The translations under genes and the position numbers were made by a program. The notes under the pieces were generated by a model, which had not been told where the DNA came from, searched no databases, and was given only the letters and a program-made list of their open reading frames with translations. Positions 1 to 64,000 of a DNA stretch of 64,000 nucleotides are shown here, piece after piece. Source of the stretch: Synergistaceae bacterium (lineage in GTDB: Bacteria; Synergistota; Synergistia; Synergistales; Aminobacteriaceae); contig WRHH01000001.1 of NCBI GenBank assembly GCA_009783355.1, positions 124,001 to 188,000 of the forward strand. The letters run 5' to 3'. How positions within the stretch are numbered: the first letter of the stretch is position 1; each line of letters starts with the position of its first letter.

Positions 1-632
1 CTGTCAAGCCTTATTCTTGGAACATCTTTAGTCTCTCTGATACACAAGTTTGAGATGTATTCAATTGCCTTTAGCGTATCGCCGTATTTCCCTACAATAA
101 TTGCCGCATCCTCTCCTTCTATTGAGATAAAGTAATTTTCCGTTACTTCTGCTGAAACATTTAAATCCATTTTTACAATAAGCTCATTAATAAACTTTAC
201 GCTTTCCTTTATTAATTCAAGTCGAGCTTCATCATTATTATCTTCGTTATCATCTATTTTGTTTTCTCTAACATTATCCGGCGCGACCTGTATTTCCTGC
301 TTAACTTCAGGTTTTTTCTTTTTCTTCGAATTATCCGCCTGTTTTTCTTGTTTGGCGTCTCTTGTTCCCTTCTTTTCAGGTTTTTCAACCGGTGTTTCTT
401 GTTTAACTTGTGGAGCGTTCTTTACTCCTGTATCTTCTGTTTCTGTTTGTCCAGCGTTTACTGTTATTTCAAGCTGTAATCTTTTCCCGAAAATGCCCAA
501 AAAGCCTTTTCCCTCCGATATGATTTTTGCCTGAAGGCATGATTCCGGAACTTCAAGCTCTAATGCTACTCTTCTAATTGCATCCTCTATTGATGAAGCT
601 TCCAGATTAATTTTTTTTATATTTGTATACAT
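1..632 (-). CDS. jag: Jag/KhpB RNA-binding protein (partial, C-terminus beyond window)
   Basis: The gene starts at the ATG at 632 and runs off the left edge, so about 210 residues are visible. It opens with a Jag_N domain (MYTNIKKINLEASSIEDA..., with GKGFLGIFGK near residue 45). A long charged Lys/Glu-rich linker follows, then a KH domain whose loop reads GKYGDTLKAIEYISNL, matching the GxxGxTL pattern of Jag proteins. The R3H domain expected at the C-terminus lies outside the window. The start overlaps the yidC stop (TGATG), so the two are translationally coupled. Jag/KhpB binds RNA and is commonly encoded next to yidC. The order jag-yidC-yidD-rnpA-rpmH supports the call. Confidence 0.9.
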   Translation of the reverse strand, partial: MYTNIKKINLEASSIEDAIRRVALELEVPESCLQAKIISEGKGFLGIFGKRLQLEITVNAGQTETEDTGVKNAPQVKQETPVEKPEKKGTRDAKQEKQADNSKKKKKPEVKQEIQVAPDNVRENKIDDNEDNNDEARLELIKESVKFINELIVKMDLNVSAEVTENYFISIEGEDAAIIVGKYGDTLKAIEYISNLCIRETKDVPRIRLD

Positions 633-1846
633 CAGTGATTCCCCATTGGTTTATCTTTATAAAGAGCCGGTTTTTCTTTCATTTCCTGCTTTGTTCGTTT
701 TGCAGTTAATAACTGCTGGGCCGCTGCAAGCAGTGAAGATACTCCCCAGTAAAGCAATACCCCTCCAGGCAAGCTTAAGCATATGAACGTAATAAGTATC
801 GGCATCATTATACTCATCGCCGCCATTTGAGGGTTTCCGCTTGAAGTTAGTTTTTGCTGATACCACATTAGGCCCCCGTTAGCAAGAAGTATTAACGAGT
901 TAGCCAGATAGAAATTTACATTGACCAATCCTGCAGGGTTATTCAACACTGCGTATCCAACGTTAAACATTCCGATACTATTTGAAGGCATGACCTTAAG
1001 TATATAAAGATTTTTAATAACTTCCTTTGTAAACCCCGTATTGCTCGCAAGCTCTCTCATTGCTCCTTCTGTAAGCCCCGCATTAAAAACAATATCTCTC
1101 AGAACATCTCCTGTAAGTTTCGTATTAACAACAAGGCTATTAATAATATCCTCAGCAATGCCCGCATTAATAACAGAATCTTTCAAGACGTCTAATGTAA
1201 GATCCTTGCTCATAATAATACTTTCAACAATGCCTTCAGTCTGCTCCATATTAATAACAAGGCCATTTAGTGTTTCTTCAGTAAACTCAGCAATAGCTAT
1301 AAGGTTATTTAATACTTCTTCAGTAATTCCTGAATTAGTAATAAGTTTATTAATAACATCAATAGTTAGCCCCGTATTATCAACAATTCCTTTAATAGCT
1401 TCTTCTATGTAGCTTGCAGTAGAAGCATTACACGCCTCAATTACCATTGTGTAAACTGATCCGCCCAAATCGATCCCAAGAAAAGTCGCTGAAAAACCCG
1501 CTGTTGAGACAAGTTTGATTAATACTTGATACAACAGGATAAAAATTGGAAGTTGAACCAATAATGGTAAACAGCCTGCCATAGGGTTAATTTTATGATC
1601 CTTGTAAAGCTGCATTGTTTCCCTGTTCAGAGCTTCCTTGTCGTTTTTGAATTTTTCCTGCAGCACTTTAATCTGCGGTTGCAGTCGCTGCATTTTTTGC
1701 ATGCTTACCGCCTGTTTTTTGTTTAGCGGATGCGTGATAGCGCGAATTAGAAGTGTAAACAGGATTATTGCAATTCCCCAGGAACCAGTAAATGAATACA
1801 AGATATCCAGAAGTTTTGCCACCCAGTCACTTATCATTTCCCACAA
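632..1846 (-). CDS. yidC: Membrane protein insertase YidC with expanded repeat loop
   Basis: YidC/Oxa1/Alb3 insertase of the short Gram-positive-like type, which inserts proteins into the inner membrane. The N-terminal membrane segment contains the conserved groove arginine (LLIRAITHPL). It is followed by the cytoplasmic coiled segment (MQKMQRLQPQIKVLQEKFK), the PIFILLYQVL segment, and the C-terminal motifs MMPILITFICLSLPGGVLLYW and SSLLAAAQQ. At about 404 residues it is longer than usual because the extracytoplasmic loop after FLGIDLGGS is expanded by nine 14-residue repeats. A TTG at 1846 has the best spacing from the AGAAGG ribosome-binding site. A GTG at 1855 overlaps that site, and an ATG at 1837 is the other possible start. 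It lies 23 bases downstream of yidD and overlaps jag. Confidence 0.93.
   Translation of the reverse strand: MWEMISDWVAKLLDILYSFTGSWGIAIILFTLLIRAITHPLNKKQAVSMQKMQRLQPQIKVLQEKFKNDKEALNRETMQLYKDHKINPMAGCLPLLVQLPIFILLYQVLIKLVSTAGFSATFLGIDLGGSVYTMVIEACNASTASYIEEAIKGIVDNTGLTIDVINKLITNSGITEEVLNNLIAIAEFTEETLNGLVINMEQTEGIVESIIMSKDLTLDVLKDSVINAGIAEDIINSLVVNTKLTGDVLRDIVFNAGLTEGAMRELASNTGFTKEVIKNLYILKVMPSNSIGMFNVGYAVLNNPAGLVNVNFYLANSLILLANGGLMWYQQKLTSSGNPQMAAMSIMMPILITFICLSLPGGVLLYWGVSSLLAAAQQLLTAKRTKQEMKEKPALYKDKPMGNH
1019..1396 (-). repeat. Nine tandem 42-bp coding repeats inside yidC
   Basis: The reading frame shows nine consecutive 14-residue units with no gaps, for example INKLITNSGITEEV, LNNLIAIAEFTEET, LKDSVINAGIAEDI, LRDIVFNAGLTEGA and MRELASNTGFTKEV. 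The common pattern is [IL]-x-x-[LI]-[IV]-x-N-x-[GK]-[LI]-T-x-[DE]-[VI]. The DNA copies have diverged, so this is an old or selected array rather than a fresh expansion. The likely fold is a short helix-turn repeat in the extracytoplasmic loop; that fold is inference. Confidence 0.9.
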
Positions 1847-1869
1847 AAAAATCACCTTCTTTTAGATTG

Positions 1870-2127
1870 TTAAGGAGAGCAAATTCGTTTCTCCTCCTGC
1901 TCTTCCTTTTTGCTCTTCGGGACCGGGTCATACCCGCCTTTGCACCAAGGCGCGCAACGTAATAAGCGAATTATCGTGAGATATAACCCTTTTATAAAAC
2001 CGAATTTTGTGAAAGCTTCCATGGCGTATTCCGAACAACTGGGAATGTAACGGCAATTATTACCCAGCATTGGCGATATAAATTTTTTGTAGCACTTAAT
2101 TAGAAAAACAGCGCCCTTAACAAGCAT
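1870..2127 (-). CDS. yidD: Membrane protein insertion efficiency factor YidD
   Basis: An 85-residue protein of the YidD family. It shows the family core KCYKKFISPMLGNNCRYIPSCSEYAMEAF with its Cys pair, followed by LLRCAPWCKGGYDPVP. A Lys/Glu-rich tail comes after. YidD is a small membrane-associated protein that assists YidC-dependent insertion and is almost always encoded between rnpA and yidC, as here. It ends 23 bases before yidC on the same strand, so the two are probably cotranscribed. Length is typical of the family. Confidence 0.95.
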   Translation of the reverse strand: MLVKGAVFLIKCYKKFISPMLGNNCRYIPSCSEYAMEAFTKFGFIKGLYLTIIRLLRCAPWCKGGYDPVPKSKKEEQEEKRICSP

Positions 2128-2181
2128 TCCCTTTTATACCATTACATTCATAACCAAAGTACGTATCAAGGCTATCAACAC

Positions 2182-2266
2182 GGGACGCCGAGGGCTTCGT
2201 CCCCTACATTAATCACGTAATGTCCGTTTTGTAGTAGGCGTAGGGGTCGCACCCGTGGGCGACTCT
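2182..2266. repeat. Two REP-like palindromes between rnpA and yidD
   Basis: Two short palindromes in opposite orientation. The first is GGGACG...CGTCCC followed by CTAC (2182-2207). The second is GTAG followed by GGGTCGC...GCGAC (2240-2264). Both have the GTAG/CTAC foot seen at the other palindromes of this window. They interrupt an otherwise compact conserved gene cluster. Confidence 0.75.
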
Positions 2267-2290
2267 CGTTTATTGCCAAGATACCCGTCT

Positions 2291-2695
2291 TTATTCCCAT
2301 TTGGCATGCCATTCCTTTGAAAGCAATCCGCGTTTTGCAAGGATTCTGGCTGAATCCAAATACACATCTATTGCACTTACGTTAGCATTTACGGCAACGT
2401 CCTTTAAAGTCGCAATGATTGAGAACCCCGGCGGCACGAACGGCATAAGGCGGCGCATAGCTTCCCGCAGAATTCTTTTTCCTCTGTTTCTTCCGCAAGA
2501 GTTAGACTGCTTTTTTCCTACAGCAAACCCAATTCGTGTATTCTGAATTTCTGAACAATTCATCGCAGTTTCGGAAGAACGATTCAAACATAACAAACGC
2601 ACCAGCTCTCCATGAATTCGAAAGCCAGTGCGAAAAACTTTATTAAATTCCCAACCTTTCTTCACGCGAATCGTTGGAGGCAGCGAATATTTCAT
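2291..2695 (-). CDS. rnpA: Ribonuclease P protein component
   Basis: A 134-residue basic protein. It carries the RnpA signature at residues 69-83 (RNRGKRILREAMRRL), the RNA-binding RNR helix, and the RIGFAVGKKQ strand just before it. It pairs with the RNase P RNA to remove 5' leaders from pre-tRNA. It lies 27 bases downstream of rpmH on the same strand, the usual arrangement. The insert between the β-strands (NRSSETAMNCSEIQNT) is slightly longer than average. The start at 2695 (MKYSLPP) fits the usual distance to the first conserved residues. Confidence 0.95.
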   Translation of the reverse strand: MKYSLPPTIRVKKGWEFNKVFRTGFRIHGELVRLLCLNRSSETAMNCSEIQNTRIGFAVGKKQSNSCGRNRGKRILREAMRRLMPFVPPGFSIIATLKDVAVNANVSAIDVYLDSARILAKRGLLSKEWHAKWE

Positions 2696-2722
2696 CAGAG
2701 CATATAAACACTCTAAAAAACG

Positions 2723-2863
2723 CTATACATTTACGAGGTTTTTCCGCCCTTTTCTGCGTCTATTGCGCAGGACGCGGCGCCCTGTCGGTGAACTTGAGCG
2801 GGCAAGGAATCCTATTTTTCTCTTTCGCGGAATGCTGTGTGGCTGAAATGTTCCCTTTTTCAT
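2723..2863 (-). CDS. rpmH: 50S ribosomal protein L34
   Basis: A 46-residue basic protein read directly from the minus strand. It begins [16 protein letters not shown], continues [19 protein letters not shown] and ends [10 protein letters not shown] before a TAG at 2723-2725. This is a canonical L34 sequence; the family is 44-47 residues long. A strong ribosome-binding site (AGGAGGAG) lies 7 bases before the ATG. It opens the rpmH-rnpA-yidD-yidC-jag cluster. In many bacteria dnaA is divergent from rpmH, but here the neighbour upstream is a flippase-like gene. Confidence 0.97.
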
Positions 2864-2993
2864 AAAAAAACTCCTCCTGTATTATTTACGTCCCAATAAA
2901 AATTGGAACTATATTCTTATAGTAAACAGTAATCTGGTTGTCTTTGAGTTCCATCACCATTGACTGTATTTTTGCATTATCAATTAGAAACAA

Positions 2994-3016
2994 AATAAAA
3001 AACCGCAATTTGCGGC
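2994..3016 (-). terminator. Rho-independent terminator after the glmS/flippase transcript
   Basis: On the minus strand CCGCAA-TTGCGG forms a short stem followed by a T-rich run (TTTTTTATTTTG). It lies about 240 bases downstream of the flippase-like gene's stop and upstream of rpmH, so it would separate the two transcripts. The stem is short, so strength is uncertain. Confidence 0.5.
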
Positions 3017-3059
3017 ATTCACTTTTATTGTTCCTAATAAAAAGGCTATCGTACTATAC

Positions 3060-3253
3060 CACAGAGTCATAGGAAAAGATAGTGTGAAGTGTGAAGTGTC
3101 AATAGTGAAGTGAAAACCAAAACAAAAGCAAAAAAAGAAAAAGCAAAAAGTCCAAAAAACAAACAAAAAAATCCATTTAACTCCACATATTTTTATACCC
3201 ACACTGTCTTGTATTTATCTTTATCTTTTGCCTTTGTCTTTTAACTCCACACT
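3060..3253 (-). repeat. Low-complexity 3'-flank repeats after the flippase-like gene
   Basis: The bases directly after the stop codon at 3254 are built from short imperfect repeats. There are two GTGAAGTGTGAAGTG-type blocks (3076-3112 and 3240-3275) and runs of AAAAGCAAAA/AAAGACAAAAG type between them. The same word families recur after the stop codons of several other genes in the window. No ORF or RNA was recognised here. Confidence 0.6.
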
Positions 3254-4180
3254 TCACCCTCCGCACTTCACCCTGTCTTTAATAAACACTGCGAGTCCTA
3301 ATAGCGTTGTCGGTATAAACTGAAGCGCGTGGTTGAAAAGAGCTATTCCGAGAGCTTGCTCTTTTTCAATTCCAAACCATGACAAAGCTAACACGGTAGA
3401 CGCCTCATATACCCCTATGGCGCCGGGGGTCGATGGCAAGAGCATCCCGAGAGAGCTTATTGCGAAAATACATATTCCTTGAGTTATTGTTACATTCAAT
3501 ACTGCTATGTATTTATAAGATGAAATATATACCGCTGCATAAAACGTCCAGATAAAACCGGTTGAAATTGCGAGCCATGAGAGCTTCTTTATTGTCATGT
3601 TTGAGTTGACTTCTTCCTGTAGCGTGTTGATGAAATCAGAAAGTTTGCTGATTTTGATTTTAGAAAACAGCGAGGGGAAAAATTGGGGGTAAATTTTGGC
3701 GAAAAAAAGCAAGATCCAAATAGCCGCCAAAACAAGTATTCCCACTAGAAGCCCGGATTCAATATCTAGCGTCCAGGCTGTCCAAACTCCTATCAACAGC
3801 AGCATATTGACATCAAAGAAACGTTCCCAGAAAACAATTCCAAGCGCCGCGGCAAACGGAAATGCATTCCTGCGAGAAAGCCAGGCGGCCTTAATTATCT
3901 CTCCTGCTTTTGCCGGAAATATATTATTTGCTCCAAGGCATAAAACTCCCGCCTTGACACAATCCCAGAACGGCAACGCAGGTATCTTCATATATTTTAA
4001 CCTTATCCCCAGAGCGAGGTATGAAAAAAGCGAAATAGCAAACACTACCAGCATTGAGTTAAGAGAATAGTTGCGAATTGTTCTCCAAAGAGTTAGGAAT
4101 TCAATTCCGCTGAACGCGTAATATGCGCATATCAGCGAAATTGATAACTGAATTATAAATTTTACTCCGGCTTTATTCAA
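3254..4180 (-). CDS. LPG-synthase-TM/flippase-like integral membrane protein
   Basis: A 308-residue polytopic membrane protein of the lysylphosphatidylglycerol synthase TM-region family (UPF0104/flippase-like). The family hallmarks are both visible: a GANNIFPAKAGEI segment near residue 87 and SLGMLLPSTPGAIGVYEA near residue 243. About eight hydrophobic segments fill the rest. There is no aminoacyl-transferase domain of MprF, so this is the stand-alone transporter-like version whose substrate is generally unknown. Its start overlaps the end of glmS by 8 bases, so it is translated from the glmS message. Whether it moves an amino-sugar lipid is only a guess from that linkage. Confidence 0.85.
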   Translation of the reverse strand: MNKAGVKFIIQLSISLICAYYAFSGIEFLTLWRTIRNYSLNSMLVVFAISLFSYLALGIRLKYMKIPALPFWDCVKAGVLCLGANNIFPAKAGEIIKAAWLSRRNAFPFAAALGIVFWERFFDVNMLLLIGVWTAWTLDIESGLLVGILVLAAIWILLFFAKIYPQFFPSLFSKIKISKLSDFINTLQEEVNSNMTIKKLSWLAISTGFIWTFYAAVYISSYKYIAVLNVTITQGICIFAISSLGMLLPSTPGAIGVYEASTVLALSWFGIEKEQALGIALFNHALQFIPTTLLGLAVFIKDRVKCGG

Positions 4181-6077
4181 CTGTCACGCTCTTCGCTAAA
4201 TTGCGCGGTTTATCAATATCGCATCCCTTTATAAACGCAAAGAAGTAAGCGAAAAGCTGCAACGGAACTACCGTAAGCATGGGATAAAGCTCCTCTTCCG
4301 TCCGGGAAATGAAGAAACAGTCCTCCGATATTGATTTTACAGCATTATTACCCTCTGAGGTGACGGAGATTATTGGTGATTTGCGCGCCCTTGCTTCCTC
4401 AATGTTTGACATTGTCTTTTCAAGCAATGAGTCGGCGGGCGCCAATGTTATTACAGGCGTACCGCTGTCAAGCAGAGCAATAGGGCCATGCTTCATCTCG
4501 CCTGCAGCGTAAGCTTCAGCATGGACGTAAGCTATCTCTTTCAGCTTTAACGCTCCTTCAAGCGCTATGGCAAATTCATTCCCGCGACCTATAAACAGGA
4601 AACCTTTTGAGCGTTCGTAAACTATTCCGTAGCGGGAGGTGGTCTCCGCGTATTTTTCCGCCAGAAGACGAAGTTCATCCTGTCGCGACAGAATGGATTC
4701 AACTTTGTATGGTAAACGCGTAAGTTCAGCGCAAATGCGCGTTTCATCGCTTTTACAGAGTGTGCCTCTTAGTTTCCCAATCCACATCATCAACAGGCTA
4801 AAAGCGGCAAGCTGCCCCATAAAGGTCTTTGTTGCAGCTACTCCGATTTCGGGCCCTGCTTTTAGTTCCAGTATACTGTTTACTTCTCTTGCGAGCGACG
4901 AGCCCTTTACATTAGTCACGGCTAAGCAGTGGGCGCCCTTAGATTTTGCGAGCCTTTCCGCTGCAAGGGTGTCCGCTGTTTCTCCAGACTGAGAGACAAA
5001 GACCGCTAGCGTGTCAGCCCCGCATCGTATGTTGCGGTATCTATACTCGGAAGCTATATCCACTCTGATTTCAAGATCGGTGAATTGCTCCGCGAGCCTT
5101 TCCGCTACAAGTGACGCGTAATATGAAGTTCCGCAGGCTACTATATGGAGTTTTCTCCATGATTTGACCTGTTCAAGATCCCACTTAAGGTCGGAACTTA
5201 AATCAATTTGATTGTCGATTACCCTTTTATCTATCGTTTGACGCAAAACCGTTCCCTGCTCGTTTATTTCCTTAAGCATAAAATGCGGATAGTTTCCTTT
5301 TTCAACCATTCCGTAATTCCAGTCTATATGAATTGTCTCGCGTTCATGTTCCACTCCGCTGAAGTCCCAGAATTTTATCCCGTTTACAGAAAGCTCGGCT
5401 ATCTCTCCTTCGTTCATGTATACGACATCTGCGGTGTAGTGTAGTAATGCCATTGCGTCGGATGCGCAAAAAGCTTCGAATTTTCCCGCCGCCTCCTTTG
5501 CCGATTCATGGCGGCAACCGACAACGAGAGGCGAGCTTTTTCTTATACAATAAAAACGGTCGGGGTAATCTCTAAACATTACGACAAAGGCAAAAGCACC
5601 GCGTATTTTTTGAACTGCTGCTTTTATGGCTTCAAGTGTAGGATTGTTCTCCCCTTTCTCTATACAATCTTTGTATGTTTTATCAATTAAACATGCTGCG
5701 GTTTCCGTGTCCGTTTCGGAGATGAAGGCATAATCGCCTGATAGCTCCTCTTTTATTTCCATCCAATTTTCAATAATACCGTTATGTATGAGCACAACAT
5801 TATCTCCGCCACAGTGCGGATGTGCATTAATATCCGTAACGCCGCCGTGGGTTGCCCATCTGGTGTGTCCCATCCCAATGCTTCCGCTGAGTGAGGTTGA
5901 TTCAAGCATTTTTTCAAGTTCAGCGACTTTTCCAGCTTTTTTTAGAATTTTGAACTCATTATTATCAAGCACCGCAAGACCCGCAGAATCATATCCTCGG
6001 TATTCAAGCGCAGAAAGTCCTCTTATTATTATATTCACCGAATCTTTGCTTCCAACGTAACCAATTATTCCGCACAT
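4173..6077 (-). CDS. glmS: Glutamine-fructose-6-phosphate aminotransferase (isomerizing)
   Basis: Makes glucosamine-6-phosphate from fructose-6-phosphate and glutamine, the first step to UDP-GlcNAc, peptidoglycan and LPS. The 634-residue product has an N-terminal class II glutaminase domain (Cys2 nucleophile in MCGIIGYVG, GHTRWATHGG, NAHPH) and two SIS sugar-isomerase domains (ACGTSYYAS near 310; FIGRGNEFAIALEGALKLKE near 495). It ends DIDKPRNLAKSVTVE. The ATG at 6077 is preferred over the ATG at 6086 because it puts Cys at position 2 and lies 9 bases after GGAGG; the upstream ATG abuts that site. No glmS ribozyme was recognised in the short leader. Confidence 0.97.
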   Translation of the reverse strand: MCGIIGYVGSKDSVNIIIRGLSALEYRGYDSAGLAVLDNNEFKILKKAGKVAELEKMLESTSLSGSIGMGHTRWATHGGVTDINAHPHCGGDNVVLIHNGIIENWMEIKEELSGDYAFISETDTETAACLIDKTYKDCIEKGENNPTLEAIKAAVQKIRGAFAFVVMFRDYPDRFYCIRKSSPLVVGCRHESAKEAAGKFEAFCASDAMALLHYTADVVYMNEGEIAELSVNGIKFWDFSGVEHERETIHIDWNYGMVEKGNYPHFMLKEINEQGTVLRQTIDKRVIDNQIDLSSDLKWDLEQVKSWRKLHIVACGTSYYASLVAERLAEQFTDLEIRVDIASEYRYRNIRCGADTLAVFVSQSGETADTLAAERLAKSKGAHCLAVTNVKGSSLAREVNSILELKAGPEIGVAATKTFMGQLAAFSLLMMWIGKLRGTLCKSDETRICAELTRLPYKVESILSRQDELRLLAEKYAETTSRYGIVYERSKGFLFIGRGNEFAIALEGALKLKEIAYVHAEAYAAGEMKHGPIALLDSGTPVITLAPADSLLEKTMSNIEEARARKSPIISVTSEGNNAVKSISEDCFFISRTEEELYPMLTVVPLQLFAYFFAFIKGCDIDKPRNLAKSVTVE

Positions 6078-6182
6078 AATGATCATCCTCCGTAATTTCG
6101 ATACTTCATTTTATGTGAATTCTTAATATTTGTCGAGAGTTAGGGAAAAGCAGTTAGGAGTGAGAATTACTAACTCCTAACT

Positions 6183-6216
6183 AAAAAAAGAGGAGCCTTC
6201 AGGCTCCTCTTTTTTG
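6183..6216 (-). terminator. Terminator after the first M20 peptidase gene
   Basis: GAGGAGCC-TGAA-GGCTCCTC forms a perfect hairpin followed by a T run on the minus strand. A-runs on the other side make it potentially bidirectional. It lies 20 bases after the stop of the peptidase gene ending at 6235 and close to the glmS start region. A second inverted repeat (AGTTAGGAGT...ACTCCTAACT) sits just beside it at about 6151-6181. Confidence 0.85.
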
Positions 6217-6234
6217 CTTTAGTTCTTCATGAAA

Positions 6235-9200
6235 TTACTTTCTGCGTCTTACTACAAACGGAATTGCCAGTAATGCGAAGATCGCAAACCCGGCGTTGCA
6301 TCCTGTTCTCTTGTCAATTCTATCCTCAATTGCTTTCCTAACTGTCTTTTTCGCTTCTTCTTCCTCTTCCTCTAACTCGCCAGCTGCGTCGAGAGGCACA
6401 GAGTAGCCGTTAGTCACGGCAAGAGCGATTACGCTGACTTCCACTATATCTGCGGATGCCGCTGGGGTTTGGTCATAAATTCCGTTGGCGGCAAATACGA
6501 AGGAGGCAGAACCGTTGGTTCCGACATCGACCTGATCCCAATTTGCATTTATATCTTCAGCAGAGCCTACTTTAGCAAACATGTATATCTTGCCCATACC
6601 ACTGTTAGTCCCATCAGCATTGGTAAGGTTTGTTGTAAGGGTCATTGCAGGAGAAGTCCCCGTGAGTCCATCCATTCTAAATTTACGTGCATAGAGGATC
6701 TCTGTTGACTCATTCCTCGGAAGCGTATTCGTGGAGTAGAGTTTTGCAATTACCGGTCTGACAACTGACTCCTCAGGGATATATATGTTGGGGGCAGTTT
6801 TACCATATGTATTGATGTATGCAAGGCGATCCTTTTGTGTTGCAGCAGTGCTTCCATTGCCGGATACAGTCCAGGTGTGAGGCACGCCGCCTGCAAATTC
6901 GGCAAACGTTCGCGCTATGCGCTTCGCGTGGTCGATTATACCATCAAGCTCAATTCTTTCGTTCCATCCATGAAGGGTTCCGTGACCGCCCCATCCGCCT
7001 ATTCCAATCATGCGTCCATCCTGCGGGGTGCCCTGCACAACAAAGGAGCTCGCGTAAGTACCGCCCGCGACAGAGTCTGGCTTATTCTCCATGATTTCGC
7101 CTGTGTATCCGCTGTCAAGAACTCCGAACGTTCTGTAATAGGTATTGTATGATCTCATTGACTTTATCAGGACGTCTGAGTCAGGAGTGCAGTAGCCGAA
7201 TGATGTGTGGTTTGCTGCAGTTGTAGTCGTGGTAAGGTTGAGCCCGAGGTCATTGCATCTCTCTCTTATCGCGTTGGATATTGTCGCCGCGCTTGTACGA
7301 ACGTTAAGATAGCCGTCTCCATCATTTGGCGTCGGAACATTACCGTACGCGAATGCGTAGGCGGCGTCAAGGGTGTTGATGTTTTCATCATTGCGCCCTC
7401 TGAAGCTGTAAGCCCTAGCTGCTGTAGCATATTTGGGCGTCCACGAGGTTGGCGCTGGCGCCGTAGAATTGTACACCGGGGTGAGGCCGCTGATGTTCAC
7501 TAATGTCCCGCTGTATACCTTGGGCGCGTAATTGCCCAACATAGAGTTTCCGTTCCAAATCTTTCTCTCGCGGAAGTTATCGAATGGGAAAAATGCGATG
7601 AGCTTGCGCATCTCTGGCTGCCATGCGGCTGAAAAGCCGGAAGGTATGACGAGTTTTGAGAGGAAATCTACTAAAATATGCCTTGGCGAGAAAAATTCTT
7701 TGTGCCAGAGTCTCGTGACATGTCCTTTTGTTACAATCTGAACTGCGTCTCCTGTTATAGAGTAGTTTCCGGTGGCGCTATCAACCTGCTCAATAGCAAT
7801 TCCGGTTTCCCAACGATCTGCCATGGGAACTTTCGTAACTGGCGGACGTAAACCTTTCTCATCCGGGAATTCCCATCCTCCCCAATTAATTCTGTAGGAG
7901 TCTCTTAGCGCCCGCGCAGCACTGGCAAGATCCGCCGCCGACTGCCCGTTGGGCATTACAAGCCACGCCGCCTGAAGCAAGTTCTGTCCGCTTGACGTCA
8001 TAGCAGTTTCTCCCGCAAAGTATGATTTATATACATGTTCCTCGCGTACCTGATTGTACAAAAGTGCTGGCAATGCTATAGGAACTCCGCCATTTGCTGC
8101 GGATCCATGAATCATTTGGTTGCTTATGCTTCCAGTTCCGTATACGTCCTTATAGTCAAGCACGTTCGGGAAACGCAGGCCTATGCCTGTGCTGGCATTG
8201 TCTGTCCACGTCAAGCGTATATTCGGAGACCAGGTGGTTTGAGAGTTCATGGTATTGATAGGAAGTACTCCTGCGTCCGCGGCTACTCCAATTACCGGCC
8301 ATTCGTCCTGTGCTGTATACCACTTCATGTCGGAGAAACTCCCAGACCCTCCGAAGTAGCTGGTATTCCACGAGCTGCCGCCGTCCTCTGTTTGACCGAG
8401 AATAAGGCGAACACGGCGGCGAAGCGGTACGCCTGAATCTTTCAGCGCTTTCATCGCGTAAAGCATCGCAATACTTGGCGAGCGGTCATCGTCAGTGCCG
8501 CGTCCGACCATGACCCATCTGCCTGTTGTAGGGTCAACTATTACGTTTGCTTGATGAGATCCACCGAGCGTCCAGTACGCGTTAGGGTTAGTAACGTGAA
8601 GCGGCCTTACAAGCGCTCCCGGCCATCCGCCGTTGTCGCCGCGAGTGGAGCTGTAATCATTCGTTGTGTCCTGATGAACTATATTAATAGCTACTTCAGG
8701 AAGCTCTTTGGCGCCGAGTTCCATCCAAAAGTAAATCGGCAACACTGAAGGAGCATCCAGGTCGGTTACGGGATGACCGCGCTTTGCTGGCGGCACGCCT
8801 CCATTTGGAAGATATGAATAATGTATTCTTGATTCTGCGCCGTCCTCCTCAAAGCCCAACTCCAGCCAGCGCTCTTTGTGATAATTAAATAGACGTGCAA
8901 AGCCCGCTTTGGGAGGATAATCCGCCGGATCATCCGCAGTCGCATTCTCCGCATCCTGTTCCTGAATTATGAAAGCGAGATCCGAAAGAAAGTCGTTACG
9001 ATTACTCTTAATACTATTATCGATCGTGTGACCGTATAGAGTTTCAACATTCGGGAGCATGAGCGCGGAAGCGTCGAAATCCAGCGCGTTCATAACGGCT
9101 GCTCTCTCCCTTGCCGCTTTATAGCCGAGGGCTTCGTCAAGCTCGGCATTCGTCAGTGAGATGCGGTCAACCATCTGGCCTTTCCAGAATATTTTCCCGT

Positions 9201-9291
9201 CATCTTCAAATTCCGGGAAAATGGCTAAAACCGTGCTTGCAAAACACAACATTAACACAACAGCTAAAAAAATACTTGCAAATTTTCGCAT
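6235..9291 (-). CDS. Secreted M20/PepV-like dipeptidase with Synergist-CTERM tail
   Basis: A 1018-residue exported peptidase. The signal peptide (MRKFASIFLAVVLMLCFASTVLA) is followed by a PepV/Sapep-like M20 metallopeptidase. Visible site motifs are INIVHQD (His206, Asp208), GRGTDDDRSP (metal-bridging Asp near 267), a Glu-Asp pair in GQTEDGGSS (near 302), DAGVLPI (Asp near 339), GGTYASSF, and a C-terminal HGTLHGWNERIELDG histidine motif. PepV enzymes are about 470 residues; this one has large inserts. The C-terminus has a poly-Glu linker, then TGCNAGFAIFALLAIPFVVRRRK-type sorting signal. The ATG at 9291 lies 10 bases after AAAGGA; the GTG at 9300 is too close to that site. It probably trims peptides at the cell surface. 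Confidence 0.85.
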   Translation of the reverse strand: MRKFASIFLAVVLMLCFASTVLAIFPEFEDDGKIFWKGQMVDRISLTNAELDEALGYKAARERAAVMNALDFDASALMLPNVETLYGHTIDNSIKSNRNDFLSDLAFIIQEQDAENATADDPADYPPKAGFARLFNYHKERWLELGFEEDGAESRIHYSYLPNGGVPPAKRGHPVTDLDAPSVLPIYFWMELGAKELPEVAINIVHQDTTNDYSSTRGDNGGWPGALVRPLHVTNPNAYWTLGGSHQANVIVDPTTGRWVMVGRGTDDDRSPSIAMLYAMKALKDSGVPLRRRVRLILGQTEDGGSSWNTSYFGGSGSFSDMKWYTAQDEWPVIGVAADAGVLPINTMNSQTTWSPNIRLTWTDNASTGIGLRFPNVLDYKDVYGTGSISNQMIHGSAANGGVPIALPALLYNQVREEHVYKSYFAGETAMTSSGQNLLQAAWLVMPNGQSAADLASAARALRDSYRINWGGWEFPDEKGLRPPVTKVPMADRWETGIAIEQVDSATGNYSITGDAVQIVTKGHVTRLWHKEFFSPRHILVDFLSKLVIPSGFSAAWQPEMRKLIAFFPFDNFRERKIWNGNSMLGNYAPKVYSGTLVNISGLTPVYNSTAPAPTSWTPKYATAARAYSFRGRNDENINTLDAAYAFAYGNVPTPNDGDGYLNVRTSAATISNAIRERCNDLGLNLTTTTTAANHTSFGYCTPDSDVLIKSMRSYNTYYRTFGVLDSGYTGEIMENKPDSVAGGTYASSFVVQGTPQDGRMIGIGGWGGHGTLHGWNERIELDGIIDHAKRIARTFAEFAGGVPHTWTVSGNGSTAATQKDRLAYINTYGKTAPNIYIPEESVVRPVIAKLYSTNTLPRNESTEILYARKFRMDGLTGTSPAMTLTTNLTNADGTNSGMGKIYMFAKVGSAEDINANWDQVDVGTNGSASFVFAANGIYDQTPAASADIVEVSVIALAVTNGYSVPLDAAGELEEEEEEAKKTVRKAIEDRIDKRTGCNAGFAIFALLAIPFVVRRRK

Positions 9292-9367
9292 AAAATACAC
9301 ATCCTTTCTGAATTTTATTTATTAGTTGATTTAAGCTGCCTATATATCGCTAGTATTTTTTCAATAT

Positions 9368-9384
9368 AAAAACTCCTCCTTTCA
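9368..9384 (-). promoter_or_regulatory. Conserved leader element upstream of the first M20 gene
   Basis: The 17-base element TGAAAGGAGGAGTTTTT (minus strand) ends exactly 77 bases before the start codon of this gene. The identical element lies at the same distance before the paralogue at 9692-12898. It looks like a strong ribosome-binding site but has no ATG after it; TTG codons follow in both copies, so a leader peptide is possible. Confidence 0.5.
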
Positions 9385-9652
9385 AATTACTAAAAACGAG
9401 AGCTTCTTTTTGTTTGTAAGGGCTCTCGTAATATTTTTATTAAAAAAGAGCCGAACAAGGTTTTTTTTTAATGTTAATCCCTCTTCGTCTCCTTTGTTAA
9501 TTTTAGTTAACTTAAGAACAACAAATAGGGGACAGCTTTAATACTGCCACCACCTAAACTCATATATGCCTCCGACAAATAAATTCATATTATTCATTTT
9601 ATTAAAATACTACCTGGAATATAAAATGTCAACAGGTTGGGGAGAAAATAAT

Positions 9653-9678
9653 AAAAAAAGGAGCCCGAAGGCTCCTCT
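9653..9678 (-). terminator. Terminator after the second M20 peptidase gene
   Basis: AGGAGCC-TTCG-GGCTCCT followed by a T7 run on the minus strand, 14 bases after the stop of the gene ending at 9692. The UUCG tetraloop and the similarity to the terminator at 6183-6216 show that the two genes share their 3' organisation. Confidence 0.85.
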
Positions 9679-9691
9679 TAATCTTGCAAAA

Positions 9692-12600
9692 TTACTTTCT
9701 GCGTCTTACGACGAACGGAACGAGCAACAAAGGAAGGATGGCAAATCCTGCGTCGCATCCTGTTCTCTTGTCAATTCTATCCTCAATTGCTTTCCTAACT
9801 GTCTTTTTCGCTTCCTCTTCTTCCTCTTCCTCTTCCTCGCCAGCTGCGCTAAGAGGTACAGAGTAACCGTTGGTCTTGACAAGGGCTATTACGCTGACTT
9901 CAACGTCTTTCGAAGTAGCGCCGGTTGCCGCCGTCATGTCAAAGCTGGTGTTGGGCTCAAAATCGAACGTAATTGTGCCGTCTGCAGCTGGGGTGCCGAC
10001 CGCAACCCAATTATTGTTGCTTGCAATTTTGGCGAACATACGAACCGTGCCGGAGCCTTTCGCGGTTCCATCAGCATTGATGAGGCTCGTCTTAAGCGTC
10101 ATTGCAGGAATGGATCCTGTCAGTCCGTTCATTCTGAACTTGCGAGCAAACAGAATCTCCGTTACTTCATCTCTCGCTATATCGTTGTTGGAATAGAGAG
10201 CAGCAATTGCCAATCTGGCAGTTGTTTCTTCCTGAATATAGATGTTAGGTACGTTGCTGTTCGTTGCTGCATATGACAACCGTTGCTTGTGCGGTAAAGC
10301 GGCGCTTCCGTTGCCGGAAACTTCCCATGTATGCGGCACGCCGGTTGCGTACTCAACAAAAGTACGCGCGACACGCTTGTTGAAGTCGACCATACCGTCA
10401 AGCTCGACTCTCTCGTTCCATCCATGAAGCGTTCCTCTTCCGCCCCAACCGCCGAGAGCGATCATGCGCCCGTCCAAGTTAGCCGCAGTTTGACCGGATG
10501 TTGGAAGTCTGAAGGAGTTGGAATAAGTTCCGCCGTTGATAAAATCAGGCCTGTCTTCCTTAATCTCGTTTGAATAGCCTGGATCAGGAATCCCGAATCT
10601 CCTATAATAGTTATTGTAGGCCTTCATAGCTTTCAGCAGGACGTCCGAGTCCGGCTGCGTGTAAGGAACTCCCGTTACGTTGGCGGAGTTCGCGACAGTG
10701 CCTGTAAGCCCGAGGTCATTAAGTCTGTTTCTGACGGCAGGCGCTACTAATGTTCCGTCATACATTGCTCTGAAGTAGGATGGATCGTCGTTTGGCACAG
10801 GAGCGTTCGTAAATGTGAAGTTAATGGAGGCAGTGATGCGCGTGAGGTTCTCATCATTGCGTCCTCTGTTAGTGTAGTTTACATTTGCTCCTGTTGTCTT
10901 GGTTACCCAGATTTCATTCGTGCCTGACATTTGCCCGCAGAATGAGCTGTCGCCTGAGATCGGAGTATTAAATGTTGGGGTGAAATTACCGAAGCTTGAC
11001 AGCGTTCCTGAGTATATCTTCTTGTTGAGATAATTGCCGACCATCGTGTTTCCGTTCCATATCTTTCTCTCGCGGAAGTTCTCGAACGGATAGAAAGCTA
11101 TGAGCTTGCGCATCTCATTCTGCCATGGAGCGTTGAAGCCTGTCGGGATGATAATCTTTGAAAGCACTTCAGCCATAATATGGCGAGCTGAGAAATATTC
11201 TTTCTCCCAGAAGCGCGTTACATGACCTTTCGTTATTATCTGAACTGCGTCTCCGCCGGTGGTAACTGCCTGTCCAGTGGCGGTGTTCACGCGCATAACG
11301 TCGATTCCGGCATCCCAGCGTCCGGCAAGAGGGACTTTTTGTACAGCCGGGCGCGATGCTTTCTCATCCGGATATTCCCAACCGCCCCAATTAATTCTTG
11401 TGTTGCTCTTAACGGCGTTTACGGCATTGAGAAGCGCCGTTATATTAGCCGCCGATGTTCCCGCTGGCGGTACAAGCCATACTGCCTGAAGCATGCTCTG
11501 TCCTGTCGATGTGCCTGACCAGGCGCCCGCGTAATAAGTCTTATATACGAAGGATTCGCGCGCCTGATTGTAGAGAATGGCAGGCAGAGCAGTTGGGGCG
11601 CCGTCCGTAAAGTTCGGCCATGTGCCGCTGCCTGAACCCCACTGGTTAGCGGCGCTTATGGCGGATCCGCCATTGTATTCATGCCTGTAGGGAAGCACGT
11701 TCGGGAAACGTAATCCTATACTATTAGCGTCATATGTCCATGACAGGATTATATTGCTTATACTGGAGCTGCTATTTGCCTGTGAGAACATGATAGGAAC
11801 CACGCCGGAGTCAGCAGTCGTTCCCATTATCGGCCATTCGTCCTGATGAGTGTACCAGCCCATATCGCCGAAGCTCGTAGTACCATAGAATGGGCTTATC
11901 GTGCTTTCTCTTCTGAACATGGTGGTGGCGTCCTCGGTTGTTCCCCACACGCAACGTATGCGGCGGCGCAGAGGCACGCCGGAATCCTTTATGGCTTTCA
12001 GGCCATAAAGCATTGATACTATCGGTCCTCTGTCATCATCACCGCCGCGCCCGATCATAACCCATCTCTGAGTTACAGGGTCGCGGATGACGTTTGCCTG
12101 ATGCGATCCGCCGAGCGTCCAGAATCTATTGGGGCTTGCAACGTGCACCGGCGTCGGGAATACTCCCGGGAGCTCTTTACCGTCTTCGCCGTATTCAACC
12201 CAGCCGCCGCGGTCGCCGCGAACGCTGCCTGTGTCTTCCCACGGATCGGTGTGAGAAACGTTGAGCGTCACTTCAGGAAGATCCTTGTGTCCGAGCTCAA
12301 CGTACATATATAGCGGGAACATGGAACCCTGGCGCCAGTATTCGGCGTCGGTCTGTCCCGGTTGCCTTGCGCTTCTTTTATGAGGCGGCACAACATAATT
12401 AGGAGCGGGGACCTTTACTATTCTCGACTCAACTCCGTCCAATTCAAAACCAAGCTCCTGCGCGCGCTCCACGAAATACTCAATTATCTCCACGCTGCTC
12501 TCATAAGGAGAATACTGACCGGGGTCCTGATATGAACTTCCACCGGTTCCCTGTTCTTGAATTATGTAAGCAAGGTCGCCGAGAAAATCGCTGCGGTCTT

Positions 12601-12898
12601 TTTTAATTGCTTCGTCAAGCTTATCGCCGTAAAGCGATTCAATGTTCGGGATTGAAAGAGCATAGGACGAAGAGTCTAAAGCAGCCATTGCAGCCGCGTT
12701 TTCCCTTGCCGCTGTAATGCCGTAAAACTCTTCAAGCTGTATAGTTGATAATGTGCTTGGTTTTACTTCTTGACCATTGTAAAAGATTGTCTCTTCTTTA
12801 TCATCATCTGTTATATAGGGTGTGGTGATAGCAAGAACTGCGCTTGAAAAGCATATTACTAGCGCGACAGCTAATAAAATGTTAAAAAACTTTCGCAT
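9692..12898 (-). CDS. Secreted M20/PepV-like dipeptidase paralogue with Synergist-CTERM tail
   Basis: A 1068-residue paralogue of the preceding peptidase. It has the same signal peptide type (MRKFFNILLAVALVICFSSAVLA) and the M20 motifs LNVSHTD, GRGGDDDRGP, a TEDATT segment, DSGVVPI, GGTYSNSF and RGTLHGWNERVELDGM. The GRGGDDDRGP motif is closer to the PepV consensus than its sister's. The tail is nine Glu residues, then AKKTVRKAIEDRIDKRTGC and a membrane-spanning Synergist-CTERM end. The ATG at 12898 is 7 bases from GAAAGGAAG; the GTG at 12904 is disfavoured. The last ~50 codons are nearly identical in DNA to the sister gene, suggesting recent duplication or gene conversion. It is likely a surface dipeptidase with different peptide preference. 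Confidence 0.85.
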   Translation of the reverse strand: MRKFFNILLAVALVICFSSAVLAITTPYITDDDKEETIFYNGQEVKPSTLSTIQLEEFYGITAARENAAAMAALDSSSYALSIPNIESLYGDKLDEAIKKDRSDFLGDLAYIIQEQGTGGSSYQDPGQYSPYESSVEIIEYFVERAQELGFELDGVESRIVKVPAPNYVVPPHKRSARQPGQTDAEYWRQGSMFPLYMYVELGHKDLPEVTLNVSHTDPWEDTGSVRGDRGGWVEYGEDGKELPGVFPTPVHVASPNRFWTLGGSHQANVIRDPVTQRWVMIGRGGDDDRGPIVSMLYGLKAIKDSGVPLRRRIRCVWGTTEDATTMFRRESTISPFYGTTSFGDMGWYTHQDEWPIMGTTADSGVVPIMFSQANSSSSISNIILSWTYDANSIGLRFPNVLPYRHEYNGGSAISAANQWGSGSGTWPNFTDGAPTALPAILYNQARESFVYKTYYAGAWSGTSTGQSMLQAVWLVPPAGTSAANITALLNAVNAVKSNTRINWGGWEYPDEKASRPAVQKVPLAGRWDAGIDVMRVNTATGQAVTTGGDAVQIITKGHVTRFWEKEYFSARHIMAEVLSKIIIPTGFNAPWQNEMRKLIAFYPFENFRERKIWNGNTMVGNYLNKKIYSGTLSSFGNFTPTFNTPISGDSSFCGQMSGTNEIWVTKTTGANVNYTNRGRNDENLTRITASINFTFTNAPVPNDDPSYFRAMYDGTLVAPAVRNRLNDLGLTGTVANSANVTGVPYTQPDSDVLLKAMKAYNNYYRRFGIPDPGYSNEIKEDRPDFINGGTYSNSFRLPTSGQTAANLDGRMIALGGWGGRGTLHGWNERVELDGMVDFNKRVARTFVEYATGVPHTWEVSGNGSAALPHKQRLSYAATNSNVPNIYIQEETTARLAIAALYSNNDIARDEVTEILFARKFRMNGLTGSIPAMTLKTSLINADGTAKGSGTVRMFAKIASNNNWVAVGTPAADGTITFDFEPNTSFDMTAATGATSKDVEVSVIALVKTNGYSVPLSAAGEEEEEEEEEAKKTVRKAIEDRIDKRTGCDAGFAILPLLLVPFVVRRRK

Positions 12899-12974
12899 AA
12901 ACACACTTCCTTTCTGAATATGTTGTTTTCACAGTTTATATAAACAATAGAATTCCGCATGTAGTCTTTCCTTC

Positions 12975-12991
12975 AAAAACTCCTCCTTTCA
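12975..12991 (-). promoter_or_regulatory. Conserved leader element upstream of the second M20 gene
   Basis: A perfect copy of TGAAAGGAGGAGTTTTT, again 77 bases before the ATG of the downstream peptidase gene. The bases between element and start are not otherwise conserved except the ribosome-binding region (ATTCAGAAAGGA). Here an ATG overlaps the element (ATGAAAGGAGGAGTT) and would open an 18-codon mini-ORF, but that frame is absent in the sister leader. Confidence 0.5.
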
Positions 12992-13182
12992 TGATTTATC
13001 AATTACTGCCTTATAGCTGTTAGTCTCATGTAACATGCGGTATCATATAGCAATTTTTATATGCTGTCAATTGTAAAATATGAAATAAACCTGAGTTCTA
13101 TTATGAGGTAAATTTCACAAAGTAAATGCAATACTCGTTGTATATAATTTCTTAAAATTGAAATTTTTTATTCGAACGACGA

Positions 13183-14469
13183 TCAAAACACATTCCTACC
13201 CGCAACCGCACCGGTACTCCAGCAGTTTTGAAGGTTAAATCCCCCAGTCGGGCCGTCTATATCAATAACTTCGCCAGCGAACCATAAATTGCGGCATATT
13301 TTTGAGCGCATTGTGGCAGGATCAATTTCTTTCAGCGATACTCCACCCCTTGTTACTATGGCGTGATTGAATCCAGCTGTTCCGCTGGGATACATTTTTA
13401 TGCACTTCAAGAGATTTACGAATTCGCATATTTCTTCTTCTGAAATGTATTTTATGGGTTTGTCGTGCGGAATATCTGATAAATGCAAGATAAGCGGCAG
13501 AAGATGCGCAGGTACGAACGCCCGGAGCGCGTTATTGAAGCGCGCGCCTTCCCTCGCTTCAAATTCGCGCATAACGCGCGAGAGGAGCGTTTCTTTATCC
13601 AATGCCGGTTTCAGGTCGAGCGTAAGGGATATGACGTCTTGCCCCTGATCTATTTTTCCGCTTTCAAGAAATGGATATTCTATTATCTCACGGCTCATGT
13701 CCATCACAATAGGCCCGCTTATACCAAAAGGCGCAAATTCCATTTCTCCGAAGCGCTCTGAAATTTTTTCGGTTCCAAGCCAAGCGGTCAGTTTCACGTT
13801 TCTGAGGTCGAATCCTTTAGCGAGCTTTACCCATGTTTCATGCGTCTTTATCGGAACAATTACGGGGCGAGGAGTAATTATTGTGTGTCCCGCGCGCGCG
13901 GCAAAAATATATCCGTCGCCTGTCGACCCCGTCTTTGGAAAGCTTTTTCCTCCGGTCGCCAATATATAACAACTTGCTTCAATCTCCTGACTTCCGTGTT
14001 CGCGGCTTCCGCTCATTTTTACTATTAGCCTGTCTATTGAGTTACCTTTCATGACGATATTTTTGACCTCGGTATTGCGGTTTATCAGGACACGGCCTTC
14101 TTTACAGAAACTCAAGAGGCATTTCAGGATCAAGCTCGCGTCGCCATCCTCCGGAAAAACGCGTCCCCCTCTTTCCACAATAGTTTTGATTCCGCGCGAA
14201 TTAAAAAAATCAATGGCGTCGCTAGCTCCGAATTGACTGAAAGCGGAATAAAGAAATTTACCGTTGTCTCCGTAACGCGAAATAAAGGTATTCATATCCT
14301 CTTCGGCGTTCGTTATGTTGCATCTCCCTTTGCCCGCAATGAGCAATTTCTCGCCGACTGAAGGATTCTTTTCAATGAGAACAACCCTCGCTCCGTCCTT
14401 AGCCGCCGTCCCCGCAGCAAAAAGCCCTGCCGGCCCGCCGCCAATTACTGCAATATCGAATTTTTCCAT
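13183..14469 (-). CDS. BaiN/YhiN-type NAD(P)/FAD-dependent oxidoreductase
   Basis: A 428-residue flavoprotein of the HI0933/YhiN/BaiN family. It has the Rossmann FAD-binding motif VIGGGPAGLFAAGTAA (residues 8-23) and the family signature KLLIAGKGRCNITN (41-54). An internal ILATGGKSFPKTGSTGDGY block follows, and the C-terminal FAD motif is LWFAGEVIDIDGPTGGFNLQNCWSTGAVAG. Members are cytoplasmic; a few reduce bile-acid intermediates, but the role here is unknown. It overlaps the end of doc by one base (TAATG), so it is read from the same message as the toxin module. That link is probably positional rather than functional. Confidence 0.9.
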   Translation of the reverse strand: MEKFDIAVIGGGPAGLFAAGTAAKDGARVVLIEKNPSVGEKLLIAGKGRCNITNAEEDMNTFISRYGDNGKFLYSAFSQFGASDAIDFFNSRGIKTIVERGGRVFPEDGDASLILKCLLSFCKEGRVLINRNTEVKNIVMKGNSIDRLIVKMSGSREHGSQEIEASCYILATGGKSFPKTGSTGDGYIFAARAGHTIITPRPVIVPIKTHETWVKLAKGFDLRNVKLTAWLGTEKISERFGEMEFAPFGISGPIVMDMSREIIEYPFLESGKIDQGQDVISLTLDLKPALDKETLLSRVMREFEAREGARFNNALRAFVPAHLLPLILHLSDIPHDKPIKYISEEEICEFVNLLKCIKMYPSGTAGFNHAIVTRGGVSLKEIDPATMRSKICRNLWFAGEVIDIDGPTGGFNLQNCWSTGAVAGRNVF

Positions 14470-14864
14470 TAGTATGCCCCTGTATTTAAGCTATATTTTC
14501 TCAAAAAGCAGGCTATTTCAGGCTTTAATACTTCGCCTCCTGCTATTGATCGAACAAATCTCTCAAGCTTATATGGGTCAACTTCAATTTCAATGTCATT
14601 CAATGCGAGGAAATACAGGCATGTTGCAAGCCCTGCCCTTTTGTTCCCATCTATGAACGGGTGATTTTGGACTATATGGAACAAATATGCCGCCCCCATC
14701 TCAAAAATATCCTTATGAAGATAGTTACCGTCAAACGTCGATGATGGTTGAGCCAATGCAGATTCAAGAAGCTGGATATCACGTACTCCGTAGCTTCCTC
14801 CATACAAATCAATTTGCTCTTTATGGAAATCCAGGACTTCCTGAAGAGAAAGAAAAAAGGTCAT
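14469..14864 (-). CDS. doc: Doc-type (Fic fold) toxin
   Basis: A 131-residue death-on-curing family protein. The Fic-fold active-site loop reads HPFIDGNKR (residues 68-76), the Doc-type variant with NKR in place of the AMPylating GNGR motif. Doc proteins phosphorylate EF-Tu and stop translation. The N-terminal region (YGGSYGVRDIQLLESALAQP) is also typical. The start directly follows the stop of the AbrB-type gene at 14865, the usual antitoxin-toxin arrangement. It is the toxin half of one of several toxin-antitoxin modules in this window. The active-site loop looks intact. Confidence 0.9.
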   Translation of the reverse strand: MTFFLSLQEVLDFHKEQIDLYGGSYGVRDIQLLESALAQPSSTFDGNYLHKDIFEMGAAYLFHIVQNHPFIDGNKRAGLATCLYFLALNDIEIEVDPYKLERFVRSIAGGEVLKPEIACFLRKYSLNTGAY

Positions 14865-15104
14865 CTAATTTGCCAGTCTTTCAAAGGTTTTTGCGTATTT
14901 GTTATGAATTCTTTCCCGAATTATTCTTATTTTAGCCGCTCTACCCTCTGAATTTGTTCCATTCCTAATTGGGGTAACGACTAAAACATCTCCGTCAGTG
15001 GATAAGGACATTGGCATATCAGGGGTTATGTTTAAGAGTTCCAAAATTGGGCGGTCTATTATCAAAGCAAAACTGTTCCCATGTTTCGTTAGAGTTTTTA
15101 TCAC
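14865..15104 (-). CDS. AbrB/MazE-type antitoxin
   Basis: A 79-residue protein with an N-terminal SpoVT/AbrB swapped-hairpin DNA-binding domain (KTLTKHGNSFALIIDRPILELLNI...VLVVTPI). A basic C-terminal tail is likely the toxin-neutralising part. It sits directly before doc. Doc is classically paired with Phd, but AbrB-Doc pairings are also common. It probably autoregulates the operon through its own promoter in the 15105-15160 region; no clear operator was resolved there. Confidence 0.85.
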   Translation of the reverse strand: MIKTLTKHGNSFALIIDRPILELLNITPDMPMSLSTDGDVLVVTPIRNGTNSEGRAAKIRIIRERIHNKYAKTFERLAN

Positions 15105-15255
15105 TATGTATCATCTCCATTATAATAATGTAAATACAGTATATCACAAATAGTGTAGAGAGTAACGGGGTGATTGCTGCCTCTATCAAAGCTTACCTTG
15201 GGCAACTCGAAGTCTTTTTTCTTTTGTCTTTTCTAATCCCTAATCCCTGTCTTTC

Positions 15256-16668
15256 TCACTTCCCGACGCAAAAATCGCTGAATACTTTGTACAATAAAAT
15301 ATCATCGCTTAGTATTCCCAGTAGCCTTTCCAGCGCTATTCTGGATTCTGCCAAGCATGACGCTACCAGGTCAACTCCGCCTATGCTTTTGGCGTCCGCT
15401 GCCGCCTGCAATGATTCCAGGGCGTTTCTTACCTCGTTCAATTGTCTTGCCGTGACATTCAGTCCGTAACTCGGAGAGCTCCCTATAGGGTTTCCTCCTC
15501 TGTAACCTGCTATATCCAGTATTTTTTCTTTAAGAGAGTCGACTCCTGCGCCGCTCTTTGCCGATATCAATATTATGTGGCTTTCCGGAAATTTATCGAA
15601 AAGATAGTCCTCATTGAGTTTTTGCGGCAAGTCAATTTTGTTGACAACAAAAATATGCGCGCTATTGCGCAGCTTTTCTTCCATATCTTCTGAGAGTTCA
15701 CCCTGATCCTCTATCGGCCTGCTTCCGTCAAACACCCAGAGGCATATATCCGCGCGCGTGAATTCTTCCCTTGCTTTTTTTACACCAAAAGCCTCGGCTT
15801 CGTTTAAGGGAATACGTATTCCAGCAGTGTCAATTAGCCTTATCGGTACGCCGTGCCATGTTATCGATTCTTCTATGACGTCCCGTGTTGTTCCCGGCAT
15901 TGATGTGACTATTGCGCGGGCTTGTTTCACCAGCGCGTTTAAGAGTGAAGATTTTCCGACGTTGGGGCAGCCCACTATGGCTACGCGAATTCCTTCTCTC
16001 AGTAAAAACCCGCTTTTGCAACGATCAAGCAAATCTTCAAGTTCCATCTTGAGCGTCTCAATTCCGTTTGAGAGTTCATCCTCAGCAACGTATGGAGTAT
16101 CTTCCTCGGGGAAGTCCAATCCTACTTCTATTCTGGCTTGCAGGTTAAGGATCTCTTCATGTATGTCCTCTGCAAATTTAGAGAGTTCGCCGCGAAGGGT
16201 TCTTGTCGCAGCTTTTAACGCTTCCTCGCTGCGGGAGCGTATGATACCGAGCACTCCTTCCGCTTGAGACAGGTCTATTCGGCCATTTAAGAAAGCTCGC
16301 TTGGTGAATTCCCCGGGTTCTGCGATGCGGGCGCCCGCGCGAATTAAGAGTTCTAAGCAAAGCTGTGAAACTAAAGACCCGCCATGAGTGTGGATTTCAA
16401 CTATATTTTCGCCGGTGTAGCTTCTTGGAGAAGAAAAACGCACGACGAGAACGTTATCGATAATGTCGCGGGTCGTTTTATCGTCTCCTGTCGGCTTGCC
16501 AAGAAGGTTAGCGAGCTGCATTCTTCTTGCTTCGACTTTGTCGAGAGGTTCCGGTGTTTTTAGAATTTTTGCCGCTATTTCACATGCGTCTTCACCGGAA
16601 ACTCTCACTATGGCTATCCCTGACTCCCCCCAAGCTGTCGATATTGCTGCTATTGTGTCCTGTTTCAT
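15256..16668 (-). CDS. mnmE: tRNA modification GTPase MnmE
   Basis: With MnmG, this enzyme adds the carboxymethylaminomethyl group to U34 of certain tRNAs. The 470-residue protein has the N-terminal tetrahydrofolate-binding domain (DTIAAISTAWGESGIAIVR...; ENIVEIHTHGG), a helical domain, and an inserted G domain with G1 GCPNVGKSS (233-241) and G3 DTAGIR. The C-terminus is the family hallmark FSDFCVGK, with Cys467 near the end. Length is typical. The start ATG at 16668 follows GGGAGAGAG. It lies downstream of uvrB, separated by a REP-bearing gap of 240 bases. Directly after its stop comes an AGACAGGGATTAGGGATTAG block. Confidence 0.97.
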   Translation of the reverse strand: MKQDTIAAISTAWGESGIAIVRVSGEDACEIAAKILKTPEPLDKVEARRMQLANLLGKPTGDDKTTRDIIDNVLVVRFSSPRSYTGENIVEIHTHGGSLVSQLCLELLIRAGARIAEPGEFTKRAFLNGRIDLSQAEGVLGIIRSRSEEALKAATRTLRGELSKFAEDIHEEILNLQARIEVGLDFPEEDTPYVAEDELSNGIETLKMELEDLLDRCKSGFLLREGIRVAIVGCPNVGKSSLLNALVKQARAIVTSMPGTTRDVIEESITWHGVPIRLIDTAGIRIPLNEAEAFGVKKAREEFTRADICLWVFDGSRPIEDQGELSEDMEEKLRNSAHIFVVNKIDLPQKLNEDYLFDKFPESHIILISAKSGAGVDSLKEKILDIAGYRGGNPIGSSPSYGLNVTARQLNEVRNALESLQAAADAKSIGGVDLVASCLAESRIALERLLGILSDDILLYKVFSDFCVGK

Positions 16669-16785
16669 TGGGCTCTCTCCCTGTCTTCAAGATATTTTAG
16701 CAATTTGAAGTCTTTATTGCGGGTCGCATAACCACCCCGGCGACCAACCATCTACTGGAGTGGAATGCCGCCTCTACGATCATAA

Positions 16786-16909
16786 AATCGGCAATTCAAA
16801 GTATTTAACGCGGGCGGCTACAAGCCGCCCCTACAAAGCTGAATTAAGCAGCCCGAAGTCTATGGCGTTTGTTTTGTTTTTCATTAAACATTGAACATTG
16901 TGCATTGTT
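16786..16909 (-). repeat. REP palindrome plus 3'-flank repeat between uvrB and mnmE
   Basis: The block contains GGCAATTCAAAGTATTT, then the palindrome GGGCGGCT-ACA-AGCCGCCC followed by CTAC (16812-16834). Next comes a segment related to those at 53100 and 59190 (CTATGGCGTTTGTTTTG), then words of the ACAATGCACAATGTTCAATG family that start right after the uvrB stop. The same ~120-base composite recurs near 53040 and 59130. Confidence 0.8.
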
Positions 16910-18931
16910 TCACCGTCTCTTACGTTTTCTTAAGCGTACGGCGCCGACATCCGAGGTATTCGGCAGCTTGCCTGCGATAATATCCCTTATTTGGGCGGCC
17001 CGCTCGAAATCTAACTTTTCCACTGCTTCCCACATCATGCGTTCAAGTTCCTGCTGCGAATACGAAATCTCACTTGAACTTGTTTTTTCGCGTATAGCCC
17101 CTGAATCAGTGGAATAAGCGGCAAGGAGCTCTTCCGGCAGCAAATTTACTACCTTCTTTTTTATGTTTTCCGGAATTATTCCATGTATAGTATTATATTC
17201 CATTTGTAGTTTACGGCGCCTGTTTGTTTCATCAACAGAAAATTCGATGCTTCCAGTGATATTATCCGCGTACAGTATAACTTTTCCGCTTGTATTCCGC
17301 GCGGCTCTCCCCATTATTTGTATCAATGAGCGCTTTGAGCGCAGATATCCTTCCCTGTCCGCGTCAAGTATCGCAACTAGTGAAACTTCAGGCAGATCCA
17401 TTCCTTCCCTAAGCAGGTTTATCCCAACAAGCACCTGGATGTTCCCGCTTCGTAAGTCCCTTATAAGTTCCGCCCGTTCAAAGGCGTTCAACTCGGAATG
17501 TATGTATTTTACCCGGAAATGCAGCTCGGATAAGTAGTCGGATAAGTCCTCCGAAGATTTTTTTGTTAATGTTATGACAAGCGCCCTTTCCCCTCTTTCG
17601 CATATTGCGCGCAGCTTATCGACGAGGTCGTCAACTTGCGTTGAGGCGGGTAAAATCTCAACCTCAGGATCTACGACTCCGGTAGGGCGGATTATCTGTT
17701 CCACCAACTGAGCAGAGTTCTCTATCTCCCAGTCGCCCGGCGTTGCGGATATGAAGACCGCCTGTTTAAAATGCGAAAGGAATTCATTCCAGTCGAGCGG
17801 CCTGTTGTCTAAACATGAAGCAAGTCTGAATCCGTTTTCCACGAGGACGGTCTTTCTCGCCCTGTCCCCGTTCAGCATACCTCTAACTTGTGGTAAAGTT
17901 ATGTGCGACTCGTCGACTATCATAAGGAAATCTTCCGGAAAGAAATCCAGGAGCGTCCCGGGAGGCTCCCCCGCGTTCCTTCCATCAAGGTGGCGGGAGT
18001 AGTTCTCTATTCCCGAACAGTATCCCACTTCGCGCAGCATCTCCAAATCGTAACGCGTGCGCATCGCTATTCTTTGAGCTTCAAGAAGTTTTCCCTTCGA
18101 TTCGTATTCTTTTACTGCACTCTCCAATTCCGATTCTATCAGCGGCGCCGCTTTTTCTATAGCGTCATCCTGCGTCACGTAATGCTTTGCCGGAAATATA
18201 GAGGCTTCGTCGAGCCTTTCCACACTGCGCCCGTTCACCGGGTCGAAGTTATCTATACGGTCTATTTGTTCATCGTAAAAAGAAATTCGGATGCCGCTCT
18301 CCGAATAAGCGGGGAATATCTCAATGGCGTCCCCCCGCGCTCGAAAAGTGCCGGGCAATAACGTAACGTCATTCCTCGTGTAGTAGTTGGCTATGAGTTT
18401 ACTCATAAAGTTCCTTAATTCATAACTTTCCCCGACGCTGAACCTGAATATCACATCCTCATAGTTCACTCTCTCTCCAAGGCCGTATATGCAGGATACG
18501 CTTGCCACAACAACAACATCTCTTCTTTCAATGAGCGCTTTTGTGGCGGCGAGCCTCAACCTCTCTATGCGTTCGTTGACGGAAGCGTCCTTTTCTATAT
18601 ACGTGTCGCTTGACGGTATGTAAGCCTCCGGCTGGTAATAATCGTAATAACTCACGAAATAATGCACGGCGTTCTCCGGGAAGAAAGACTTAAATTCGCT
18701 GTAAAGCTGGGCTGCAAGGGTCTTATTGTGCGCAAGCACAAGCGAAGGTCTGTTTACCTGCGTTATCACGTTTGCCATTGTGTAAGTTTTTCCGCTTCCC
18801 GTAACGCCGAGAAACGTTTGGTATCTGTCACCGCGCATTACTCCCGCCGTTAGTTTTTCTATTGCTTTTGGCTGGTCTCCGGCCGGACTCCACTCCGAAT
18901 GCAGGATAAAACATTTGCGCTTTCCCGTCAT
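16910..18931 (-). CDS. uvrB: Excinuclease ABC subunit B
   Basis: The damage-verifying helicase subunit of nucleotide excision repair. The 673-residue protein has Walker A GVTGSGKTYT near residue 40, the β-hairpin region YYDYYQPEAYIPSSDTYIEKD, the DEAD-like box DESH (MIVDESHITLPQ), the helicase motif ILDADREGYLRS, and motif VI IQIMGRAARN. The C-terminal UVR domain (ELERMMWEAVEKLDFERAAQIRD) binds UvrC. Length is typical. The start ATG at 18931 follows GGAGG by 7 bases. No uvrA or uvrC is nearby in this window. Confidence 0.97.
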   Translation of the reverse strand: MTGKRKCFILHSEWSPAGDQPKAIEKLTAGVMRGDRYQTFLGVTGSGKTYTMANVITQVNRPSLVLAHNKTLAAQLYSEFKSFFPENAVHYFVSYYDYYQPEAYIPSSDTYIEKDASVNERIERLRLAATKALIERRDVVVVASVSCIYGLGERVNYEDVIFRFSVGESYELRNFMSKLIANYYTRNDVTLLPGTFRARGDAIEIFPAYSESGIRISFYDEQIDRIDNFDPVNGRSVERLDEASIFPAKHYVTQDDAIEKAAPLIESELESAVKEYESKGKLLEAQRIAMRTRYDLEMLREVGYCSGIENYSRHLDGRNAGEPPGTLLDFFPEDFLMIVDESHITLPQVRGMLNGDRARKTVLVENGFRLASCLDNRPLDWNEFLSHFKQAVFISATPGDWEIENSAQLVEQIIRPTGVVDPEVEILPASTQVDDLVDKLRAICERGERALVITLTKKSSEDLSDYLSELHFRVKYIHSELNAFERAELIRDLRSGNIQVLVGINLLREGMDLPEVSLVAILDADREGYLRSKRSLIQIMGRAARNTSGKVILYADNITGSIEFSVDETNRRRKLQMEYNTIHGIIPENIKKKVVNLLPEELLAAYSTDSGAIREKTSSSEISYSQQELERMMWEAVEKLDFERAAQIRDIIAGKLPNTSDVGAVRLRKRKRR

Positions 18932-19172
18932 TTATCTAAACCTCCATCGGGTACAGATAATTTGAATAGTTGTCATACGACCGACGAAGAATGATTTGGT
19001 CGTTTAGTTCTTTGTCAGCCCCATATGGGGTGATAGCTGTTTGTAGATGACCTAAACGCTTATATTATATCTTATCAATTATTATACCTTTTTTATTTTT
19101 ATCGTATACTATAGTATGGCGGAATCTTTGACCAAATTTGCTCTTATCGCTCTTTAACTGAGGCGCGCTGTC

Positions 19173-19201
19173 TTTACTGTGATTAACAATTTGTATATAA
19201 T
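19173..19201 (+). promoter_or_regulatory. Promoter of the small type I toxin
   Basis: A -35 box TTTACT (19173-19178) and a perfect -10 box TATAAT (19196-19201) are separated by 17 bases. Transcription would start about 50 bases upstream of the toxin start codon. Confidence 0.8.
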
Positions 19202-19260
19202 AAATTACGTAAGCTGTGGGCGGTGTTTATTTGGCCTGACTCCCGGAAGGGGGGACGCCT

Positions 19261-19341
19261 ATGTCGATATATGAAGCATTGATGATTACATTAACTTTTG
19301 GGTTAGTAATAATCGCGATAATGTCGAACATAAAAAAATAA
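19261..19341 (+). CDS. Holin-like type I toxin peptide (26 aa)
   Basis: A 26-residue peptide, MSIYEALMITLTFGLVIIAI then MSNIKK. It is one hydrophobic segment with a short acidic N-terminus and a Lys-rich end. This matches the small putative holin-like toxins (MSxYE-LMI-FG-LVI-I pattern) found mainly in Firmicutes, which insert into the membrane. A strong ribosome-binding site (GGAAGGGGGG) lies before the ATG, and CTCCCGGAAGGGGGG could fold to hide it. It has its own promoter, ends in a terminator hairpin, and an antisense promoter faces it from downstream. These features together make a type I toxin-antitoxin locus. The peptide family call is by recognition of pattern, not by search. Confidence 0.75.
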   Translation: MSIYEALMITLTFGLVIIAIMSNIKK

Positions 19342-19373
19342 GCCGCCCCGACGAGGATAGGCTTATTTTTTTA
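19333..19373. terminator. Bidirectional terminator shared by toxin mRNA and antisense RNA
   Basis: AAAAAAATAAGCC at 19333-19345 pairs with GGCTTATTTTTTT at 19361-19373. A and T runs on both sides let it work on either strand. It overlaps the last codons and stop of the toxin gene. Confidence 0.8.
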
Positions 19374-19458
19374 GCTCATAAAACTAATTTGTGAGTCCAG
19401 CCATTCACCGCCGAACTGCTTATAACCGAGGGGACGTTCACTCGTCCTCTCTTTTAAT
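19333..19458 (-). ncRNA. Antisense RNA of the type I toxin locus (RNA antitoxin)
   Basis: A predicted ~125-nt RNA on the minus strand, running from the antisense promoter toward the shared terminator, so it would pair with the 3' end of the toxin mRNA. The layout matches Fst/TxpA-type loci, where converging transcripts overlap at a common terminator. The transcript is inferred from promoter and terminator only; its ends are approximate. Confidence 0.65.
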
Positions 19459-19464
19459 ATGTAT

Positions 19465-19492
19465 ATATTACTACATTTTGACGTCATGTCAA
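19465..19492 (-). promoter_or_regulatory. Antisense promoter facing the type I toxin
   Basis: On the minus strand a consensus -35 box TTGACA (19487-19492) and a -10 box TAATAT (19465-19470) are separated by 16 bases. The -35 is a perfect match, stronger than the toxin's, as expected for an excess antitoxin RNA. Confidence 0.8.
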
Positions 19493-19655
19493 ACAAATTT
19501 CTATTTGTTGGTTATTCAAGGATGGAGGTGTTTTCATTGCTCGAATTGAAACCTTTAGTTCTTTCTTTGCGTGAGAGCTATTCAAATTGCTTTTATGCGG
19601 CTTAAGAGAGAGCTGCAGAATATTCTTTCATAAATATAAGAAAGCACTCAGTGAA

Positions 19656-21023
19656 ATGGAAAGGTTAAAATCAAACAGTAAATCCGGCTATATGGGAACT
19701 GAACCTATCATAAGGCTCATAATCAAATTTGCGCTTCCGTCGATTTTAGGAATGCTCGCTCATTCGCTTTACAACATAGTAGATCGCATATTTGTCGGTC
19801 ATTATGTTGGCCCGGATGGACTTGCAGCGACTATTCTATGTTTCCCATATATGATGCTTACATTTGCTTTATCCATCATGCCTGGCGCCGGAGGAGGAGC
19901 GTTGATATCGATAGCGCTTGGGGAGCAAAAAAAGCCGCGCGCTGAGAAGGTTCTCGGTAATGGCTTGTTTATGGCTTTCGTTGCTTCTTTGATAATGAGC
20001 GTAACGGGTTACAATTACGCCGCTTCCATCATACAGATGAGCGGCGGAAGCGGCGCTATTGGCGTAATGGCAGAGGGTTATTTTAATATAATAGTTATTG
20101 GCGTACCGATTTCAACTTGCGCATTTGCGATGAGCGGTTACATCAGGGCTCAAGGTTCGCCTAAATATGCTATGGGAGCTCTTATATGCGGCGCGTTGTG
20201 CAATATTGTTTTGGACGCCGTGTTTGTCGTTTACTTTGGATGGGGTGTACGCGGAGCGGCTATTGCTACCGTTTTATCGCAATTTATTTCATTTATTTGG
20301 TCGTCGTCATTTTTTGTATTTAAGATAGGTGAATTGCGGGTTCATTTTGTAAATTTTATTCCAGCGCCTTCAATTATTCTTCGTATTTTTATGCTAGGAT
20401 TATCTCCTGCTATAACTGAATCAGCTTTTGCTCTTTTTATGTTTCTTTGTAACAGGGCGCTTTCTTTTCATGGCGGAGATCTCGCTATATCCGCCATGGG
20501 GATATTTATGGGATGGGATTCTTTGCTGTTTCTTCCTGTGCTTGGTATAGGGGAAGCTGTTCAGCCGCTTTTTGGGTATAATTATGGCGCGCTGCTTTTC
20601 CGTAGAGTGGAAGCTGCTTTAAAAACGGCGATAACTCTAGCCTGCGGGTATTTTTTGTTCAGTGCGTTTGTAGTATGTTTCTTTACGGAGTTCATGATAA
20701 GAATGTTCACGAATGACCAGGAACTTATTAATATTGCCGTGGTAGGCATGAGAATCAGCTACGCGGGCGTTATATTTGTCGGGATAACTATAGTCACAAA
20801 CAGCTATATTCAGGGAATAGGACGCGCCAGACTTTCGATATTTCTCACGTTTTGCAGGCATTTATTATTTCTCTTCCCTGCAATATTGATTTTTCCAAAG
20901 TATTGGGGGCTGACTGGCGTTTGGGCAAGCTTCCCGGTTGTTGACCTTTGCGGAGGAGCTTTATCCGTAATTTTGCTTTTGTATCTTCACTTCAAAAATA
21001 AAAGAGAAGGGACGGTTGATTAA
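19656..21023 (+). CDS. MATE family multidrug/Na+ efflux transporter
   Basis: A 455-residue protein with about twelve membrane segments. It has the MATE N-terminal pattern (SGYMGTEPIIRLIIKFALPSILGMLAHSLYNIVDRIFVGHYVG) and the repeat half beginning MLGLSPAITESAFALFMFLCN. Internal motifs include GxxQAxQPLFGYNYGA-like GIGEAVQPLFGYNYGA. It exports cationic compounds in exchange for Na+ or H+. A TTG at 19587 would extend it by 23 residues, but the ATG at 19656 gives the usual short N-terminal lead before the first helix. Its stop is immediately followed by the alcohol dehydrogenase ATG, so the two are one transcript. Confidence 0.9.
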   Translation: MERLKSNSKSGYMGTEPIIRLIIKFALPSILGMLAHSLYNIVDRIFVGHYVGPDGLAATILCFPYMMLTFALSIMPGAGGGALISIALGEQKKPRAEKVLGNGLFMAFVASLIMSVTGYNYAASIIQMSGGSGAIGVMAEGYFNIIVIGVPISTCAFAMSGYIRAQGSPKYAMGALICGALCNIVLDAVFVVYFGWGVRGAAIATVLSQFISFIWSSSFFVFKIGELRVHFVNFIPAPSIILRIFMLGLSPAITESAFALFMFLCNRALSFHGGDLAISAMGIFMGWDSLLFLPVLGIGEAVQPLFGYNYGALLFRRVEAALKTAITLACGYFLFSAFVVCFFTEFMIRMFTNDQELINIAVVGMRISYAGVIFVGITIVTNSYIQGIGRARLSIFLTFCRHLLFLFPAILIFPKYWGLTGVWASFPVVDLCGGALSVILLLYLHFKNKREGTVD

Positions 21024-22151
21024 ATGAACAACTTCACATGGTTTATCCCTACTATCGTTATGTTCGGAAAAGGTACAGCAACGAAAATAGGAGATCAAAT
21101 AGCGGGAATAGGCGCTAAAAAGATAATGCTCATCATGGGCGGGCAGTCGGTATTTAAAAGCGGAGCTTATGAACAGGTTGCGGAATCTCTCAAAAGAAAT
21201 AAGATTGAATTCATTGAGATGACGGGGGTTAAGTCAAATCCACGCGTTGAATTTGTACGAGAAGCAATAGCCAGACTTGCTGTAACGCCGGTCGATGTTA
21301 TTGTTCCTGTTGGAGGAGGCAGCGTTTACGATACCGCTAAGGCGATAGCAGCGGGCGCTAAATATAACGGTGATATATGGGATCTTGTTAAAGGCAAGGC
21401 GTCCATATCAAAAACTCTTCCGGTAATGGGCGTTGTTACAGCCTCCGCTACTTCTTCAGAGATGAATAATATTGCCGTTATCAGTAATCACGAGACGGAA
21501 GAAAAATTATCCTTCACAAGTCCGTTGCTGTATCCCAGATTGTCAATAATCGACCCCGAACTGCAGTATACGCTACCGGAACGCCAGACCGTAGCGGGTG
21601 GAATAGATGCTATGGCTCATGTCATGGAACGATATTTTGAAGGAAATGAAATCCCCGAACTGCTTTGGGATCAACATGAGGTGTTTTTACGTTCGATGCT
21701 GCGCTGTATTCCTCGCCTCAGAGCAAATCCAAGGGATTATGACGCGCGCGCGGAATACGCATGGACTGCGGCTTTGTGCCATAACGGGAGCTTGTCTTGC
21801 GGATTAAAGAACAGGGGGGATTTTTCGTCTCATAAACTTGGGCATGCCCTAAGCTTGTTTTACGATACGCCGCACGGCGATTCGCTTTCCATAATGATGC
21901 CTGCATGGATAGAATATGTCTCGAAATTTAATCCGCTCCCGCTTGAACGCTTTACTAAAAATATAATGGGACTGGATGAACTTAGGAGTACATTCCGCAG
22001 TTGGGGCGCCCCAGTTACTCTCAGGGAAATAAAAGTACCTGAGTGCGATATTGAGAGAATAGTCGACAACGTAGCGAAATTAGGCCCGATTGGGACATTT
22101 AAAATTCTTGAGAGGGAAGATATAATTGAAATTACGAAAATATCATGGTGA
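21024..22151 (+). CDS. Iron-containing alcohol dehydrogenase (BdhA/YqhD type)
   Basis: A 375-residue group III alcohol dehydrogenase that reduces aldehydes to alcohols with NAD(P)H. The nucleotide-binding GGGS is at 97-100. Metal ligands fit Asp195 and His199 (GGIDAMAHVMER), His270 (SSHKLGHAL) and His284 (DTPHG), with the same 14-residue spacing as in YqhD. Length and N-terminus (NNFTWFIPTIVMFGKG) match the butanol dehydrogenase branch. It begins at the base after the MATE stop. In an amino-acid fermenter it would dispose of reducing power through aldehydes; the actual substrate is not visible. Confidence 0.92.
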   Translation: MNNFTWFIPTIVMFGKGTATKIGDQIAGIGAKKIMLIMGGQSVFKSGAYEQVAESLKRNKIEFIEMTGVKSNPRVEFVREAIARLAVTPVDVIVPVGGGSVYDTAKAIAAGAKYNGDIWDLVKGKASISKTLPVMGVVTASATSSEMNNIAVISNHETEEKLSFTSPLLYPRLSIIDPELQYTLPERQTVAGGIDAMAHVMERYFEGNEIPELLWDQHEVFLRSMLRCIPRLRANPRDYDARAEYAWTAALCHNGSLSCGLKNRGDFSSHKLGHALSLFYDTPHGDSLSIMMPAWIEYVSKFNPLPLERFTKNIMGLDELRSTFRSWGAPVTLREIKVPECDIERIVDNVAKLGPIGTFKILEREDIIEITKISW

Positions 22152-22222
22152 AAAGACAGGGATTAGGGAAAGACAGGGATTAGGGATTAGGGATTAGAAA
22201 AGATAAAAGATAAAAGATAAAG
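22152..22222 (+). repeat. Heptamer-type repeat after the alcohol dehydrogenase stop
   Basis: Directly after the TGA come two AAAGACAGGGATTAGGG units, a GGGATTA heptamer repeated, then AAAAGATAAAAGATAAAAG. The same block follows the stops of mnmE, the beta-CASP gene and the C69 gene ending at 34379. Confidence 0.8.
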
Positions 22223-22235
22223 AGGAGATTAAGTA

Positions 22236-22826
22236 ATGAAGAGAATAATAGTGTGTATAGCGTTGCTTTTTGTAATAGAATCAGTTGCCTTGGCTGCCCA
22301 GATGCTTTCTGAGTTTCCGATGGGAATGGCTCAGAAGGATGCGATAGCCAAAGGGCTTGTTATGAAAGATCAGCAAGGCGGAGTTGTGGTTACCGAATTT
22401 GGTGGTAAAGAATGGCCTACAGCAATGGTGTTTGAGAATGAAAAGCTTGTTTATCTTATTCTCAAAGGAGAAGGGAATGAGTATTTAACTGGCGCTGATT
22501 ACGGATTATTAGGCTGGTTGGTAATTCATATGGCTACGGATAATAATCTTGTATTTGACGCAATAAAGCTTGCTTCTTCAGGTAAGAATGAAGATGAAAT
22601 AGGCGTTGAATTTGAAAAATTCCTTGATATCATGCAAGCTCAGAAGTATACGAAATATAGCGCTTCATATATAGGCGAAGCGGTCTGGTTGACAATAAAG
22701 TATTTGAGAGGAGATGAAAACCCCGTTGAAAAGTATCCTAGTGCAAACATATGCAATATGACGGTCAACGGAAGCGATATCTCACTCGTGTTCACAACAT
22801 TTGGTTATATGGGGAAGATAAAGTAA
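22236..22826 (+). CDS. Small secreted protein of unknown function
   Basis: A 196-residue protein with a clear signal peptide (MKRIIVCIALLFVIESVALA, likely cleaved before AQMLSE). The mature part is acidic and has no transmembrane segment. It holds a central hydrophobic block (YGLLGWLVIHMATDN) and ends in a strand-rich DISLVFTTFGYMGKIK. No family was recognised. The ribosome-binding site AGAGGAG precedes the ATG. It follows the alcohol dehydrogenase after a repeat tract and converges with rnhB, leaving only 4 bases between stops, so it is probably its own transcript or the end of the MATE-dehydrogenase one. Confidence 0.75.
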   Translation: MKRIIVCIALLFVIESVALAAQMLSEFPMGMAQKDAIAKGLVMKDQQGGVVVTEFGGKEWPTAMVFENEKLVYLILKGEGNEYLTGADYGLLGWLVIHMATDNNLVFDAIKLASSGKNEDEIGVEFEKFLDIMQAQKYTKYSASYIGEAVWLTIKYLRGDENPVEKYPSANICNMTVNGSDISLVFTTFGYMGKIK

Positions 22827-22830
22827 TAGG

Positions 22831-23391
22831 CTAAATAAGTTTAAAAGATAATCTGTGTATTGGGGACGGGCCATACTTGGCAATGGCTGCACGATGCTCT
22901 TTTGTCGGGTAGCCTTTATGCTTAGCGAAACCATATTCGGGATAAATCGCGTCGAGCCGTTTCATCGTCCTGTCTCGCAACACTTTTGCGACTATAGAAG
23001 CAGCCATGACTTCAGGTATCAACGCGTCAGCCTTCACTACAGGATATTGTTGAATTAATAAACCGGGTATTGCCTTATTCCCGTCGACTATGACATGATT
23101 GATTACATGCGGTAAAGCCATTATGCTTTCCTTCATCACCCAAAGGGACGCCTGCAGAATGTTCATGTTGTCTATACGTTCATGAGAAGCTGAGCGCGCC
23201 CTCCATATGACGCCTATGTCGTTGATAATTGAAAAAATTCTTTCTCTTGTATTTTCGGAAAGTTTTTTTGAATCCCTTAAACCTGAATATATCAAACGCT
23301 CCTTTTGCTCTTCGGTTAGAATAACAGCAGAGCCCACGACCGGCCCCGCAAGGGGCCCTCTTCCGGCTTCATCCGCTCCGGCTCTAATCAT
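22831..23391 (-). CDS. rnhB: Ribonuclease HII
   Basis: Removes RNA from RNA-DNA hybrids and misincorporated ribonucleotides. The 186-residue form starting MIRAGADEAGRGPLAGPVVG carries the catalytic Asp7-Glu8 in DEAGRG, a third Asp in HVIVDGNKAIP and a fourth in VLRDRTMK. A longer form starting at 23466 is possible but would overlap rbgA by 80 bases. The ATG at 23391 overlaps rbgA by 8 bases and matches the usual RnhB N-terminus. It is the last gene of lepB-rbgA-rnhB, an order also seen in Firmicutes. Confidence 0.93.
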   Translation of the reverse strand: MIRAGADEAGRGPLAGPVVGSAVILTEEQKERLIYSGLRDSKKLSENTRERIFSIINDIGVIWRARSASHERIDNMNILQASLWVMKESIMALPHVINHVIVDGNKAIPGLLIQQYPVVKADALIPEVMAASIVAKVLRDRTMKRLDAIYPEYGFAKHKGYPTKEHRAAIAKYGPSPIHRLSFKLI

Positions 23392-24217
23392 CAGGGTATT
23401 CGATAGTGACACTTCCCAGTTTTCCCGTTGAAAAAGACTCGACGAGCTTTCGGCCTGCGAGTTCAAGATTAATGCTTCCGCCTGAGACTAAGCATCCAAG
23501 GCGTATACCGATTTGTTTCATAATTTCTTGCGCCACGTAGTTTTCTCCCTGCTCAGAATGAGTTACTATATTCCATTTATTTTCAAGGATTGTAAGCAGA
23601 TTCTTTGTTCGTAAAAAATCTATCAGGTATTCACCCATTGATTCAAATCCGCCTATAACTTCAGCTTTTGTGCAGCCAAGCCATGAAAGCCGCCTCCCTG
23701 TTTCCTCTCCGCTGTGAGGGTCCAGTATACCCGGGGAGTCAACGGCAAGAAACCCGTTCCCCTTATACCAGGATACTCCGCGAGTGATGCCCGGTATTCC
23801 GCCGACTTTAGCCGCGTTTTTTCCAACAAGCAAATTTAAAAAAAACGACTTGCCGACGTTTGGGATACCAACGACGGCAAGTCTTAATTCTCTATGCGGA
23901 GGCCGCAATCCGGTCAGAGTTTTCAACATCGGCTCAAGTTTTGCACTTCTCATGTTAAAAGCCCATGCGCTTATTCCGGCGGATTTAAAGTATTCGAGCC
24001 AGGCGGCGGTTCCTTCAGGGGAGGCCAAATCTTTTTTTGATAATACAATTGTGACAGGGCGAAGCTTTGATATGCGCTTTATAATCGGAGACGAGGTAAG
24101 CTTGGGCGCTCGCGCGTCTCTTACTTCCACTATCAAATCCAGTTTATCAATTAACTTGGAGATCTCTCTCTCCCCGGACGCCATATGTCCGGGGTACCAG
24201 ACAGTCCTTCCCGACAT
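23384..24217 (-). CDS. rbgA: Ribosome biogenesis GTPase YlqF/RbgA
   Basis: A circularly permuted GTPase that helps mature the 50S subunit. The 277-residue protein starts GRTVWYPGHMASGEREI, the conserved YlqF opening. The G motifs come in permuted order: G4-like LSKKD (59-63), G1 GIPNVGKS (117-124), then G3 DSPG (160-163). A C-terminal RNA-binding region follows. It lies 2 bases downstream of lepB and overlaps rnhB. Confidence 0.93.
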   Translation of the reverse strand: MSGRTVWYPGHMASGEREISKLIDKLDLIVEVRDARAPKLTSSPIIKRISKLRPVTIVLSKKDLASPEGTAAWLEYFKSAGISAWAFNMRSAKLEPMLKTLTGLRPPHRELRLAVVGIPNVGKSFFLNLLVGKNAAKVGGIPGITRGVSWYKGNGFLAVDSPGILDPHSGEETGRRLSWLGCTKAEVIGGFESMGEYLIDFLRTKNLLTILENKWNIVTHSEQGENYVAQEIMKQIGIRLGCLVSGGSINLELAGRKLVESFSTGKLGSVTIEYPDD

Positions 24218-24219
24218 CT

Positions 24220-24768
24220 TTAATTATTAACTATTCCAATTCTATTTATTGGCCAATATCGAAAAAATGCAGGCCCTCTAAGGTAATCCCTTGGGACAAA
24301 TCCCCAATATCTGCTGTCTTGAGAGTTTCTGCGATTATCTCCAAGAGCGAGATACATGTTTTCAGGTACTTTGACCGGAATGGTTTTAAATATTTCGTTT
24401 TGGCGAATGGTAAAATTGTCCATATTTTTTACGTATGGCTCGTCAAGCTGAACGCCGTTTACATATACAATTCCGTTTTTAATGTCTATCTCATCGCCGG
24501 GCAGTCCAATTATTCGTTTTATGAAATCTCTTTCCGTATCAACCGGGTACTTAAAAACATAAATTGACCCTCTTGACGGCTCTTGAAACCAATTCCAAAA
24601 TTTTGCCACTAATACTCTGTCGTCCACTTGCAGTGTAGGAAGCATGGATCCGCTTGGTATCCAGAATGCCTGAACGACAAATGTTCTGAGAATTAATGCA
24701 AGCACAAGCGCCCATAATATAGTTTCAATGGTTTCTCTCCACCAAGGTTTTGCCGCAACTTCCGCCAT
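24220..24768 (-). CDS. lepB: Signal peptidase I
   Basis: Cleaves signal peptides of secreted proteins, including probably the peptidases and surface proteins of this window. The 182-residue protein has one N-terminal membrane anchor (ETILWALVLALILRTFVVQAFWI). Catalytic Ser41 lies in PSGSMLPTL and the general-base Lys84 in DFIKRIIGLPGD. Box E (GDNRRNSQDSRYWGFVP) is also present. The ATG at 24768 is chosen because it lies 10 bases after GGAGG; an ATG at 24798 lies upstream of that site. It heads the lepB-rbgA-rnhB operon. Confidence 0.95.
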   Translation of the reverse strand: MAEVAAKPWWRETIETILWALVLALILRTFVVQAFWIPSGSMLPTLQVDDRVLVAKFWNWFQEPSRGSIYVFKYPVDTERDFIKRIIGLPGDEIDIKNGIVYVNGVQLDEPYVKNMDNFTIRQNEIFKTIPVKVPENMYLALGDNRRNSQDSRYWGFVPRDYLRGPAFFRYWPINRIGIVNN

Positions 24769-24890
24769 TATTTCTTTTCCTCCTAAGTAAACTGTCATAT
24801 TATATTAATATACTGCGAATGACAAATTCACGCAAGATAAATGAACGTGGATTTACGTAAAAATCATATACACTCCGCCATATTCATCTC

Positions 24891-25094
24891 TTATTTTTCA
24901 CGTTTAGCGGCAAGCTCAAATATTTCTTCCACTGACATCCCTTTCCAAAGGTTATTACGTCGCCATTCGGTATAGTCAAATGTGTTTTCCCTGACAATAG
25001 ATAAAAACATTTCAGCTTCTACAGAACCAAGCTTATCTATAAGGCATTTCATCCCTGCACTCATTATGGCGTTAGTAGCTACGTTGTTTATCAT
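24891..25094 (-). CDS. Small partner (putative antitoxin) of PIN toxin
   Basis: A 67-residue protein starting MINNVATNAIMSAGMKCLIDKLGSVEAE and continuing VRENTFDYTEWRRNNLW. I recognise the pattern (a short GxVEAExF then FDYTxW) as a small family encoded next to PIN-domain genes, but it has no named domain. The ATG at 25094 follows TAGGTG by 5 bases; a TTG at 25109 would overlap the PIN gene by 7 bases. It lies 8 bases after the PIN stop, so the toxin-like gene comes first, the reverse of classical vapBC order. Antitoxin function is inference. Confidence 0.6.
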   Translation of the reverse strand: MINNVATNAIMSAGMKCLIDKLGSVEAEMFLSIVRENTFDYTEWRRNNLWKGMSVEEIFELAAKREK

Positions 25095-25102
25095 AAAAAC
25101 AC

Positions 25103-25537
25103 CTACCAAATCCCTATAAATTCTATTGGGCCTAAAAGTTTTATCCGATTTGTTTTATATTTTAAAAGTCGCTTATCAGTAGTTATGAAGTAATCGCAAC
25201 CTGCTAAAATTGCACAAACAACATGAGCAGCGTCAGGAGCTTTTACACCTGATTTCATTATTTCGCCTGCAACAGTTAAAGCTTCGGATACTGATTCACT
25301 GCCAATGTACTGCTTTGCGTATTCATCAATAAAGCGAAGAATTGCATCCTTTTTATATTCATAAGGATTGTCAATTATTTCGGAATACAAAATAAAAGAG
25401 CTCACCAACGAAATATCTCCGTACTTTATAAGCGATTGTATGAATAATTTAGCCGCCGCTTCCATTTGAACACTGTTGTCGCTTGAATTATCGAATGGTC
25501 TGTTATAACAGCAGTTGTCAATATAAATTTTAAGCAT
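25103..25537 (-). CDS. PIN-domain protein (VapC-like toxin)
   Basis: A 144-residue PIN-like protein starting MLKIYIDNCCYNRPFDN, with the first acidic residue in YIDNC. Other acidic positions are ILYSEIIDNP (Glu), KAPDAAHVVCAI (Asp in the conserved DAxH motif) and YFITTDKRLLK (Asp). This is the PIN active-site pattern of a Mg-dependent RNase. The ATG at 25537 has AGAGGA before it; an in-frame start at 25690 would add 51 residues unlike the family. It forms a module with the small gene downstream. Confidence 0.75.
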   Translation of the reverse strand: MLKIYIDNCCYNRPFDNSSDNSVQMEAAAKLFIQSLIKYGDISLVSSFILYSEIIDNPYEYKKDAILRFIDEYAKQYIGSESVSEALTVAGEIMKSGVKAPDAAHVVCAILAGCDYFITTDKRLLKYKTNRIKLLGPIEFIGIW

Positions 25538-25707
25538 CAAATTCCTCTTCTCATCCTTGTCAAGAAATATGGTTAACAATGCCTTGCCCATATTACCTTT
25601 TTTGATAATTTGAGTCAAATCAAAGCGAGGAGATTTTAATTTGTATTTTACTAAATGTAATTGCAGAGGATACGTGTATAATCTGCGCAAAAGGAGTGGA
25701 GATTAGA

Positions 25708-25766
25708 CGAATATATTCCCGCCACCCATTTACGGGTATTGGCAAGCCTGAACCTCTAAAGGGTCG
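25708..25766 (+). pseudogene. Remnant of a yoeB/txe toxin gene
   Basis: A ~57-base stretch encodes SRHPFTGIGKPEPLKG, the same core as the intact YoeB at 27152-27406, with about 85% matching bases. The rest of the gene is missing on both sides. It marks an earlier second copy of the RelB/YoeB module and lies just before the truncated DUF4143 gene. Confidence 0.7.
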
Positions 25767-25842
25767 TAACCGCTTGACCTTCGTCATTGTTTAGGTTAAT
25801 ATAATATCGAATGTTAAATTAACATAAAATAAAAGAACAGTT

Positions 25843-26586
25843 TTGCGCATACCTGAGATTTGGAAAATAATTCATCGCGGCTGCCTGCCCGAGCTCGCGT
25901 TGAACTCGGATTACGACTGGGCGGATTTTTATGCCGACTATATTAAGACCTACATTGAGCGCGATGTAAGAAGGCTCACGCAAGTCGCGGACGAGGATAG
26001 TTTCTATAAATTTATTACCGTCTGCGCGGCAATGTCCGGTCAATTATTAAACTTGGCCTCGCTTGCAAATGACGTTGGAATAAGCGTGCCGACCGCAAAA
26101 AGATGGCTGTCGGTATTAAAAACAAGCGGAATAATATATCTATTGAAGCCCTACAGCAACAACGCTATCAAGAGAGCGGTAAAAACACCGAAATTGCACT
26201 TTTTAGATATTGGCCTCGCTTCTTACCTGACTCGCTGGATGACAGCCGATAATCTGTGCATTGGGGCAAATAACGGCAGCTTTTTTGAGAGCTTTGTCAT
26301 TTCAGAGATACTAAAAAGCTATCGAAACGCGGGAAAAGAAGCGGATTTGTATTTTCTTCGGGATGGCAATAAAAAGGAAATAGACCTGATAATCCACGAA
26401 AACAACACGCTATACCCGGTTGAGATTAAAACAAAAGCTGAACCGGATGAAAAGGATATAAAAAATTTTAGTATGCTTGACGCCGTCAAAGGAGTCAATA
26501 TCGGCGAAGGCGGGATTATTTGCCTTGCTGGCGGCTTGTTGCAGTTAAATGAAAAAGACTATATTATTCCGCTATCAATGGTGTGA
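25843..26586 (+). pseudogene. 5'-truncated AAA_14/DUF4143 ATPase
   Basis: The 247-codon frame contains only the C-terminal half of an AAA_14-DUF4143 ATPase. It shows PEIWKIIHRGCLPEL, the SDYDWADFYADYIKTYIERDVRRL segment, a winged-helix region (GQLLNLASLANDVGISVPTAKRWLSVL) and the DUF4143 PD-(D/E)xK-like end (EIDLIIHENNTLYPVEIKTKAE). The Walker A/B ATPase part (about 170 residues) is absent and the frame opens with a TTG lacking a ribosome-binding site. Intact members are about 400 residues. I read it as a remnant cut at its 5' end by rearrangement next to the yoeB fragment. Confidence 0.8.
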
Positions 26587-26589
26587 TTA

Positions 26590-26812
26590 TTTACACGATG
26601 ACAAACTGGAGATAGGCATAGAAACCGTTGAAAAATACCGCGGTATGGGCTTCGCCCGCGCGGCGTGTATGGCGCTCATCGACTATTGTATTGAAAACGG
26701 CTTGGAGCCCGTGTGGTCCTGCCGACTGGAAAACACGCCCTCAACGAATTTGGCGAAATCTCTAGGGTTTTTTGAGACTATGCGTTTGCCGTATTACCAT
26801 ATACCGGTTTGA
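26590..26812 (+). pseudogene. 5'-truncated GNAT acetyltransferase
   Basis: The frame encodes only the C-terminal half of a GNAT N-acetyltransferase: LEIGIETVEKYRGMGFARAA (the acetyl-CoA-binding R/Q-x-x-G-x-G/A loop is RGMGFA), then YCIENGLEPVWSCRLENTPS and LAKSLGFFE. The N-terminal half is missing and the frame begins inside the end of the DUF4143 remnant. Its last ~130 bases recur at 27407-27540. Confidence 0.75.
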
Positions 26813-26829
26813 TTCGACATTCGTGCATA
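26695..26829 (+). repeat. Direct repeat copy 1 (3' end of GNAT remnant)
   Basis: These 135 bases match 27407-27540 in the same orientation at roughly 85% by eye, ending in CATTCGTGCATA. The second copy has a one-base deletion (CCGCCTGAAAACAC versus CCGACTGGAAAACAC) that breaks the frame. The two copies flank the RelB/YoeB module. Confidence 0.8.
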
Positions 26830-26862
26830 TTGCTTTAAATGCACGTAATATTATGATACAAT
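26822..26862 (+). promoter_or_regulatory. Operator and promoter of the RelB/YoeB module
   Basis: The inverted repeat CGTGCAT-N10-ATGCACG spans 26822-26845. It overlaps a possible -35 (TTTAAA, 26834-26839), 17 bases before the -10 TACAAT (26857-26862). Overlap of palindrome and promoter fits autorepression by a RelB-type antitoxin. Confidence 0.65.
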
Positions 26863-26892
26863 ATGAATCACAAGATCATGGAGGTGTTGGAA

Positions 26893-27159
26893 ATGGCTGA
26901 AACAATTAATGTAACAATCAGGCTTGATAGAGAAATAAAAGAACGGGCGGAAAGAATGTTTAACGATTTTGGCATGAACCTGTCCACAGCGATTAATATA
27001 TTTGCACGCCAAGCATTACGACAGGGAAAAATACCTTTCGAGATATATGATCCATTTTATAACGAAAAAAATCAGGCAGAATTAAGCCGTAGAATTGCTG
27101 ATGTTGAAGAGGGAAAAAACCTGACAGCTCACGAATTGATTGAGGCTGAAGATGAATAA
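26893..27159 (+). CDS. RelB/DinJ family antitoxin
   Basis: An 88-residue protein with an N-terminal ribbon-helix-helix fold (MAETINVTIRLDREIKERAERMFNDFGMNLSTAINIFARQ), the DinJ/RelB pattern. A toxin-binding C-terminal tail (AELSRRIADVEEGKNLTAHELIEAEDE) follows. The ATG at 26893 lies 6 bases after GGAGGTG. Its stop overlaps the toxin start (ATGAATAA). With YoeB it forms a type II module and probably represses itself at the palindrome upstream. Confidence 0.9.
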   Translation: MAETINVTIRLDREIKERAERMFNDFGMNLSTAINIFARQALRQGKIPFEIYDPFYNEKNQAELSRRIADVEEGKNLTAHELIEAEDE

Positions 27160-27406
27160 AGTATGGCATGACAAAGCTTGGGACGAATATATTGAATGGC
27201 AAAAAGAAGATAAAAAAATATTGAAACGCATTAATGACCTTCTAAAGGATATTTCCCGTCACCCATTTACAGGTATTGGAAAGCCTGAACCTTTAAAGGG
27301 CAACAAGCAGGGTTATTGGAGCAGACGCATTGATGAAACAAACCGTATAGTTTACAAAATTGAACGTGATCAAATGATCATTGTTCAATGCGGTGGTCAC
27401 TATTAA
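27152..27406 (+). CDS. yoeB: Txe/YoeB family mRNA-interferase toxin
   Basis: An 84-residue toxin of the YoeB family: KVWHDKAWDEYIEWQKEDKKILKRINDLLKDI, then HPFTGIGKPEPLKGN and GYWSRRIDETNRIVYKI, ending VQCGGHY. Glu in KPEPLK, Arg in SRRI and the C-terminal His-Tyr pair fit the known catalytic set (E46, R65, H83, Y84 of E. coli YoeB). YoeB cleaves mRNA at the ribosome. The gene overlaps its antitoxin by 8 bases and appears intact. Confidence 0.93.
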   Translation: MNKVWHDKAWDEYIEWQKEDKKILKRINDLLKDISRHPFTGIGKPEPLKGNKQGYWSRRIDETNRIVYKIERDQMIIVQCGGHY

Positions 27407-27540
27407 GAACGGTTTTGAGCCCGTGTGGTCCTGCCGCCTGAAAACACGCTCTCAACTAATTTGGCGAAATCTCTTGGATTCCGTGAGACTATGCGTTTGC
27501 CGTATTACCACATTTTGGCTTGATTAAACATTCGTGCATA
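27407..27540 (+). repeat. Direct repeat copy 2 (duplicated GNAT 3' end)
   Basis: A second, frame-shifted copy of 26695-26829. It begins at the base after the YoeB stop codon and ends CATTCGTGCATA, which includes the first half of the operator palindrome. No gene is encoded. Confidence 0.8.
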
Positions 27541-27547
27541 AAAAATA

Positions 27548-27739
27548 CTATTTCCGCCATGAGGCTCTGACTGCTTCGACATCCTTAATTGTCACAGCTT
27601 TCCATCCTTCAGCATCCTTTATAGGATGTTGTTCTTTTAAGTGCATGATAAATCTGTGTATATCACCGTTAAAGTCAGCTAAAATGGCTTCCCGATTATT
27701 ACGAACTTCGGCAACAATATGGTCATTCCAACAATCCAT
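27548..27739 (-). CDS. Small partner (putative antitoxin) of second PIN toxin
   Basis: A 63-residue protein: MDCWNDHIVAEVRNNREAIL, then DFNGDIHRFIMHLKEQ and a basic C-terminus. The pattern VRxxREA-x-ADFNxDIHRFI-xLKEQ resembles a small family encoded directly after PIN genes. It begins 3 bases after the PIN stop. It is unrelated in sequence to the partner at 24891-25094, though the gene order is the same. Its function as antitoxin is inferred. Confidence 0.6.
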   Translation of the reverse strand: MDCWNDHIVAEVRNNREAILADFNGDIHRFIMHLKEQHPIKDAEGWKAVTIKDVEAVRASWRK

Positions 27740-27742
27740 TAC

Positions 27743-28225
27743 TCATTCCTCCGTTCCAATTTCTAAAAGAGCATCAGGAGTCGTCATCTTCGGCGTCCAA
27801 ATCCCATTTGTATCGTTGTGTCTTTGAACGATTTGCATACTTTCAACACCAAGATGTTTACAATTCCAGCTCAACAATATATCGATTTTATAGATGCAAC
27901 ATATAGCTAAATGAAGAGCATCAACCTTACTTCGTGCCGGAATTGATAACAGATCCGTGTAGATATCAGCCAATGGTTCAATTTCATCAGTAATGCTTAG
28001 ACGTTTGATACCCGTTAAAAATGCCTTGCGTCGTTCAACGGCATCCTTGTCCCCTCTTTCGCACTCAAGTAAAACAAAGTCGGAGATGTATAAATCATAT
28101 TTATGCTGTTCAAACTCAAAGAAACGAATTGTCGCAGCCTGCCGCCCGGCAATTATAGTATCAAATGATGTTCTGGCAATAGCATAACTTGGTATGGTAG
28201 TTTCTACATAAACGCTTTGCTTCAT
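27743..28225 (-). CDS. PIN-domain protein (VapC-like toxin)
   Basis: A 160-residue PIN-like protein: MKQSVYVETTIPSYAIAR, with Glu in VETTIPSY as the first acidic residue of this branch. LLECERGDKDAVERR provides a second Glu, SKVDALHLAICCIYKID the conserved DAxHLA Asp, and ILLSWNCKHLG the final motif, where Asn replaces the usual Asp. The layout and length fit the PIN branch with small downstream partners. The ATG at 28225 follows AAAGGATA. It is the third module of the 24891-28225 island. Confidence 0.8.
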   Translation of the reverse strand: MKQSVYVETTIPSYAIARTSFDTIIAGRQAATIRFFEFEQHKYDLYISDFVLLECERGDKDAVERRKAFLTGIKRLSITDEIEPLADIYTDLLSIPARSKVDALHLAICCIYKIDILLSWNCKHLGVESMQIVQRHNDTNGIWTPKMTTPDALLEIGTEE

Positions 28226-28306
28226 TGTTGATATCCTTTCTCAGTATACTGTGTATATGCTTCCACAACGCAGTAGTTGTTTGTTTAGCAATCTCCAAGA
28301 ACAAAC

Positions 28307-29533
28307 TTAGTCTGCCCTCAATGCGTCTATCGGTCTTAATAGCGAGGCTTTCCATGCGGGGTAAAAGCCGAAGAATACTCCCACGAAACCTGAAAAACCT
28401 GCCGACAGGATTATTGAGAAAACTGATACTTCGGTTTGCCAGCCTATAAATTTTGTTATCGCTTCCGACACTCCGAATCCGAGAAGGATTCCGATAGCGC
28501 CTCCCAATAAGGACAAAATCATCGCTTCAAGAAGGAATTGAAATCTTATGTCCCCTCTTCTCGCGCCAATAGCCATCCTTATTCCAATCTCGCGCGTCCT
28601 TTCCGTAACGGAAACGAGCATTATGTTCATTATTCCTATTCCGCCAACGAGAAGCGATACCGACGCCACAGCGCCGAGGAGCAATGACATGACGTTCGAC
28701 GACTCTCTTGCTGACTCCATCATCTGGGCAAGGTTTCTTATGGAGAAATCGTCCTCCCGCCCGGGGGTGGATTCCCTTCTCTGGCGCATCAACGCTGTCA
28801 CCTCGTTCATTGCGGATTGCACGGAATCGGCGTTAATTGCCTGAATGCTAACGTTTCTGACCTGGCCTGAAGTCTGGCTGCGAACGAGCCTTCTCATTGC
28901 GGTAGTTATAGGCACCATTATCACGTCGTCCTGATCGTTGCCGAATTGCGCTCCTTTCGGGGCAAGCACTCCTATCACCTCAAAAGGCACCTTGCTTATT
29001 CTTATACTCTGGCCTACCGCCTCGGCTTCATTTCCTTCTCCTACAAGGCTTTTAGCGACGGTAGAGCCTAAAACGCATACTTTAGTTGCTCCCCTCACAT
29101 CCGATTCTCCAAAAAAGCTGCCTTCAGCAATGTTCCATACATTTACCGAAAAAGCTCCTGTTGTGACGCCCTGAGTCTGGGTCGCCCAGTTTTGATTGCC
29201 AAGCACTACCTGAGTTCCTGAGCTCACCATTGGCGACACTTCAAGCACTGATGGACATTCGCTTTTGATTGCAAGGGCGTCCGCGTAAGTTATCGGAGTA
29301 CCGCTTCCCGAACCCAGCTGAATTCCGCCCTGCCTGTTTGAACCCGGCATGAGCATGACGATATTGCTGCCCATTCCGGACATTATCGATTCCATTTGAC
29401 GGCTTGCGCCAGTGCCCACTGCTACCATTGTTATGACTGCCGCGACCCCTATGAGAACTCCAAGCATCGTCAGCATCGAACGCGATTTATTGGCTAACAG
29501 CGAGAGTATTGCAGTTTTAAAAGTTTCATACAT
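28307..29533 (-). CDS. MacB/FtsX-type ABC transporter permease
   Basis: A 408-residue permease. The N-terminal helix follows the MacB pattern (SLLANKSRSMLTMLGVLIGVAAVITMVAVGTGA). A periplasmic MacB_PCD domain fills residues ~40-270. Three C-terminal helices form the FtsX core (GIMNIMLVSVTERTREIGIRMAIGARRGDIRFQFLLEAMILS). It ends ASLLRPIDALRAD, the family hallmark. It is the membrane part of a tripartite-style exporter with the ATPase and MacA-like adaptor just upstream. Unlike E. coli MacB, ATPase and permease are separate genes. Confidence 0.93.
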   Translation of the reverse strand: MYETFKTAILSLLANKSRSMLTMLGVLIGVAAVITMVAVGTGASRQMESIMSGMGSNIVMLMPGSNRQGGIQLGSGSGTPITYADALAIKSECPSVLEVSPMVSSGTQVVLGNQNWATQTQGVTTGAFSVNVWNIAEGSFFGESDVRGATKVCVLGSTVAKSLVGEGNEAEAVGQSIRISKVPFEVIGVLAPKGAQFGNDQDDVIMVPITTAMRRLVRSQTSGQVRNVSIQAINADSVQSAMNEVTALMRQRRESTPGREDDFSIRNLAQMMESARESSNVMSLLLGAVASVSLLVGGIGIMNIMLVSVTERTREIGIRMAIGARRGDIRFQFLLEAMILSLLGGAIGILLGFGVSEAITKFIGWQTEVSVFSIILSAGFSGFVGVFFGFYPAWKASLLRPIDALRAD

Positions 29534-29538
29534 TATTC

Positions 29539-30249
29539 TTAGCCTTTCCTTTCGTCGGATTCCAATTTTCCATCACGAAAATGCAGCACTCGTTTAGTGT
29601 ATTCCGCTATGTCGGGTTCGTGCGTGACGATTATCACGGTTTTTCCTTCGTTGTTAAGCTCCGTCAACAGGTTCATTATTTCGTAGCTCGTTTTGGTGTC
29701 AAGATTTCCGGTCGGCTCATCGGCCAGAATTATCGGCGCGTTGCCGACGAGCGCGCGCGCTATCGCAACCCTTTGCTGCTGCCCTCCGCTCATCTGGTTC
29801 GGCCGGTGTTTCGCCCTGTTGGCAAGCCCGACGCGCTCAAGCGAATGAAACGCCCGCTCCCTTCTCTCTTTTGCCGGGACTCCCGCGTATACGAGAGGGA
29901 GTTCCACATTTTCAACCGCGTTATAACGCGGAAGAAGGTTAAACCCCTGAAAAACAAAGCCGAGCGCTCGATTGCGCAGGTCGGCTAAAGAATCGTTCGA
30001 CATTTTTGAGACGTCCTTGCCGTCGAGCTTATAAACGCCGCTCGTTGGCGAGTCCAAGCAGCCCAGCATGTTCATGGTCGTTGATTTTCCTGAGCCTGAG
30101 GGTCCCATTATCGCAACGGATTCTCCTTTGTTAATTGTAAAATTAACGTCATTTAAGGCGTGAAGCTCAACTACGTCAGACTCAACGCCGGAGTAGTATA
30201 TTTTCGTCAGCCCAATGACCTCTATTATTTCCCTGCCTGTTTGCTCCAT
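29539..30249 (-). CDS. MacB/LolD-type ABC transporter ATP-binding protein
   Basis: A 236-residue ABC ATPase. Walker A is GPSGSGKST (49-57), the Q-loop [11 protein letters not shown], the signature MSGGQQQR, Walker [13 protein letters not shown] and the H-loop VTHEPD. The Q-loop and signature match the LolD/MacB branch. It overlaps the adaptor gene by 25 bases and has its own AGGAGG 10 bases before the ATG at 30249. It powers the permease downstream for export of a peptide, antibiotic or lipid-linked compound; the substrate is not visible. Confidence 0.94.
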
Positions 30250-31448
30250 GATATCGCGACCTCCTGTCCTTCTTTAATATCTGGGGAGGCGAAAGTTATT
30301 TCAACAAATCCGCTTTCAGTAATACCTTGTCTCACTTCAATTCTTTCGCCTAACTGACCGTCTTTGACCGTCCAAATATACGATGTAGGCCCCTGACCTT
30401 GCCCCTGCCTCGCGCGCTGAGCTTGTCCGCTGACGGGGCGGCGCATTGCAGGCATGAATGGTGATGCTGCCGCTGCCGGCTGCTCCTTTGGCTTGGCAAA
30501 ATCCGGAGGAGAAAATCTCACAGCCGCTGTCGGAACTTTTAACACGTCCTTTTTGCTTTCCGTTATTATCGAAACGTTGGCAGTCATTCCCGGCTTGAGC
30601 TTCATATCAGGGTTAGCAACGTCAAGCACCACCGTATAAGTGACGACGTTTTGCACTATTTGAGGGGCAAGCCTTACTTGAACCACTTTTCCCCTGAATC
30701 TCGTCTGCGGCCATGCGTCAACTGTAAATATAACTCCCTGTCCTTCATTAATTTTTCCTATATCGGCCTCGTCAACGTTTGTCAGAACCCGCATCTGAGT
30801 TAAGTCTCTCGCTATGGTGAACAATGTGGGCGCCTGTAAGCTTGCCGCCACTGTCTGCCCTACGTCCACCTGCCTGTTTATTACAACGCCGTCCACAGGC
30901 GAGTGAATCTGAGAGTAATTGAGGTTAGTTTCAGCTATTTTATGTGTCGCTTCCGCCTGAACTACGCCTGCTTCAGCGCCTGACAGCCCCGCTTTCGCTA
31001 TTTGCAGCTGCGTTTGGCTTGAATCAAGTTCAGTCTTCGCCAACGCATTTTTTCCGACGAGCTCTTTATTTCTGTTGTATACGCGCTCGGCGTCGGACAA
31101 AGTAGCCTTCGCTTTTGCAACGTTTGCATTTGCCACGGCGACATTTGCTTTAGCTGAAGATACCTGAGCTTCAAGCATGTCCGTATCGAGCTGCGCTATG
31201 AGCTGTCCTTTTGTGACATTGGAATTATAGTCGGCATAGAGCGCTTTTATTGTGCCTGATACCTGAGTTCCCACTTCGACCGTCTCAACAGCGCTGACGT
31301 TCCCCGTTGCGCTTACGGTGGCTGTAATGTCGCCTGAGACAATCGGCTGGGTTTTGTACTCATATGATTCCACAATATTTTCGTTGTATTTATCCCAGCC
31401 GTACCACGCGGCTGCTCCCAAGATAATAATAACTAAAAATTTTTTCAT
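30225..31448 (-). CDS. MacA-like periplasmic adaptor (membrane fusion protein)
   Basis: A 407-residue adaptor with an N-terminal membrane anchor (KKFLVIIILGAAAWYGW). The barrel-sandwich half-motifs are VGTQVSGTIKALYADYNSNV and INSPVDGVV-like IHSPVDGVVINRQVDVGQTV, with a long coiled-coil hairpin between them (~95-170). The β-barrel domain (FTIARDLTQMRVLTNVDEADIGKI) follows. A Pro/Ala/Gln-rich insert (residues ~320-350) interrupts the C-terminal domain. It would bridge the permease to an outer-membrane TolC-type channel, none of which is encoded here. It is first in the three-gene operon. Confidence 0.93.
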   Translation of the reverse strand: MKKFLVIIILGAAAWYGWDKYNENIVESYEYKTQPIVSGDITATVSATGNVSAVETVEVGTQVSGTIKALYADYNSNVTKGQLIAQLDTDMLEAQVSSAKANVAVANANVAKAKATLSDAERVYNRNKELVGKNALAKTELDSSQTQLQIAKAGLSGAEAGVVQAEATHKIAETNLNYSQIHSPVDGVVINRQVDVGQTVAASLQAPTLFTIARDLTQMRVLTNVDEADIGKINEGQGVIFTVDAWPQTRFRGKVVQVRLAPQIVQNVVTYTVVLDVANPDMKLKPGMTANVSIITESKKDVLKVPTAAVRFSPPDFAKPKEQPAAAASPFMPAMRRPVSGQAQRARQGQGQGPTSYIWTVKDGQLGERIEVRQGITESGFVEITFASPDIKEGQEVAISWSKQAGK

Positions 31449-31610
31449 TATAAGTTACCCCTCCTGATGTTGGATTCGCGATAAGTATAACGTAAAAAAA
31501 TGGATTTGATGTGAATTGTATAAAAAACAGTGTGGAGTGTGGAGTTAAAAGATAAAGACAAAAGAAATATAGGAATTATGGATGTTTGGATAACGTAAGA
31601 GGTTTTACAG

Positions 31611-31636
31611 GTAGGGCGCGATGTCCACATCGCGCC
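31611..31636 (+). repeat. REP-like palindrome upstream of macA-like operon
   Basis: GTAG followed by GGCGCGATG-TCCA-CATCGCGCC, a 9-bp perfect stem. It has the same GTAG foot as the other palindromes but a different stem. It lies in the gap after the C69 gene ending at 31684. Confidence 0.8.
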
Positions 31637-31683
31637 CCAACATTGCTTAATTGTTGCGTTTTTCTTGTGTATTGAATATTGTC

Positions 31684-34116
31684 TTATTTGCTTTTCTTTC
31701 TTGCAAATATTAACATGCCGAAAAGCCCAAGCGCTGCATAGCCCAATCCCGCGTCGCATCCGTCGCCGTCGCCCGAGAAATTATGTGTTGATGTGGGAGT
31801 CGCAAGCCAAATTGAGCCGTTAATATCGCCATCGGCGTTGCCGTCAAAGACTACCAGCTTGTCGTTGTACACGCCTGAATTCTCTTCTCCATCAGCAAGA
31901 ATGTACTCAATTGTCACAATCGCGCCATCGGTGGTAAGCGTCAGCGTGGCGATTCCTTTAGTCAGCGCGTCGGTGAACGAAATAAGCGCGCCCGAAGGGC
32001 CAACCAGCTTCAACGTTTCGCCGCCCAAGGACATGACGAACGCCAGGTTCTTCTTTAGATTGTTTAACCCGCCGAATGCTGATATGAGGCTGTTATTAAG
32101 CTCCACTTCATAGATAAGCTTGGCGGCTGTTTGATTCGCAGCTACCTGTTCGGGCTTCAGTGCGATGTCCACATCGGCGCCTGGAAGGTCGAACTTATAT
32201 CCAGAGACATGAGGAGCAACGCTGGCTTCGACGGGAGTAACTTTAACATTTCCGTCGTCTCGCGTCAGCAAGAGTCCGCCGAATGCTTCCTGAACTGCTT
32301 TCTTATCATCGTCTGTCGGGTTTACGAGAGCTGAGTCGTTGACTGTCGGTTCAAGCAGTTCCGCAGGGATCTTGAACAGTGTGTTCGGAGCAGTGGCAAT
32401 GTGCGCTATGAGAGCGTCCTGAATTTTTATCGCCGCGCGCCACATCCTGTCGGATACCGCTATCGTGTAGTCGGTAGCGAACTTGGCGGACGCTGCGGGG
32501 CTCACTTCTTTGTGCAGCCGGATGATTTCCGCTTCGATGACATTCTGCTGATCCTCGTAGAGCTTAAGCTCGTAGTCGCGCCAGAATGCCTTTATAGGCG
32601 CGGCGTAATTAACCCTGTCGCCGCGCGCGAGGTAACCGAGGTGGGCGAAAATCATGAAACCGCTCCTTTGGTCGTAGTACGGAACGTTAGTGGGATTGCC
32701 AAGACCTGAAGTGGGCGTGTTGGCTTCTGTGATGTCAAACTTGTGAATAGGGTGAGTGTCCGTTATGTTGCCGTAGAACGGAAGGCTTACCCCTGTCTCA
32801 AGAGGCCCCATGCCGATGAAAAACCGCGAGCCTATTTCTGGTGGAAATTCCGTACCCGTCTCGAAGACGTGGGTCATTCGATGCGTTGTATGCCCAACCG
32901 GGCGCACCGTCGCTGCTGTGGGGTAGGGGCTGCCAGGAGGCGACACGATCGTTCCGGTATAGGAGGAAGCGCCTGATCCCTCAAGCACCTCAACACCTGT
33001 CGCGCTTGTGTACTGCGGGAGGTACGTCACGTCGAACGGAGTGCCGGCGTATCTGTCGCGCTGGAACCAGGTGACATCCATCGCAGATATCTTTCTGTCC
33101 GGCTTTATGTAAGTGGGATAGCTCATGCCCATGTCGCTGGATGTGGCGCTAGTCCCGCCTCCTCCGTAATAATCCTCCGTAGTCAGCAATTTAATTTTGC
33201 TGCCCTGCGAGGGTGCGAACATGGTAAAGCCGCGCCAAACGCGGTACGTATTGCCTGCGCCGTTCAGGTCAGGGCCGTAGCTGAGCGCGATGTTGACCCT
33301 TTTAACGCCTTTATCGTCGGACTGGAATCTGGCGAAGCCATTGTCTATAGCGTACTGCTCCGGGTCAAAGTTGCTTCTGAAATTTGCGGTATCGGATTTA
33401 TCGAAAAACTGAGTACGCATGACATTGGCAATAACGCCGAAACTGTCGTCGGGGACGCGGGTCGCGACATAGTGATGCCTGCCGACCGGGTCGATTATCC
33501 ACGCTTCGTTTTGGTCGGCTATCTGGGTGATTTCAGCTGCCATGCCTTGACCTGACGCCAGTATCTTCTCGACGACTGCCAGTGCTTCCTGGCAGTTGGC
33601 GGCTTCAGCGAGCAGCACCTTAGCCATCGCGGGTTCCGTCCATAAAGCATTGCCGGTAGTCATACCGATGCCGCTTCTGATGCCGGTCGTGTTGGTGCCC
33701 GATACCGCAAGCCCTTTTTCGTTGACTCCCGCCGAATCGTGAGTGAAATGGTATCCGTCCTCCCAGTGCGGAAGCGCGTCCTTCGAGGTAGCTTCAGAAC
33801 CTAAAGAACCGTCGTTAATCGCGCGCCGCGTCGTGTTCGGAACTGCGGTGTACTTGTAGCTGGGGTGCGTGAACGTAAATTTGAAACCGTTAGCCGTGAG
33901 CGTATGTTCGCCAGCGCTGTAGAAACCGGCTGGAACCACTATGAACTTTCTGGATTGAGTTACTCCCGAGTCCGCGGTGCGCGAGATCATCGGGCGGCCT
34001 GTAGCGGACGCGTTCTTGCCGACGATCATGGAAGAGCACGCCCAGGAAGTTACGGGAGAAAGCAGGTAAAACGCGAGAATTGCTAATGCGAGAATTCTTC
34101 TTTTTGACAAATACAT
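31684..34116 (-). CDS. Secreted C69 dipeptidase (Ntn-hydrolase), copy 1
   Basis: An 810-residue secreted dipeptidase of peptidase family C69. The signal peptide (KRRILALAILAFYLLSPVTSWA) ends directly before Cys27 in CSSMIVGKNASATGRPMISRTAD, the N-terminal nucleophile motif of this Ntn-hydrolase family. C69 core blocks follow (VNEKGLAVSGTNTTG, MAKVLLAEAANCQEAL, DQNEAWIIDPVGRHHYVATRVPDDSF). A second C-terminal domain (~650-780) is shared only with the next two genes, and the end is a Synergist-CTERM signal (GDGCDAGLGYAALGLFGMLIFARKKSK pattern). AGAAGG lies 7 bases before the ATG. It likely cleaves dipeptides outside the cytoplasmic membrane. Confidence 0.88.
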   Translation of the reverse strand: MYLSKRRILALAILAFYLLSPVTSWACSSMIVGKNASATGRPMISRTADSGVTQSRKFIVVPAGFYSAGEHTLTANGFKFTFTHPSYKYTAVPNTTRRAINDGSLGSEATSKDALPHWEDGYHFTHDSAGVNEKGLAVSGTNTTGIRSGIGMTTGNALWTEPAMAKVLLAEAANCQEALAVVEKILASGQGMAAEITQIADQNEAWIIDPVGRHHYVATRVPDDSFGVIANVMRTQFFDKSDTANFRSNFDPEQYAIDNGFARFQSDDKGVKRVNIALSYGPDLNGAGNTYRVWRGFTMFAPSQGSKIKLLTTEDYYGGGGTSATSSDMGMSYPTYIKPDRKISAMDVTWFQRDRYAGTPFDVTYLPQYTSATGVEVLEGSGASSYTGTIVSPPGSPYPTAATVRPVGHTTHRMTHVFETGTEFPPEIGSRFFIGMGPLETGVSLPFYGNITDTHPIHKFDITEANTPTSGLGNPTNVPYYDQRSGFMIFAHLGYLARGDRVNYAAPIKAFWRDYELKLYEDQQNVIEAEIIRLHKEVSPAASAKFATDYTIAVSDRMWRAAIKIQDALIAHIATAPNTLFKIPAELLEPTVNDSALVNPTDDDKKAVQEAFGGLLLTRDDGNVKVTPVEASVAPHVSGYKFDLPGADVDIALKPEQVAANQTAAKLIYEVELNNSLISAFGGLNNLKKNLAFVMSLGGETLKLVGPSGALISFTDALTKGIATLTLTTDGAIVTIEYILADGEENSGVYNDKLVVFDGNADGDINGSIWLATPTSTHNFSGDGDGCDAGLGYAALGLFGMLIFARKKSK

Positions 34117-34141
34117 GATATAACCTTCTTTCGTAATGTTT

Positions 34142-34235
34142 TTGGCGCGGGCGGCAGGATGCCGCCACTACAAAGATATTTGTTGCATTTTCAAAGTTTT
34201 TTACTAAGGCGCGATAAATCGAGCCCCTACAATTG
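34142..34235 (-). repeat. REP-like palindromes between C69 copies 1 and 2
   Basis: Two degenerate units: GGCGGCA-GGA-TGCCGCC followed by ACTAC (about 34145-34171) and GGCGCGAT...ATCGAGCC followed by CCTAC (about 34197-34222). Both are followed by ACAA and have the CTAC foot. The rest of the gap up to 34378 is low-complexity words including TAATCCC heptamers. Confidence 0.65.
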
Positions 34236-34378
34236 TCTTTGTTTTTCAATTCGGAATTCCGAATTGATTTCACTATCGCTGTCCGGAAAACTGATGTTAG
34301 GTTTTAGGGATTAACGTATAGAAAAACAAAAAACTCCTGTCTTTGTCTTTCTAATCCCTAATCCCTAGTCCATAATCC

Positions 34379-36874
34379 CTAATCCCTGTTCTTTCTTGCG
34401 AATATTAACATGCCGAAGAGCCCTAATGCAACGTAGCCCAAGCCCCAGTCGCATCCGCCGCCGCCTGAGCCGGGGAGAATAATTTTTGAAGTCGGAGTAG
34501 CTACCCATATTGAGGCGCTCAGAACGCCGTCGTCATCTCCATCGCAGATTACCAGAACGTTGTTGTGCACTCCCGAGTTACCGGGGCCGTCGGCAAGTAT
34601 GTACTCTATTGTTACTATTGCGCCATCGGAGGTCAGCGTCAGAGTGGTAATACCTTTCGCCAGCGCTTCCTCGAACGTAATCATCGCGCCTGAAGGCCCC
34701 ACTATATTCAGTGTTTTACCGTCGGCAGACATGATAAATGTTAAGTTCTTCTTTAGGTTGCCTAAACCGCCAAATGCGTTTATAAGCGCGTTATCCAGTT
34801 TCACTTCGTAGAGCATCTTAGCGGCTGTTTGTTTCGCAGTTATCTGCTCCGGTTTCAGAGTGATTTCGACCTCGGCGCCGGGAAGGTCAAACTTAAATCC
34901 GGAAACGTCAGGAGCAGCGCTTGCGCCGACAGAATTAACCTGAATGTTCCCGTCGTCGCGCGTCAGCAGGCTGTGTCCGCTTCCTTGAGCATTTCCAACC
35001 GCCGTCTTGTCGTCGTCAGTCGGGCTTCTGAAAGCTGAGTTGTTAATAGTCGGCCCGACTAAATCAGCAGGGATAACGAATAGCGTACCCGGAGCGTTCG
35101 CAATGTGAGTTTTGAGAGCGTCGTGGATTTTTTCCGCTGCGCGTAAAGTTCTGTCGGATACCGCAATGGTGTAGTCCGTTATAAACTTTGCCGCGATCGC
35201 AGGATCTTCTGCGTACAGGCGGAGCAATTCCGGCTCAATGACTTTTTCCTGATCCTCGTAAAGGCTCAGCTCATGGGCGCGCCAGAATGCCCTAAGTGGC
35301 GCGGCGTAGTTCCTTCTGTCGCTGCGCGCCATGCGCCCCGTGTCGGAGAAAAGCCAGTAAGCGCTGTTGGAGTCGTAGTAACCCGGCGAGGATGAGTCGG
35401 GGTGTGTTTGATTATATTTATATTTCGGGTGAGTATCCGTGATGTTGCCGTAGAATGGGATGTTGACCGAGGTCTCGGCTGCGGACAAGCCAACCCAAAA
35501 ACGCGCGCCAATTTCCGGAGGCAAATTGCCCCCAACATCGAAAATGTGCGTATGCCCAGCTGTTACGTATCCTATCGAGCGCATCGCTATCGGGCCGGTG
35601 CCAAGTCCCCAAAATGAGAAGTCGTCTCCATGCCCCTCGCGTAACTCAGCGCCGGTTGTGGGATGTATGTACTGCGGGTAGAATTCCACGTCAATAGGCG
35701 TGCCTGCGTAACGGTAGCGCTGCATCATAGCTATGTCCATCGGCGATATCTTCTTGTCCGGTTTCAGGTAATTCGGGTATGTCCTGCCGGTGTCGCCGGA
35801 TGTAAGGTTCGTCCCGCCGCCTCCGTAATATTCCGCTTCAGTCAGAGCCTGGAGCCCCAATGAAGGCTTGAACATGCTGATGCCGCCCCAGAAACGATAC
35901 GCGTTGTAGCGGCTGTGCTGTGAGCCTCCGGTGGCGGAAGGCGTCCCGCCGAAAGTGAGCGCTATGTTGATCCTTTTTACGCCGTTCTCGTCAAATTCAA
36001 ATCTTGCGACGTCGTGGCTTGTTGCGTATTGTTCGGGGTCAAAGTTGCTCCTGAAGTTTGCGGTGTCAGCTTTGTTGAAGAATTTGTGCGTCATCGCGTT
36101 GGCGAACACCATAAAACAATCGTCGGGGACCCGGCTTGCGATGTAATTTCTTCTGGTGATGAACTCGATTACCCACGCCTCGTTCTGGTCCGCTACTTTG
36201 ATTATTTCGCTTGACGAACCATGATATGTTCCGTCCACAGCCTGCGTATTAAGAATCCTATCGATAACGTCCATCGCCTCTTGACAATTGGCGGCCTCAG
36301 CGAGCAGCACCTTTGCCATTGTATGTTCCGTCCATCTACTATTGCCGTGGGTGTAGCTGCCAAGTTTGTCGGGTGCAACATTTCTGAAATTGTTAGTGGT
36401 TGTGGCCGACACAGCAAGTCCCTTTTCATTTACTCCGCTGCCGTCGAAAGTGAAATAGTACCCATCCTCGTAAAGCGGCGGAGGGGTAAGCCCGTATAGG
36501 AGCGAGCCGGGAGCGGCTGCAGATACTCCCAAATCCTTCGAGGTCGCCTCTGAGCCAAGGCCGCCTACCCCTGTTCCGTTTCTGGTCGTATGCGCCACAG
36601 CAGTGTACTTGTAGCTGTCGTGAGAGAACTTAAAATTAAAACCGTTGGACTGAAGCGCATAGTTGATGTCCTTCTTGAAGAAACCGGCGGGAACCACTAT
36701 GAACTTCTTGGGATTATTAGGGTTTAAGTCCTCAGTGCGGGCAAACAAAACGCGTCCCGTAGTGGACGCGTTCTTTCCGACGATAATGGAAGTACAAGCC
36801 CATGAAGTTACCGGTGAAAGCAGATAAACCGCGAGAATTGCTAACGAGAGGATTCTTCTTTTTGATAAACTCAT
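34379..36874 (-). CDS. Secreted C69 dipeptidase, copy 2
   Basis: An 831-residue paralogue of the flanking C69 enzymes. The signal peptide (SKRRILSLAILAVYLLSPVTSWA) again ends at the nucleophile Cys27 (ACTSIIVGKNASTTGRVLFARTED). Core blocks VNEKGLAVSATTT, MAKVLLAEAANCQEAMDVID and DQNEAWVIEFITRRNYIASRVPDD are intact. The shared C-terminal domain (LPGAEVEITLKPEQITAKQTAAK) and Synergist-CTERM end (GGGCDWGLGYVALGL) follow. The final residues NRD and the TAG stop are read from an ACAGGGATTAGGG repeat, which replaces the KKSK end of copy 1. The signal region is almost identical to copy 1. Confidence 0.88.
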   Translation of the reverse strand: MSLSKRRILSLAILAVYLLSPVTSWACTSIIVGKNASTTGRVLFARTEDLNPNNPKKFIVVPAGFFKKDINYALQSNGFNFKFSHDSYKYTAVAHTTRNGTGVGGLGSEATSKDLGVSAAAPGSLLYGLTPPPLYEDGYYFTFDGSGVNEKGLAVSATTTNNFRNVAPDKLGSYTHGNSRWTEHTMAKVLLAEAANCQEAMDVIDRILNTQAVDGTYHGSSSEIIKVADQNEAWVIEFITRRNYIASRVPDDCFMVFANAMTHKFFNKADTANFRSNFDPEQYATSHDVARFEFDENGVKRINIALTFGGTPSATGGSQHSRYNAYRFWGGISMFKPSLGLQALTEAEYYGGGGTNLTSGDTGRTYPNYLKPDKKISPMDIAMMQRYRYAGTPIDVEFYPQYIHPTTGAELREGHGDDFSFWGLGTGPIAMRSIGYVTAGHTHIFDVGGNLPPEIGARFWVGLSAAETSVNIPFYGNITDTHPKYKYNQTHPDSSSPGYYDSNSAYWLFSDTGRMARSDRRNYAAPLRAFWRAHELSLYEDQEKVIEPELLRLYAEDPAIAAKFITDYTIAVSDRTLRAAEKIHDALKTHIANAPGTLFVIPADLVGPTINNSAFRSPTDDDKTAVGNAQGSGHSLLTRDDGNIQVNSVGASAAPDVSGFKFDLPGAEVEITLKPEQITAKQTAAKMLYEVKLDNALINAFGGLGNLKKNLTFIMSADGKTLNIVGPSGAMITFEEALAKGITTLTLTSDGAIVTIEYILADGPGNSGVHNNVLVICDGDDDGVLSASIWVATPTSKIILPGSGGGGCDWGLGYVALGLFGMLIFARKNRD

Positions 36875-36898
36875 AATATAACCTTCTTTCGTAATGTT

Positions 36899-37105
36899 TT
36901 TGGCAAAGGCGGCAAGATTCCGCCTCTACAAAGTTAATTTGCTACGTTTCAAAGTTTTTGGCGCTGGGCGCGTCTCCAACGCGCATAACTATGAGCAATT
37001 CAATGTATTTGGCACGGGTCGCCCATGGGCGTGACCCCTACGAACTTCTTATTTGACAAATCAAAGCATCTGACACAGGTCGCCGAGGGCTGCGACCCCT
37101 ACGGC
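36899..37105 (-). repeat. Cluster of four REP-like palindromes between C69 copies 2 and 3
   Basis: Four units in about 200 bases: GGCGG...CCGCC + TCTAC, GCGCGT...ACGCGC (foot lost), GGGTCGCCCATGGGCGTGACCC + CTAC, and GGTCGC...GCGACC + CCTAC. Linkers read GTTTCAAAGTTTTTGGC, CAATGTATTTGGCAC and CAAAGCATCTGACAC, related to the linkers in the large array at 53030-53760. No gene is present in this 300-base gap. Confidence 0.75.
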
Positions 37106-37138
37106 GTTGTTATAAGTCTTCACTATGTTCATTGCGTT

Positions 37139-37164
37139 AAAAAGGGGCGGTTTTTCCGCCCCTT
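37139..37164 (-). terminator. Terminator after C69 copy 3
   Basis: AAGGGGCGG-AAAAA-CCGCCCC followed by TTTTT on the minus strand, 12 bases after the stop at 37176. A strong, clean intrinsic terminator, showing that copy 3 is transcribed separately from copy 2. Confidence 0.88.
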
Positions 37165-37175
37165 AAAATTGATAC

Positions 37176-39635
37176 TTATTTTCTTCTTAAAACAAACGGT
37201 ATAATACCCAAAAGTAACACAATGAAGCCCAATCCTGCGTTACATCCGTGTTCGTGACAGTCGCCCGGCGCTGTGTATGTGGTTGGAGTAAATGTCCATA
37301 CAGTGCCGTTCAGGACTCCGTCAGTAGTTCCGTCGAAGTATACCAGTTTGTCGTTATAAAACCCTGAGTTTCCCGGGCCATCCGCAAGAATGTACTCAAG
37401 AGCAACTATGGCGCCGCCCGAGGTCAGCGTTACAGTGGCGATTCCTTTTTCAATCGCGTCTGATAGCGTAACACCCAAGCTGCCTCCGCCTTGGTTAGCG
37501 ATATTGAACGTAACTCTTTTCATGAAATTGTCCAAACCGCCGAATTTAGAAAATTCTATGCCGCTAAGCTCAGTCTCGTATAGCAGCTTCGCCGCAGTTT
37601 GCTTCGCAGCGACCTGCTCGGGCTTCAGAGTAATCTCCGCTTTAACTCCGAGCGAGCATTTAGGCGCTCCAACTACAGTGACCACAGCCATCGCAGGGAC
37701 CGTAGTAATTTTAACGTTCCCGTCGTCGCGCGTCAGCAGGCCGAGTCCGCTCTGCGCCAATCCGGCGGCCTTCACGTCGCCGGCGTTCGGGTTCAGGAGA
37801 GCTGAATCGTTGACGGTCTCCTCAAGCAATTCCGCGGGGATCTTGAAGAGCGTGTTCGGCGCTGTCGCCATATGTAATACGAGTGCGTCGTGGATTTTTT
37901 CCGCCGCGCGGAACGCCCTGTCGGATATTGCGATGAGGTAGTCTGTCGCAAACTTGGCGGACGCAGCTGGGCTCACATCATTGTACAGCCTGAGCAGCTC
38001 CGGTTCGATGACGCTATCCTGATCTTCGTTGAGCTTTTTCTCGTAGTTGCTCCAGAATGCCTTAATCGGCGCTACGTAGTTTTTCCTGTCGCCGCGCGCG
38101 AGATATCCCAAGTGGGCAAAAATTGAGTAAGCGCTGTTTGGTTCGTACGGCGGCACGGTATTTATACCGTTGCCTGTAGTGGCGGAGTTGACCGCTGTAA
38201 TGTTAAACTTGTGTCTCGGGTGAGTATCCGTGATATTTCCGTAGAACGGGATATTAACCGAGGTCTCGGACGCGGCCATGGCGATGAACATGCGTCCGCC
38301 TATTTCCGGCGGTATTCCGCCGCCAGAACCGATGTCGGAGACGTGCGTGAACTGTTGTGTAAAGTACCCGATGGTACGAATAGCCGCTGCATTAGCAGCT
38401 GTCGGAGTCGGCGCGCTGCTTCCGGGGGGAAGAATGGTCACTATTCCGGCAGCTGTCGTGCCCTCGCGAACCTCGCCGTTATTGGAGTTTAAGTACTGCG
38501 GGGAGTATGTCTGGTCGAACGGCGTACCCGCGTAACGGTCGCGCTGCAACCAAGCTACATCCATCGGCGATATTTTCTTGTCCGGCTTTACATAAGTCGG
38601 GTAGGTCTTGGCAATATCGCTGGAGGTAGCAGCTGTTCTTCCTCCTCCGTAATAATCTCCTTCAGTCAAAACGTTGAGACCCAAGGAAGGAGCGAAAACG
38701 CTCATGCCGCGCCATCTGCGGTACGTGTTGGCCTCGCCGTTCACGCCGCTTATGCTGGTCGGTCCATAGGTGAGCGAGATGTTGACCCTCTTAACGCCGT
38801 TATCGTCGTACTGGTATCTTGCGATGCCTCTATCCTCCGCGTACGTCACAGGTTTAAAATTGCTCCTGAAGTTTACGGGGTCATTCTCGTCAAAGAACTG
38901 GTGCTGCATGGCGTTAGCCGACACGGAAAAACAATCGTCGGGCACGCGGCTTGCGACATAGTGATATCTGCCCACCGCCTCGAGTATCCACGCCTCGTTC
39001 TGGTCGGCCATATGGATCATTTCATTTGCCATGCCCTGCCAGCCTAAATTCGTACCCACGTCCAAGCTCAGCAGCTTATCGACGACGTCCATCGCTTCGC
39101 GGCAGTTAGCGGCTTCAGCGAGCAGCACCTTCGCCATCGTTTGTTCAGTCCAGAGTTGGGTACCGGTGGTTATTCCCGTGCCGCTTCTAAACCCTGTCGT
39201 CGTGGTGGCGGTGACAGCAAATCCCTTTTCGTTTATCCCCGCCGCGTCGAAAGCAAAATGGTACCCGTCCTCCCAATGCGGCAACAGATCTTTTGATGAC
39301 GTTTCGGAGCCTATGACGCCGGCGCTTGACCTGGTCGTATCCGGTACCGCGGTGAACTTGTAGCTGTCGTGGGAGAACGTCCATTCGAAATTGCTGTTTG
39401 CCAGCAATTTATAATTGACGCCCGCTTTATAGAAGCCAGCCGGGACGACTATGAACTTCTTGGAATTATTGGGTTGCGAGTCCTCCGTGCGCATGAATAA
39501 TACGCGCCCCGTTGTTGACGCATTCTTACCGACGATCATGGAAGTGCACGCCCATGAAGTTACCGGCGAAAGCAGGTAAAACGCTAAGACTAAAAACGCA
39601 AAAACTCTTTTGTTAAACATTTTTGAATATTTCAT
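37176..39635 (-). CDS. Secreted C69 dipeptidase, copy 3
   Basis: An 819-residue C69 dipeptidase. The signal peptide (VFAFLVLAFYLLSPVTSWA) ends before the nucleophile Cys30 in CTSMIVGKNASTTGRVLFMRTED. Core blocks INEKGFAVTATTTTG, MAKVLLAEAANCREAMDVVD and DQNEAWILEAVGRYHYVASRVPDD are present. The shared C-terminal domain is more divergent here than in copies 1 and 2. The Synergist-CTERM tail is HGCNAGLGFIVLLLGIIPFVLRRK-like, with EHGC instead of GGGC before the Cys. It has its own promoter (39670-39697) and terminator. GAGGAGG lies 7 bases before the ATG. Confidence 0.88.
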   Translation of the reverse strand: MKYSKMFNKRVFAFLVLAFYLLSPVTSWACTSMIVGKNASTTGRVLFMRTEDSQPNNSKKFIVVPAGFYKAGVNYKLLANSNFEWTFSHDSYKFTAVPDTTRSSAGVIGSETSSKDLLPHWEDGYHFAFDAAGINEKGFAVTATTTTGFRSGTGITTGTQLWTEQTMAKVLLAEAANCREAMDVVDKLLSLDVGTNLGWQGMANEMIHMADQNEAWILEAVGRYHYVASRVPDDCFSVSANAMQHQFFDENDPVNFRSNFKPVTYAEDRGIARYQYDDNGVKRVNISLTYGPTSISGVNGEANTYRRWRGMSVFAPSLGLNVLTEGDYYGGGRTAATSSDIAKTYPTYVKPDKKISPMDVAWLQRDRYAGTPFDQTYSPQYLNSNNGEVREGTTAAGIVTILPPGSSAPTPTAANAAAIRTIGYFTQQFTHVSDIGSGGGIPPEIGGRMFIAMAASETSVNIPFYGNITDTHPRHKFNITAVNSATTGNGINTVPPYEPNSAYSIFAHLGYLARGDRKNYVAPIKAFWSNYEKKLNEDQDSVIEPELLRLYNDVSPAASAKFATDYLIAISDRAFRAAEKIHDALVLHMATAPNTLFKIPAELLEETVNDSALLNPNAGDVKAAGLAQSGLGLLTRDDGNVKITTVPAMAVVTVVGAPKCSLGVKAEITLKPEQVAAKQTAAKLLYETELSGIEFSKFGGLDNFMKRVTFNIANQGGGSLGVTLSDAIEKGIATVTLTSGGAIVALEYILADGPGNSGFYNDKLVYFDGTTDGVLNGTVWTFTPTTYTAPGDCHEHGCNAGLGFIVLLLGIIPFVLRRK

Positions 39636-39669
39636 TTATTATCCTCCTCTATGATAATGTGGTAATGCA

Positions 39670-39697
39670 ATTTTATACCTTTATGTAAAAGAGTCAA
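39670..39697 (-). promoter_or_regulatory. Promoter of C69 copy 3
   Basis: On the minus strand TTGACT (39692-39697) and TAAAAT (39670-39675) are separated by 16 bases, about 35 bases upstream of the start codon. It lies in the divergent gap facing gyrA. Confidence 0.65.
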
Positions 39698-39818
39698 GAT
39701 AATCATAAATTAAATATTAAACTGCAATAATTCCCGACTAATGATGCCCAAATATAAGCGCTTCATGTTAAAATATAACTTTGGTTTAAACCGCAGAAAC
39801 TCCCGAGGAGAAAAGTAC

Positions 39819-42365
39819 ATGACAGAGGAAAAAAAAGGCAATTCGCTTTTCGACCGCGTAATACCTTTGCCGTTGGTCGACGAAATTAAACATAGCTATC
39901 TAGATTACGCAATGAGCGTTATTGTGGGCAGAGCTCTTCCTGACGCGAGAGACGGGTTAAAGCCAGTCCAGCGCAGAATTCTCTATTCAATGATGGAGCT
40001 TGGCCTGAAGCACAATACCGCTTACAAAAAGTCCGCGCGCGTTGTCGGAGAAACTATGGGAAAGTATCACCCTCACGGAGACAGCGCCATATATGAAACT
40101 ATGGTGCGAATGGCGCAGCCTTTCAGCTTGAGATACAGGTTAGTAGACGGTCAGGGGAATTTTGGCTCGATAGACGGCGACAGCGCTGCCGCGATGCGCT
40201 ATACCGAAACGAGGCTGCACGAGGTCGGAGAACTCATGCTGGCCGACATAGACGAGGATACGGTGAACTGGGGTAAAAATTTCGACGAATCGCTTGACGA
40301 GCCGCTGTGCCTGCCGTCAAAAATACCAAACCTGCTTATTAACGGAAGCTCCGGGATAGCCGTGGGCATGGCGACGAATATTCCCCCACATAATTTAAGA
40401 GAGGTTGTCGATGCGCTCCTATATATGCTTGATACGGAGGAGGAGTTATTCGATATAAACGAGATTTTGGCCAGGATGCCCGGCCCGGATTTTCCGACAG
40501 GCGGCCTGATTTTAGGCCGTCAGGGGATATACGACGCTTATACTAAAGGGCGCGGGCGCATAGTAATGCGCGGGCGTATGCACACCGAGGAAATAAAACG
40601 CGGCAAGGAAATTGTCGTGATAACCGAGATACCGTATATGGTAAACAAAACGACGCTCATAGAAGGAATGGTCGAATCCGTTCAACAGAAGCATATAGAC
40701 GGAGTGAGCGATATCAGGGACGAATCCGACCGCGACGGTATGCGCATAGTGGTCGAGCTTTCACGGGACGGCGACGCCGACCTGGTTCAGCGTCAGATAT
40801 ATAAGCGCTCTCAAATGCAGCAGACATTTGGAGTTATTAATTTATCCCTGGTCAACAACCAGCCGATGGAGCTGTCGATGAGGCAGACTCTCGAAGTGTT
40901 TATAAATCATCGCCGCGAAGTTATAAGAAGGCGGACGCAGTTCAGGCTCAATAAAGCGCTTGCGCGGGAACATATTGTTGAAGGGCTTGTGAAAGCGCTT
41001 GATATAATAGATGAAGTAATATCGATAATTCGCGGCTCGCAGACCGCTGCTGAAGCTAAGGCGTCTTTAGTTTCAAAGCTTGAATTTTCTGAAATTCAAG
41101 CGCAGGCAATTCTCGAAATGAGGCTGCAGCGCCTGACGGGACTTGAGCGGGATAAACTCAATGAGGAACTTGCGGAGCTGAGAGCCGATATTATGTCGTT
41201 GCGCGCGATTTTGGCGGATGCCAAGCTCTTGGATGGAGTCATAAAAAAGGAACTCATTGAGATAAGCGGGAAATTCGGGGATGAGCGCCGCACAGAGATA
41301 GTCGCGGATTACGATGAGAACATGTCCGTGGAAGCTTATATTCCGGAAAATGATATCGTGGTGGTGCTATCGAAGGACGGGTATCTTCGCCGTAAGAACC
41401 TTGGCGAGTATCAAACTCAAGGGCGCGGAGGGAAAGGAAGAAAAGGGGCTGTAATACAGGAAGAGGATGCAGTGGCAAGCGTTACTGTCACTCATACTCA
41501 TAATGACGTCTGGTTCTTCACCTCAAAAGGTAGAATACTCACGCTCAAAGGACATCTTATTCCTGAGACCAAGACCGGAAAAGGAAAGCTCATAAGCCGC
41601 ATTATTCCCCTAGAAGAGGGAGAACGAGTTGTTGAGCTTCATGGTGGAGAACTCAACGATTTGAATTTCGGATTCTTCATTACCCGCAACGGAATAGCTA
41701 AACGCCTCGAAATGTCGGAAATGTCGGATTCTTCGCGTCCAAGGCGCATTATAACGCTGGATGACGGGGATGAAATAGCTCAGGTTCGCTTGACGAACGG
41801 AGAGAATGACCTGCTGCTCATGACCGAAAAAGCTCAGTGCCTTCGGGTATCCGAAAAAGAATTCAGGGCAATGGGGAGAGTTGCGCGTGGCGTTATCGGA
41901 ATGAGGCTTGCGGAAGGAGACAGAGTCATAAGCTGCGATGTCGTCGAGGATAATCGTTATGTGTTGGTGATAAGCGAAAAAGGAGTTGGAAAACGCAGTT
42001 TATTCAGCGACTATACAGCTCATCACCGCGGAACTTCCGGCGTCCGCGCGATGCTGCTTGGTTCTAAGACGGGCAAACTTGTGGGTTGCTGGTCGGTTGG
42101 AGAGCACGATGAAATTATGGCAATAACAGCGAGAGGAAGAATTATTCGTGTGGCAGCCGCGGATGTGCGCCTTCTCAGCCGTATGGCGCAAGGCTCGATA
42201 ACCATGAGGCTCGATGATGGAGATAGCGTTGTCGACTGCAGTGTAGTGAGGAACAGTTCCGCAAGAATCCCGGAAGAAGACGGGGAGAAAACAGACGATA
42301 CAGAAAATACAAATCTGCACAATTCGCTCACATTGCCGATAATTGAAGGAGAGAGTCCCGAATGA
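39819..42365 (+). CDS. gyrA: DNA gyrase subunit A
   Basis: The DNA-cleaving subunit of gyrase. The 848-residue protein has the breakage-reunion domain with [28 protein letters not shown] and active-site Tyr128 (AAMRYTE). The C-terminal β-pinwheel carries the GyrA box QGRGGKG, which separates gyrase from topoisomerase IV. In the quinolone region Ser89 and Glu93 correspond to E. coli Ser83 and Asp87, so there is no classic resistance change. The ATG at 39819 lies 8 bases after GAGGAG; an ATG at 39741 would add 26 unconserved residues. It overlaps psd (ATGA). gyrB is not in the window. Confidence 0.96.
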
Positions 42366-42982
42366 AATTTGCACAAGGCAGCAGACCGGCAATCTTAGGA
42401 TCAGTACTAATTACGGGAATTACCATGTTAATACATCCGTTACCGGCGATGTTGATGTGTTGTATAACCGGCCTTATTATTTGGTTTTACAGAGACCCTG
42501 AGCGCGATGTCCCGCGCGGCGCCGGATTATTTGTCAGCCCTGCGGATGGTAAGGTTGTTGAAATAACTCCTGCGACGCGCGAGTTTGCGGGAGAATCTCT
42601 GAAAATAGGCATATTTATGAACGCGTTTAGCGTGCATGTAAATAGAGCGCCTTGTGAAGGCGTGATTGAGTATATGGATTACGTTCCCGGCAAGAAAATC
42701 GCAGCGTTTTCCAGCAAGGCGTCCGAAATAAACGAGCGTTTTTACGTAGGCTTGAGGACTCAGCATGGAGCGGTATTGCTGGTTCAGATAGCGGGGCTTC
42801 TGGCGCGGCGTATAGTATGCAGACGCAGGGTTGGGGACAGCTTAGCGCGCGGGGAGCGATACGGCATGATAAAGCTGGGGTCAAAAGTCGATGTTTATCT
42901 TCCTGTTAATGCAACGGTAAAAGTTAAAATCGGAGATAGAGTACTCGCTGGAAAATCAATAATTGCGGGAGTGGGAGAATGA
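42362..42982 (+). CDS. psd: Phosphatidylserine decarboxylase proenzyme (short type)
   Basis: Converts phosphatidylserine to phosphatidylethanolamine. This 206-residue short-type PSD has two N-terminal membrane segments ([28 protein letters not shown]), the FVSPADGKV motif (Asp62) and His92 in SVHVNRAP. The self-cleaving motif is L-Gly173-Ser174 in [11 protein letters not shown]; Ser174 becomes the pyruvoyl group of the α-chain. It overlaps gyrA by 4 bases and pssA by 4 bases, so gyrA-psd-pssA is one tightly coupled unit. Confidence 0.94.
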
Positions 42983-43710
42983 ATTTAAAATTTCTTAAGT
43001 TTAAGCCGCGAAGAAAGAAAAGTTCCCTGACATGGCGCGAAATAATACCAAACATGGTTACGAGCGGCAACATAATATCCGGCGTGATTTCGCTGGTTTT
43101 GTCCTTTCACGGATATTATGCCGAAGCGGGATGGGCGATATTTGCCGCTGTGTTCTTTGATTTCATGGACGGGGTTGTGGCAAGAATGCTCAGCGGCGGG
43201 ACACAATTTGGCATTGAATTTGACAGCATTGCGGATGTCGTAAGTTTTGGCGCCGCGCCCGCATTGTTGTTTTATGGCGCGTATTTACAGGACATAAAGA
43301 TTACGGGCGTTATTGCCGCATGTTTATTTTCCCTTTGCGGCGGATTGCGGCTTGCCAGATTCAACGTGGTGCACTCGGCCGGGTCTTTCCAGGGGATACC
43401 TATACCGGCAGCGGGGCTTTTCATCTCGTCCTTTATTATTGCGGGTATAGATATTAATCAGATTATTGCAGCATTATTGATGTTTTCATTGTCAATTCTC
43501 ATGGTCTCAAAAGTTCCTTACGGCAACCTTAAGACACTAAGGAAAGGGTATGCCAACAGGTTAAAATTTGTTTTTGTTTTTTCGCTGATGTTTTTAACAG
43601 CAGTTTCAGCTGGGAAATATGCTCCTGTAATTCTAATGAGCATATATGTAGCAAGCGGGTTATTGCGTTTTGATTGGGGGAAATGGCTTTCATTGCCAGC
43701 GCCTGAATAA
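42979..43710 (+). CDS. pssA: CDP-diacylglycerol-serine O-phosphatidyltransferase
   Basis: Makes phosphatidylserine from CDP-diacylglycerol and serine, the substrate for the Psd encoded just before it. The 243-residue membrane protein has the full CDP-alcohol phosphotransferase motif: Asp64-Gly65, Ala68-Arg69, Gly78, Asp82, Asp86 (DGVVARM...GIEFDSIAD). About seven hydrophobic segments follow. The N-terminus is basic (LKFLKFKPRRKKSS). Together with psd it gives the complete route to phosphatidylethanolamine. Confidence 0.95.
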   Translation: MNLKFLKFKPRRKKSSLTWREIIPNMVTSGNIISGVISLVLSFHGYYAEAGWAIFAAVFFDFMDGVVARMLSGGTQFGIEFDSIADVVSFGAAPALLFYGAYLQDIKITGVIAACLFSLCGGLRLARFNVVHSAGSFQGIPIPAAGLFISSFIIAGIDINQIIAALLMFSLSILMVSKVPYGNLKTLRKGYANRLKFVFVFSLMFLTAVSAGKYAPVILMSIYVASGLLRFDWGKWLSLPAPE

Positions 43711-43747
43711 TTCTGCCTGATTATTTTTAAAGATGGGAGCAATCTCA

Positions 43748-45103
43748 ATGCTTCAAAAAACCATTCATACCGTTATTTGCGGAGACTGCCGCGACATGAG
43801 GATTCTGCCCGACAAAAGCATCGACCTGATAATAACATCGCCTCCTTATTGGCAGCTGAAGGATTACGGCGGTGACAATCAAATCGGCTTCAACGACAGC
43901 TATGAAGTTTACATAAATCATCTGAACCTTGCGTGGCGGGAGTGTTTCCGCGTCCTGCACGAAGGTTGCCGTCTATGTGTGAATATAGGCGACCAGTTTG
44001 CGCGGAGCGTATATTACGGACGGTACAAGGTGATTCCAATTCACAGTGAGGTAATTCAATTTTGCGAGACTCTTGGCTTTGATTTCATGGGGCAAATCAT
44101 ATGGCGAAAGTCAACGACAACTCATACAAGCGGCGGCGGGAGCGTAATGGGCAGTTACCCGTTTCCGCGCAACGGAATAGTAAAACTTGACTTCGAATAT
44201 ATCCTTCTGTTCAAGAAGTCCGGCAATGCAAAAATACCGGCTCTCGATCAAAAAAACGCGGCTAAAATGACACCGGAAGAATGGAATACATATTTTGCAG
44301 GACATTGGACGTTTCCGGGCGCGAAACAGGATAAACATCTGGCGATGTTCCCCGAAGAATTACCGCGCCGCCTAGTTAAAATGTTTTCGTTTCCGGGGGA
44401 GACCGTGCTTGATCCATTTGCCGGAAGCGGCACGACGGCGAAAACCGCGAAAGCTTTGGGGCGCAATTCAGTGAGTTACGAGATAAACGCCGCTTACATC
44501 CCGCTCATTGAGAAAAGGCTCGGAAGCACGGACACGCAATCGGAACTTCGGGTCGTTTTTGATACCGAACTTCCATCGCGTGAACAGCTGTCATCACTAA
44601 TATCAGAACTTCCATATCAGTTTTATGACGTTCATAAGTTTGACAAAAAAATAGACGTAAAAAAACTGCAATATGGTTCTAAAATAGACGCGGAAGGAGC
44701 AGTGAAGCAGGTTGTCTTATATAGCGTCCGCAAGATAATTTCCACGGAGCTTGTGCAACTGAGCGACGATACCATAGTCAGGCTCATTGGTATAAAGCTG
44801 GACGCCGAAAAGTCCGAGAGCGCCAAATCGTTTCTTGCCGAGAAATTTAAAGGGCGGCGTGTTTTCATGAAACATGACACGGTGAAATATGACGACGAAA
44901 ATCATCTTCTTGCGTATCTCTATCTTGAGAACAAAGCTTTCATCAACGCCCACCTCTTGAAAAAAAAGTATGCCCATGTCGATGACGTCATTCCATTCAG
45001 GATGTCCGAAAAATTTCATGAACTTAGGTATGGAGGGGAGAAAAGCAGTATGGAGTGTGAAGTGAAAAGCAAAAGCAAAAGCAAAAGCAAAAGCAAAAAA
45101 TAA
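43748..45103 (+). CDS. DNA N4/N6 methyltransferase with SNase-like C-terminal domain
   Basis: A 451-residue fusion. Residues 1-260 are a β-class amino-methyltransferase: catalytic motif TSPPYW (30-35) comes first, then the SAM motif DPFAGSGTTAKTAKALGR near 217. TSPPYW suggests N4-cytosine or N6-adenine. Residues ~310-430 resemble a thermonuclease (SNase) fold: LVQLSDDTIVRLIGIKLDAE, then HLLAYLYLENKAFINAHLLKKKYA. The first SNase Arg is present, but the Arg before LAY is replaced by His/Leu, so nuclease activity is doubtful. The last residues (KSKSKSKSKSKK) come from an AAAAGC repeat. ATG at 43748 lies 8 bases after GGGAG. No restriction endonuclease neighbours it. Confidence 0.82.
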   Translation: MLQKTIHTVICGDCRDMRILPDKSIDLIITSPPYWQLKDYGGDNQIGFNDSYEVYINHLNLAWRECFRVLHEGCRLCVNIGDQFARSVYYGRYKVIPIHSEVIQFCETLGFDFMGQIIWRKSTTTHTSGGGSVMGSYPFPRNGIVKLDFEYILLFKKSGNAKIPALDQKNAAKMTPEEWNTYFAGHWTFPGAKQDKHLAMFPEELPRRLVKMFSFPGETVLDPFAGSGTTAKTAKALGRNSVSYEINAAYIPLIEKRLGSTDTQSELRVVFDTELPSREQLSSLISELPYQFYDVHKFDKKIDVKKLQYGSKIDAEGAVKQVVLYSVRKIISTELVQLSDDTIVRLIGIKLDAEKSESAKSFLAEKFKGRRVFMKHDTVKYDDENHLLAYLYLENKAFINAHLLKKKYAHVDDVIPFRMSEKFHELRYGGEKSSMECEVKSKSKSKSKSKK

Positions 45104-45205
45104 TTAACCACGAACCACACGAATAAAAGCCCAAAAACACTTATATTCGTCTTTATGGTAAAGCATATCAGGTGGAGCTTTTGCCGCGTTGCGCTCGCAA
45201 TGACG

Positions 45206-45442
45206 CCTGACCTCCGGCCGCTCCCGGTCTCCTGACCTCCGGCCGCTCCCGGTCTTCCTGACCTCCGGCCGCTCCCGGTCTTCCTGACCTCCGGCCGCTC
45301 CCGGTCTTCCTGACCTCCGGCCGCTCCCGGTCTTCCTGACCTCCGCGGCACTCGGTCTCCTGACCTTCGCGGCACTCGGTCTCCTGACCTTCGGCCGCTC
45401 CCGGTCTTCCTGACCTCCACGGCACTCGGTCTCCTGACCTTC
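45206..45442. repeat. Minisatellite of 24-26-bp units upstream of the AbiEii module
   Basis: About nine tandem units, each CCTGACCT[CT]C then a C/G-rich core and CGGTCT(T). Two unit types occur: one with GGCCGCTCCCGGTCTT and one with GCGGCACTCGGTCT. The first five are nearly identical and the last four mixed. The array is much more GC-rich than its surroundings and ends 9 bases before the -10 box of the next gene. Confidence 0.92.
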
Positions 45443-45451
45443 GCAATCTGA

Positions 45452-45457
45452 TATAAT
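45452..45457 (+). promoter_or_regulatory. -10 box of the AbiEii-type module
   Basis: A perfect TATAAT ends 8 bases before the ATG at 45466, so transcription would start at or near the start codon. No ribosome-binding site precedes the ATG. The -35 region would fall inside the last minisatellite unit and shows no good consensus. Confidence 0.5.
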
Positions 45458-45465
45458 AATAAATT

Positions 45466-45678
45466 ATGAGGAATTGGTCTACTGATACTAAACGCTTCGA
45501 TATGACTTCTGACGAGTACGAAATATGGCAGTTGGAGCAACTGCTCAATTTTGGCTTGGAGCCGGGAGAAACGCTTCTGCGCGCCAAAGTAGAAAAGTAT
45601 TTACCGTTTTTAGAAATTGACAATGATACCAGAAACTATTTAGAGTTTATTCTTTATGACAAAAAGCCTGCTTGCTAA
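45466..45678 (+). CDS. Small antitoxin-like partner of AbiEii nucleotidyltransferase
   Basis: A 70-residue acidic protein: MRNWSTDTKRFDMTSDEYEIWQLEQLLNFGLEP then GETLLRAKVEKYLPFLEIDNDTRNYLEFIL. No named domain, but its size and position directly before an AbiEii/AbiGii gene fit the partner gene of such two-gene modules. It overlaps the toxin gene by 23 bases. The start appears leaderless (see the -10 box). Length rules out the full AbiEi winged-helix antitoxin. Antitoxin function is inferred from context. Confidence 0.65.
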   Translation: MRNWSTDTKRFDMTSDEYEIWQLEQLLNFGLEPGETLLRAKVEKYLPFLEIDNDTRNYLEFILYDKKPAC

Positions 45679-46312
45679 AGAACAGATTCGATTTCTTGAA
45701 TTTGTCGGCGCAGAGCCGCAACTATTCGGGCGGTTTTATTTTTCTGGCGGTACTGCTTTATGCAAGTTCTACCTTCAGCATCGTTTTAGCGAGGATCTTG
45801 ATTTTTTCGCTGAAAATGAATTTGACGCCGTCGAGTTAAATCAGTTTTTGCTGTCCCGTATGCGCGATTATGGAGCAAATACCTTGCAATATCAGCAATC
45901 TTTCAATCGTAATTTGTTTTTTTTGAACTATGGCAAAGGGCAGCCTCTAAAGGTTGAATTTACCTATTATCCATTTCCGCGCATAGAAACAGGCGTGAGT
46001 TTTGGCAACTTGGCAGTGGACAGCGTTCTTGACATTGCCGTCAATAAAGCTTTTACCCTCGCTCAAAAAGCCAGAGGAAGAGATTATTTTGATTTATTTG
46101 AGATAAATCAAAAGTATAATTATAATTTTGTAACTTTACTTAAGCTGGCGCGCCAGAAATTTGACAGCCCGATTAACTATCTGCAGCTTGGCAAAAACCT
46201 TGTGAAAGTCTCCGCATTTTTAGACGACCCGATTTTAATCAAACAAATAGACAAAAAAATCGTTGAGGAATATTTCTTAAATCAAGCGCGACAGTTAAGC
46301 ATTTTGACTTAA
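45656..46312 (+). CDS. AbiEii/AbiGii family nucleotidyltransferase toxin
   Basis: A 218-residue protein of the AbiEii/AbiGii (DUF1814) family. The nucleotidyltransferase signature is GRFYFSGGTALCKFYLQHRFSEDLDFFAENE: GG[ST] followed by the D-x-D pair (EDLDFF). A later acidic residue follows in LKVEFTYYP, and the lysine motif DIAVNKAFTLAQKARGRDYFDLFEI is also typical. Related toxins transfer nucleotides to tRNA and act in phage abortive infection. It overlaps its small partner and has no other genes in the transcript. Confidence 0.87.
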   Translation: MTKSLLAKEQIRFLEFVGAEPQLFGRFYFSGGTALCKFYLQHRFSEDLDFFAENEFDAVELNQFLLSRMRDYGANTLQYQQSFNRNLFFLNYGKGQPLKVEFTYYPFPRIETGVSFGNLAVDSVLDIAVNKAFTLAQKARGRDYFDLFEINQKYNYNFVTLLKLARQKFDSPINYLQLGKNLVKVSAFLDDPILIKQIDKKIVEEYFLNQARQLSILT

Positions 46313-46337
46313 GCGGTATGAATCCAGCAACTCAAAG

Positions 46338-46443
46338 CCATATAAAGCGGGCGGCTACAAGCCGCCCCTACACGTTAAATCTTCTACGTTGCCCAAACAT
46401 CCGCTCTTTTGTTTTTGTTTTTGTCTTTTCTAATCCCTAATTC
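46338..46443. repeat. REP palindrome and 3'-flank repeats between AbiEii and beta-CASP genes
   Basis: The palindrome GGGCGGCT-ACA-AGCCGCCC followed by CTAC lies at about 46348-46370. It is followed by a CACGTTAAATCTTCTACGTTGCCCAAACATCC segment that recurs near 53735. Then come TTTTGTTTTTGTCTTTTC and TAATCCC heptamers leading into the stop of the beta-CASP gene. Confidence 0.75.
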
Positions 46444-48033
46444 CTAATCCCTAATCCCTGTCTTTCTAGCTGTTTCCAACAACGTCCTTGTCGATAAAAT
46501 AAGCGGCGTCAGCGACTCTACATTATTCTCCGTTAAGTTTTCTTCGATTAACTCCGCTATTCTCGTTATATCTCTAAGAGCTGCTTTAATATTAGCTTCC
46601 AACTTCTGCTTTTCGCTTGCGTGGTGCAGAAGAACAGTTTGTACGCCGCTCGAAATCAATTCAAGGATGTCTCCGCGTTTCGGGACAAAGGTTTTATTCC
46701 CCGCAGATTTAAGTTTCTCTGAGAGGGCAATTGATGATTCAGGCTCCCCGTGCGTTATCACATACGTTGGATTAGTCTTAAAATTATGCGCCCAGTCAAT
46801 CAAGTCATCCTGGTCGCCATGCGCGGAAAATCCATTTATAGTGTGAATATTCGCTTGCACTCGAACTTCTTCTCCGGCCACGCGAACAAATTTCTGCCCG
46901 TCGACAATTCTGCGGCCTAAAGTTCCCTGAGCCTGGTACCCTACAAAAATAACGTGGTTATTATTGTCGTATAGCCCATGTTTTAAGTGATGAACGATTC
47001 TGCCGCCGTTGCACATTCCGCTGCCTGCAATGACTATTGCGCACTTTACTTCATTAATCTTTTTGGATTCCTCTACGCTTGCCACAACTTGAAGCCCATC
47101 AGGAGAAAATGGATCATTTTCCAAGGCTATGTAGTTTTGGATTTCGGTTGAAAGAAAGTCTACGTGCGCTTTGTAGATAGCGGTAGCTTTCGCGCCCATT
47201 GGTGAATCCAAATAAATTGGTATATTTTTTGGGATGATATTCTCGTCCTGCATAAGGCAGATTTCGTAGAGGATGCGTTGTGTGCGGTCAACAGCAAAGC
47301 TCGGAATCAGCACTTTTCCTCCCGAGCGTATAGCGTTTGATACCGCATCCCTAAATTCCTGCCTCGTTTCGTCTTGGGACTTGTGGTTCCTATCCCCATA
47401 AGTGGATTCCATTATCACGTAATCCGCTGAGCTCAGGCTTGCAGGGCTCCGTTCCATGACTGCTTTCATTGGACCTATATCTCCGCTGAAAGCGAGCTTT
47501 ACTGTTTCATCTCCTTCATTAATCGTCACTTCAAGCATCGCGCTTCCGATAATATGTCCGGCGTCGCGGTAGCGCACTGAAATTCCCGGCAGCACATCAA
47601 TATTTTCGTCATAACTTATGGAGCGAAGCTTCTTGATAGCTTTCTCAACGTCCTTTTCGTCGTACAACGGCGCCACGGGGCCAAGCCCCTTCCTTGAGTT
47701 TTTGCGGGTCTCCCATTCAGCGTCCTCCTGCATCAATCGCGCGCTATCGTGCCACAGTATCGGGATTAATTCTCTTGTTGGAGTCGTTGCCCAAACTTTG
47801 CCTTTGAACCCGTTTTTTACAAGAAGCGGGATACGACCTGAATGATCCATGTGTGCATGTGTGAGTAAAACTGCGTCAATTGCTGAAGGAAGTATCGGAA
47901 ACGGGATGGAATTATCATTCTCGCTTTTTCCCTGAAACATTCCACATTCAACGAGAATTTTTTTCCCTGCGCATTCAATAAGGTACGCCGACCCTGTCAC
48001 TTCTCCAGCGGCGCCTAAAAATCTTATATTCAT
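46444..48033 (-). CDS. Beta-CASP metallo-β-lactamase-fold ribonuclease
   Basis: A 529-residue MBL-fold nuclease of the beta-CASP/CPSF73-like group. Zinc ligands are in THAHMDHSG (His59, His61, Asp63, His64), further ligands in RDAGHIIGSAML and FSGDIG, then beta-CASP motifs STYGDR, the EICLMQ region, CAIVIAGSGMCNGGRIVHHLKHGL and GFSAHGDQDDL. About 70 extra C-terminal residues form helices. These enzymes process RNA; the substrate is unknown. The last residues (KTGIRD and TAG) are read from an AAGACAGGGATTAGGGATTAG repeat. Confidence 0.9.
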   Translation of the reverse strand: MNIRFLGAAGEVTGSAYLIECAGKKILVECGMFQGKSENDNSIPFPILPSAIDAVLLTHAHMDHSGRIPLLVKNGFKGKVWATTPTRELIPILWHDSARLMQEDAEWETRKNSRKGLGPVAPLYDEKDVEKAIKKLRSISYDENIDVLPGISVRYRDAGHIIGSAMLEVTINEGDETVKLAFSGDIGPMKAVMERSPASLSSADYVIMESTYGDRNHKSQDETRQEFRDAVSNAIRSGGKVLIPSFAVDRTQRILYEICLMQDENIIPKNIPIYLDSPMGAKATAIYKAHVDFLSTEIQNYIALENDPFSPDGLQVVASVEESKKINEVKCAIVIAGSGMCNGGRIVHHLKHGLYDNNNHVIFVGYQAQGTLGRRIVDGQKFVRVAGEEVRVQANIHTINGFSAHGDQDDLIDWAHNFKTNPTYVITHGEPESSIALSEKLKSAGNKTFVPKRGDILELISSGVQTVLLHHASEKQKLEANIKAALRDITRIAELIEENLTENNVESLTPLILSTRTLLETARKTGIRD

Positions 48034-48035
48034 AT

Positions 48036-48593
48036 TTAAAACCCTATTTCCTTTTCAACAGGGCGCAGAGCAAGTATAACCCACTCAATTATCTCTTCGA
48101 TGGGCTTTCCCATTGTTTCCGCTCCCTTAAGTATTATTTCGCGGTTTACTCCCTTTGCGAACGCTTTGTCCTTCCATTTTTTCTTGACGGATGGGACTTC
48201 AAGGTCCGACAGGGATTTGCTTGGCCGCACGAGCCCTGCTGTTATTATCAGTCCCGTTAACTCGTCGATAGTGAATAGGGTTTTTTCCATATCGTTTTCA
48301 GGCTTCACATCCGTACACGCTCCGTATCCGTGCGACTGCACGGCGTGAATTATATCCTCGCCGAGACCGGCCTCTCTCAAAATCTGCGGCGCCAGATTGC
48401 AGTGTTTTGATATGTCGTTTTCGCATAACTCCCAATCTATGTCGTGGATTATTCCGACGAATCCCCAAAGATCCGGGTCTCCCCCCATTTTTTCAGCGAA
48501 AAATCTCATAGTTGCTTCCACTGCGAGAGCATGTTTCACGTCGCTATTGTGTTTTAGCAATAGCGATAAAGCGTTCTCTCTCGTAATATCCAT
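48036..48593 (-). CDS. HD-domain phosphohydrolase
   Basis: A 185-residue HD-superfamily protein. His21 (KHALAVE) and His50-Asp51 (GIIHDIDWE) form the metal site, with a further His-x-x-Gly (QSHGYG) and an Asp in IDELTGLI. Relatives include predicted hydrolases found next to RNA-processing or nucleotide genes. The ATG at 48593 follows GGGAG by 9 bases; a TTG at 48608 would overlap that site. It lies 2 bases upstream of the beta-CASP gene, so both form one transcript. Substrate unknown. Confidence 0.85.
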   Translation of the reverse strand: MDITRENALSLLLKHNSDVKHALAVEATMRFFAEKMGGDPDLWGFVGIIHDIDWELCENDISKHCNLAPQILREAGLGEDIIHAVQSHGYGACTDVKPENDMEKTLFTIDELTGLIITAGLVRPSKSLSDLEVPSVKKKWKDKAFAKGVNREIILKGAETMGKPIEEIIEWVILALRPVEKEIGF

Positions 48594-48633
48594 GTATATC
48601 ACTCCCAATGTATTGTAAAAATAGTTTCCGCGT

Positions 48634-48671
48634 AAGAAACAAACGGTACGCCGGGTGCAGCGTACCGTTTA
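48634..48671 (-). terminator. Terminator after the TRAP transporter operon
   Basis: AAACGGTACGC-TGCACCCG-GCGTACCGTTT followed by GTTTCTT on the minus strand, 15 bases after the dctP stop. The 11-bp stem separates the TRAP operon from the HD/beta-CASP pair. Confidence 0.85.
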
Positions 48672-48685
48672 CCCTTTATCCTAAA

Positions 48686-49726
48686 TTATTTCTTTTCTTC
48701 GTATCCCAGATTTTTGGCCTCGTCTTTATATCCGAGTTCCCAAAGAGTATCGCGGTAAACTTGAAGGTACCATTTCCCCTCTTCGGTCTTTTCGCATTCG
48801 TCCTTTATGAGTTTTTGCCCTACGGATCTTGCCGTTGCTTCATCTTCCGGGCTCCATCTTACTATTGTGATATTCGGCAGCGCTCTCCACTTTTCGCGCG
48901 AAATCATCTCCGTCACGTATACCATGGCTGAATGGTAACGCGCGCGGTCACGGGCTACTATAACGACATCTTTAAGGTGCTGTGAAAGGCTGTCCCATTT
49001 GTCCTGATTCACCACAAGCGGGTAATATTCGCATGTTCCGTTCTGGAAAGCGGGGTCTACAACGTAGTTAACGACCTCGTGAAAGTTCATCCGCATGTTG
49101 TCATCCCAGAACGTCCATTCCGCAGCATCCAGATTCTTTGTCTGTAGCGCGGGATAAATTTCCGGCGCGGGAAGGCCCACAGGAGTGGCGCCGAGCGCTT
49201 CATAATAGAGGGCGCCTATGCCCGATGTACGAATTTTTTTCCCTTTCAAATCCGCTATTGAGTTTACAGGAACGACGGACATCAATTGCTCATAGATGGG
49301 GCTCACCATAAGATGCCCAAGGTGCTGAATGCCAAATTTCTTGTATATATTGGCAAAAAATGGCTCAAGTTTTTCGTCAAGGTACGCGCCCTCGGCGAAT
49401 GTGCTCAGCGGGCAGCCCGGGCGCGTCGTCAGCAGGAACCCCGGGTGTTTGCCCGGCCAATACGCGCCGTATACCGAGCCCATCTCGACCACGCCATTTG
49501 CTATATTATCAAAAGACTCGAATACCGGGAAAAGCACGCCCGCCGAGAAAGGTTCAATTATGAGCTCCCCTTGGGAAATAGTTTTTACCGTCTCGCAAAA
49601 ATCCTCAACAATTTTATGCTGAATAGTCCCTGGCATCGCATGAGATACGATGCGCCAATTTAGCGCTGCGGAAGCTGATGTGGCAAAAATGGATATCAAA
49701 ACTAAAGCTATGAGTATTTTCTTCAT
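48686..49726 (-). CDS. dctP: TRAP transporter substrate-binding protein DctP
   Basis: A 346-residue periplasmic binding protein. Signal peptide KKILIALVLISIFATSASA is followed by LNWRIVSHAMPGTIQHKIVEDFCETVKTIS. The DctP/TAXI hallmark region is present: DLKGKKIRTSGIGALYYEALGATPVGLPAPEIYPALQTKNLDAAEW, with the conserved substrate-binding Arg in KKIRTSG. It delivers an organic acid or similar ligand to DctQM. It is last in the operon, 95 bases after dctM, and is followed by a terminator. The ligand cannot be told from sequence. Confidence 0.94.
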   Translation of the reverse strand: MKKILIALVLISIFATSASAALNWRIVSHAMPGTIQHKIVEDFCETVKTISQGELIIEPFSAGVLFPVFESFDNIANGVVEMGSVYGAYWPGKHPGFLLTTRPGCPLSTFAEGAYLDEKLEPFFANIYKKFGIQHLGHLMVSPIYEQLMSVVPVNSIADLKGKKIRTSGIGALYYEALGATPVGLPAPEIYPALQTKNLDAAEWTFWDDNMRMNFHEVVNYVVDPAFQNGTCEYYPLVVNQDKWDSLSQHLKDVVIVARDRARYHSAMVYVTEMISREKWRALPNITIVRWSPEDEATARSVGQKLIKDECEKTEEGKWYLQVYRDTLWELGYKDEAKNLGYEEKK

Positions 49727-49821
49727 TCTTCATCTCTCCTGCCTTTCAAGTATAGTACTGTCATTTCATTTTACAATAATTCAGTTTGAAAATTTGATTT
49801 TAAATTAAAACTGCATTAGTT

Positions 49822-51132
49822 TTATTTCAAGTAATTAGGCAGCCATAAAACTATTTGCGGGAAAATAGTTATTAACGTTATGCCTACTATTTGCATCGCC
49901 AGAAAAGGGACGCTTGATTTATATATATCCATCAAATTTATCCCGGGAGGAACGACTCCATGAAGATAAAACAGGCTTAACCCAAATGGAGGCGACAGGT
50001 AAGCGGTTTGAAGGAGGATATTGAAAGCAAGCCCCACCCAAAGAGGATCGAACCCCAATTTCGCCAATATAGGCGCCATAATCGGCGCCGCGAGAAGAAT
50101 TATCGCGTTCGTTTCAAGGAACATCCCAAGGAAGAAAATGAATAAGGCAAACACCAAAAATACCATATTCGCTCCGCCCGGCATGTTCATCGCAATATTG
50201 GAGACGAGCGTGTTGCCTCCCAATCCGGAAAAAACCGAGCCGAACGTCCCCGCCCCAATCATCATCCAGCCTACCATTGCTGTTATTGTCAGGGTTTCAT
50301 AGCATGAGGAGTAAACTATATTCCATGTCAGGCGGCGGTTTATCAATCCTATCAAAAGCGCCCCGCCTGCGCCGAACGCCGCGGCTTCAGTCGGCGATGC
50401 CACGCCTTTGAGTATGGACCCGAGAACAACTATAATAAGAAGAGCCGGTAAAATAAAATTCTTTAAGGATATCAGTTTTTCATTCCACGTCGCCCTTTCA
50501 TTGATTGGCAGAGCGGGGCAAAAATTGGGGTTAATAAGCCCTCTTATGACTACATACATTATGTACATGGCTGCAAGAATAATTCCCGCCATCATGCCTC
50601 CGGCGAAAAGCCCTCCTATTGAAACCCCTGTCACGCAGCCATAAAGCACCATGTTTGTGCTTGGAGGTATCAACTGCCCAAGGGTACCGCCCCCCATCAC
50701 GCTGCCGAGGGACAATTTTTTGTCGTATCCATGTTTCAGCATTTGCGGCAACCCAATCAATCCCAGCCCGATAACTCCTGCGGCGACGACGCCGGATACC
50801 GCGCCCAGAATTGCCCCCACTATGACCGTCGCGATGGCCAGCCCGCCTCTAAGGCCGCCAGACCATTTGAATATGGCGCCGTAAAGGTCGTCCACAACTT
50901 TTGTTTTTTGAAGTACATACGCCATGAATATAAAGAGCGGAACCGCCACTATGACGAAATTGTTCATTGCCCCCCACGTTGTTGATATCAAAATGTTAAG
51001 TGAACTGAATCCCCAAAGGAAGTATGAAAAAATTATCGCCACTGCAGCCAAACCGAAAGCTATCGGAACCCCCAGCATCAAAAAAATGAAAAGCGCGATA
51101 AACATAAGGAGCGGATAGAATTCACGCGGCAT
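49822..51132 (-). CDS. dctM: TRAP transporter large permease DctM
   Basis: A 436-residue DctM with about twelve hydrophobic segments. Family landmarks are visible: PLFIFMAYVLQKTKVVDDLY, SGVVAAGVIGLGLIGLPQMLKHGYDKKLSLGSVMGGGTLGQLIPPSTNMVLYG, and AILLAAPIMAPILAKLGFDPLWVGL. It carries out Na+-coupled import together with DctQ. It overlaps dctQ by 11 bases and precedes dctP. Confidence 0.95.
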   Translation of the reverse strand: MPREFYPLLMFIALFIFLMLGVPIAFGLAAVAIIFSYFLWGFSSLNILISTTWGAMNNFVIVAVPLFIFMAYVLQKTKVVDDLYGAIFKWSGGLRGGLAIATVIVGAILGAVSGVVAAGVIGLGLIGLPQMLKHGYDKKLSLGSVMGGGTLGQLIPPSTNMVLYGCVTGVSIGGLFAGGMMAGIILAAMYIMYVVIRGLINPNFCPALPINERATWNEKLISLKNFILPALLIIVVLGSILKGVASPTEAAAFGAGGALLIGLINRRLTWNIVYSSCYETLTITAMVGWMMIGAGTFGSVFSGLGGNTLVSNIAMNMPGGANMVFLVFALFIFFLGMFLETNAIILLAAPIMAPILAKLGFDPLWVGLAFNILLQTAYLSPPFGLSLFYLHGVVPPGINLMDIYKSSVPFLAMQIVGITLITIFPQIVLWLPNYLK

Positions 51133-51625
51133 TATTGGCGCCTTCTTTCTTTTGCCTGTCTTTAGCGAGCCCTTTTCCTGTGATAAGCCCCCTGATATCT
51201 TTGAAAGCCTGCCACGATACCAGAGCGCATGATATCGGGATAACGCATTTGTACCACCATATCTCAGGGTTAAAAGGAGTTTGGTGCATCGAGCGTTCGC
51301 GTATCATAATTGATTTATAGGCGGATTGGGCGCTCATATAAAGCATTACTATAACAACAAACAAGACTACTATTTCCGCAAATATGGAAAGCGCGCGCGC
51401 CGTCTTTGGCTTGACGTGATGAATAATAACATCTACCGCCACGTGTTTTTTTTCCAGATGGCAATAGCCCGAGCCGAGCATGAAAAACGAGCCGTAAAGA
51501 AAAATAGTAGTTTCAAACCCCCAAATAGGAGGCGCTTTGTAAAAATACGACATCAGCGCGCCGTATATGATTTCAGCTATCAGTGGAAGCATCAGTAAAG
51601 AAATTATTTTTCCGAAAGTTTTCAT
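51122..51625 (-). CDS. dctQ: TRAP transporter small permease DctQ
   Basis: A 167-residue four-helix membrane protein of the DctQ family. It contains IFLYGSFFMLGSGYCHLEKKHVAVDVIIHHV, the conserved RxxHVxVDxxxxxLP-like motif. The ATG at 51625 lies 7 bases after GGGAG; a TTG at 51628 is less likely. Its start overlaps the stop of the preceding hydrolase gene (TGATG), and its end overlaps dctM. Confidence 0.92.
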   Translation of the reverse strand: MKTFGKIISLLMLPLIAEIIYGALMSYFYKAPPIWGFETTIFLYGSFFMLGSGYCHLEKKHVAVDVIIHHVKPKTARALSIFAEIVVLFVVIVMLYMSAQSAYKSIMIRERSMHQTPFNPEIWWYKCVIPISCALVSWQAFKDIRGLITGKGLAKDRQKKEGANNAA

Positions 51626-52098
51626 CAATTGTCTCCCTTAGTTTTCGATTTGTACCTGTGCCGGCAGCAAGCATCCCCGTCCATGAGGGTGCATTCCCTT
51701 CTGAAAACAAGCCTGTCTGAATAACCTTCGGCCATTGCGGCGTCAACGGCGCAGTAAAGTTTTCCTTCCTTTATCATGCCCATTTTCTTCCATTCCTCGC
51801 ACATGGGGCAATATGTTATATCGCTCCCGTCCTCAAATTTGACCGACTCCCACGCAGCGGACAAAGGCAGGTCGTAATTTTTATTCATGGAGGCTAGGGT
51901 AGGGGCTTCTCCCTTTGCATCCGAGCATTCCCTAATCCTTTTTCCGCGCTCCCTGCCAAATCTGGCGACGACTCTGCCGACCAGCTCCGTTCCCTGTTCC
52001 TCTCCCAGCATATCAACAGCCTCGTTTGCAAAAATAGCGTGATACATCGCAAGCCCCCGCGCCATGACTTCCACGCTTACTTTCAGTTCATTGGACAA
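51625..52098 (-). CDS. L-2-amino-thiazoline-4-carboxylic acid hydrolase-like protein
   Basis: A 157-residue protein of the ATC hydrolase family (cysteine-producing thiazoline ring opening). Visible features are YCPMCEEWKKMG and LYCAVDAAMAEGY, then LVFRRECTLMDGDACCRHRY, giving the conserved Cys-x-x-Cys, Asp and Cys/His cluster. It starts at a TTG (52098) 7 bases after a strong GGAGGG, with no better start. It is the first gene of the operon with dctQ, dctM and dctP, overlapping dctQ. The pairing suggests that TRAP may import a thiazoline or thiol-type acid; this is inference. Confidence 0.8.
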   Translation of the reverse strand: MSNELKVSVEVMARGLAMYHAIFANEAVDMLGEEQGTELVGRVVARFGRERGKRIRECSDAKGEAPTLASMNKNYDLPLSAAWESVKFEDGSDITYCPMCEEWKKMGMIKEGKLYCAVDAAMAEGYSDRLVFRRECTLMDGDACCRHRYKSKTKGDN

Positions 52099-52437
52099 TA
52101 TCTTTCCCTCCTGTTTATATTTCCCCGCCTTCTTTTTTGCGGTTTCGAGCAGCGCTATAATGTCATTCTAAGCTTTTTATGGGTATTTGTGAAGGGGAGA
52201 AAAAGGCAATGCTCAATGCACAATTATCAATGAAAAGCAAAGACAAAAGCAAAACATTGAATATTGAACAGAATTAGAGTTCATTACGAAAAATGAGATA
52301 TTTGGAATTTAATGGTAAGAGACTGTCTTTTGCCTTTGCTCGTCGCTCGCTGATATCTTCTGTATTGGCATATATTTGACTTAATGTTAATATCCAAACA
52401 ATCAGGAATTCAGTTTTAAAAGGAGCTGTCGAAGCAG
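52099..52437. other. Intergenic gap between the TRAP operon and the HicB-like gene
   Basis: No ORF with coding character was found. It contains words of the CAATGCTCAATGCACAATT and AAAAGCAAAGACAAAAGC families at about 52208-52262. The 5' part must hold the promoter for the TRAP operon. No HicA-type gene was found in the stretch before the HicB-like gene. Confidence 0.6.
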
Positions 52438-52920
52438 ATGAAGAAGACGATGAAAGATAAATATACATACCCGGCCCTCTTTGCTTACGAAAATGGCGTT
52501 GATGGAATCGGAGTGGTGTTTCCGGATTTACCGGGATGCGTGTCGCATGGAAAAAACGAAAACGATGCTTTGCGTATGGGCAGGGAAGCGCTGTCTTTAC
52601 ATTTATGGGGTATGGAACAGGATGAGGACGAAATTCCGGCGCCAACTCCTATTCATGACCTGAATTACGAAGAATATAAGGCGTCCGGCGTCCATCTCGC
52701 AGTTGTACTTGTCGATGTTTGGATGAAGCTTTTCCGTGAGGAAATGGACAATAAATCCGTAACGCGTGCCGTGACTCTTCCTCAATGGCTGGATATGCGC
52801 GCAAAAGACGCAGGGCTTAGTTATTCGAAAGTTCTTCAAGATGGATTAATGAATAGACTTGAACTCAATCGGCAAATCAACCATAAACCGGGTAGAAAGA
52901 AGAAAATAGTTTCCGCGTAA
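52438..52920 (+). CDS. HicB-like protein (orphan antitoxin)
   Basis: A 160-residue protein with a HicB-type partial RNase H fold at the N-terminus (YTYPALFAYENGVDGIGVVFPDLPGCVSHGKNENDALRMGREAL, then EIPAPTPI). A ribbon-helix-helix DNA-binding region follows (NKSVTRAVTLPQWLDMRAKDAGLSYSKVLQDGL). HicB normally neutralises HicA, but no HicA gene lies on either side. It may act as an orphan regulator or be left from a broken pair. A GGAG lies 12 bases before the first ATG. Confidence 0.82.
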   Translation: MKKTMKDKYTYPALFAYENGVDGIGVVFPDLPGCVSHGKNENDALRMGREALSLHLWGMEQDEDEIPAPTPIHDLNYEEYKASGVHLAVVLVDVWMKLFREEMDNKSVTRAVTLPQWLDMRAKDAGLSYSKVLQDGLMNRLELNRQINHKPGRKKKIVSA

Positions 52921-53029
52921 AGAAAGGGGTTGTAACAAAAGTAATAAAATTGTCAATCCAACCGCAATATATAGTTGTCGTATAGAATTTTGAACACAAT
53001 ATGTTATGAGCAAGATTTCACTAATATCC

Positions 53030-53760
53030 TGAATATCGGCAATTCAAAGTATTTAGCGCGGGCGGCTGCAAGCCGCCCCTACAAAGCTGTGTTTGACACC
53101 TCACAGTCTCTGGCGTTTGTTTTTTGTATTTTAATTTTCAAATTTCCATTATTAAATAGGTCGCCCGTGTAGATAACGTATGGGATGCAGCCCTCGGCGT
53201 TCCATGCCCGATAGCGATGATATCGTTAATAAACCAGACAATCGGCAAATCAAGGTTTCAAACACGGTCGTTCTAACAACCTACGCCGAACGTGTGGATA
53301 CCGTAGGGGACGCAGCCCTCGGCGTCCCGTGCCCGATAGCGATGATATCGGCGATAAACCAGATAACCGGCAAATCAAGGTTTTAAACACGAGTCGCCCA
53401 TGGGTGCGACCCCTACGCGTCATAAAACTGGCAATTCAAAGCATTTGGCGCAGGAGCGACCAATGTGCGCCATCCCAATGCGCCATAAATCTGGCAAATC
53501 ATGGTTTCAAACACGGGTCGCCCATGGGTGCAACCCCTACGCGTCATAAAACTGGCAAATCAAAGCATTTGGCGTGGGAGCGATCCATGTGCGCCATCCC
53601 AATGCGCCATAAATCTGGCAAATCAAGGTTTCAAACATGGGTCACCCATGGGCGCCACCCCAACGCGCATAAATCCGGCAATTCAAAGTATTTGGCGCGG
53701 GCGGCTACAAGCCGCCCCTACCCGTTAAACCTTTTACGTTGTCCAAACATCCAAAAATCT
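53030..53760. repeat. Mosaic REP/BIME-type array
   Basis: Roughly 730 bases built from palindromes joined by linkers with GGCAA[AT]TCAA[AG]G. From about 53359 the linker recurs every 60-66 bases, and two unit types alternate. One unit carries GTTTCAAACAC then GGGTCGC-CCATGGGT-GCGACCC and CTAC. The other carries CATTTGGCG with an AGCGACC...GCGCCATCCCAATGCGCC core. GGGCGGCT-AGCCGCCC units stand at both ends (about 53070 and 53700), and two larger GGGACGC/GCGTCCC-type units lie at 53165-53340. No ORF with coding character lies within. Not a CRISPR: repeats and spacers are not separable. Confidence 0.82.
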
Positions 53761-53821
53761 TTGTTTCTTTGTCTTTCATTGAACATTGAACATTGTGCAT
53801 TGCATTTGCGCCACTTTCCAT

Positions 53822-56800
53822 TTATTTAATCTTTTTAAGTGGAACCAAAAGCGCTAACAACCCGTACCCTAAGAAAAATCCTGCATTACATCCTCCTCCG
53901 CCTTTTTTGGATGTCGACTCAACGGTGAAGCTTACGTTAAACGATTGCGGATCTATATCGGCGCCTCCTGAGACCGTGACGGTCGCTTCATACGTTCCTG
54001 CTTTCAGCCCTGTTATCGGCGCTACCGAGAAGCTATCGCTTCCTTCTACTGCTATGTTGGGCATTGAGGTTTTGTTGAGGGCGAAGCTTGACGCGTTCTT
54101 GCCGGACAGCGCAATGTTCAGCGCTCCCGTTGCCGCGGCGCCAATGTTGTTGACTGTCACGGCGCGCGGATTCACTGCGCTGTAGCGTTCTGAGACCGAA
54201 CCGAAATTCATATTGGTTGCGGGATCAAGCGATATGCCGGAGATTGCGTTTCTTACTATAACGGTGAAGTCCTTGATGAAATTAGCATATCTGAGCCTGC
54301 TCTCCACACCGCCCCAAATCATTGCCGTGACGACTACCTCGCCCGGCTTTGCGCTGAACAGGGCGTCGCCGAATATCACGGCGCCGGTGCTTTCCGCGTC
54401 CTTAACGCTCCAGACTATTTTCTTGTTGGTCGCGTTATCCGGTATAACCGTCCCTGTCAGGGTAAGGGGCGTATTCAATATGGCGGTATCAGGCGCGCCG
54501 ACTATGTCCGTCACCGGCACGAAGTAGATTATTTCCTCGTACATAGCTGACACCGTCAGATCAGAAGTGATGTTTTTAATGTTGCTGTCCCAGTCGGCGA
54601 ATATATAACCTTCCTTAACCGGCGCGCCGGGATCGGTTGCGTCGTCGCCGTGTTCGACCGTCTGGCGGTTGAACTCAACGCCGTCAACCATGAAAATTAC
54701 CGTGTATGTATTGATTACGAATTGCGCGCCCACCGTCAGGCCTGAAGTTATGAAGGAGAAATCTCTATCCCAGTTGGTGAATGTATGACCTTCCTTAAAA
54801 GGTTCGCCGGGGTCGTGCGCCGCTCTGCCATATTCCACGGTCTGGCGGCTGAATTCTCTGTCATTAGCCATAAAAGTGACTGTGTAAACGGGGTTTGTAA
54901 TGTCCTTGAATTGCGCCGACACTGTCAGATCCGATATGATGTTGGAGTAGCCTTTGTCCCAACCGGCGAATGTACAATCCTGCTTGGTCGGTACGCCGGG
55001 GTTCACTGCGGCGTTTTCGTGTTCCACCGTCTGGCGGCTGAACTCGGCGCTGTCCGCCATGAAAACCACGTTGTGCGAAGCGGCTGTATTGCTTTTGAAT
55101 TGCGCGATCACCGTCAGGTTTGACGTGATATTGGAGAAATTTTTGTCCCAGCCGGTGAACGTATAACCTTGCTTGACCGGTGTACCGGGGCTCTTGGCCG
55201 CGCCGCCGTGTTCAACGGTCTGGTGGTTTATAACAACGCGGTTCGCTACGAAATACACTGTGTATGAGGCGGTTGTATTGCTTTTGAACTGCGCTGTCAC
55301 CGTCAGGTTTCCCGTGATGTGGGAGAAGTTTACGTCCCAACCGGTGAATGTATAACCCGCCCTCGCGGGGTCAGCCGGAGCGGTTGCGCTTAAACCGTGT
55401 TCCACCTGATACGAAATGATCACTGCGCCGTCCCAATTAAGAAATGTCACGGTATATTTGTTGGGATCGTACAGCGCGGTCACGGTCAGATCGACGGTGA
55501 CGAATGAGAAATCCCTGTTCCAGCGCGCGAAAGTATAACCCTGCCTGGCAGGATTTGCGGGCGCTGTCGCGCTTGTACCGAAGGCTACAGTGTCCTTTTT
55601 AAGCGCCTCTCCGTTCCAGTCAACAAAAGTCACGGTGTAGTAGTTGATATTGTATGTCGCCGTCACCGTCAAGTCGCTGGTGATGCTTGTGAAATCCTTA
55701 TCCCAGCCGGCGAAGGTATAGCCCGGTCTGACCGGGTCCGCCGGAGCGGTCACTCCCATGCCGTATGGAACCGTACGTTTTATGATAACGTCTTCGTTCC
55801 AGTCAACAAAAGTTACGGTGAAGTTGCCGACAGTGAACAGCGCGTTCACCGTCAAGTCTGAGGTTATGTTCGAGAAATCCTTATCCCATCCCGCGAAGGT
55901 GTAACCAGGCTTAGTAGGCACGCCGGGATCAACCGCCGCTTTGCCGTGTTCGACGGTCTGGGTGTTGAATACCTTGCCGTCCGACATGAAAGTTACGGTG
56001 TAGGTGTAAGTATCGTACACCGCCTTAACAGTAAGGTCTGAAGTGATGTTCGAGAAATCTACATCCCAGCCGATGAAGGTATGGCCGGCTCTAACGGGGT
56101 CGGGCGGCGCAGTCGCAGGATCCTCGTATAAAACCGTCTGCGTATCAAGTACGGTACCGTCACAGTCAACGAAGGTCACCTTGAAAGCCTTAACGATGCG
56201 AACAGTGAAGTCCTCGTTGTAACCACTGACCAGTACAGGAGCAACGTTTATATTTCCTAATGTGCCATCGCCCAGCTGTCCGTTAGAATTCATTCCCCAC
56301 GCCCAGAGGCTGCCGTCAGTTTTTTTAGCCATGGAGTATTCGCCACCAGAGAAAACCGCTACCCAGTTATTCGCAGTTCCCACACGTTTTGGTGAGCTGT
56401 TGTTAGTCGTCGTGCCATCACATAGCTGGCCTTTTGAATTGCCTCCCCATGCCCAGAGGCTGCCATCAGTTTTTATAGCTATGGTGTGATACTGACCCAC
56501 GGTAACCGCTGCCCAGTTTTTGTCCATTCCCATTTGGTCTGGTGAGTTGCATTGAGTCGTCAAGTCATAGCCTAACTTACCGTTTTCATTACTTCCCCAT
56601 GTCCAGAGGCTGCCGTCAGTTTTTATTGCTGCTGTATGATCATAGCCCGCAGCAACCGCCGCCCAGTTTTTCGCACTCGTCTCCTCTTGGACGGGAGTGT
56701 AACTATTAGTCGTCAAGCCATTGCCCAGTTGACCATAATCATTTCTTCCCCATGCCCAGAGGTTGCCGTCAATTTTTATTTCTATGGTGTGACCAAAACC

Positions 56801-57598
56801 TGCATCAATCGACGCCAAGTTATAGCCTGTCCCCACATTAAATGGAATAGTTTGGCTTTTACCATCAGTATCAATGCCCAGCTGACCATATTGATTATTT
56901 CCCCACACCCAGAGATTACCGTCAGTTTTTGTGGCCATGGTGTAATGATATCCTGCGGCAATTGTCTTCCAATCAGTTGTTAACCCAACAAGTGTGGGGT
57001 TTAAGACAAAATCTGTTGTGCTTGACGTGCCGTTGCCTATCTGGCCGCTTGAATTATATCCCCACGTCAAGAGGCTACCGTCAGTTTTTTTGCCAATTGT
57101 ATGATTAGCGCCTGCGACAACCGCATCCCAGTTATTATCCGTACCCACTTGGACAAGATAACTGCGATTTATCCTTGAACCATCGCCCAGCTGACCGTAA
57201 TAATTATTTCCCCATGCCCAGAGGCTGTCGTCTTTTCTTATGATAAAGCAGGAACCGGCGGCACCCACGGAAACCTTATCCCAGTCATTTCCATACGGGT
57301 CGTTTACCACCGACGCTCTGACTGTTACTATGCCCTCATTTGGAGCGAACAGGGTATCTCCGGATAACGTCGCGCCGGTCGATCCGTCGTCAATTATGTT
57401 CCAGATTATGTCCTGATTTGTCGCGTCAATAGGAAGCACCGTGCCCGTGAGGTCGAACGACACTCCGACCTCTATTTTCTTCGGTACGTCATCAATACTT
57501 ATCACCTTCACAAAGTCAGCATCCGCCGCCCCCGAGCAAAAAACCAGAGTAAGCGCCATCGCCAATAATACAGCAGGTTTACTTCCGTTACTTTTCAT
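53822..57598 (-). CDS. Giant surface protein: RCC1 propeller, nine InlB-type repeats, Synergist-CTERM
   Basis: A ~1258-residue exported protein. After a signal peptide (KPAVLLAMALTLVFCSGAADA) come a Big-2-like Ig domain, seven RCC1 repeats (~110-475, pattern DGSLWAWG-N--GQLGDG) and nine InlB B-type/Listeria-Bacteroides repeats (~480-1030, pattern YTVTF...TVEHG..A..PG.P...GYTF.GWD..FSNIT.DLTV.A.F). A second Big-2-like domain and a choice-of-anchor/ASPM-like domain (NFGSVSERYSAVNPRAVTVNNIG) follow. The end is GGGGCNAGFFLGYGLLALLVPLKKIK-like. Seven RCC1 units suit a closed seven-bladed propeller. The ATG at 57598 follows GGAGG by 8 bases. It probably acts in adhesion. Confidence 0.88.
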   Translation of the reverse strand: MKSNGSKPAVLLAMALTLVFCSGAADADFVKVISIDDVPKKIEVGVSFDLTGTVLPIDATNQDIIWNIIDDGSTGATLSGDTLFAPNEGIVTVRASVVNDPYGNDWDKVSVGAAGSCFIIRKDDSLWAWGNNYYGQLGDGSRINRSYLVQVGTDNNWDAVVAGANHTIGKKTDGSLLTWGYNSSGQIGNGTSSTTDFVLNPTLVGLTTDWKTIAAGYHYTMATKTDGNLWVWGNNQYGQLGIDTDGKSQTIPFNVGTGYNLASIDAGFGHTIEIKIDGNLWAWGRNDYGQLGNGLTTNSYTPVQEETSAKNWAAVAAGYDHTAAIKTDGSLWTWGSNENGKLGYDLTTQCNSPDQMGMDKNWAAVTVGQYHTIAIKTDGSLWAWGGNSKGQLCDGTTTNNSSPKRVGTANNWVAVFSGGEYSMAKKTDGSLWAWGMNSNGQLGDGTLGNINVAPVLVSGYNEDFTVRIVKAFKVTFVDCDGTVLDTQTVLYEDPATAPPDPVRAGHTFIGWDVDFSNITSDLTVKAVYDTYTYTVTFMSDGKVFNTQTVEHGKAAVDPGVPTKPGYTFAGWDKDFSNITSDLTVNALFTVGNFTVTFVDWNEDVIIKRTVPYGMGVTAPADPVRPGYTFAGWDKDFTSITSDLTVTATYNINYYTVTFVDWNGEALKKDTVAFGTSATAPANPARQGYTFARWNRDFSFVTVDLTVTALYDPNKYTVTFLNWDGAVIISYQVEHGLSATAPADPARAGYTFTGWDVNFSHITGNLTVTAQFKSNTTASYTVYFVANRVVINHQTVEHGGAAKSPGTPVKQGYTFTGWDKNFSNITSNLTVIAQFKSNTAASHNVVFMADSAEFSRQTVEHENAAVNPGVPTKQDCTFAGWDKGYSNIISDLTVSAQFKDITNPVYTVTFMANDREFSRQTVEYGRAAHDPGEPFKEGHTFTNWDRDFSFITSGLTVGAQFVINTYTVIFMVDGVEFNRQTVEHGDDATDPGAPVKEGYIFADWDSNIKNITSDLTVSAMYEEIIYFVPVTDIVGAPDTAILNTPLTLTGTVIPDNATNKKIVWSVKDAESTGAVIFGDALFSAKPGEVVVTAMIWGGVESRLRYANFIKDFTVIVRNAISGISLDPATNMNFGSVSERYSAVNPRAVTVNNIGAAATGALNIALSGKNASSFALNKTSMPNIAVEGSDSFSVAPITGLKAGTYEATVTVSGGADIDPQSFNVSFTVESTSKKGGGGCNAGFFLGYGLLALLVPLKKIK

Positions 57599-57613
57599 TA
57601 TTATGGCCTCCAA

Positions 57614-57993
57614 TCATTAAGACTATATTTTGTCAGATTAATCAGCAGTTCTTTGCGTGAGTATCGTAGGATTCAAGACTTTAATCGGCATAATTTGTGA
57701 TTAACATTACATGCGAATCAAGATGATAAAAAAGAGCGGCTCCCGCGCTCGCCTCTACCTGATAAACAAAAATTACAAATATAATACAAAAGACTTTGAA
57801 TTGCTCAAGATAAGCTTTGTAGAGGCGGATTGTAGCCGCCCGCTGCAATGACTTTGAGTTGCTGGATTTATCATTGAACATTGAGCATTGTGCATTGAAC
57901 ATCTCATAGCAACACGGAACCTCTTGTCAAAACGGGTCATTGCAATCCCGGCGTAAGCGTGGCATAATTACCCGCGTGGAGGGACGATTCGCT
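57614..57993. other. Gap with one REP palindrome and 3'-flank words
   Basis: No ORF with coding character. Palindrome GTAG + AGGCGG...CCGCC lies at about 57820-57840, and a degenerate GCGCTCGCCTCTAC at about 57745-57760. ATTGAACATTGAGCATTGTGCATTGAACAT words lie at 57867-57900. GGAGGG before the Rpn-family start lies at 57976-57981. Confidence 0.65.
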
Positions 57994-58947
57994 ATGTCAA
58001 AACTTAAGAACACATTCAAGACCGATATTCTTTTTAAATTGTTATTTATAAAACACCCTGATTTGTTGCGGCGGTTGGTCGCACATCTGCTGAGAATTAA
58101 GCTAGAGAGTATCACGCAGTTTGAAATTCGGAACCAGGAAATGCCGCCAGAGGTGCTAGGAAACAAGTTTTGCCGTTTGGACATTCACATGATGGTAAAC
58201 GAACAACAGGTGAACCTTGAGGTGCAGGTAGAGGATGAAGGAGACTTCCCGGAGCGCGCTGTTTTTCATTGGGCGCGAATATTCTCGAACGCCCTCCCTG
58301 CAGGCGGGAAGTATTCAGATTTACCGCGTACGATAGTAATCAGTATCGTAGACTTCCAGTTGTTTAGCTGTCCTGAGTTCAACTCGGAATATCAAGCCAT
58401 TGAAGTCACTCGCCATGAGCCACTGACTGACAAAATGGTCTTTCACTTTTTTGAATTACCCAAAGTAACTGAGGACGTTAACAGAAATGACCTTTTGCTG
58501 TTATGGTTGGCGTTATTTAAAGCAGACACAGAAGAAGAATTATCGAAAATCGAAGCATTGGGGGTGCCGGAGTTGAATCAAGCAATAAGCGCATATCACA
58601 GCGTCACTGCTTCATCGGAGTTCCGCGAATTGGAGCGTTTACGAGCCAAAGCCCGCCATGATGAAGCGCAGGCGTTATACCATGCTGAAAAGAAAGGTGA
58701 AGCGAAAGGCAGAACTGAAGGCAGAGCTGAAGGCAGAGCTGAAGGCAGAGCTGAAGGTGAAGCGAAAGGCAGAGCTGAAGGTGAAGTGAAAGGCAGGGCT
58801 GAAGGTGAAGCGAAAGGCAGAGCTGAAGGCATATTAGCCATAGCTTGTAATATGCTGAAACGTAACAAGCCGATTGATGAGATTATGGAAGATACCGGAT
58901 TAACGCGCGCTGAAGTCGAAATCTTAGGGGACTGTAACAATAATTAA
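57994..58947 (+). CDS. Rpn-family PD-(D/E)XK nuclease / putative transposase
   Basis: A 317-residue protein of the Rpn/PDDEXK transposase-like family. N-terminal KNTFKTDILFKLLFIKHPDLLRRLVAHLL, then the nuclease core RLDIHMMVNEQQVNLEVQVED (Asp...Glu-x-Gln). The GAP FFELPKV region follows. Residues ~237-280 are a string of GRAEG/GEAKG units, and a short helix-turn-helix-like tail ends it (RNKPIDEIMEDTGLTRAEVEIL). Rpn proteins promote recombination and are often multicopy and mobile. The ATG at 57994 lies 12 bases after GGAGGG; an upstream ATG at 57940 has no such site. Confidence 0.88.
   Translation: MSKLKNTFKTDILFKLLFIKHPDLLRRLVAHLLRIKLESITQFEIRNQEMPPEVLGNKFCRLDIHMMVNEQQVNLEVQVEDEGDFPERAVFHWARIFSNALPAGGKYSDLPRTIVISIVDFQLFSCPEFNSEYQAIEVTRHEPLTDKMVFHFFELPKVTEDVNRNDLLLLWLALFKADTEEELSKIEALGVPELNQAISAYHSVTASSEFRELERLRAKARHDEAQALYHAEKKGEAKGRTEGRAEGRAEGRAEGEAKGRAEGEVKGRAEGEAKGRAEGILAIACNMLKRNKPIDEIMEDTGLTRAEVEILGDCNNN
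58700..58830 (+). repeat. In-frame 12-bp repeats in the Rpn-family gene
   Basis: Tandem GGCAGAGCTGAA (Gly-Arg-Ala-Glu) units mixed with GGTGAAGCGAAA (Gly-Glu-Ala-Lys) units, about ten in all. Unit length is a multiple of three, so copy-number change keeps the frame and only alters the length of a charged linker. Confidence 0.85.
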
Positions 58948-58987
58948 TAGTTTTTTTTCCAAATTCTTAGGGTTAAATACAGATTTG

Positions 58988-59037
58988 AAAAAAGTGACTT
59001 CGCATCAAATTCATCTGAGATACGAAGCCGCTTTTTT
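58988..59037 (+). terminator. Terminator after the Rpn-family gene
   Basis: AAAAAAG-TGA-CTTCG pairs with CGAAG-CCG-CTTTTTT across a 20-base loop; the stem has small internal mismatches and ends in T6. It lies 41 bases after the Rpn-family stop. The long loop makes it moderately strong. Confidence 0.65.
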
Positions 59038-59124
59038 CATCGAAATCGACTAACCTGCCACTTGTTATGCCTCTAAATAATCAAAATCGAGCGGTCCCGC
59101 CCATGTGCGCCGCCAATACGGTCA

Positions 59125-59217
59125 TAAATCCGGCAATTCAAAGTATTTAGCGCGGGCGGCTGCAAGCCGCCCCTACAAAGCTACGTTTGACATTCCAAAG
59201 TCTTTGGCATTTGCTTT
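59125..59217 (-). repeat. REP palindrome plus 3'-flank repeat after the second giant surface protein
   Basis: Composite of GGCAATTCAAAGTATTT, palindrome GGGCGGCT-GCA-AGCCGCCC + CTAC (about 59155-59177), a TTTGACA..AAAGTCTTTGGCATTTG segment, and TTTCATTGAACATTG words that run into the coding end of the surface protein gene. Nearly the same composite stands at 53035-53140 and 16786-16909. Confidence 0.82.
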
Positions 59218-62200
59218 TTATCTTTCATTGAACATTGTGCATTGTGCATTGTATCTATGCATAATCCTTTTAATCGGAATCAAAAGCGCCAACAACCCGT
59301 ACCCTAAGAAAAATCCCGTATTACACCCTCCTCCTCCTTTTTTGGAGGTCGAGTTGACCGTGAAGCTTACGTTGAACGATTGCGGGGCTATGCCGGCGCC
59401 TCCCGAGACTGTTACGGTTGCTTCGTATGTACCTGCTTTGAGCCCCGTTATCGGCGCTACCGAGAAGCTGTCGCTTCCATCTACTGCTATGTTGGGCATT
59501 GAGGTTTTGTCGACGGCGAAGCTTGACTCGTTCTTGCCGGAAAGCGCAATGTTCAGTGCTCCTGTTGCCATGATGCCAATGTTATTGACTGTCACGGCGC
59601 GCGGATTCACTGCGCCGTAGCGTTCTGAAACCGAACCAAAATTCATGTCGGTTGCAGGATTGAGCGATATGCCGGAGGCTATGGACTTAACCTTAACGGT
59701 GAAGTCCTTGGTGAAATTTGCAAATCTTTGCCTGCTCTCCACGCCGCCCCAGATCATCGCTGTGACAACTACCTCGCCCGCCGCCGAGGCGGTCAGCTCG
59801 TCGTCCGTTATCGCAGCGCCGGTCACGCCTGCGTTCTTGATGCCCCAGACTATTTTCTTGTTGGTCGCGTTATCCGGAATCACCGTACCTGTCAGGGTAA
59901 GCGGCGTGTTTGTCATGGCGGTGTCAGGCGCGCCGACGATGTCCGTCACCGGTACGAAGTAGATTATGTTCTCGTACAGCGCTGTCACCGTCAGGTCACC
60001 TCTGATGTTGGTAAAGACGCCGTCCCAGCCTGCGAATATATAACCTTCCTTGACCGGAGCGACGGGATCGATTGCATCGTCGCCGTGTTTGACGGTCTGG
60101 CGGTCGAACACAACGCCGTCAACCATGAAAATTACCGTGTAAGTATTGATTGCGAACTGCGCGCTCACCGTCAGGTCGCCTGTGATGTTGGAGAATCCTT
60201 TATCCCAGCGGGTGAACGTATATCCTTCCATAAAAGGTTCGCCGGGGTCGTGCGCCGCGCTGCCCTGCTCCACTGCCTGGCGGCTGAACTCTTCGCCGTT
60301 CGCCATGAAAATCACTGTGTAAACAGGGTTTGCAATCGCTTTGAATTGCGCCGACACTGTCAGATCCGATGTGACGTTGGAATAGCTTTTATCCCAACCG
60401 GAGAACGTACAATCTTGCATGGCGGGTACGCCCGGGTTCTCGGCGTCGTTTTGGTGTTCCACGGTCTGGCGGCTGAACTCGGCGCTGTTCGCCATGAAAA
60501 CAACGTTGTGCGAGACGGCTGTGTTGCTTTTGAATTGCGCAATCACCGTCAGGTTTGACCTGATATTGGAGAAGTTTTTGTCCCAGCCGATGAATGTATA
60601 ACCTGCCCTCGCAGGATCAGCCGGAGCGATGGCGCTTGAGCCCTGTTCAACGTACTGATGGTTTATCACAACGCGGTTTGCTACGAAATACACGGTGTAC
60701 GAGGCGGTCGTATTACTTTTGTACTGCGCCGTCACCGTCAGGTTTCCTATGATGTGGGAGAAATTAACGTCCCAGCCGGTGAATGTATAGCCAGCCCTCA
60801 CAGGGTCAGCCGGAGCGGCGGCGCCCGAGCAGTATTCCACAACCTGCAATTTGAGCACTGCGCCGTCCCAATCAACAAACGCCACGGCGAATTTGTCAGT
60901 ATCGTACAGCGCCCTCACGGTCAGATTGCCTGTGATGTGGGAGAAATCTGTACTCCAACCTCTGAATGTATGACCATCCCTCACAGGGGCCTCCGGGGCG
61001 GCCGCGCCCGCGCCGTATGGCACAGTTTGCTTTAAAAGCACTTCTCCGTTCCAGCTGACAAAAGTCACTGTGTAATGGTTGATATTGAACAGCGCGTTAA
61101 CCGTCAGGTCGCCGGTGATGTTCGAGAAGATCTTATCCCAGCCCGCAAAGGTGTGACCAGCCTTGACGGGCGACCCGGGATTGAACGCAGCGGCGCCGTA
61201 TTCCACGGTCTGGCGGTTGTACTCAACGCCGTCCGACATGAAAATCACGGTGAATCTGTGGGCGGTGAACATCGCGTTGACCGTCATGCTGCTGGTTATA
61301 TTCGTGTAAACCTTATCCCAGCCGGTGAATGTGTGCCCTGCCTTGGAAGGCGCGCCAGGATTGGCCGCTGAGCCGCCGGGTTCGACGGTCTGGCGGTTGA
61401 ACTCGATGCCGTCCGACAGGAAAACAACCGTGTATTTGTTGCCGGGCTCGAACAGCGCTGTCACCGTGAGGTTGCCGGTGACGTTCGAGAAGTTAGTATC
61501 CCAGCCGGTGAAAGTGTAGCCCGCCTTTACCGGTATTCCGGGATAAACTGCCGCGCTGCCGTGATCGACTGTCTGGCGGTTGAACTCGGCGCCGTCCGAT
61601 ATGAAAACAACGGTGTATTTATTGGCAACGAACACCGCAGCCACAGTCAGATCGCCGGTTATGACGGAGAAATCCCTGTCCCATCCGGTGAAAACGTATC
61701 CTGTCTTGACAGGCGCCCCGGGCGCCGCCGCCGCACCGCCGTGATCAATTGTCTGGCGGCTGATCTCAACGCCGTCCGCGATGAAAATTACCGTATATTT
61801 GTTGATAACATAAAGCGCGGTCACGGTCAGATCGCCGGTGACAACGGAGAAATCCCTGTCCCAGCGCGAAAAAGTATACCCAACCCTAGCCGGATCCGCC
61901 GGAGCAACAGCCCCAGCGCCGGAGGACACCGTAACCTTCTTGAGCACATCCCCGTTCCAGTCAACAAAAGTAACGGTGAAGCCGTCGCCTGAGTCGGGTT
62001 TGTACTGAGCGGTCACGGTAATGTTTTCAGAGACAATATCGAAATTCTTATCCCAGCCGATGAAGGTGTAGCCTTCCCTGATCGGGTCCGCCGGCGCGGT
62101 GGCTCCCGAACCGAAGGATACAGTATGCGTTTTTAGCACAGTTCCGTCATGGTCCTTAAACGTTACGGTGTAGTCGTTGACATCGAATTTCGCGTTTACC

Positions 62201-63990
62201 GTTAGGTCGCCGGTGATGTTCGTGAAATCCGAAGGAATCCAGCCAGTGAAGGTGTATCCCGTCTTGGTAGGCATGCCGGGATCAACCGCTGCTTTGCCGT
62301 GTTCGACTTCCTGAGAGCTGAACTCAACGCCGTCCGACATGAAAATTACGGTGTAGGTGTTGATTTTGTATTGTGCTTTAACTGTCAGGTCGTCGGTGAT
62401 GTTCGAGAAAACCGGAGGATCCCAGCCGATGAAGGTGTGGCCCGTTCTAACGGGGTCGGCTGGCGCCGTCGCGGAATTGCCTTCTACAACTGTCTGCGTA
62501 TCAATTACGTTTCCGTCCCAGTCAAGGAAGGTCACTGTGTAAGTTACCGATGAGGGTTCGCTCACCGTGATGGTGAAGTCTTTGTTGTACCCATTCAACA
62601 GTACAGGAGCGTTGCAGCTAGCCTTTGTGTTGTCACCAAACTGACCGGAAGAATTATTTCCCCACGCCCATAAGCTGCCGTCGATTTTTATACCCATAGA
62701 GTGATTTTCGCCTGCGGCAACAACCACCCAGTCATATGCTGTACCCACACGTGTTGGTATGCTACGGTTAGTAGCCGTGCCATCGCCAAGTTGTCCACTG
62801 TTATTAAGTCCCCACGCCCAGAGGCTGCCGTCAGTTTTTATGGCTAAATTGTGTCGATAGCGTGCGACAACTGCCTTCCAGTCATTCGACGTCGATATTA
62901 AGACGGGAGTAGTCTTGTTTAATGTCGTGTCATCTCCCACCTGTCCAGCATTATTAAATCCCCACGCCCAGAGACTGCCGTCTTTTTTTATGGCTATGCT
63001 GTGTGCAGAGCCCGCAATAACTGTAGCCCAGTCATCGTCTCTGCCTACTTGTTGGGGAGAGGGACGGTGTGTGCCTGTGCCTGAGTTATCAAGACCAAGC
63101 TGACCGTTTTGATTACTTCCCCACACCCAGAGGGTGCCGACTTTTTTTATAGCTATGTTGTGATTAGCGCCAGCTTCAAACGATGCCCATTCATATAGTG
63201 CCCCCACACGTTGGGGAGTTGTTTGGTTAGGTGCGCTTCCGCCTAATGAACCATTGCCTATCTCGCCGAAATAATTACACCCCCACACGTAGAGGCTGCC
63301 GTCAGCTCTTATGGCTATAGTGTGAGCAGAGTTGGTGGAACCGCCCACAGCTGCCGCTGCCCAGTTGTCTGCTGATCCCACTTGTGTTGGCTTGTTTTTA
63401 TCAATCTTCGTATTATCGCCCAGCATACCCATTCCATTATATCCCCATGCGTAGAGGCTACCGTCTTTTTTTATGGCTATGGTGTGTTGATATCTCGCAT
63501 CAGCTGCTGCCCAGTTATTATCACTCCCCACGCGGACAAGCGTTAAACGTTGTATGTTCGTACTGTCGCCCAGCTGACCTTTATCATTAACTCCACACGC
63601 CCAGAGGCTACCGTCTCTTCTTATGGCTATTGTGTAATTCTGGCCTGCGTAAACCGCCTCCCAATTGCCATTCGGGTCGTTTGCAACTGACGCCGTAACT
63701 ATAACTGTGCCCGTTCCAGTAGCGGTTAAGGTATCGCCGGATAACGCCGCGCCGGTTGTTCCCGCGTTTTTGACGCTCCAGTGTAAATACTGATTTGTAG
63801 CGCTACTAGGACTAACATTGCCCTTGAGGGTGAGCGGCACATTGGTTGTTGCATCCATCGGTACATTAATGATATCCGCCACCGGCACGAAGGCGGCGTT
63901 CGCCGCCGAAGAGTAAAAAACCAGAAAAAACACCGCGACCAGTACTATTGCTGTTTTTATTCCATTCCATTCCATTCCATTCCATTCCAT
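59218..63990 (-). CDS. Giant surface protein: RCC1 propeller, fourteen InlB-type repeats, Synergist-CTERM
   Basis: A ~1590-residue paralogue of the protein at 53822-57598. Order: repeat-encoded N-terminus (MEWNGMEWNGIK), signal peptide (TAIVLVAVFFLVFYSSAANA), Big-2-like domain, seven RCC1 repeats, fourteen InlB B-type repeats, a second Big-2-like domain, the ASPM-like domain and a GGGGCNTGFFLGYGLLALLIP Synergist-CTERM tail. A 14-residue extension (MHRYNAQCTMFNER) read from an intergenic repeat follows the tail. The in-frame start could be 63990, 63975 or further upstream, since ATG recurs every 15 bases in the pentanucleotide array. The C-terminal ~600 residues are very similar to the sister protein. 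Confidence 0.85.
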   Translation of the reverse strand: MEWNGMEWNGIKTAIVLVAVFFLVFYSSAANAAFVPVADIINVPMDATTNVPLTLKGNVSPSSATNQYLHWSVKNAGTTGAALSGDTLTATGTGTVIVTASVANDPNGNWEAVYAGQNYTIAIRRDGSLWACGVNDKGQLGDSTNIQRLTLVRVGSDNNWAAADARYQHTIAIKKDGSLYAWGYNGMGMLGDNTKIDKNKPTQVGSADNWAAAAVGGSTNSAHTIAIRADGSLYVWGCNYFGEIGNGSLGGSAPNQTTPQRVGALYEWASFEAGANHNIAIKKVGTLWVWGSNQNGQLGLDNSGTGTHRPSPQQVGRDDDWATVIAGSAHSIAIKKDGSLWAWGFNNAGQVGDDTTLNKTTPVLISTSNDWKAVVARYRHNLAIKTDGSLWAWGLNNSGQLGDGTATNRSIPTRVGTAYDWVVVAAGENHSMGIKIDGSLWAWGNNSSGQFGDNTKASCNAPVLLNGYNKDFTITVSEPSSVTYTVTFLDWDGNVIDTQTVVEGNSATAPADPVRTGHTFIGWDPPVFSNITDDLTVKAQYKINTYTVIFMSDGVEFSSQEVEHGKAAVDPGMPTKTGYTFTGWIPSDFTNITGDLTVNAKFDVNDYTVTFKDHDGTVLKTHTVSFGSGATAPADPIREGYTFIGWDKNFDIVSENITVTAQYKPDSGDGFTVTFVDWNGDVLKKVTVSSGAGAVAPADPARVGYTFSRWDRDFSVVTGDLTVTALYVINKYTVIFIADGVEISRQTIDHGGAAAAPGAPVKTGYVFTGWDRDFSVITGDLTVAAVFVANKYTVVFISDGAEFNRQTVDHGSAAVYPGIPVKAGYTFTGWDTNFSNVTGNLTVTALFEPGNKYTVVFLSDGIEFNRQTVEPGGSAANPGAPSKAGHTFTGWDKVYTNITSSMTVNAMFTAHRFTVIFMSDGVEYNRQTVEYGAAAFNPGSPVKAGHTFAGWDKIFSNITGDLTVNALFNINHYTVTFVSWNGEVLLKQTVPYGAGAAAPEAPVRDGHTFRGWSTDFSHITGNLTVRALYDTDKFAVAFVDWDGAVLKLQVVEYCSGAAAPADPVRAGYTFTGWDVNFSHIIGNLTVTAQYKSNTTASYTVYFVANRVVINHQYVEQGSSAIAPADPARAGYTFIGWDKNFSNIRSNLTVIAQFKSNTAVSHNVVFMANSAEFSRQTVEHQNDAENPGVPAMQDCTFSGWDKSYSNVTSDLTVSAQFKAIANPVYTVIFMANGEEFSRQAVEQGSAAHDPGEPFMEGYTFTRWDKGFSNITGDLTVSAQFAINTYTVIFMVDGVVFDRQTVKHGDDAIDPVAPVKEGYIFAGWDGVFTNIRGDLTVTALYENIIYFVPVTDIVGAPDTAMTNTPLTLTGTVIPDNATNKKIVWGIKNAGVTGAAITDDELTASAAGEVVVTAMIWGGVESRQRFANFTKDFTVKVKSIASGISLNPATDMNFGSVSERYGAVNPRAVTVNNIGIMATGALNIALSGKNESSFAVDKTSMPNIAVDGSDSFSVAPITGLKAGTYEATVTVSGGAGIAPQSFNVSFTVNSTSKKGGGGCNTGFFLGYGLLALLIPIKRIMHRYNAQCTMFNER

Positions 63991-64000
63991 TCCATTCCAT
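63961..64000 (-). repeat. (ATGGA)n pentanucleotide repeat at the start of the giant surface protein gene
   Basis: Eight perfect TCCAT units (ATGGA on the coding strand) run to the window edge and continue beyond it. Each set of three units reads Met-Glu-Trp-Asn-Gly. Every frame contains an ATG each 15 bases, and each unit includes the GGA core of a ribosome-binding site. Confidence 0.95.

Follow-up and report, generated by a model that had tools for sequence, protein, structure and literature searches.

What does a run of ATGGA pentamers do at the head of a giant gene in a Synergistaceae bacterium? With a unit that is not a multiple of three, it could switch a surface protein on and off, or it could be a neutral expansion that the gene tolerates. 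The window, by which we mean the whole 64,000-nucleotide stretch analyzed here, spans C1:124001-188000 of a draft assembly (2.10 Mb, 46 contigs, 80% complete), and the sequence was also read past the window edge into its continuation, L015. An earlier note, made from the window alone, had named the array a candidate contingency locus.

Extent of the array

The array lies on the minus strand and consists of exactly nine perfect ATGGA units at window coordinates 64005-63961 (C1:187961-188005). Direct reading and TRF confirm the eight units that the earlier note had seen at 63961..64000, and the array does run on past the window as that note supposed, by a ninth unit at 64001-64005 in the L015 continuation. 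This single extra unit rules out an array that extends far past the window. The flanks, AAGGAGGTTTTATGATGCAAAGACATAG and AATAAAAACAGCAATAGTACTGGTCGC, are unique. The maximal period-5 tract at the array measures 49 bp, 42 bp of it inside the window, where the runner-up period-5 run reaches 13 bp and the chance maximum, taken from 40 first-order Markov resamplings of the window, is 15 bp. Chance origin is excluded by these figures, and the locus carries a perfect tandem tract, longer than chance allows, whose unit is not divisible by three.

The predicted start of translation

The gene that carries the array is an RCC1/List_Bact_rpt surface-protein gene, identified by its open reading frame and Pfam matches, which occupies 59218..64000 of the window on the minus strand and whose first ATG (ATG1, at 64023) lies outside it. 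From ATG1 the frame runs for 1601 codons to its end at 59218, intact over 4.8 kb, and the array is indeed the 5' coding end of a giant gene, as the earlier note had it. The 5' region is ordered GCATTGAA AAGGAGG TTTT ATG ATG CAA AGA CAT AGA (ATGGA)9 ATA AAA ACA GCA ATA GTA CTG GTC. A near-perfect Shine-Dalgarno (SD) sequence, AAGGAGG, is found on the minus strand at 64034-64028, outside the window, followed at spacings of 4 and 7 bases by two in-frame ATGs that precede the first array unit by 18 and 15 nt. The earlier note had placed the start within the array because this upstream DNA lay outside its view; that placement is rejected on account of the SD and the ATGATG.

The predicted duplex energies with the 16S tail are -12.7 and -13.0 kcal/mol for ATG1 and ATG2, as against -3.9 kcal/mol at best for the ATGs of the array, and because of this difference initiation upstream of the array appears by far likelier than initiation inside it. 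Starts of the paralogs described below fall between -9.3 and -12.9 kcal/mol, which puts the SD of the array gene on par with the family's best, and the position of its start resembles that of the eleven paralogs. As far as sequence can tell, the tract is in frame and downstream of a start that is fixed regardless of unit number. The earlier note held that a start codon outside the array would weaken the idea of a contingency locus. The start does lie outside, but frame switching is strengthened by it rather than weakened, because the start stays put whatever the change in unit number.

The gene directly upstream encodes a flagellin and is followed by a terminator-like hairpin; a separate promoter is therefore probable for the array gene. 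In the upstream gap, the strand of the array gene gave no match to a conventional sigma-70 promoter. The flagellin is itself unusually long, with 795 aa and a large central region (L015 983-3370, window coordinates 64482-66869).

The predicted protein

The leader translates as MMQRHR(MEWNG)3IKTAIVLVAVFFLVFYSSAANA/AFVP. Directly 3' of the array, the remainder of the signal peptide, IKTAIVLVAVFFLVFYSSAANA/AFVP, is encoded at 63885..63960 on the minus strand; it has a hydrophobic core and an AxA-type cleavage site by eye and aligns with the signal peptides of the paralogs. The protein matches Flg_new (1e-113) and RCC1 (3.4e-61) in Pfam, with seven RCC1 and fourteen Listeria-Bacteroides repeat stretches. 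Its C-terminal tail, KKGGGGCNTGFFLGYGLLALLIPIKR plus an extension (59221..59335, minus strand), contains GGGGCNTGFFLGYGLLALLIPIKR and resembles Synerg-CTERM, although its 10.5 bits fall below the cut-off of 22.5; one paralog reaches 21.4. Surface exposure of the product is likely but no more than that; the features that bear on it are the by-eye signal peptide, the two repeat types and this sub-threshold tail. The same domains leave the earlier note's word "adhesin" plausible, though unproven. At 59221-59270 the C-terminus continues past the tail of the paralogs (IKR/IKK); the continuation, MHRYNAQCTMFNER, appears to be encoded by the intergenic CATTGTG/CATTGAA repeat, as though loss of the stop codon had let the frame run on into an array between genes.

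Frame logic of the unit number

Translations were computed from ATG1 for a range of unit numbers. With n = 3, 6, 9, 12 or 15 the predicted product has 1591-1611 aa. With n = 4, 7, 10 or 13 it ends after 13-28 aa, at a stop just behind the array (ATG GAA TAA), and with n = 5, 8, 11 or 14 after 45-60 aa. The nine units of the assembly represent the open, or ON, state with 1601 residues, and a single unit gained or lost leads to early termination after 23 (n = 10) or 50 (n = 8) residues; the neighboring values are 18 for n = 7 and 55 for n = 11. Slippage by one 5-bp unit would shift the frame from an upstream start just as the earlier note had reasoned. The OFF states could leak, because ATGs recur in each frame of the array. 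Unit number also changes the leader itself, the net charge of which is +2, +1, 0, -1 and -2 at n = 3, 6, 9, 12 and 15, with one Glu per MEWNG.

A paralog family and the probable origin of the array

Besides the array gene, the family has at least eleven members in this genome, on C1, C2, C6, C8, C9, C10 and C19, and the array is absent from all eleven, its carrier being one of twelve members. The family as a whole (L016-L023) comprises at least twelve large RCC1/List_Bact_rpt-type genes of up to about 2800 codons, and Synerg-CTERM-like tails are present in some of them and absent from others. Families of this type, with signal peptides and in part with CTERM-like tails, are where contingency loci usually occur. 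Paralog starts follow the pattern of an SD, 7-12 bases, ATG or GTG and then AAA, with the leader MKSNGRKTAI or similar, with which MEWNGIKTAI of the array gene aligns. The nearest paralog in the window (53825..57598, minus strand, 1258 codons) shares the domain layout and begins with an SD and a ATGAAAAGTAACGGAAGT start, without an array.

A paralog on C6 (L019) bears on the origin of the array. It reads ATGAAAAGTAATGGAATGAAAACAG, which contains AATGGAATG at the position that matches the AATGG repeats and then AATAAAAACAG of the array gene, and slippage is likely to have begun from such a AATGGAATG as its seed. Probably the array arose by expansion of a AATGGAATG that the MKSNGMKT leader of one family member contained beforehand. 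The ancestral start may correspond to ATG2 or to one of the array ATGs; in both cases the present start lies upstream of the array. Not one of the nine units departs from ATGGA in its DNA, despite about nine synonymous sites, sites of a kind at which the paralogs vary; this uniformity speaks for a repeat that changed recently or is still changing, and not for conservation of the peptide.

Arrays elsewhere in the genome and in relatives

A census of perfect arrays covered 1.72 Mb of the 2.10 Mb assembly (82%). It returned 57 heptamer arrays, 55 of them intergenic, though about 83% of bases are called coding by naive ORFs; the two ORFs that hold the remaining heptamer arrays are small and doubtful. 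Only two other pentamer arrays appeared, both short and intergenic. Poly-A/T runs of nine aside, no array in this 1.72 Mb except (ATGGA)9 combines a unit not a multiple of three with a place shortly after an SD-supported start. Because heptamer arrays avoid genes, it is exceptional in this genome for a frame-shifting array to follow a start codon so closely. The genome forms arrays readily yet has nearly none in genes, and (ATGGA)9 sits where switch action is possible.

The commonest heptamer is AGGGATT, joined by AACTACT, AACTCCT, CATTGAA and AAAGACA in dozens of perfect arrays that lie almost entirely between genes. Examples are found at window coordinates 34351-34387 and 46430-46459, at L021 1503-1620 (TAACTAC x16.9) and at L042 8799-8907 (AACTCCT x15.6). 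A 24-base AGGGATT array pattern gives 58 overlapping matches here, whereas 40 relatives have none. Heptamers between genes have also been described in Xanthomonas and Nostoc (PMC4692102). The window also holds, at 45206-45440, an imperfect 26/74-bp tandem repeat (CCTGACCTCCGGCCGCTCCCGGTCTT) of about nine copies that is GC-rich by eye.

Among relatives, (ATGGA)4 was absent from the 100 related genomes searched, and no array was found near the gene start in 89 homologous loci (80 GTDB contig loci and nine from family members). The one same-genus genome, 77% complete, contains no homologue or ortholog of the array gene or of its family. Homologues do occur in four other members of the taxonomic family, and arrays are absent in the stretches compared. 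One heptamer array was seen among the 80 GTDB contig loci, upstream of the homologous gene in L082. The closest outside homologues (L082-L087) come from assemblies named Clostridiales, Bacillota and two methanogenic archaea, with 38-55% identity in the best segment, and some of the names suggest termite guts. It is possible that surface genes have been exchanged across phyla within one habitat.

A candidate switch and its alternatives

We consider it reasonably probable, though well short of certain, that (ATGGA)9 functions as an opa-type contingency locus acting on the coding frame. In that case translation would start at the ATGATG 4 to 7 bases past AAGGAGG and proceed through the array into the signal peptide, while slipped-strand mispairing during replication would alter the number of units. 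At a count divisible by three, such as the present nine, the 1601-residue surface protein would be produced and exported; at any other count the ribosome would halt after a short peptide, leaving the cell without the surface protein. Two parts of this scheme, count variation at a high rate in living cells and selection on the switching, we infer. The earlier note's reading of a contingency locus is borne out as to anatomy, with a start outside the array, nine units in the ON frame and early stops one unit to either side. At the level of sequence the locus has what an opa-like coding contingency locus requires, with surface exposure only likely. Against a switch stand the single locus, which makes no phasome, the possible leakiness of the OFF states, and the presence of mutS and mutL, although mismatch repair probably acts poorly on 5-base loops. 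A mutator state was considered and rejected on the finding of both genes.

The alternative that survives best, which we regard as a real but minor possibility, is a recent neutral expansion from a pre-existing AATGGAATG, in which either chance or selection for the protein has held the frame at nine, with no selected switching. The n-region of a signal peptide tolerates added residues, the gene would be dispensable among so many paralogs, and a genome with 57 heptamer arrays in 1.72 Mb makes many tandem arrays of its own accord. The confinement of the array to one of twelve family members, with none in the 100 relatives or the 89 related loci, fits such an expansion, as do the seed visible in a paralog and the fall of the n-region charge from +2 (n = 3) to 0 (n = 9), which is unlike a design for export. 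However, long frame-shifting arrays are otherwise nearly all outside genes, and one behind a start should disappear unless it is tolerated or useful. The reading frame is moreover intact over 4.8 kb, and nine pentamers, even if neutral, should switch as a matter of mechanics.

Alternatively, the array might tune the efficiency of translation initiation, each unit supplying an ATG and a GGA that serve as an alternative start and a weak SD. This was also suggested by the earlier note, and we find it poorly supported and very unlikely. At any unit number, one array ATG in three shares the frame of the ORF, and a GGA stands five bases ahead of every array ATG. But these ATGs have only the weak duplexes noted above (about -3.9 kcal/mol) beside the -12.7 to -13.0 kcal/mol available after AAGGAGG, the predicted folding energy of the 5' region is nearly constant with n (changes are small and without clear trend), and all paralogs start close behind an SD.

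It is similarly hard to credit a scheme in which gains and losses of three units grade export through the length and charge of the n-region, with the OFF states as by-products. Positive n-regions favor Sec export, and the leader would lose one charge for every three units, from +2 to -2 over n = 3 to 15, but single-unit slips should outnumber three-unit slips. An artifact of assembly or contamination is barely conceivable: simple repeats are prone to mis-assembly in a draft of 46 contigs and 80% completeness, and the ATGGA repeat, read in a shifted register as (GGAAT)n, occurs as a satellite in human DNA, but both flanks belong to one gene with a same-frame match to paralogs on other contigs, a 45-bp array is short enough for one short read, and part of the motif occurs in a paralog as AATGGAATG.

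Comparison with known phase-variable loci

The closest parallel to the putative switch is found in the Neisseria opa genes, whose leader-peptide region holds CTCTT pentamers that vary in number (PMC3960869, PMC13183285); slippage shifts their frame at a rate of about 1e-3 per cell per generation (PMC3960869). In each system a perfect run of pentamers follows a start codon whose position is fixed and precedes the end of the signal peptide, the product being a surface protein in opa and a likely one here; n mod 3 sets the frame, and the gene belongs to a multigene family. The locus described here is not a member of the Neisseria opa family proper, given its RCC1/List_Bact_rpt domains, where opa encodes an outer-membrane barrel, and its ATGGA unit, where opa has CTCTT. 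Its tract lies in the hydrophilic n-region just ahead of the core and is carried by one family member, whereas gonococcal repeats set the frame of each of several opa genes. Variation in unit number is known for opa, while the present array is known from one assembly.

The hsdM gene of H. influenzae, with (GACGA)4, switches at a high rate with just four pentamers (PMC2651432). As in the array gene, the number of coding pentamers determines its frame, but it is a restriction-modification gene with a shorter tract and not a surface protein. If slippage acts here as in opa and hsdM, nine perfect pentamers would be within the mutable range. Tetranucleotide coding tracts phase-vary surface structures in Haemophilus (PMC2651432); these are likewise coding simple-sequence repeats, but they are tetramers at many loci per genome, in contrast to a single pentamer locus.

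A more elaborate proposal, which we hold to be improbable, is that a member of the Synergistota evolved its own opa-like pentamer switch, starting from a seed in the leader of a duplicated surface protein, and that this switch works as a three-state device, with two OFF frames and a set of ON states in which export falls with each negatively charged extra MEWNG. In the titles and abstracts searched, which cover the literature in part, no repeat-driven phase-variable locus is described from Synergistota/Synergistetes. The placement in this phylum follows the earlier note and the near-threshold Synerg-CTERM tails. If the unit count does vary, the array gene would give the phylum a surface protein whose phase variation is driven by a repeat, of which those titles and abstracts hold no example, and it would be convergent with Neisseria opa in unit length and leader position. 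The eleven array-free paralogs, one of them with the apparent seed AATGGAATG, would then offer a rare view of the birth of a switch.
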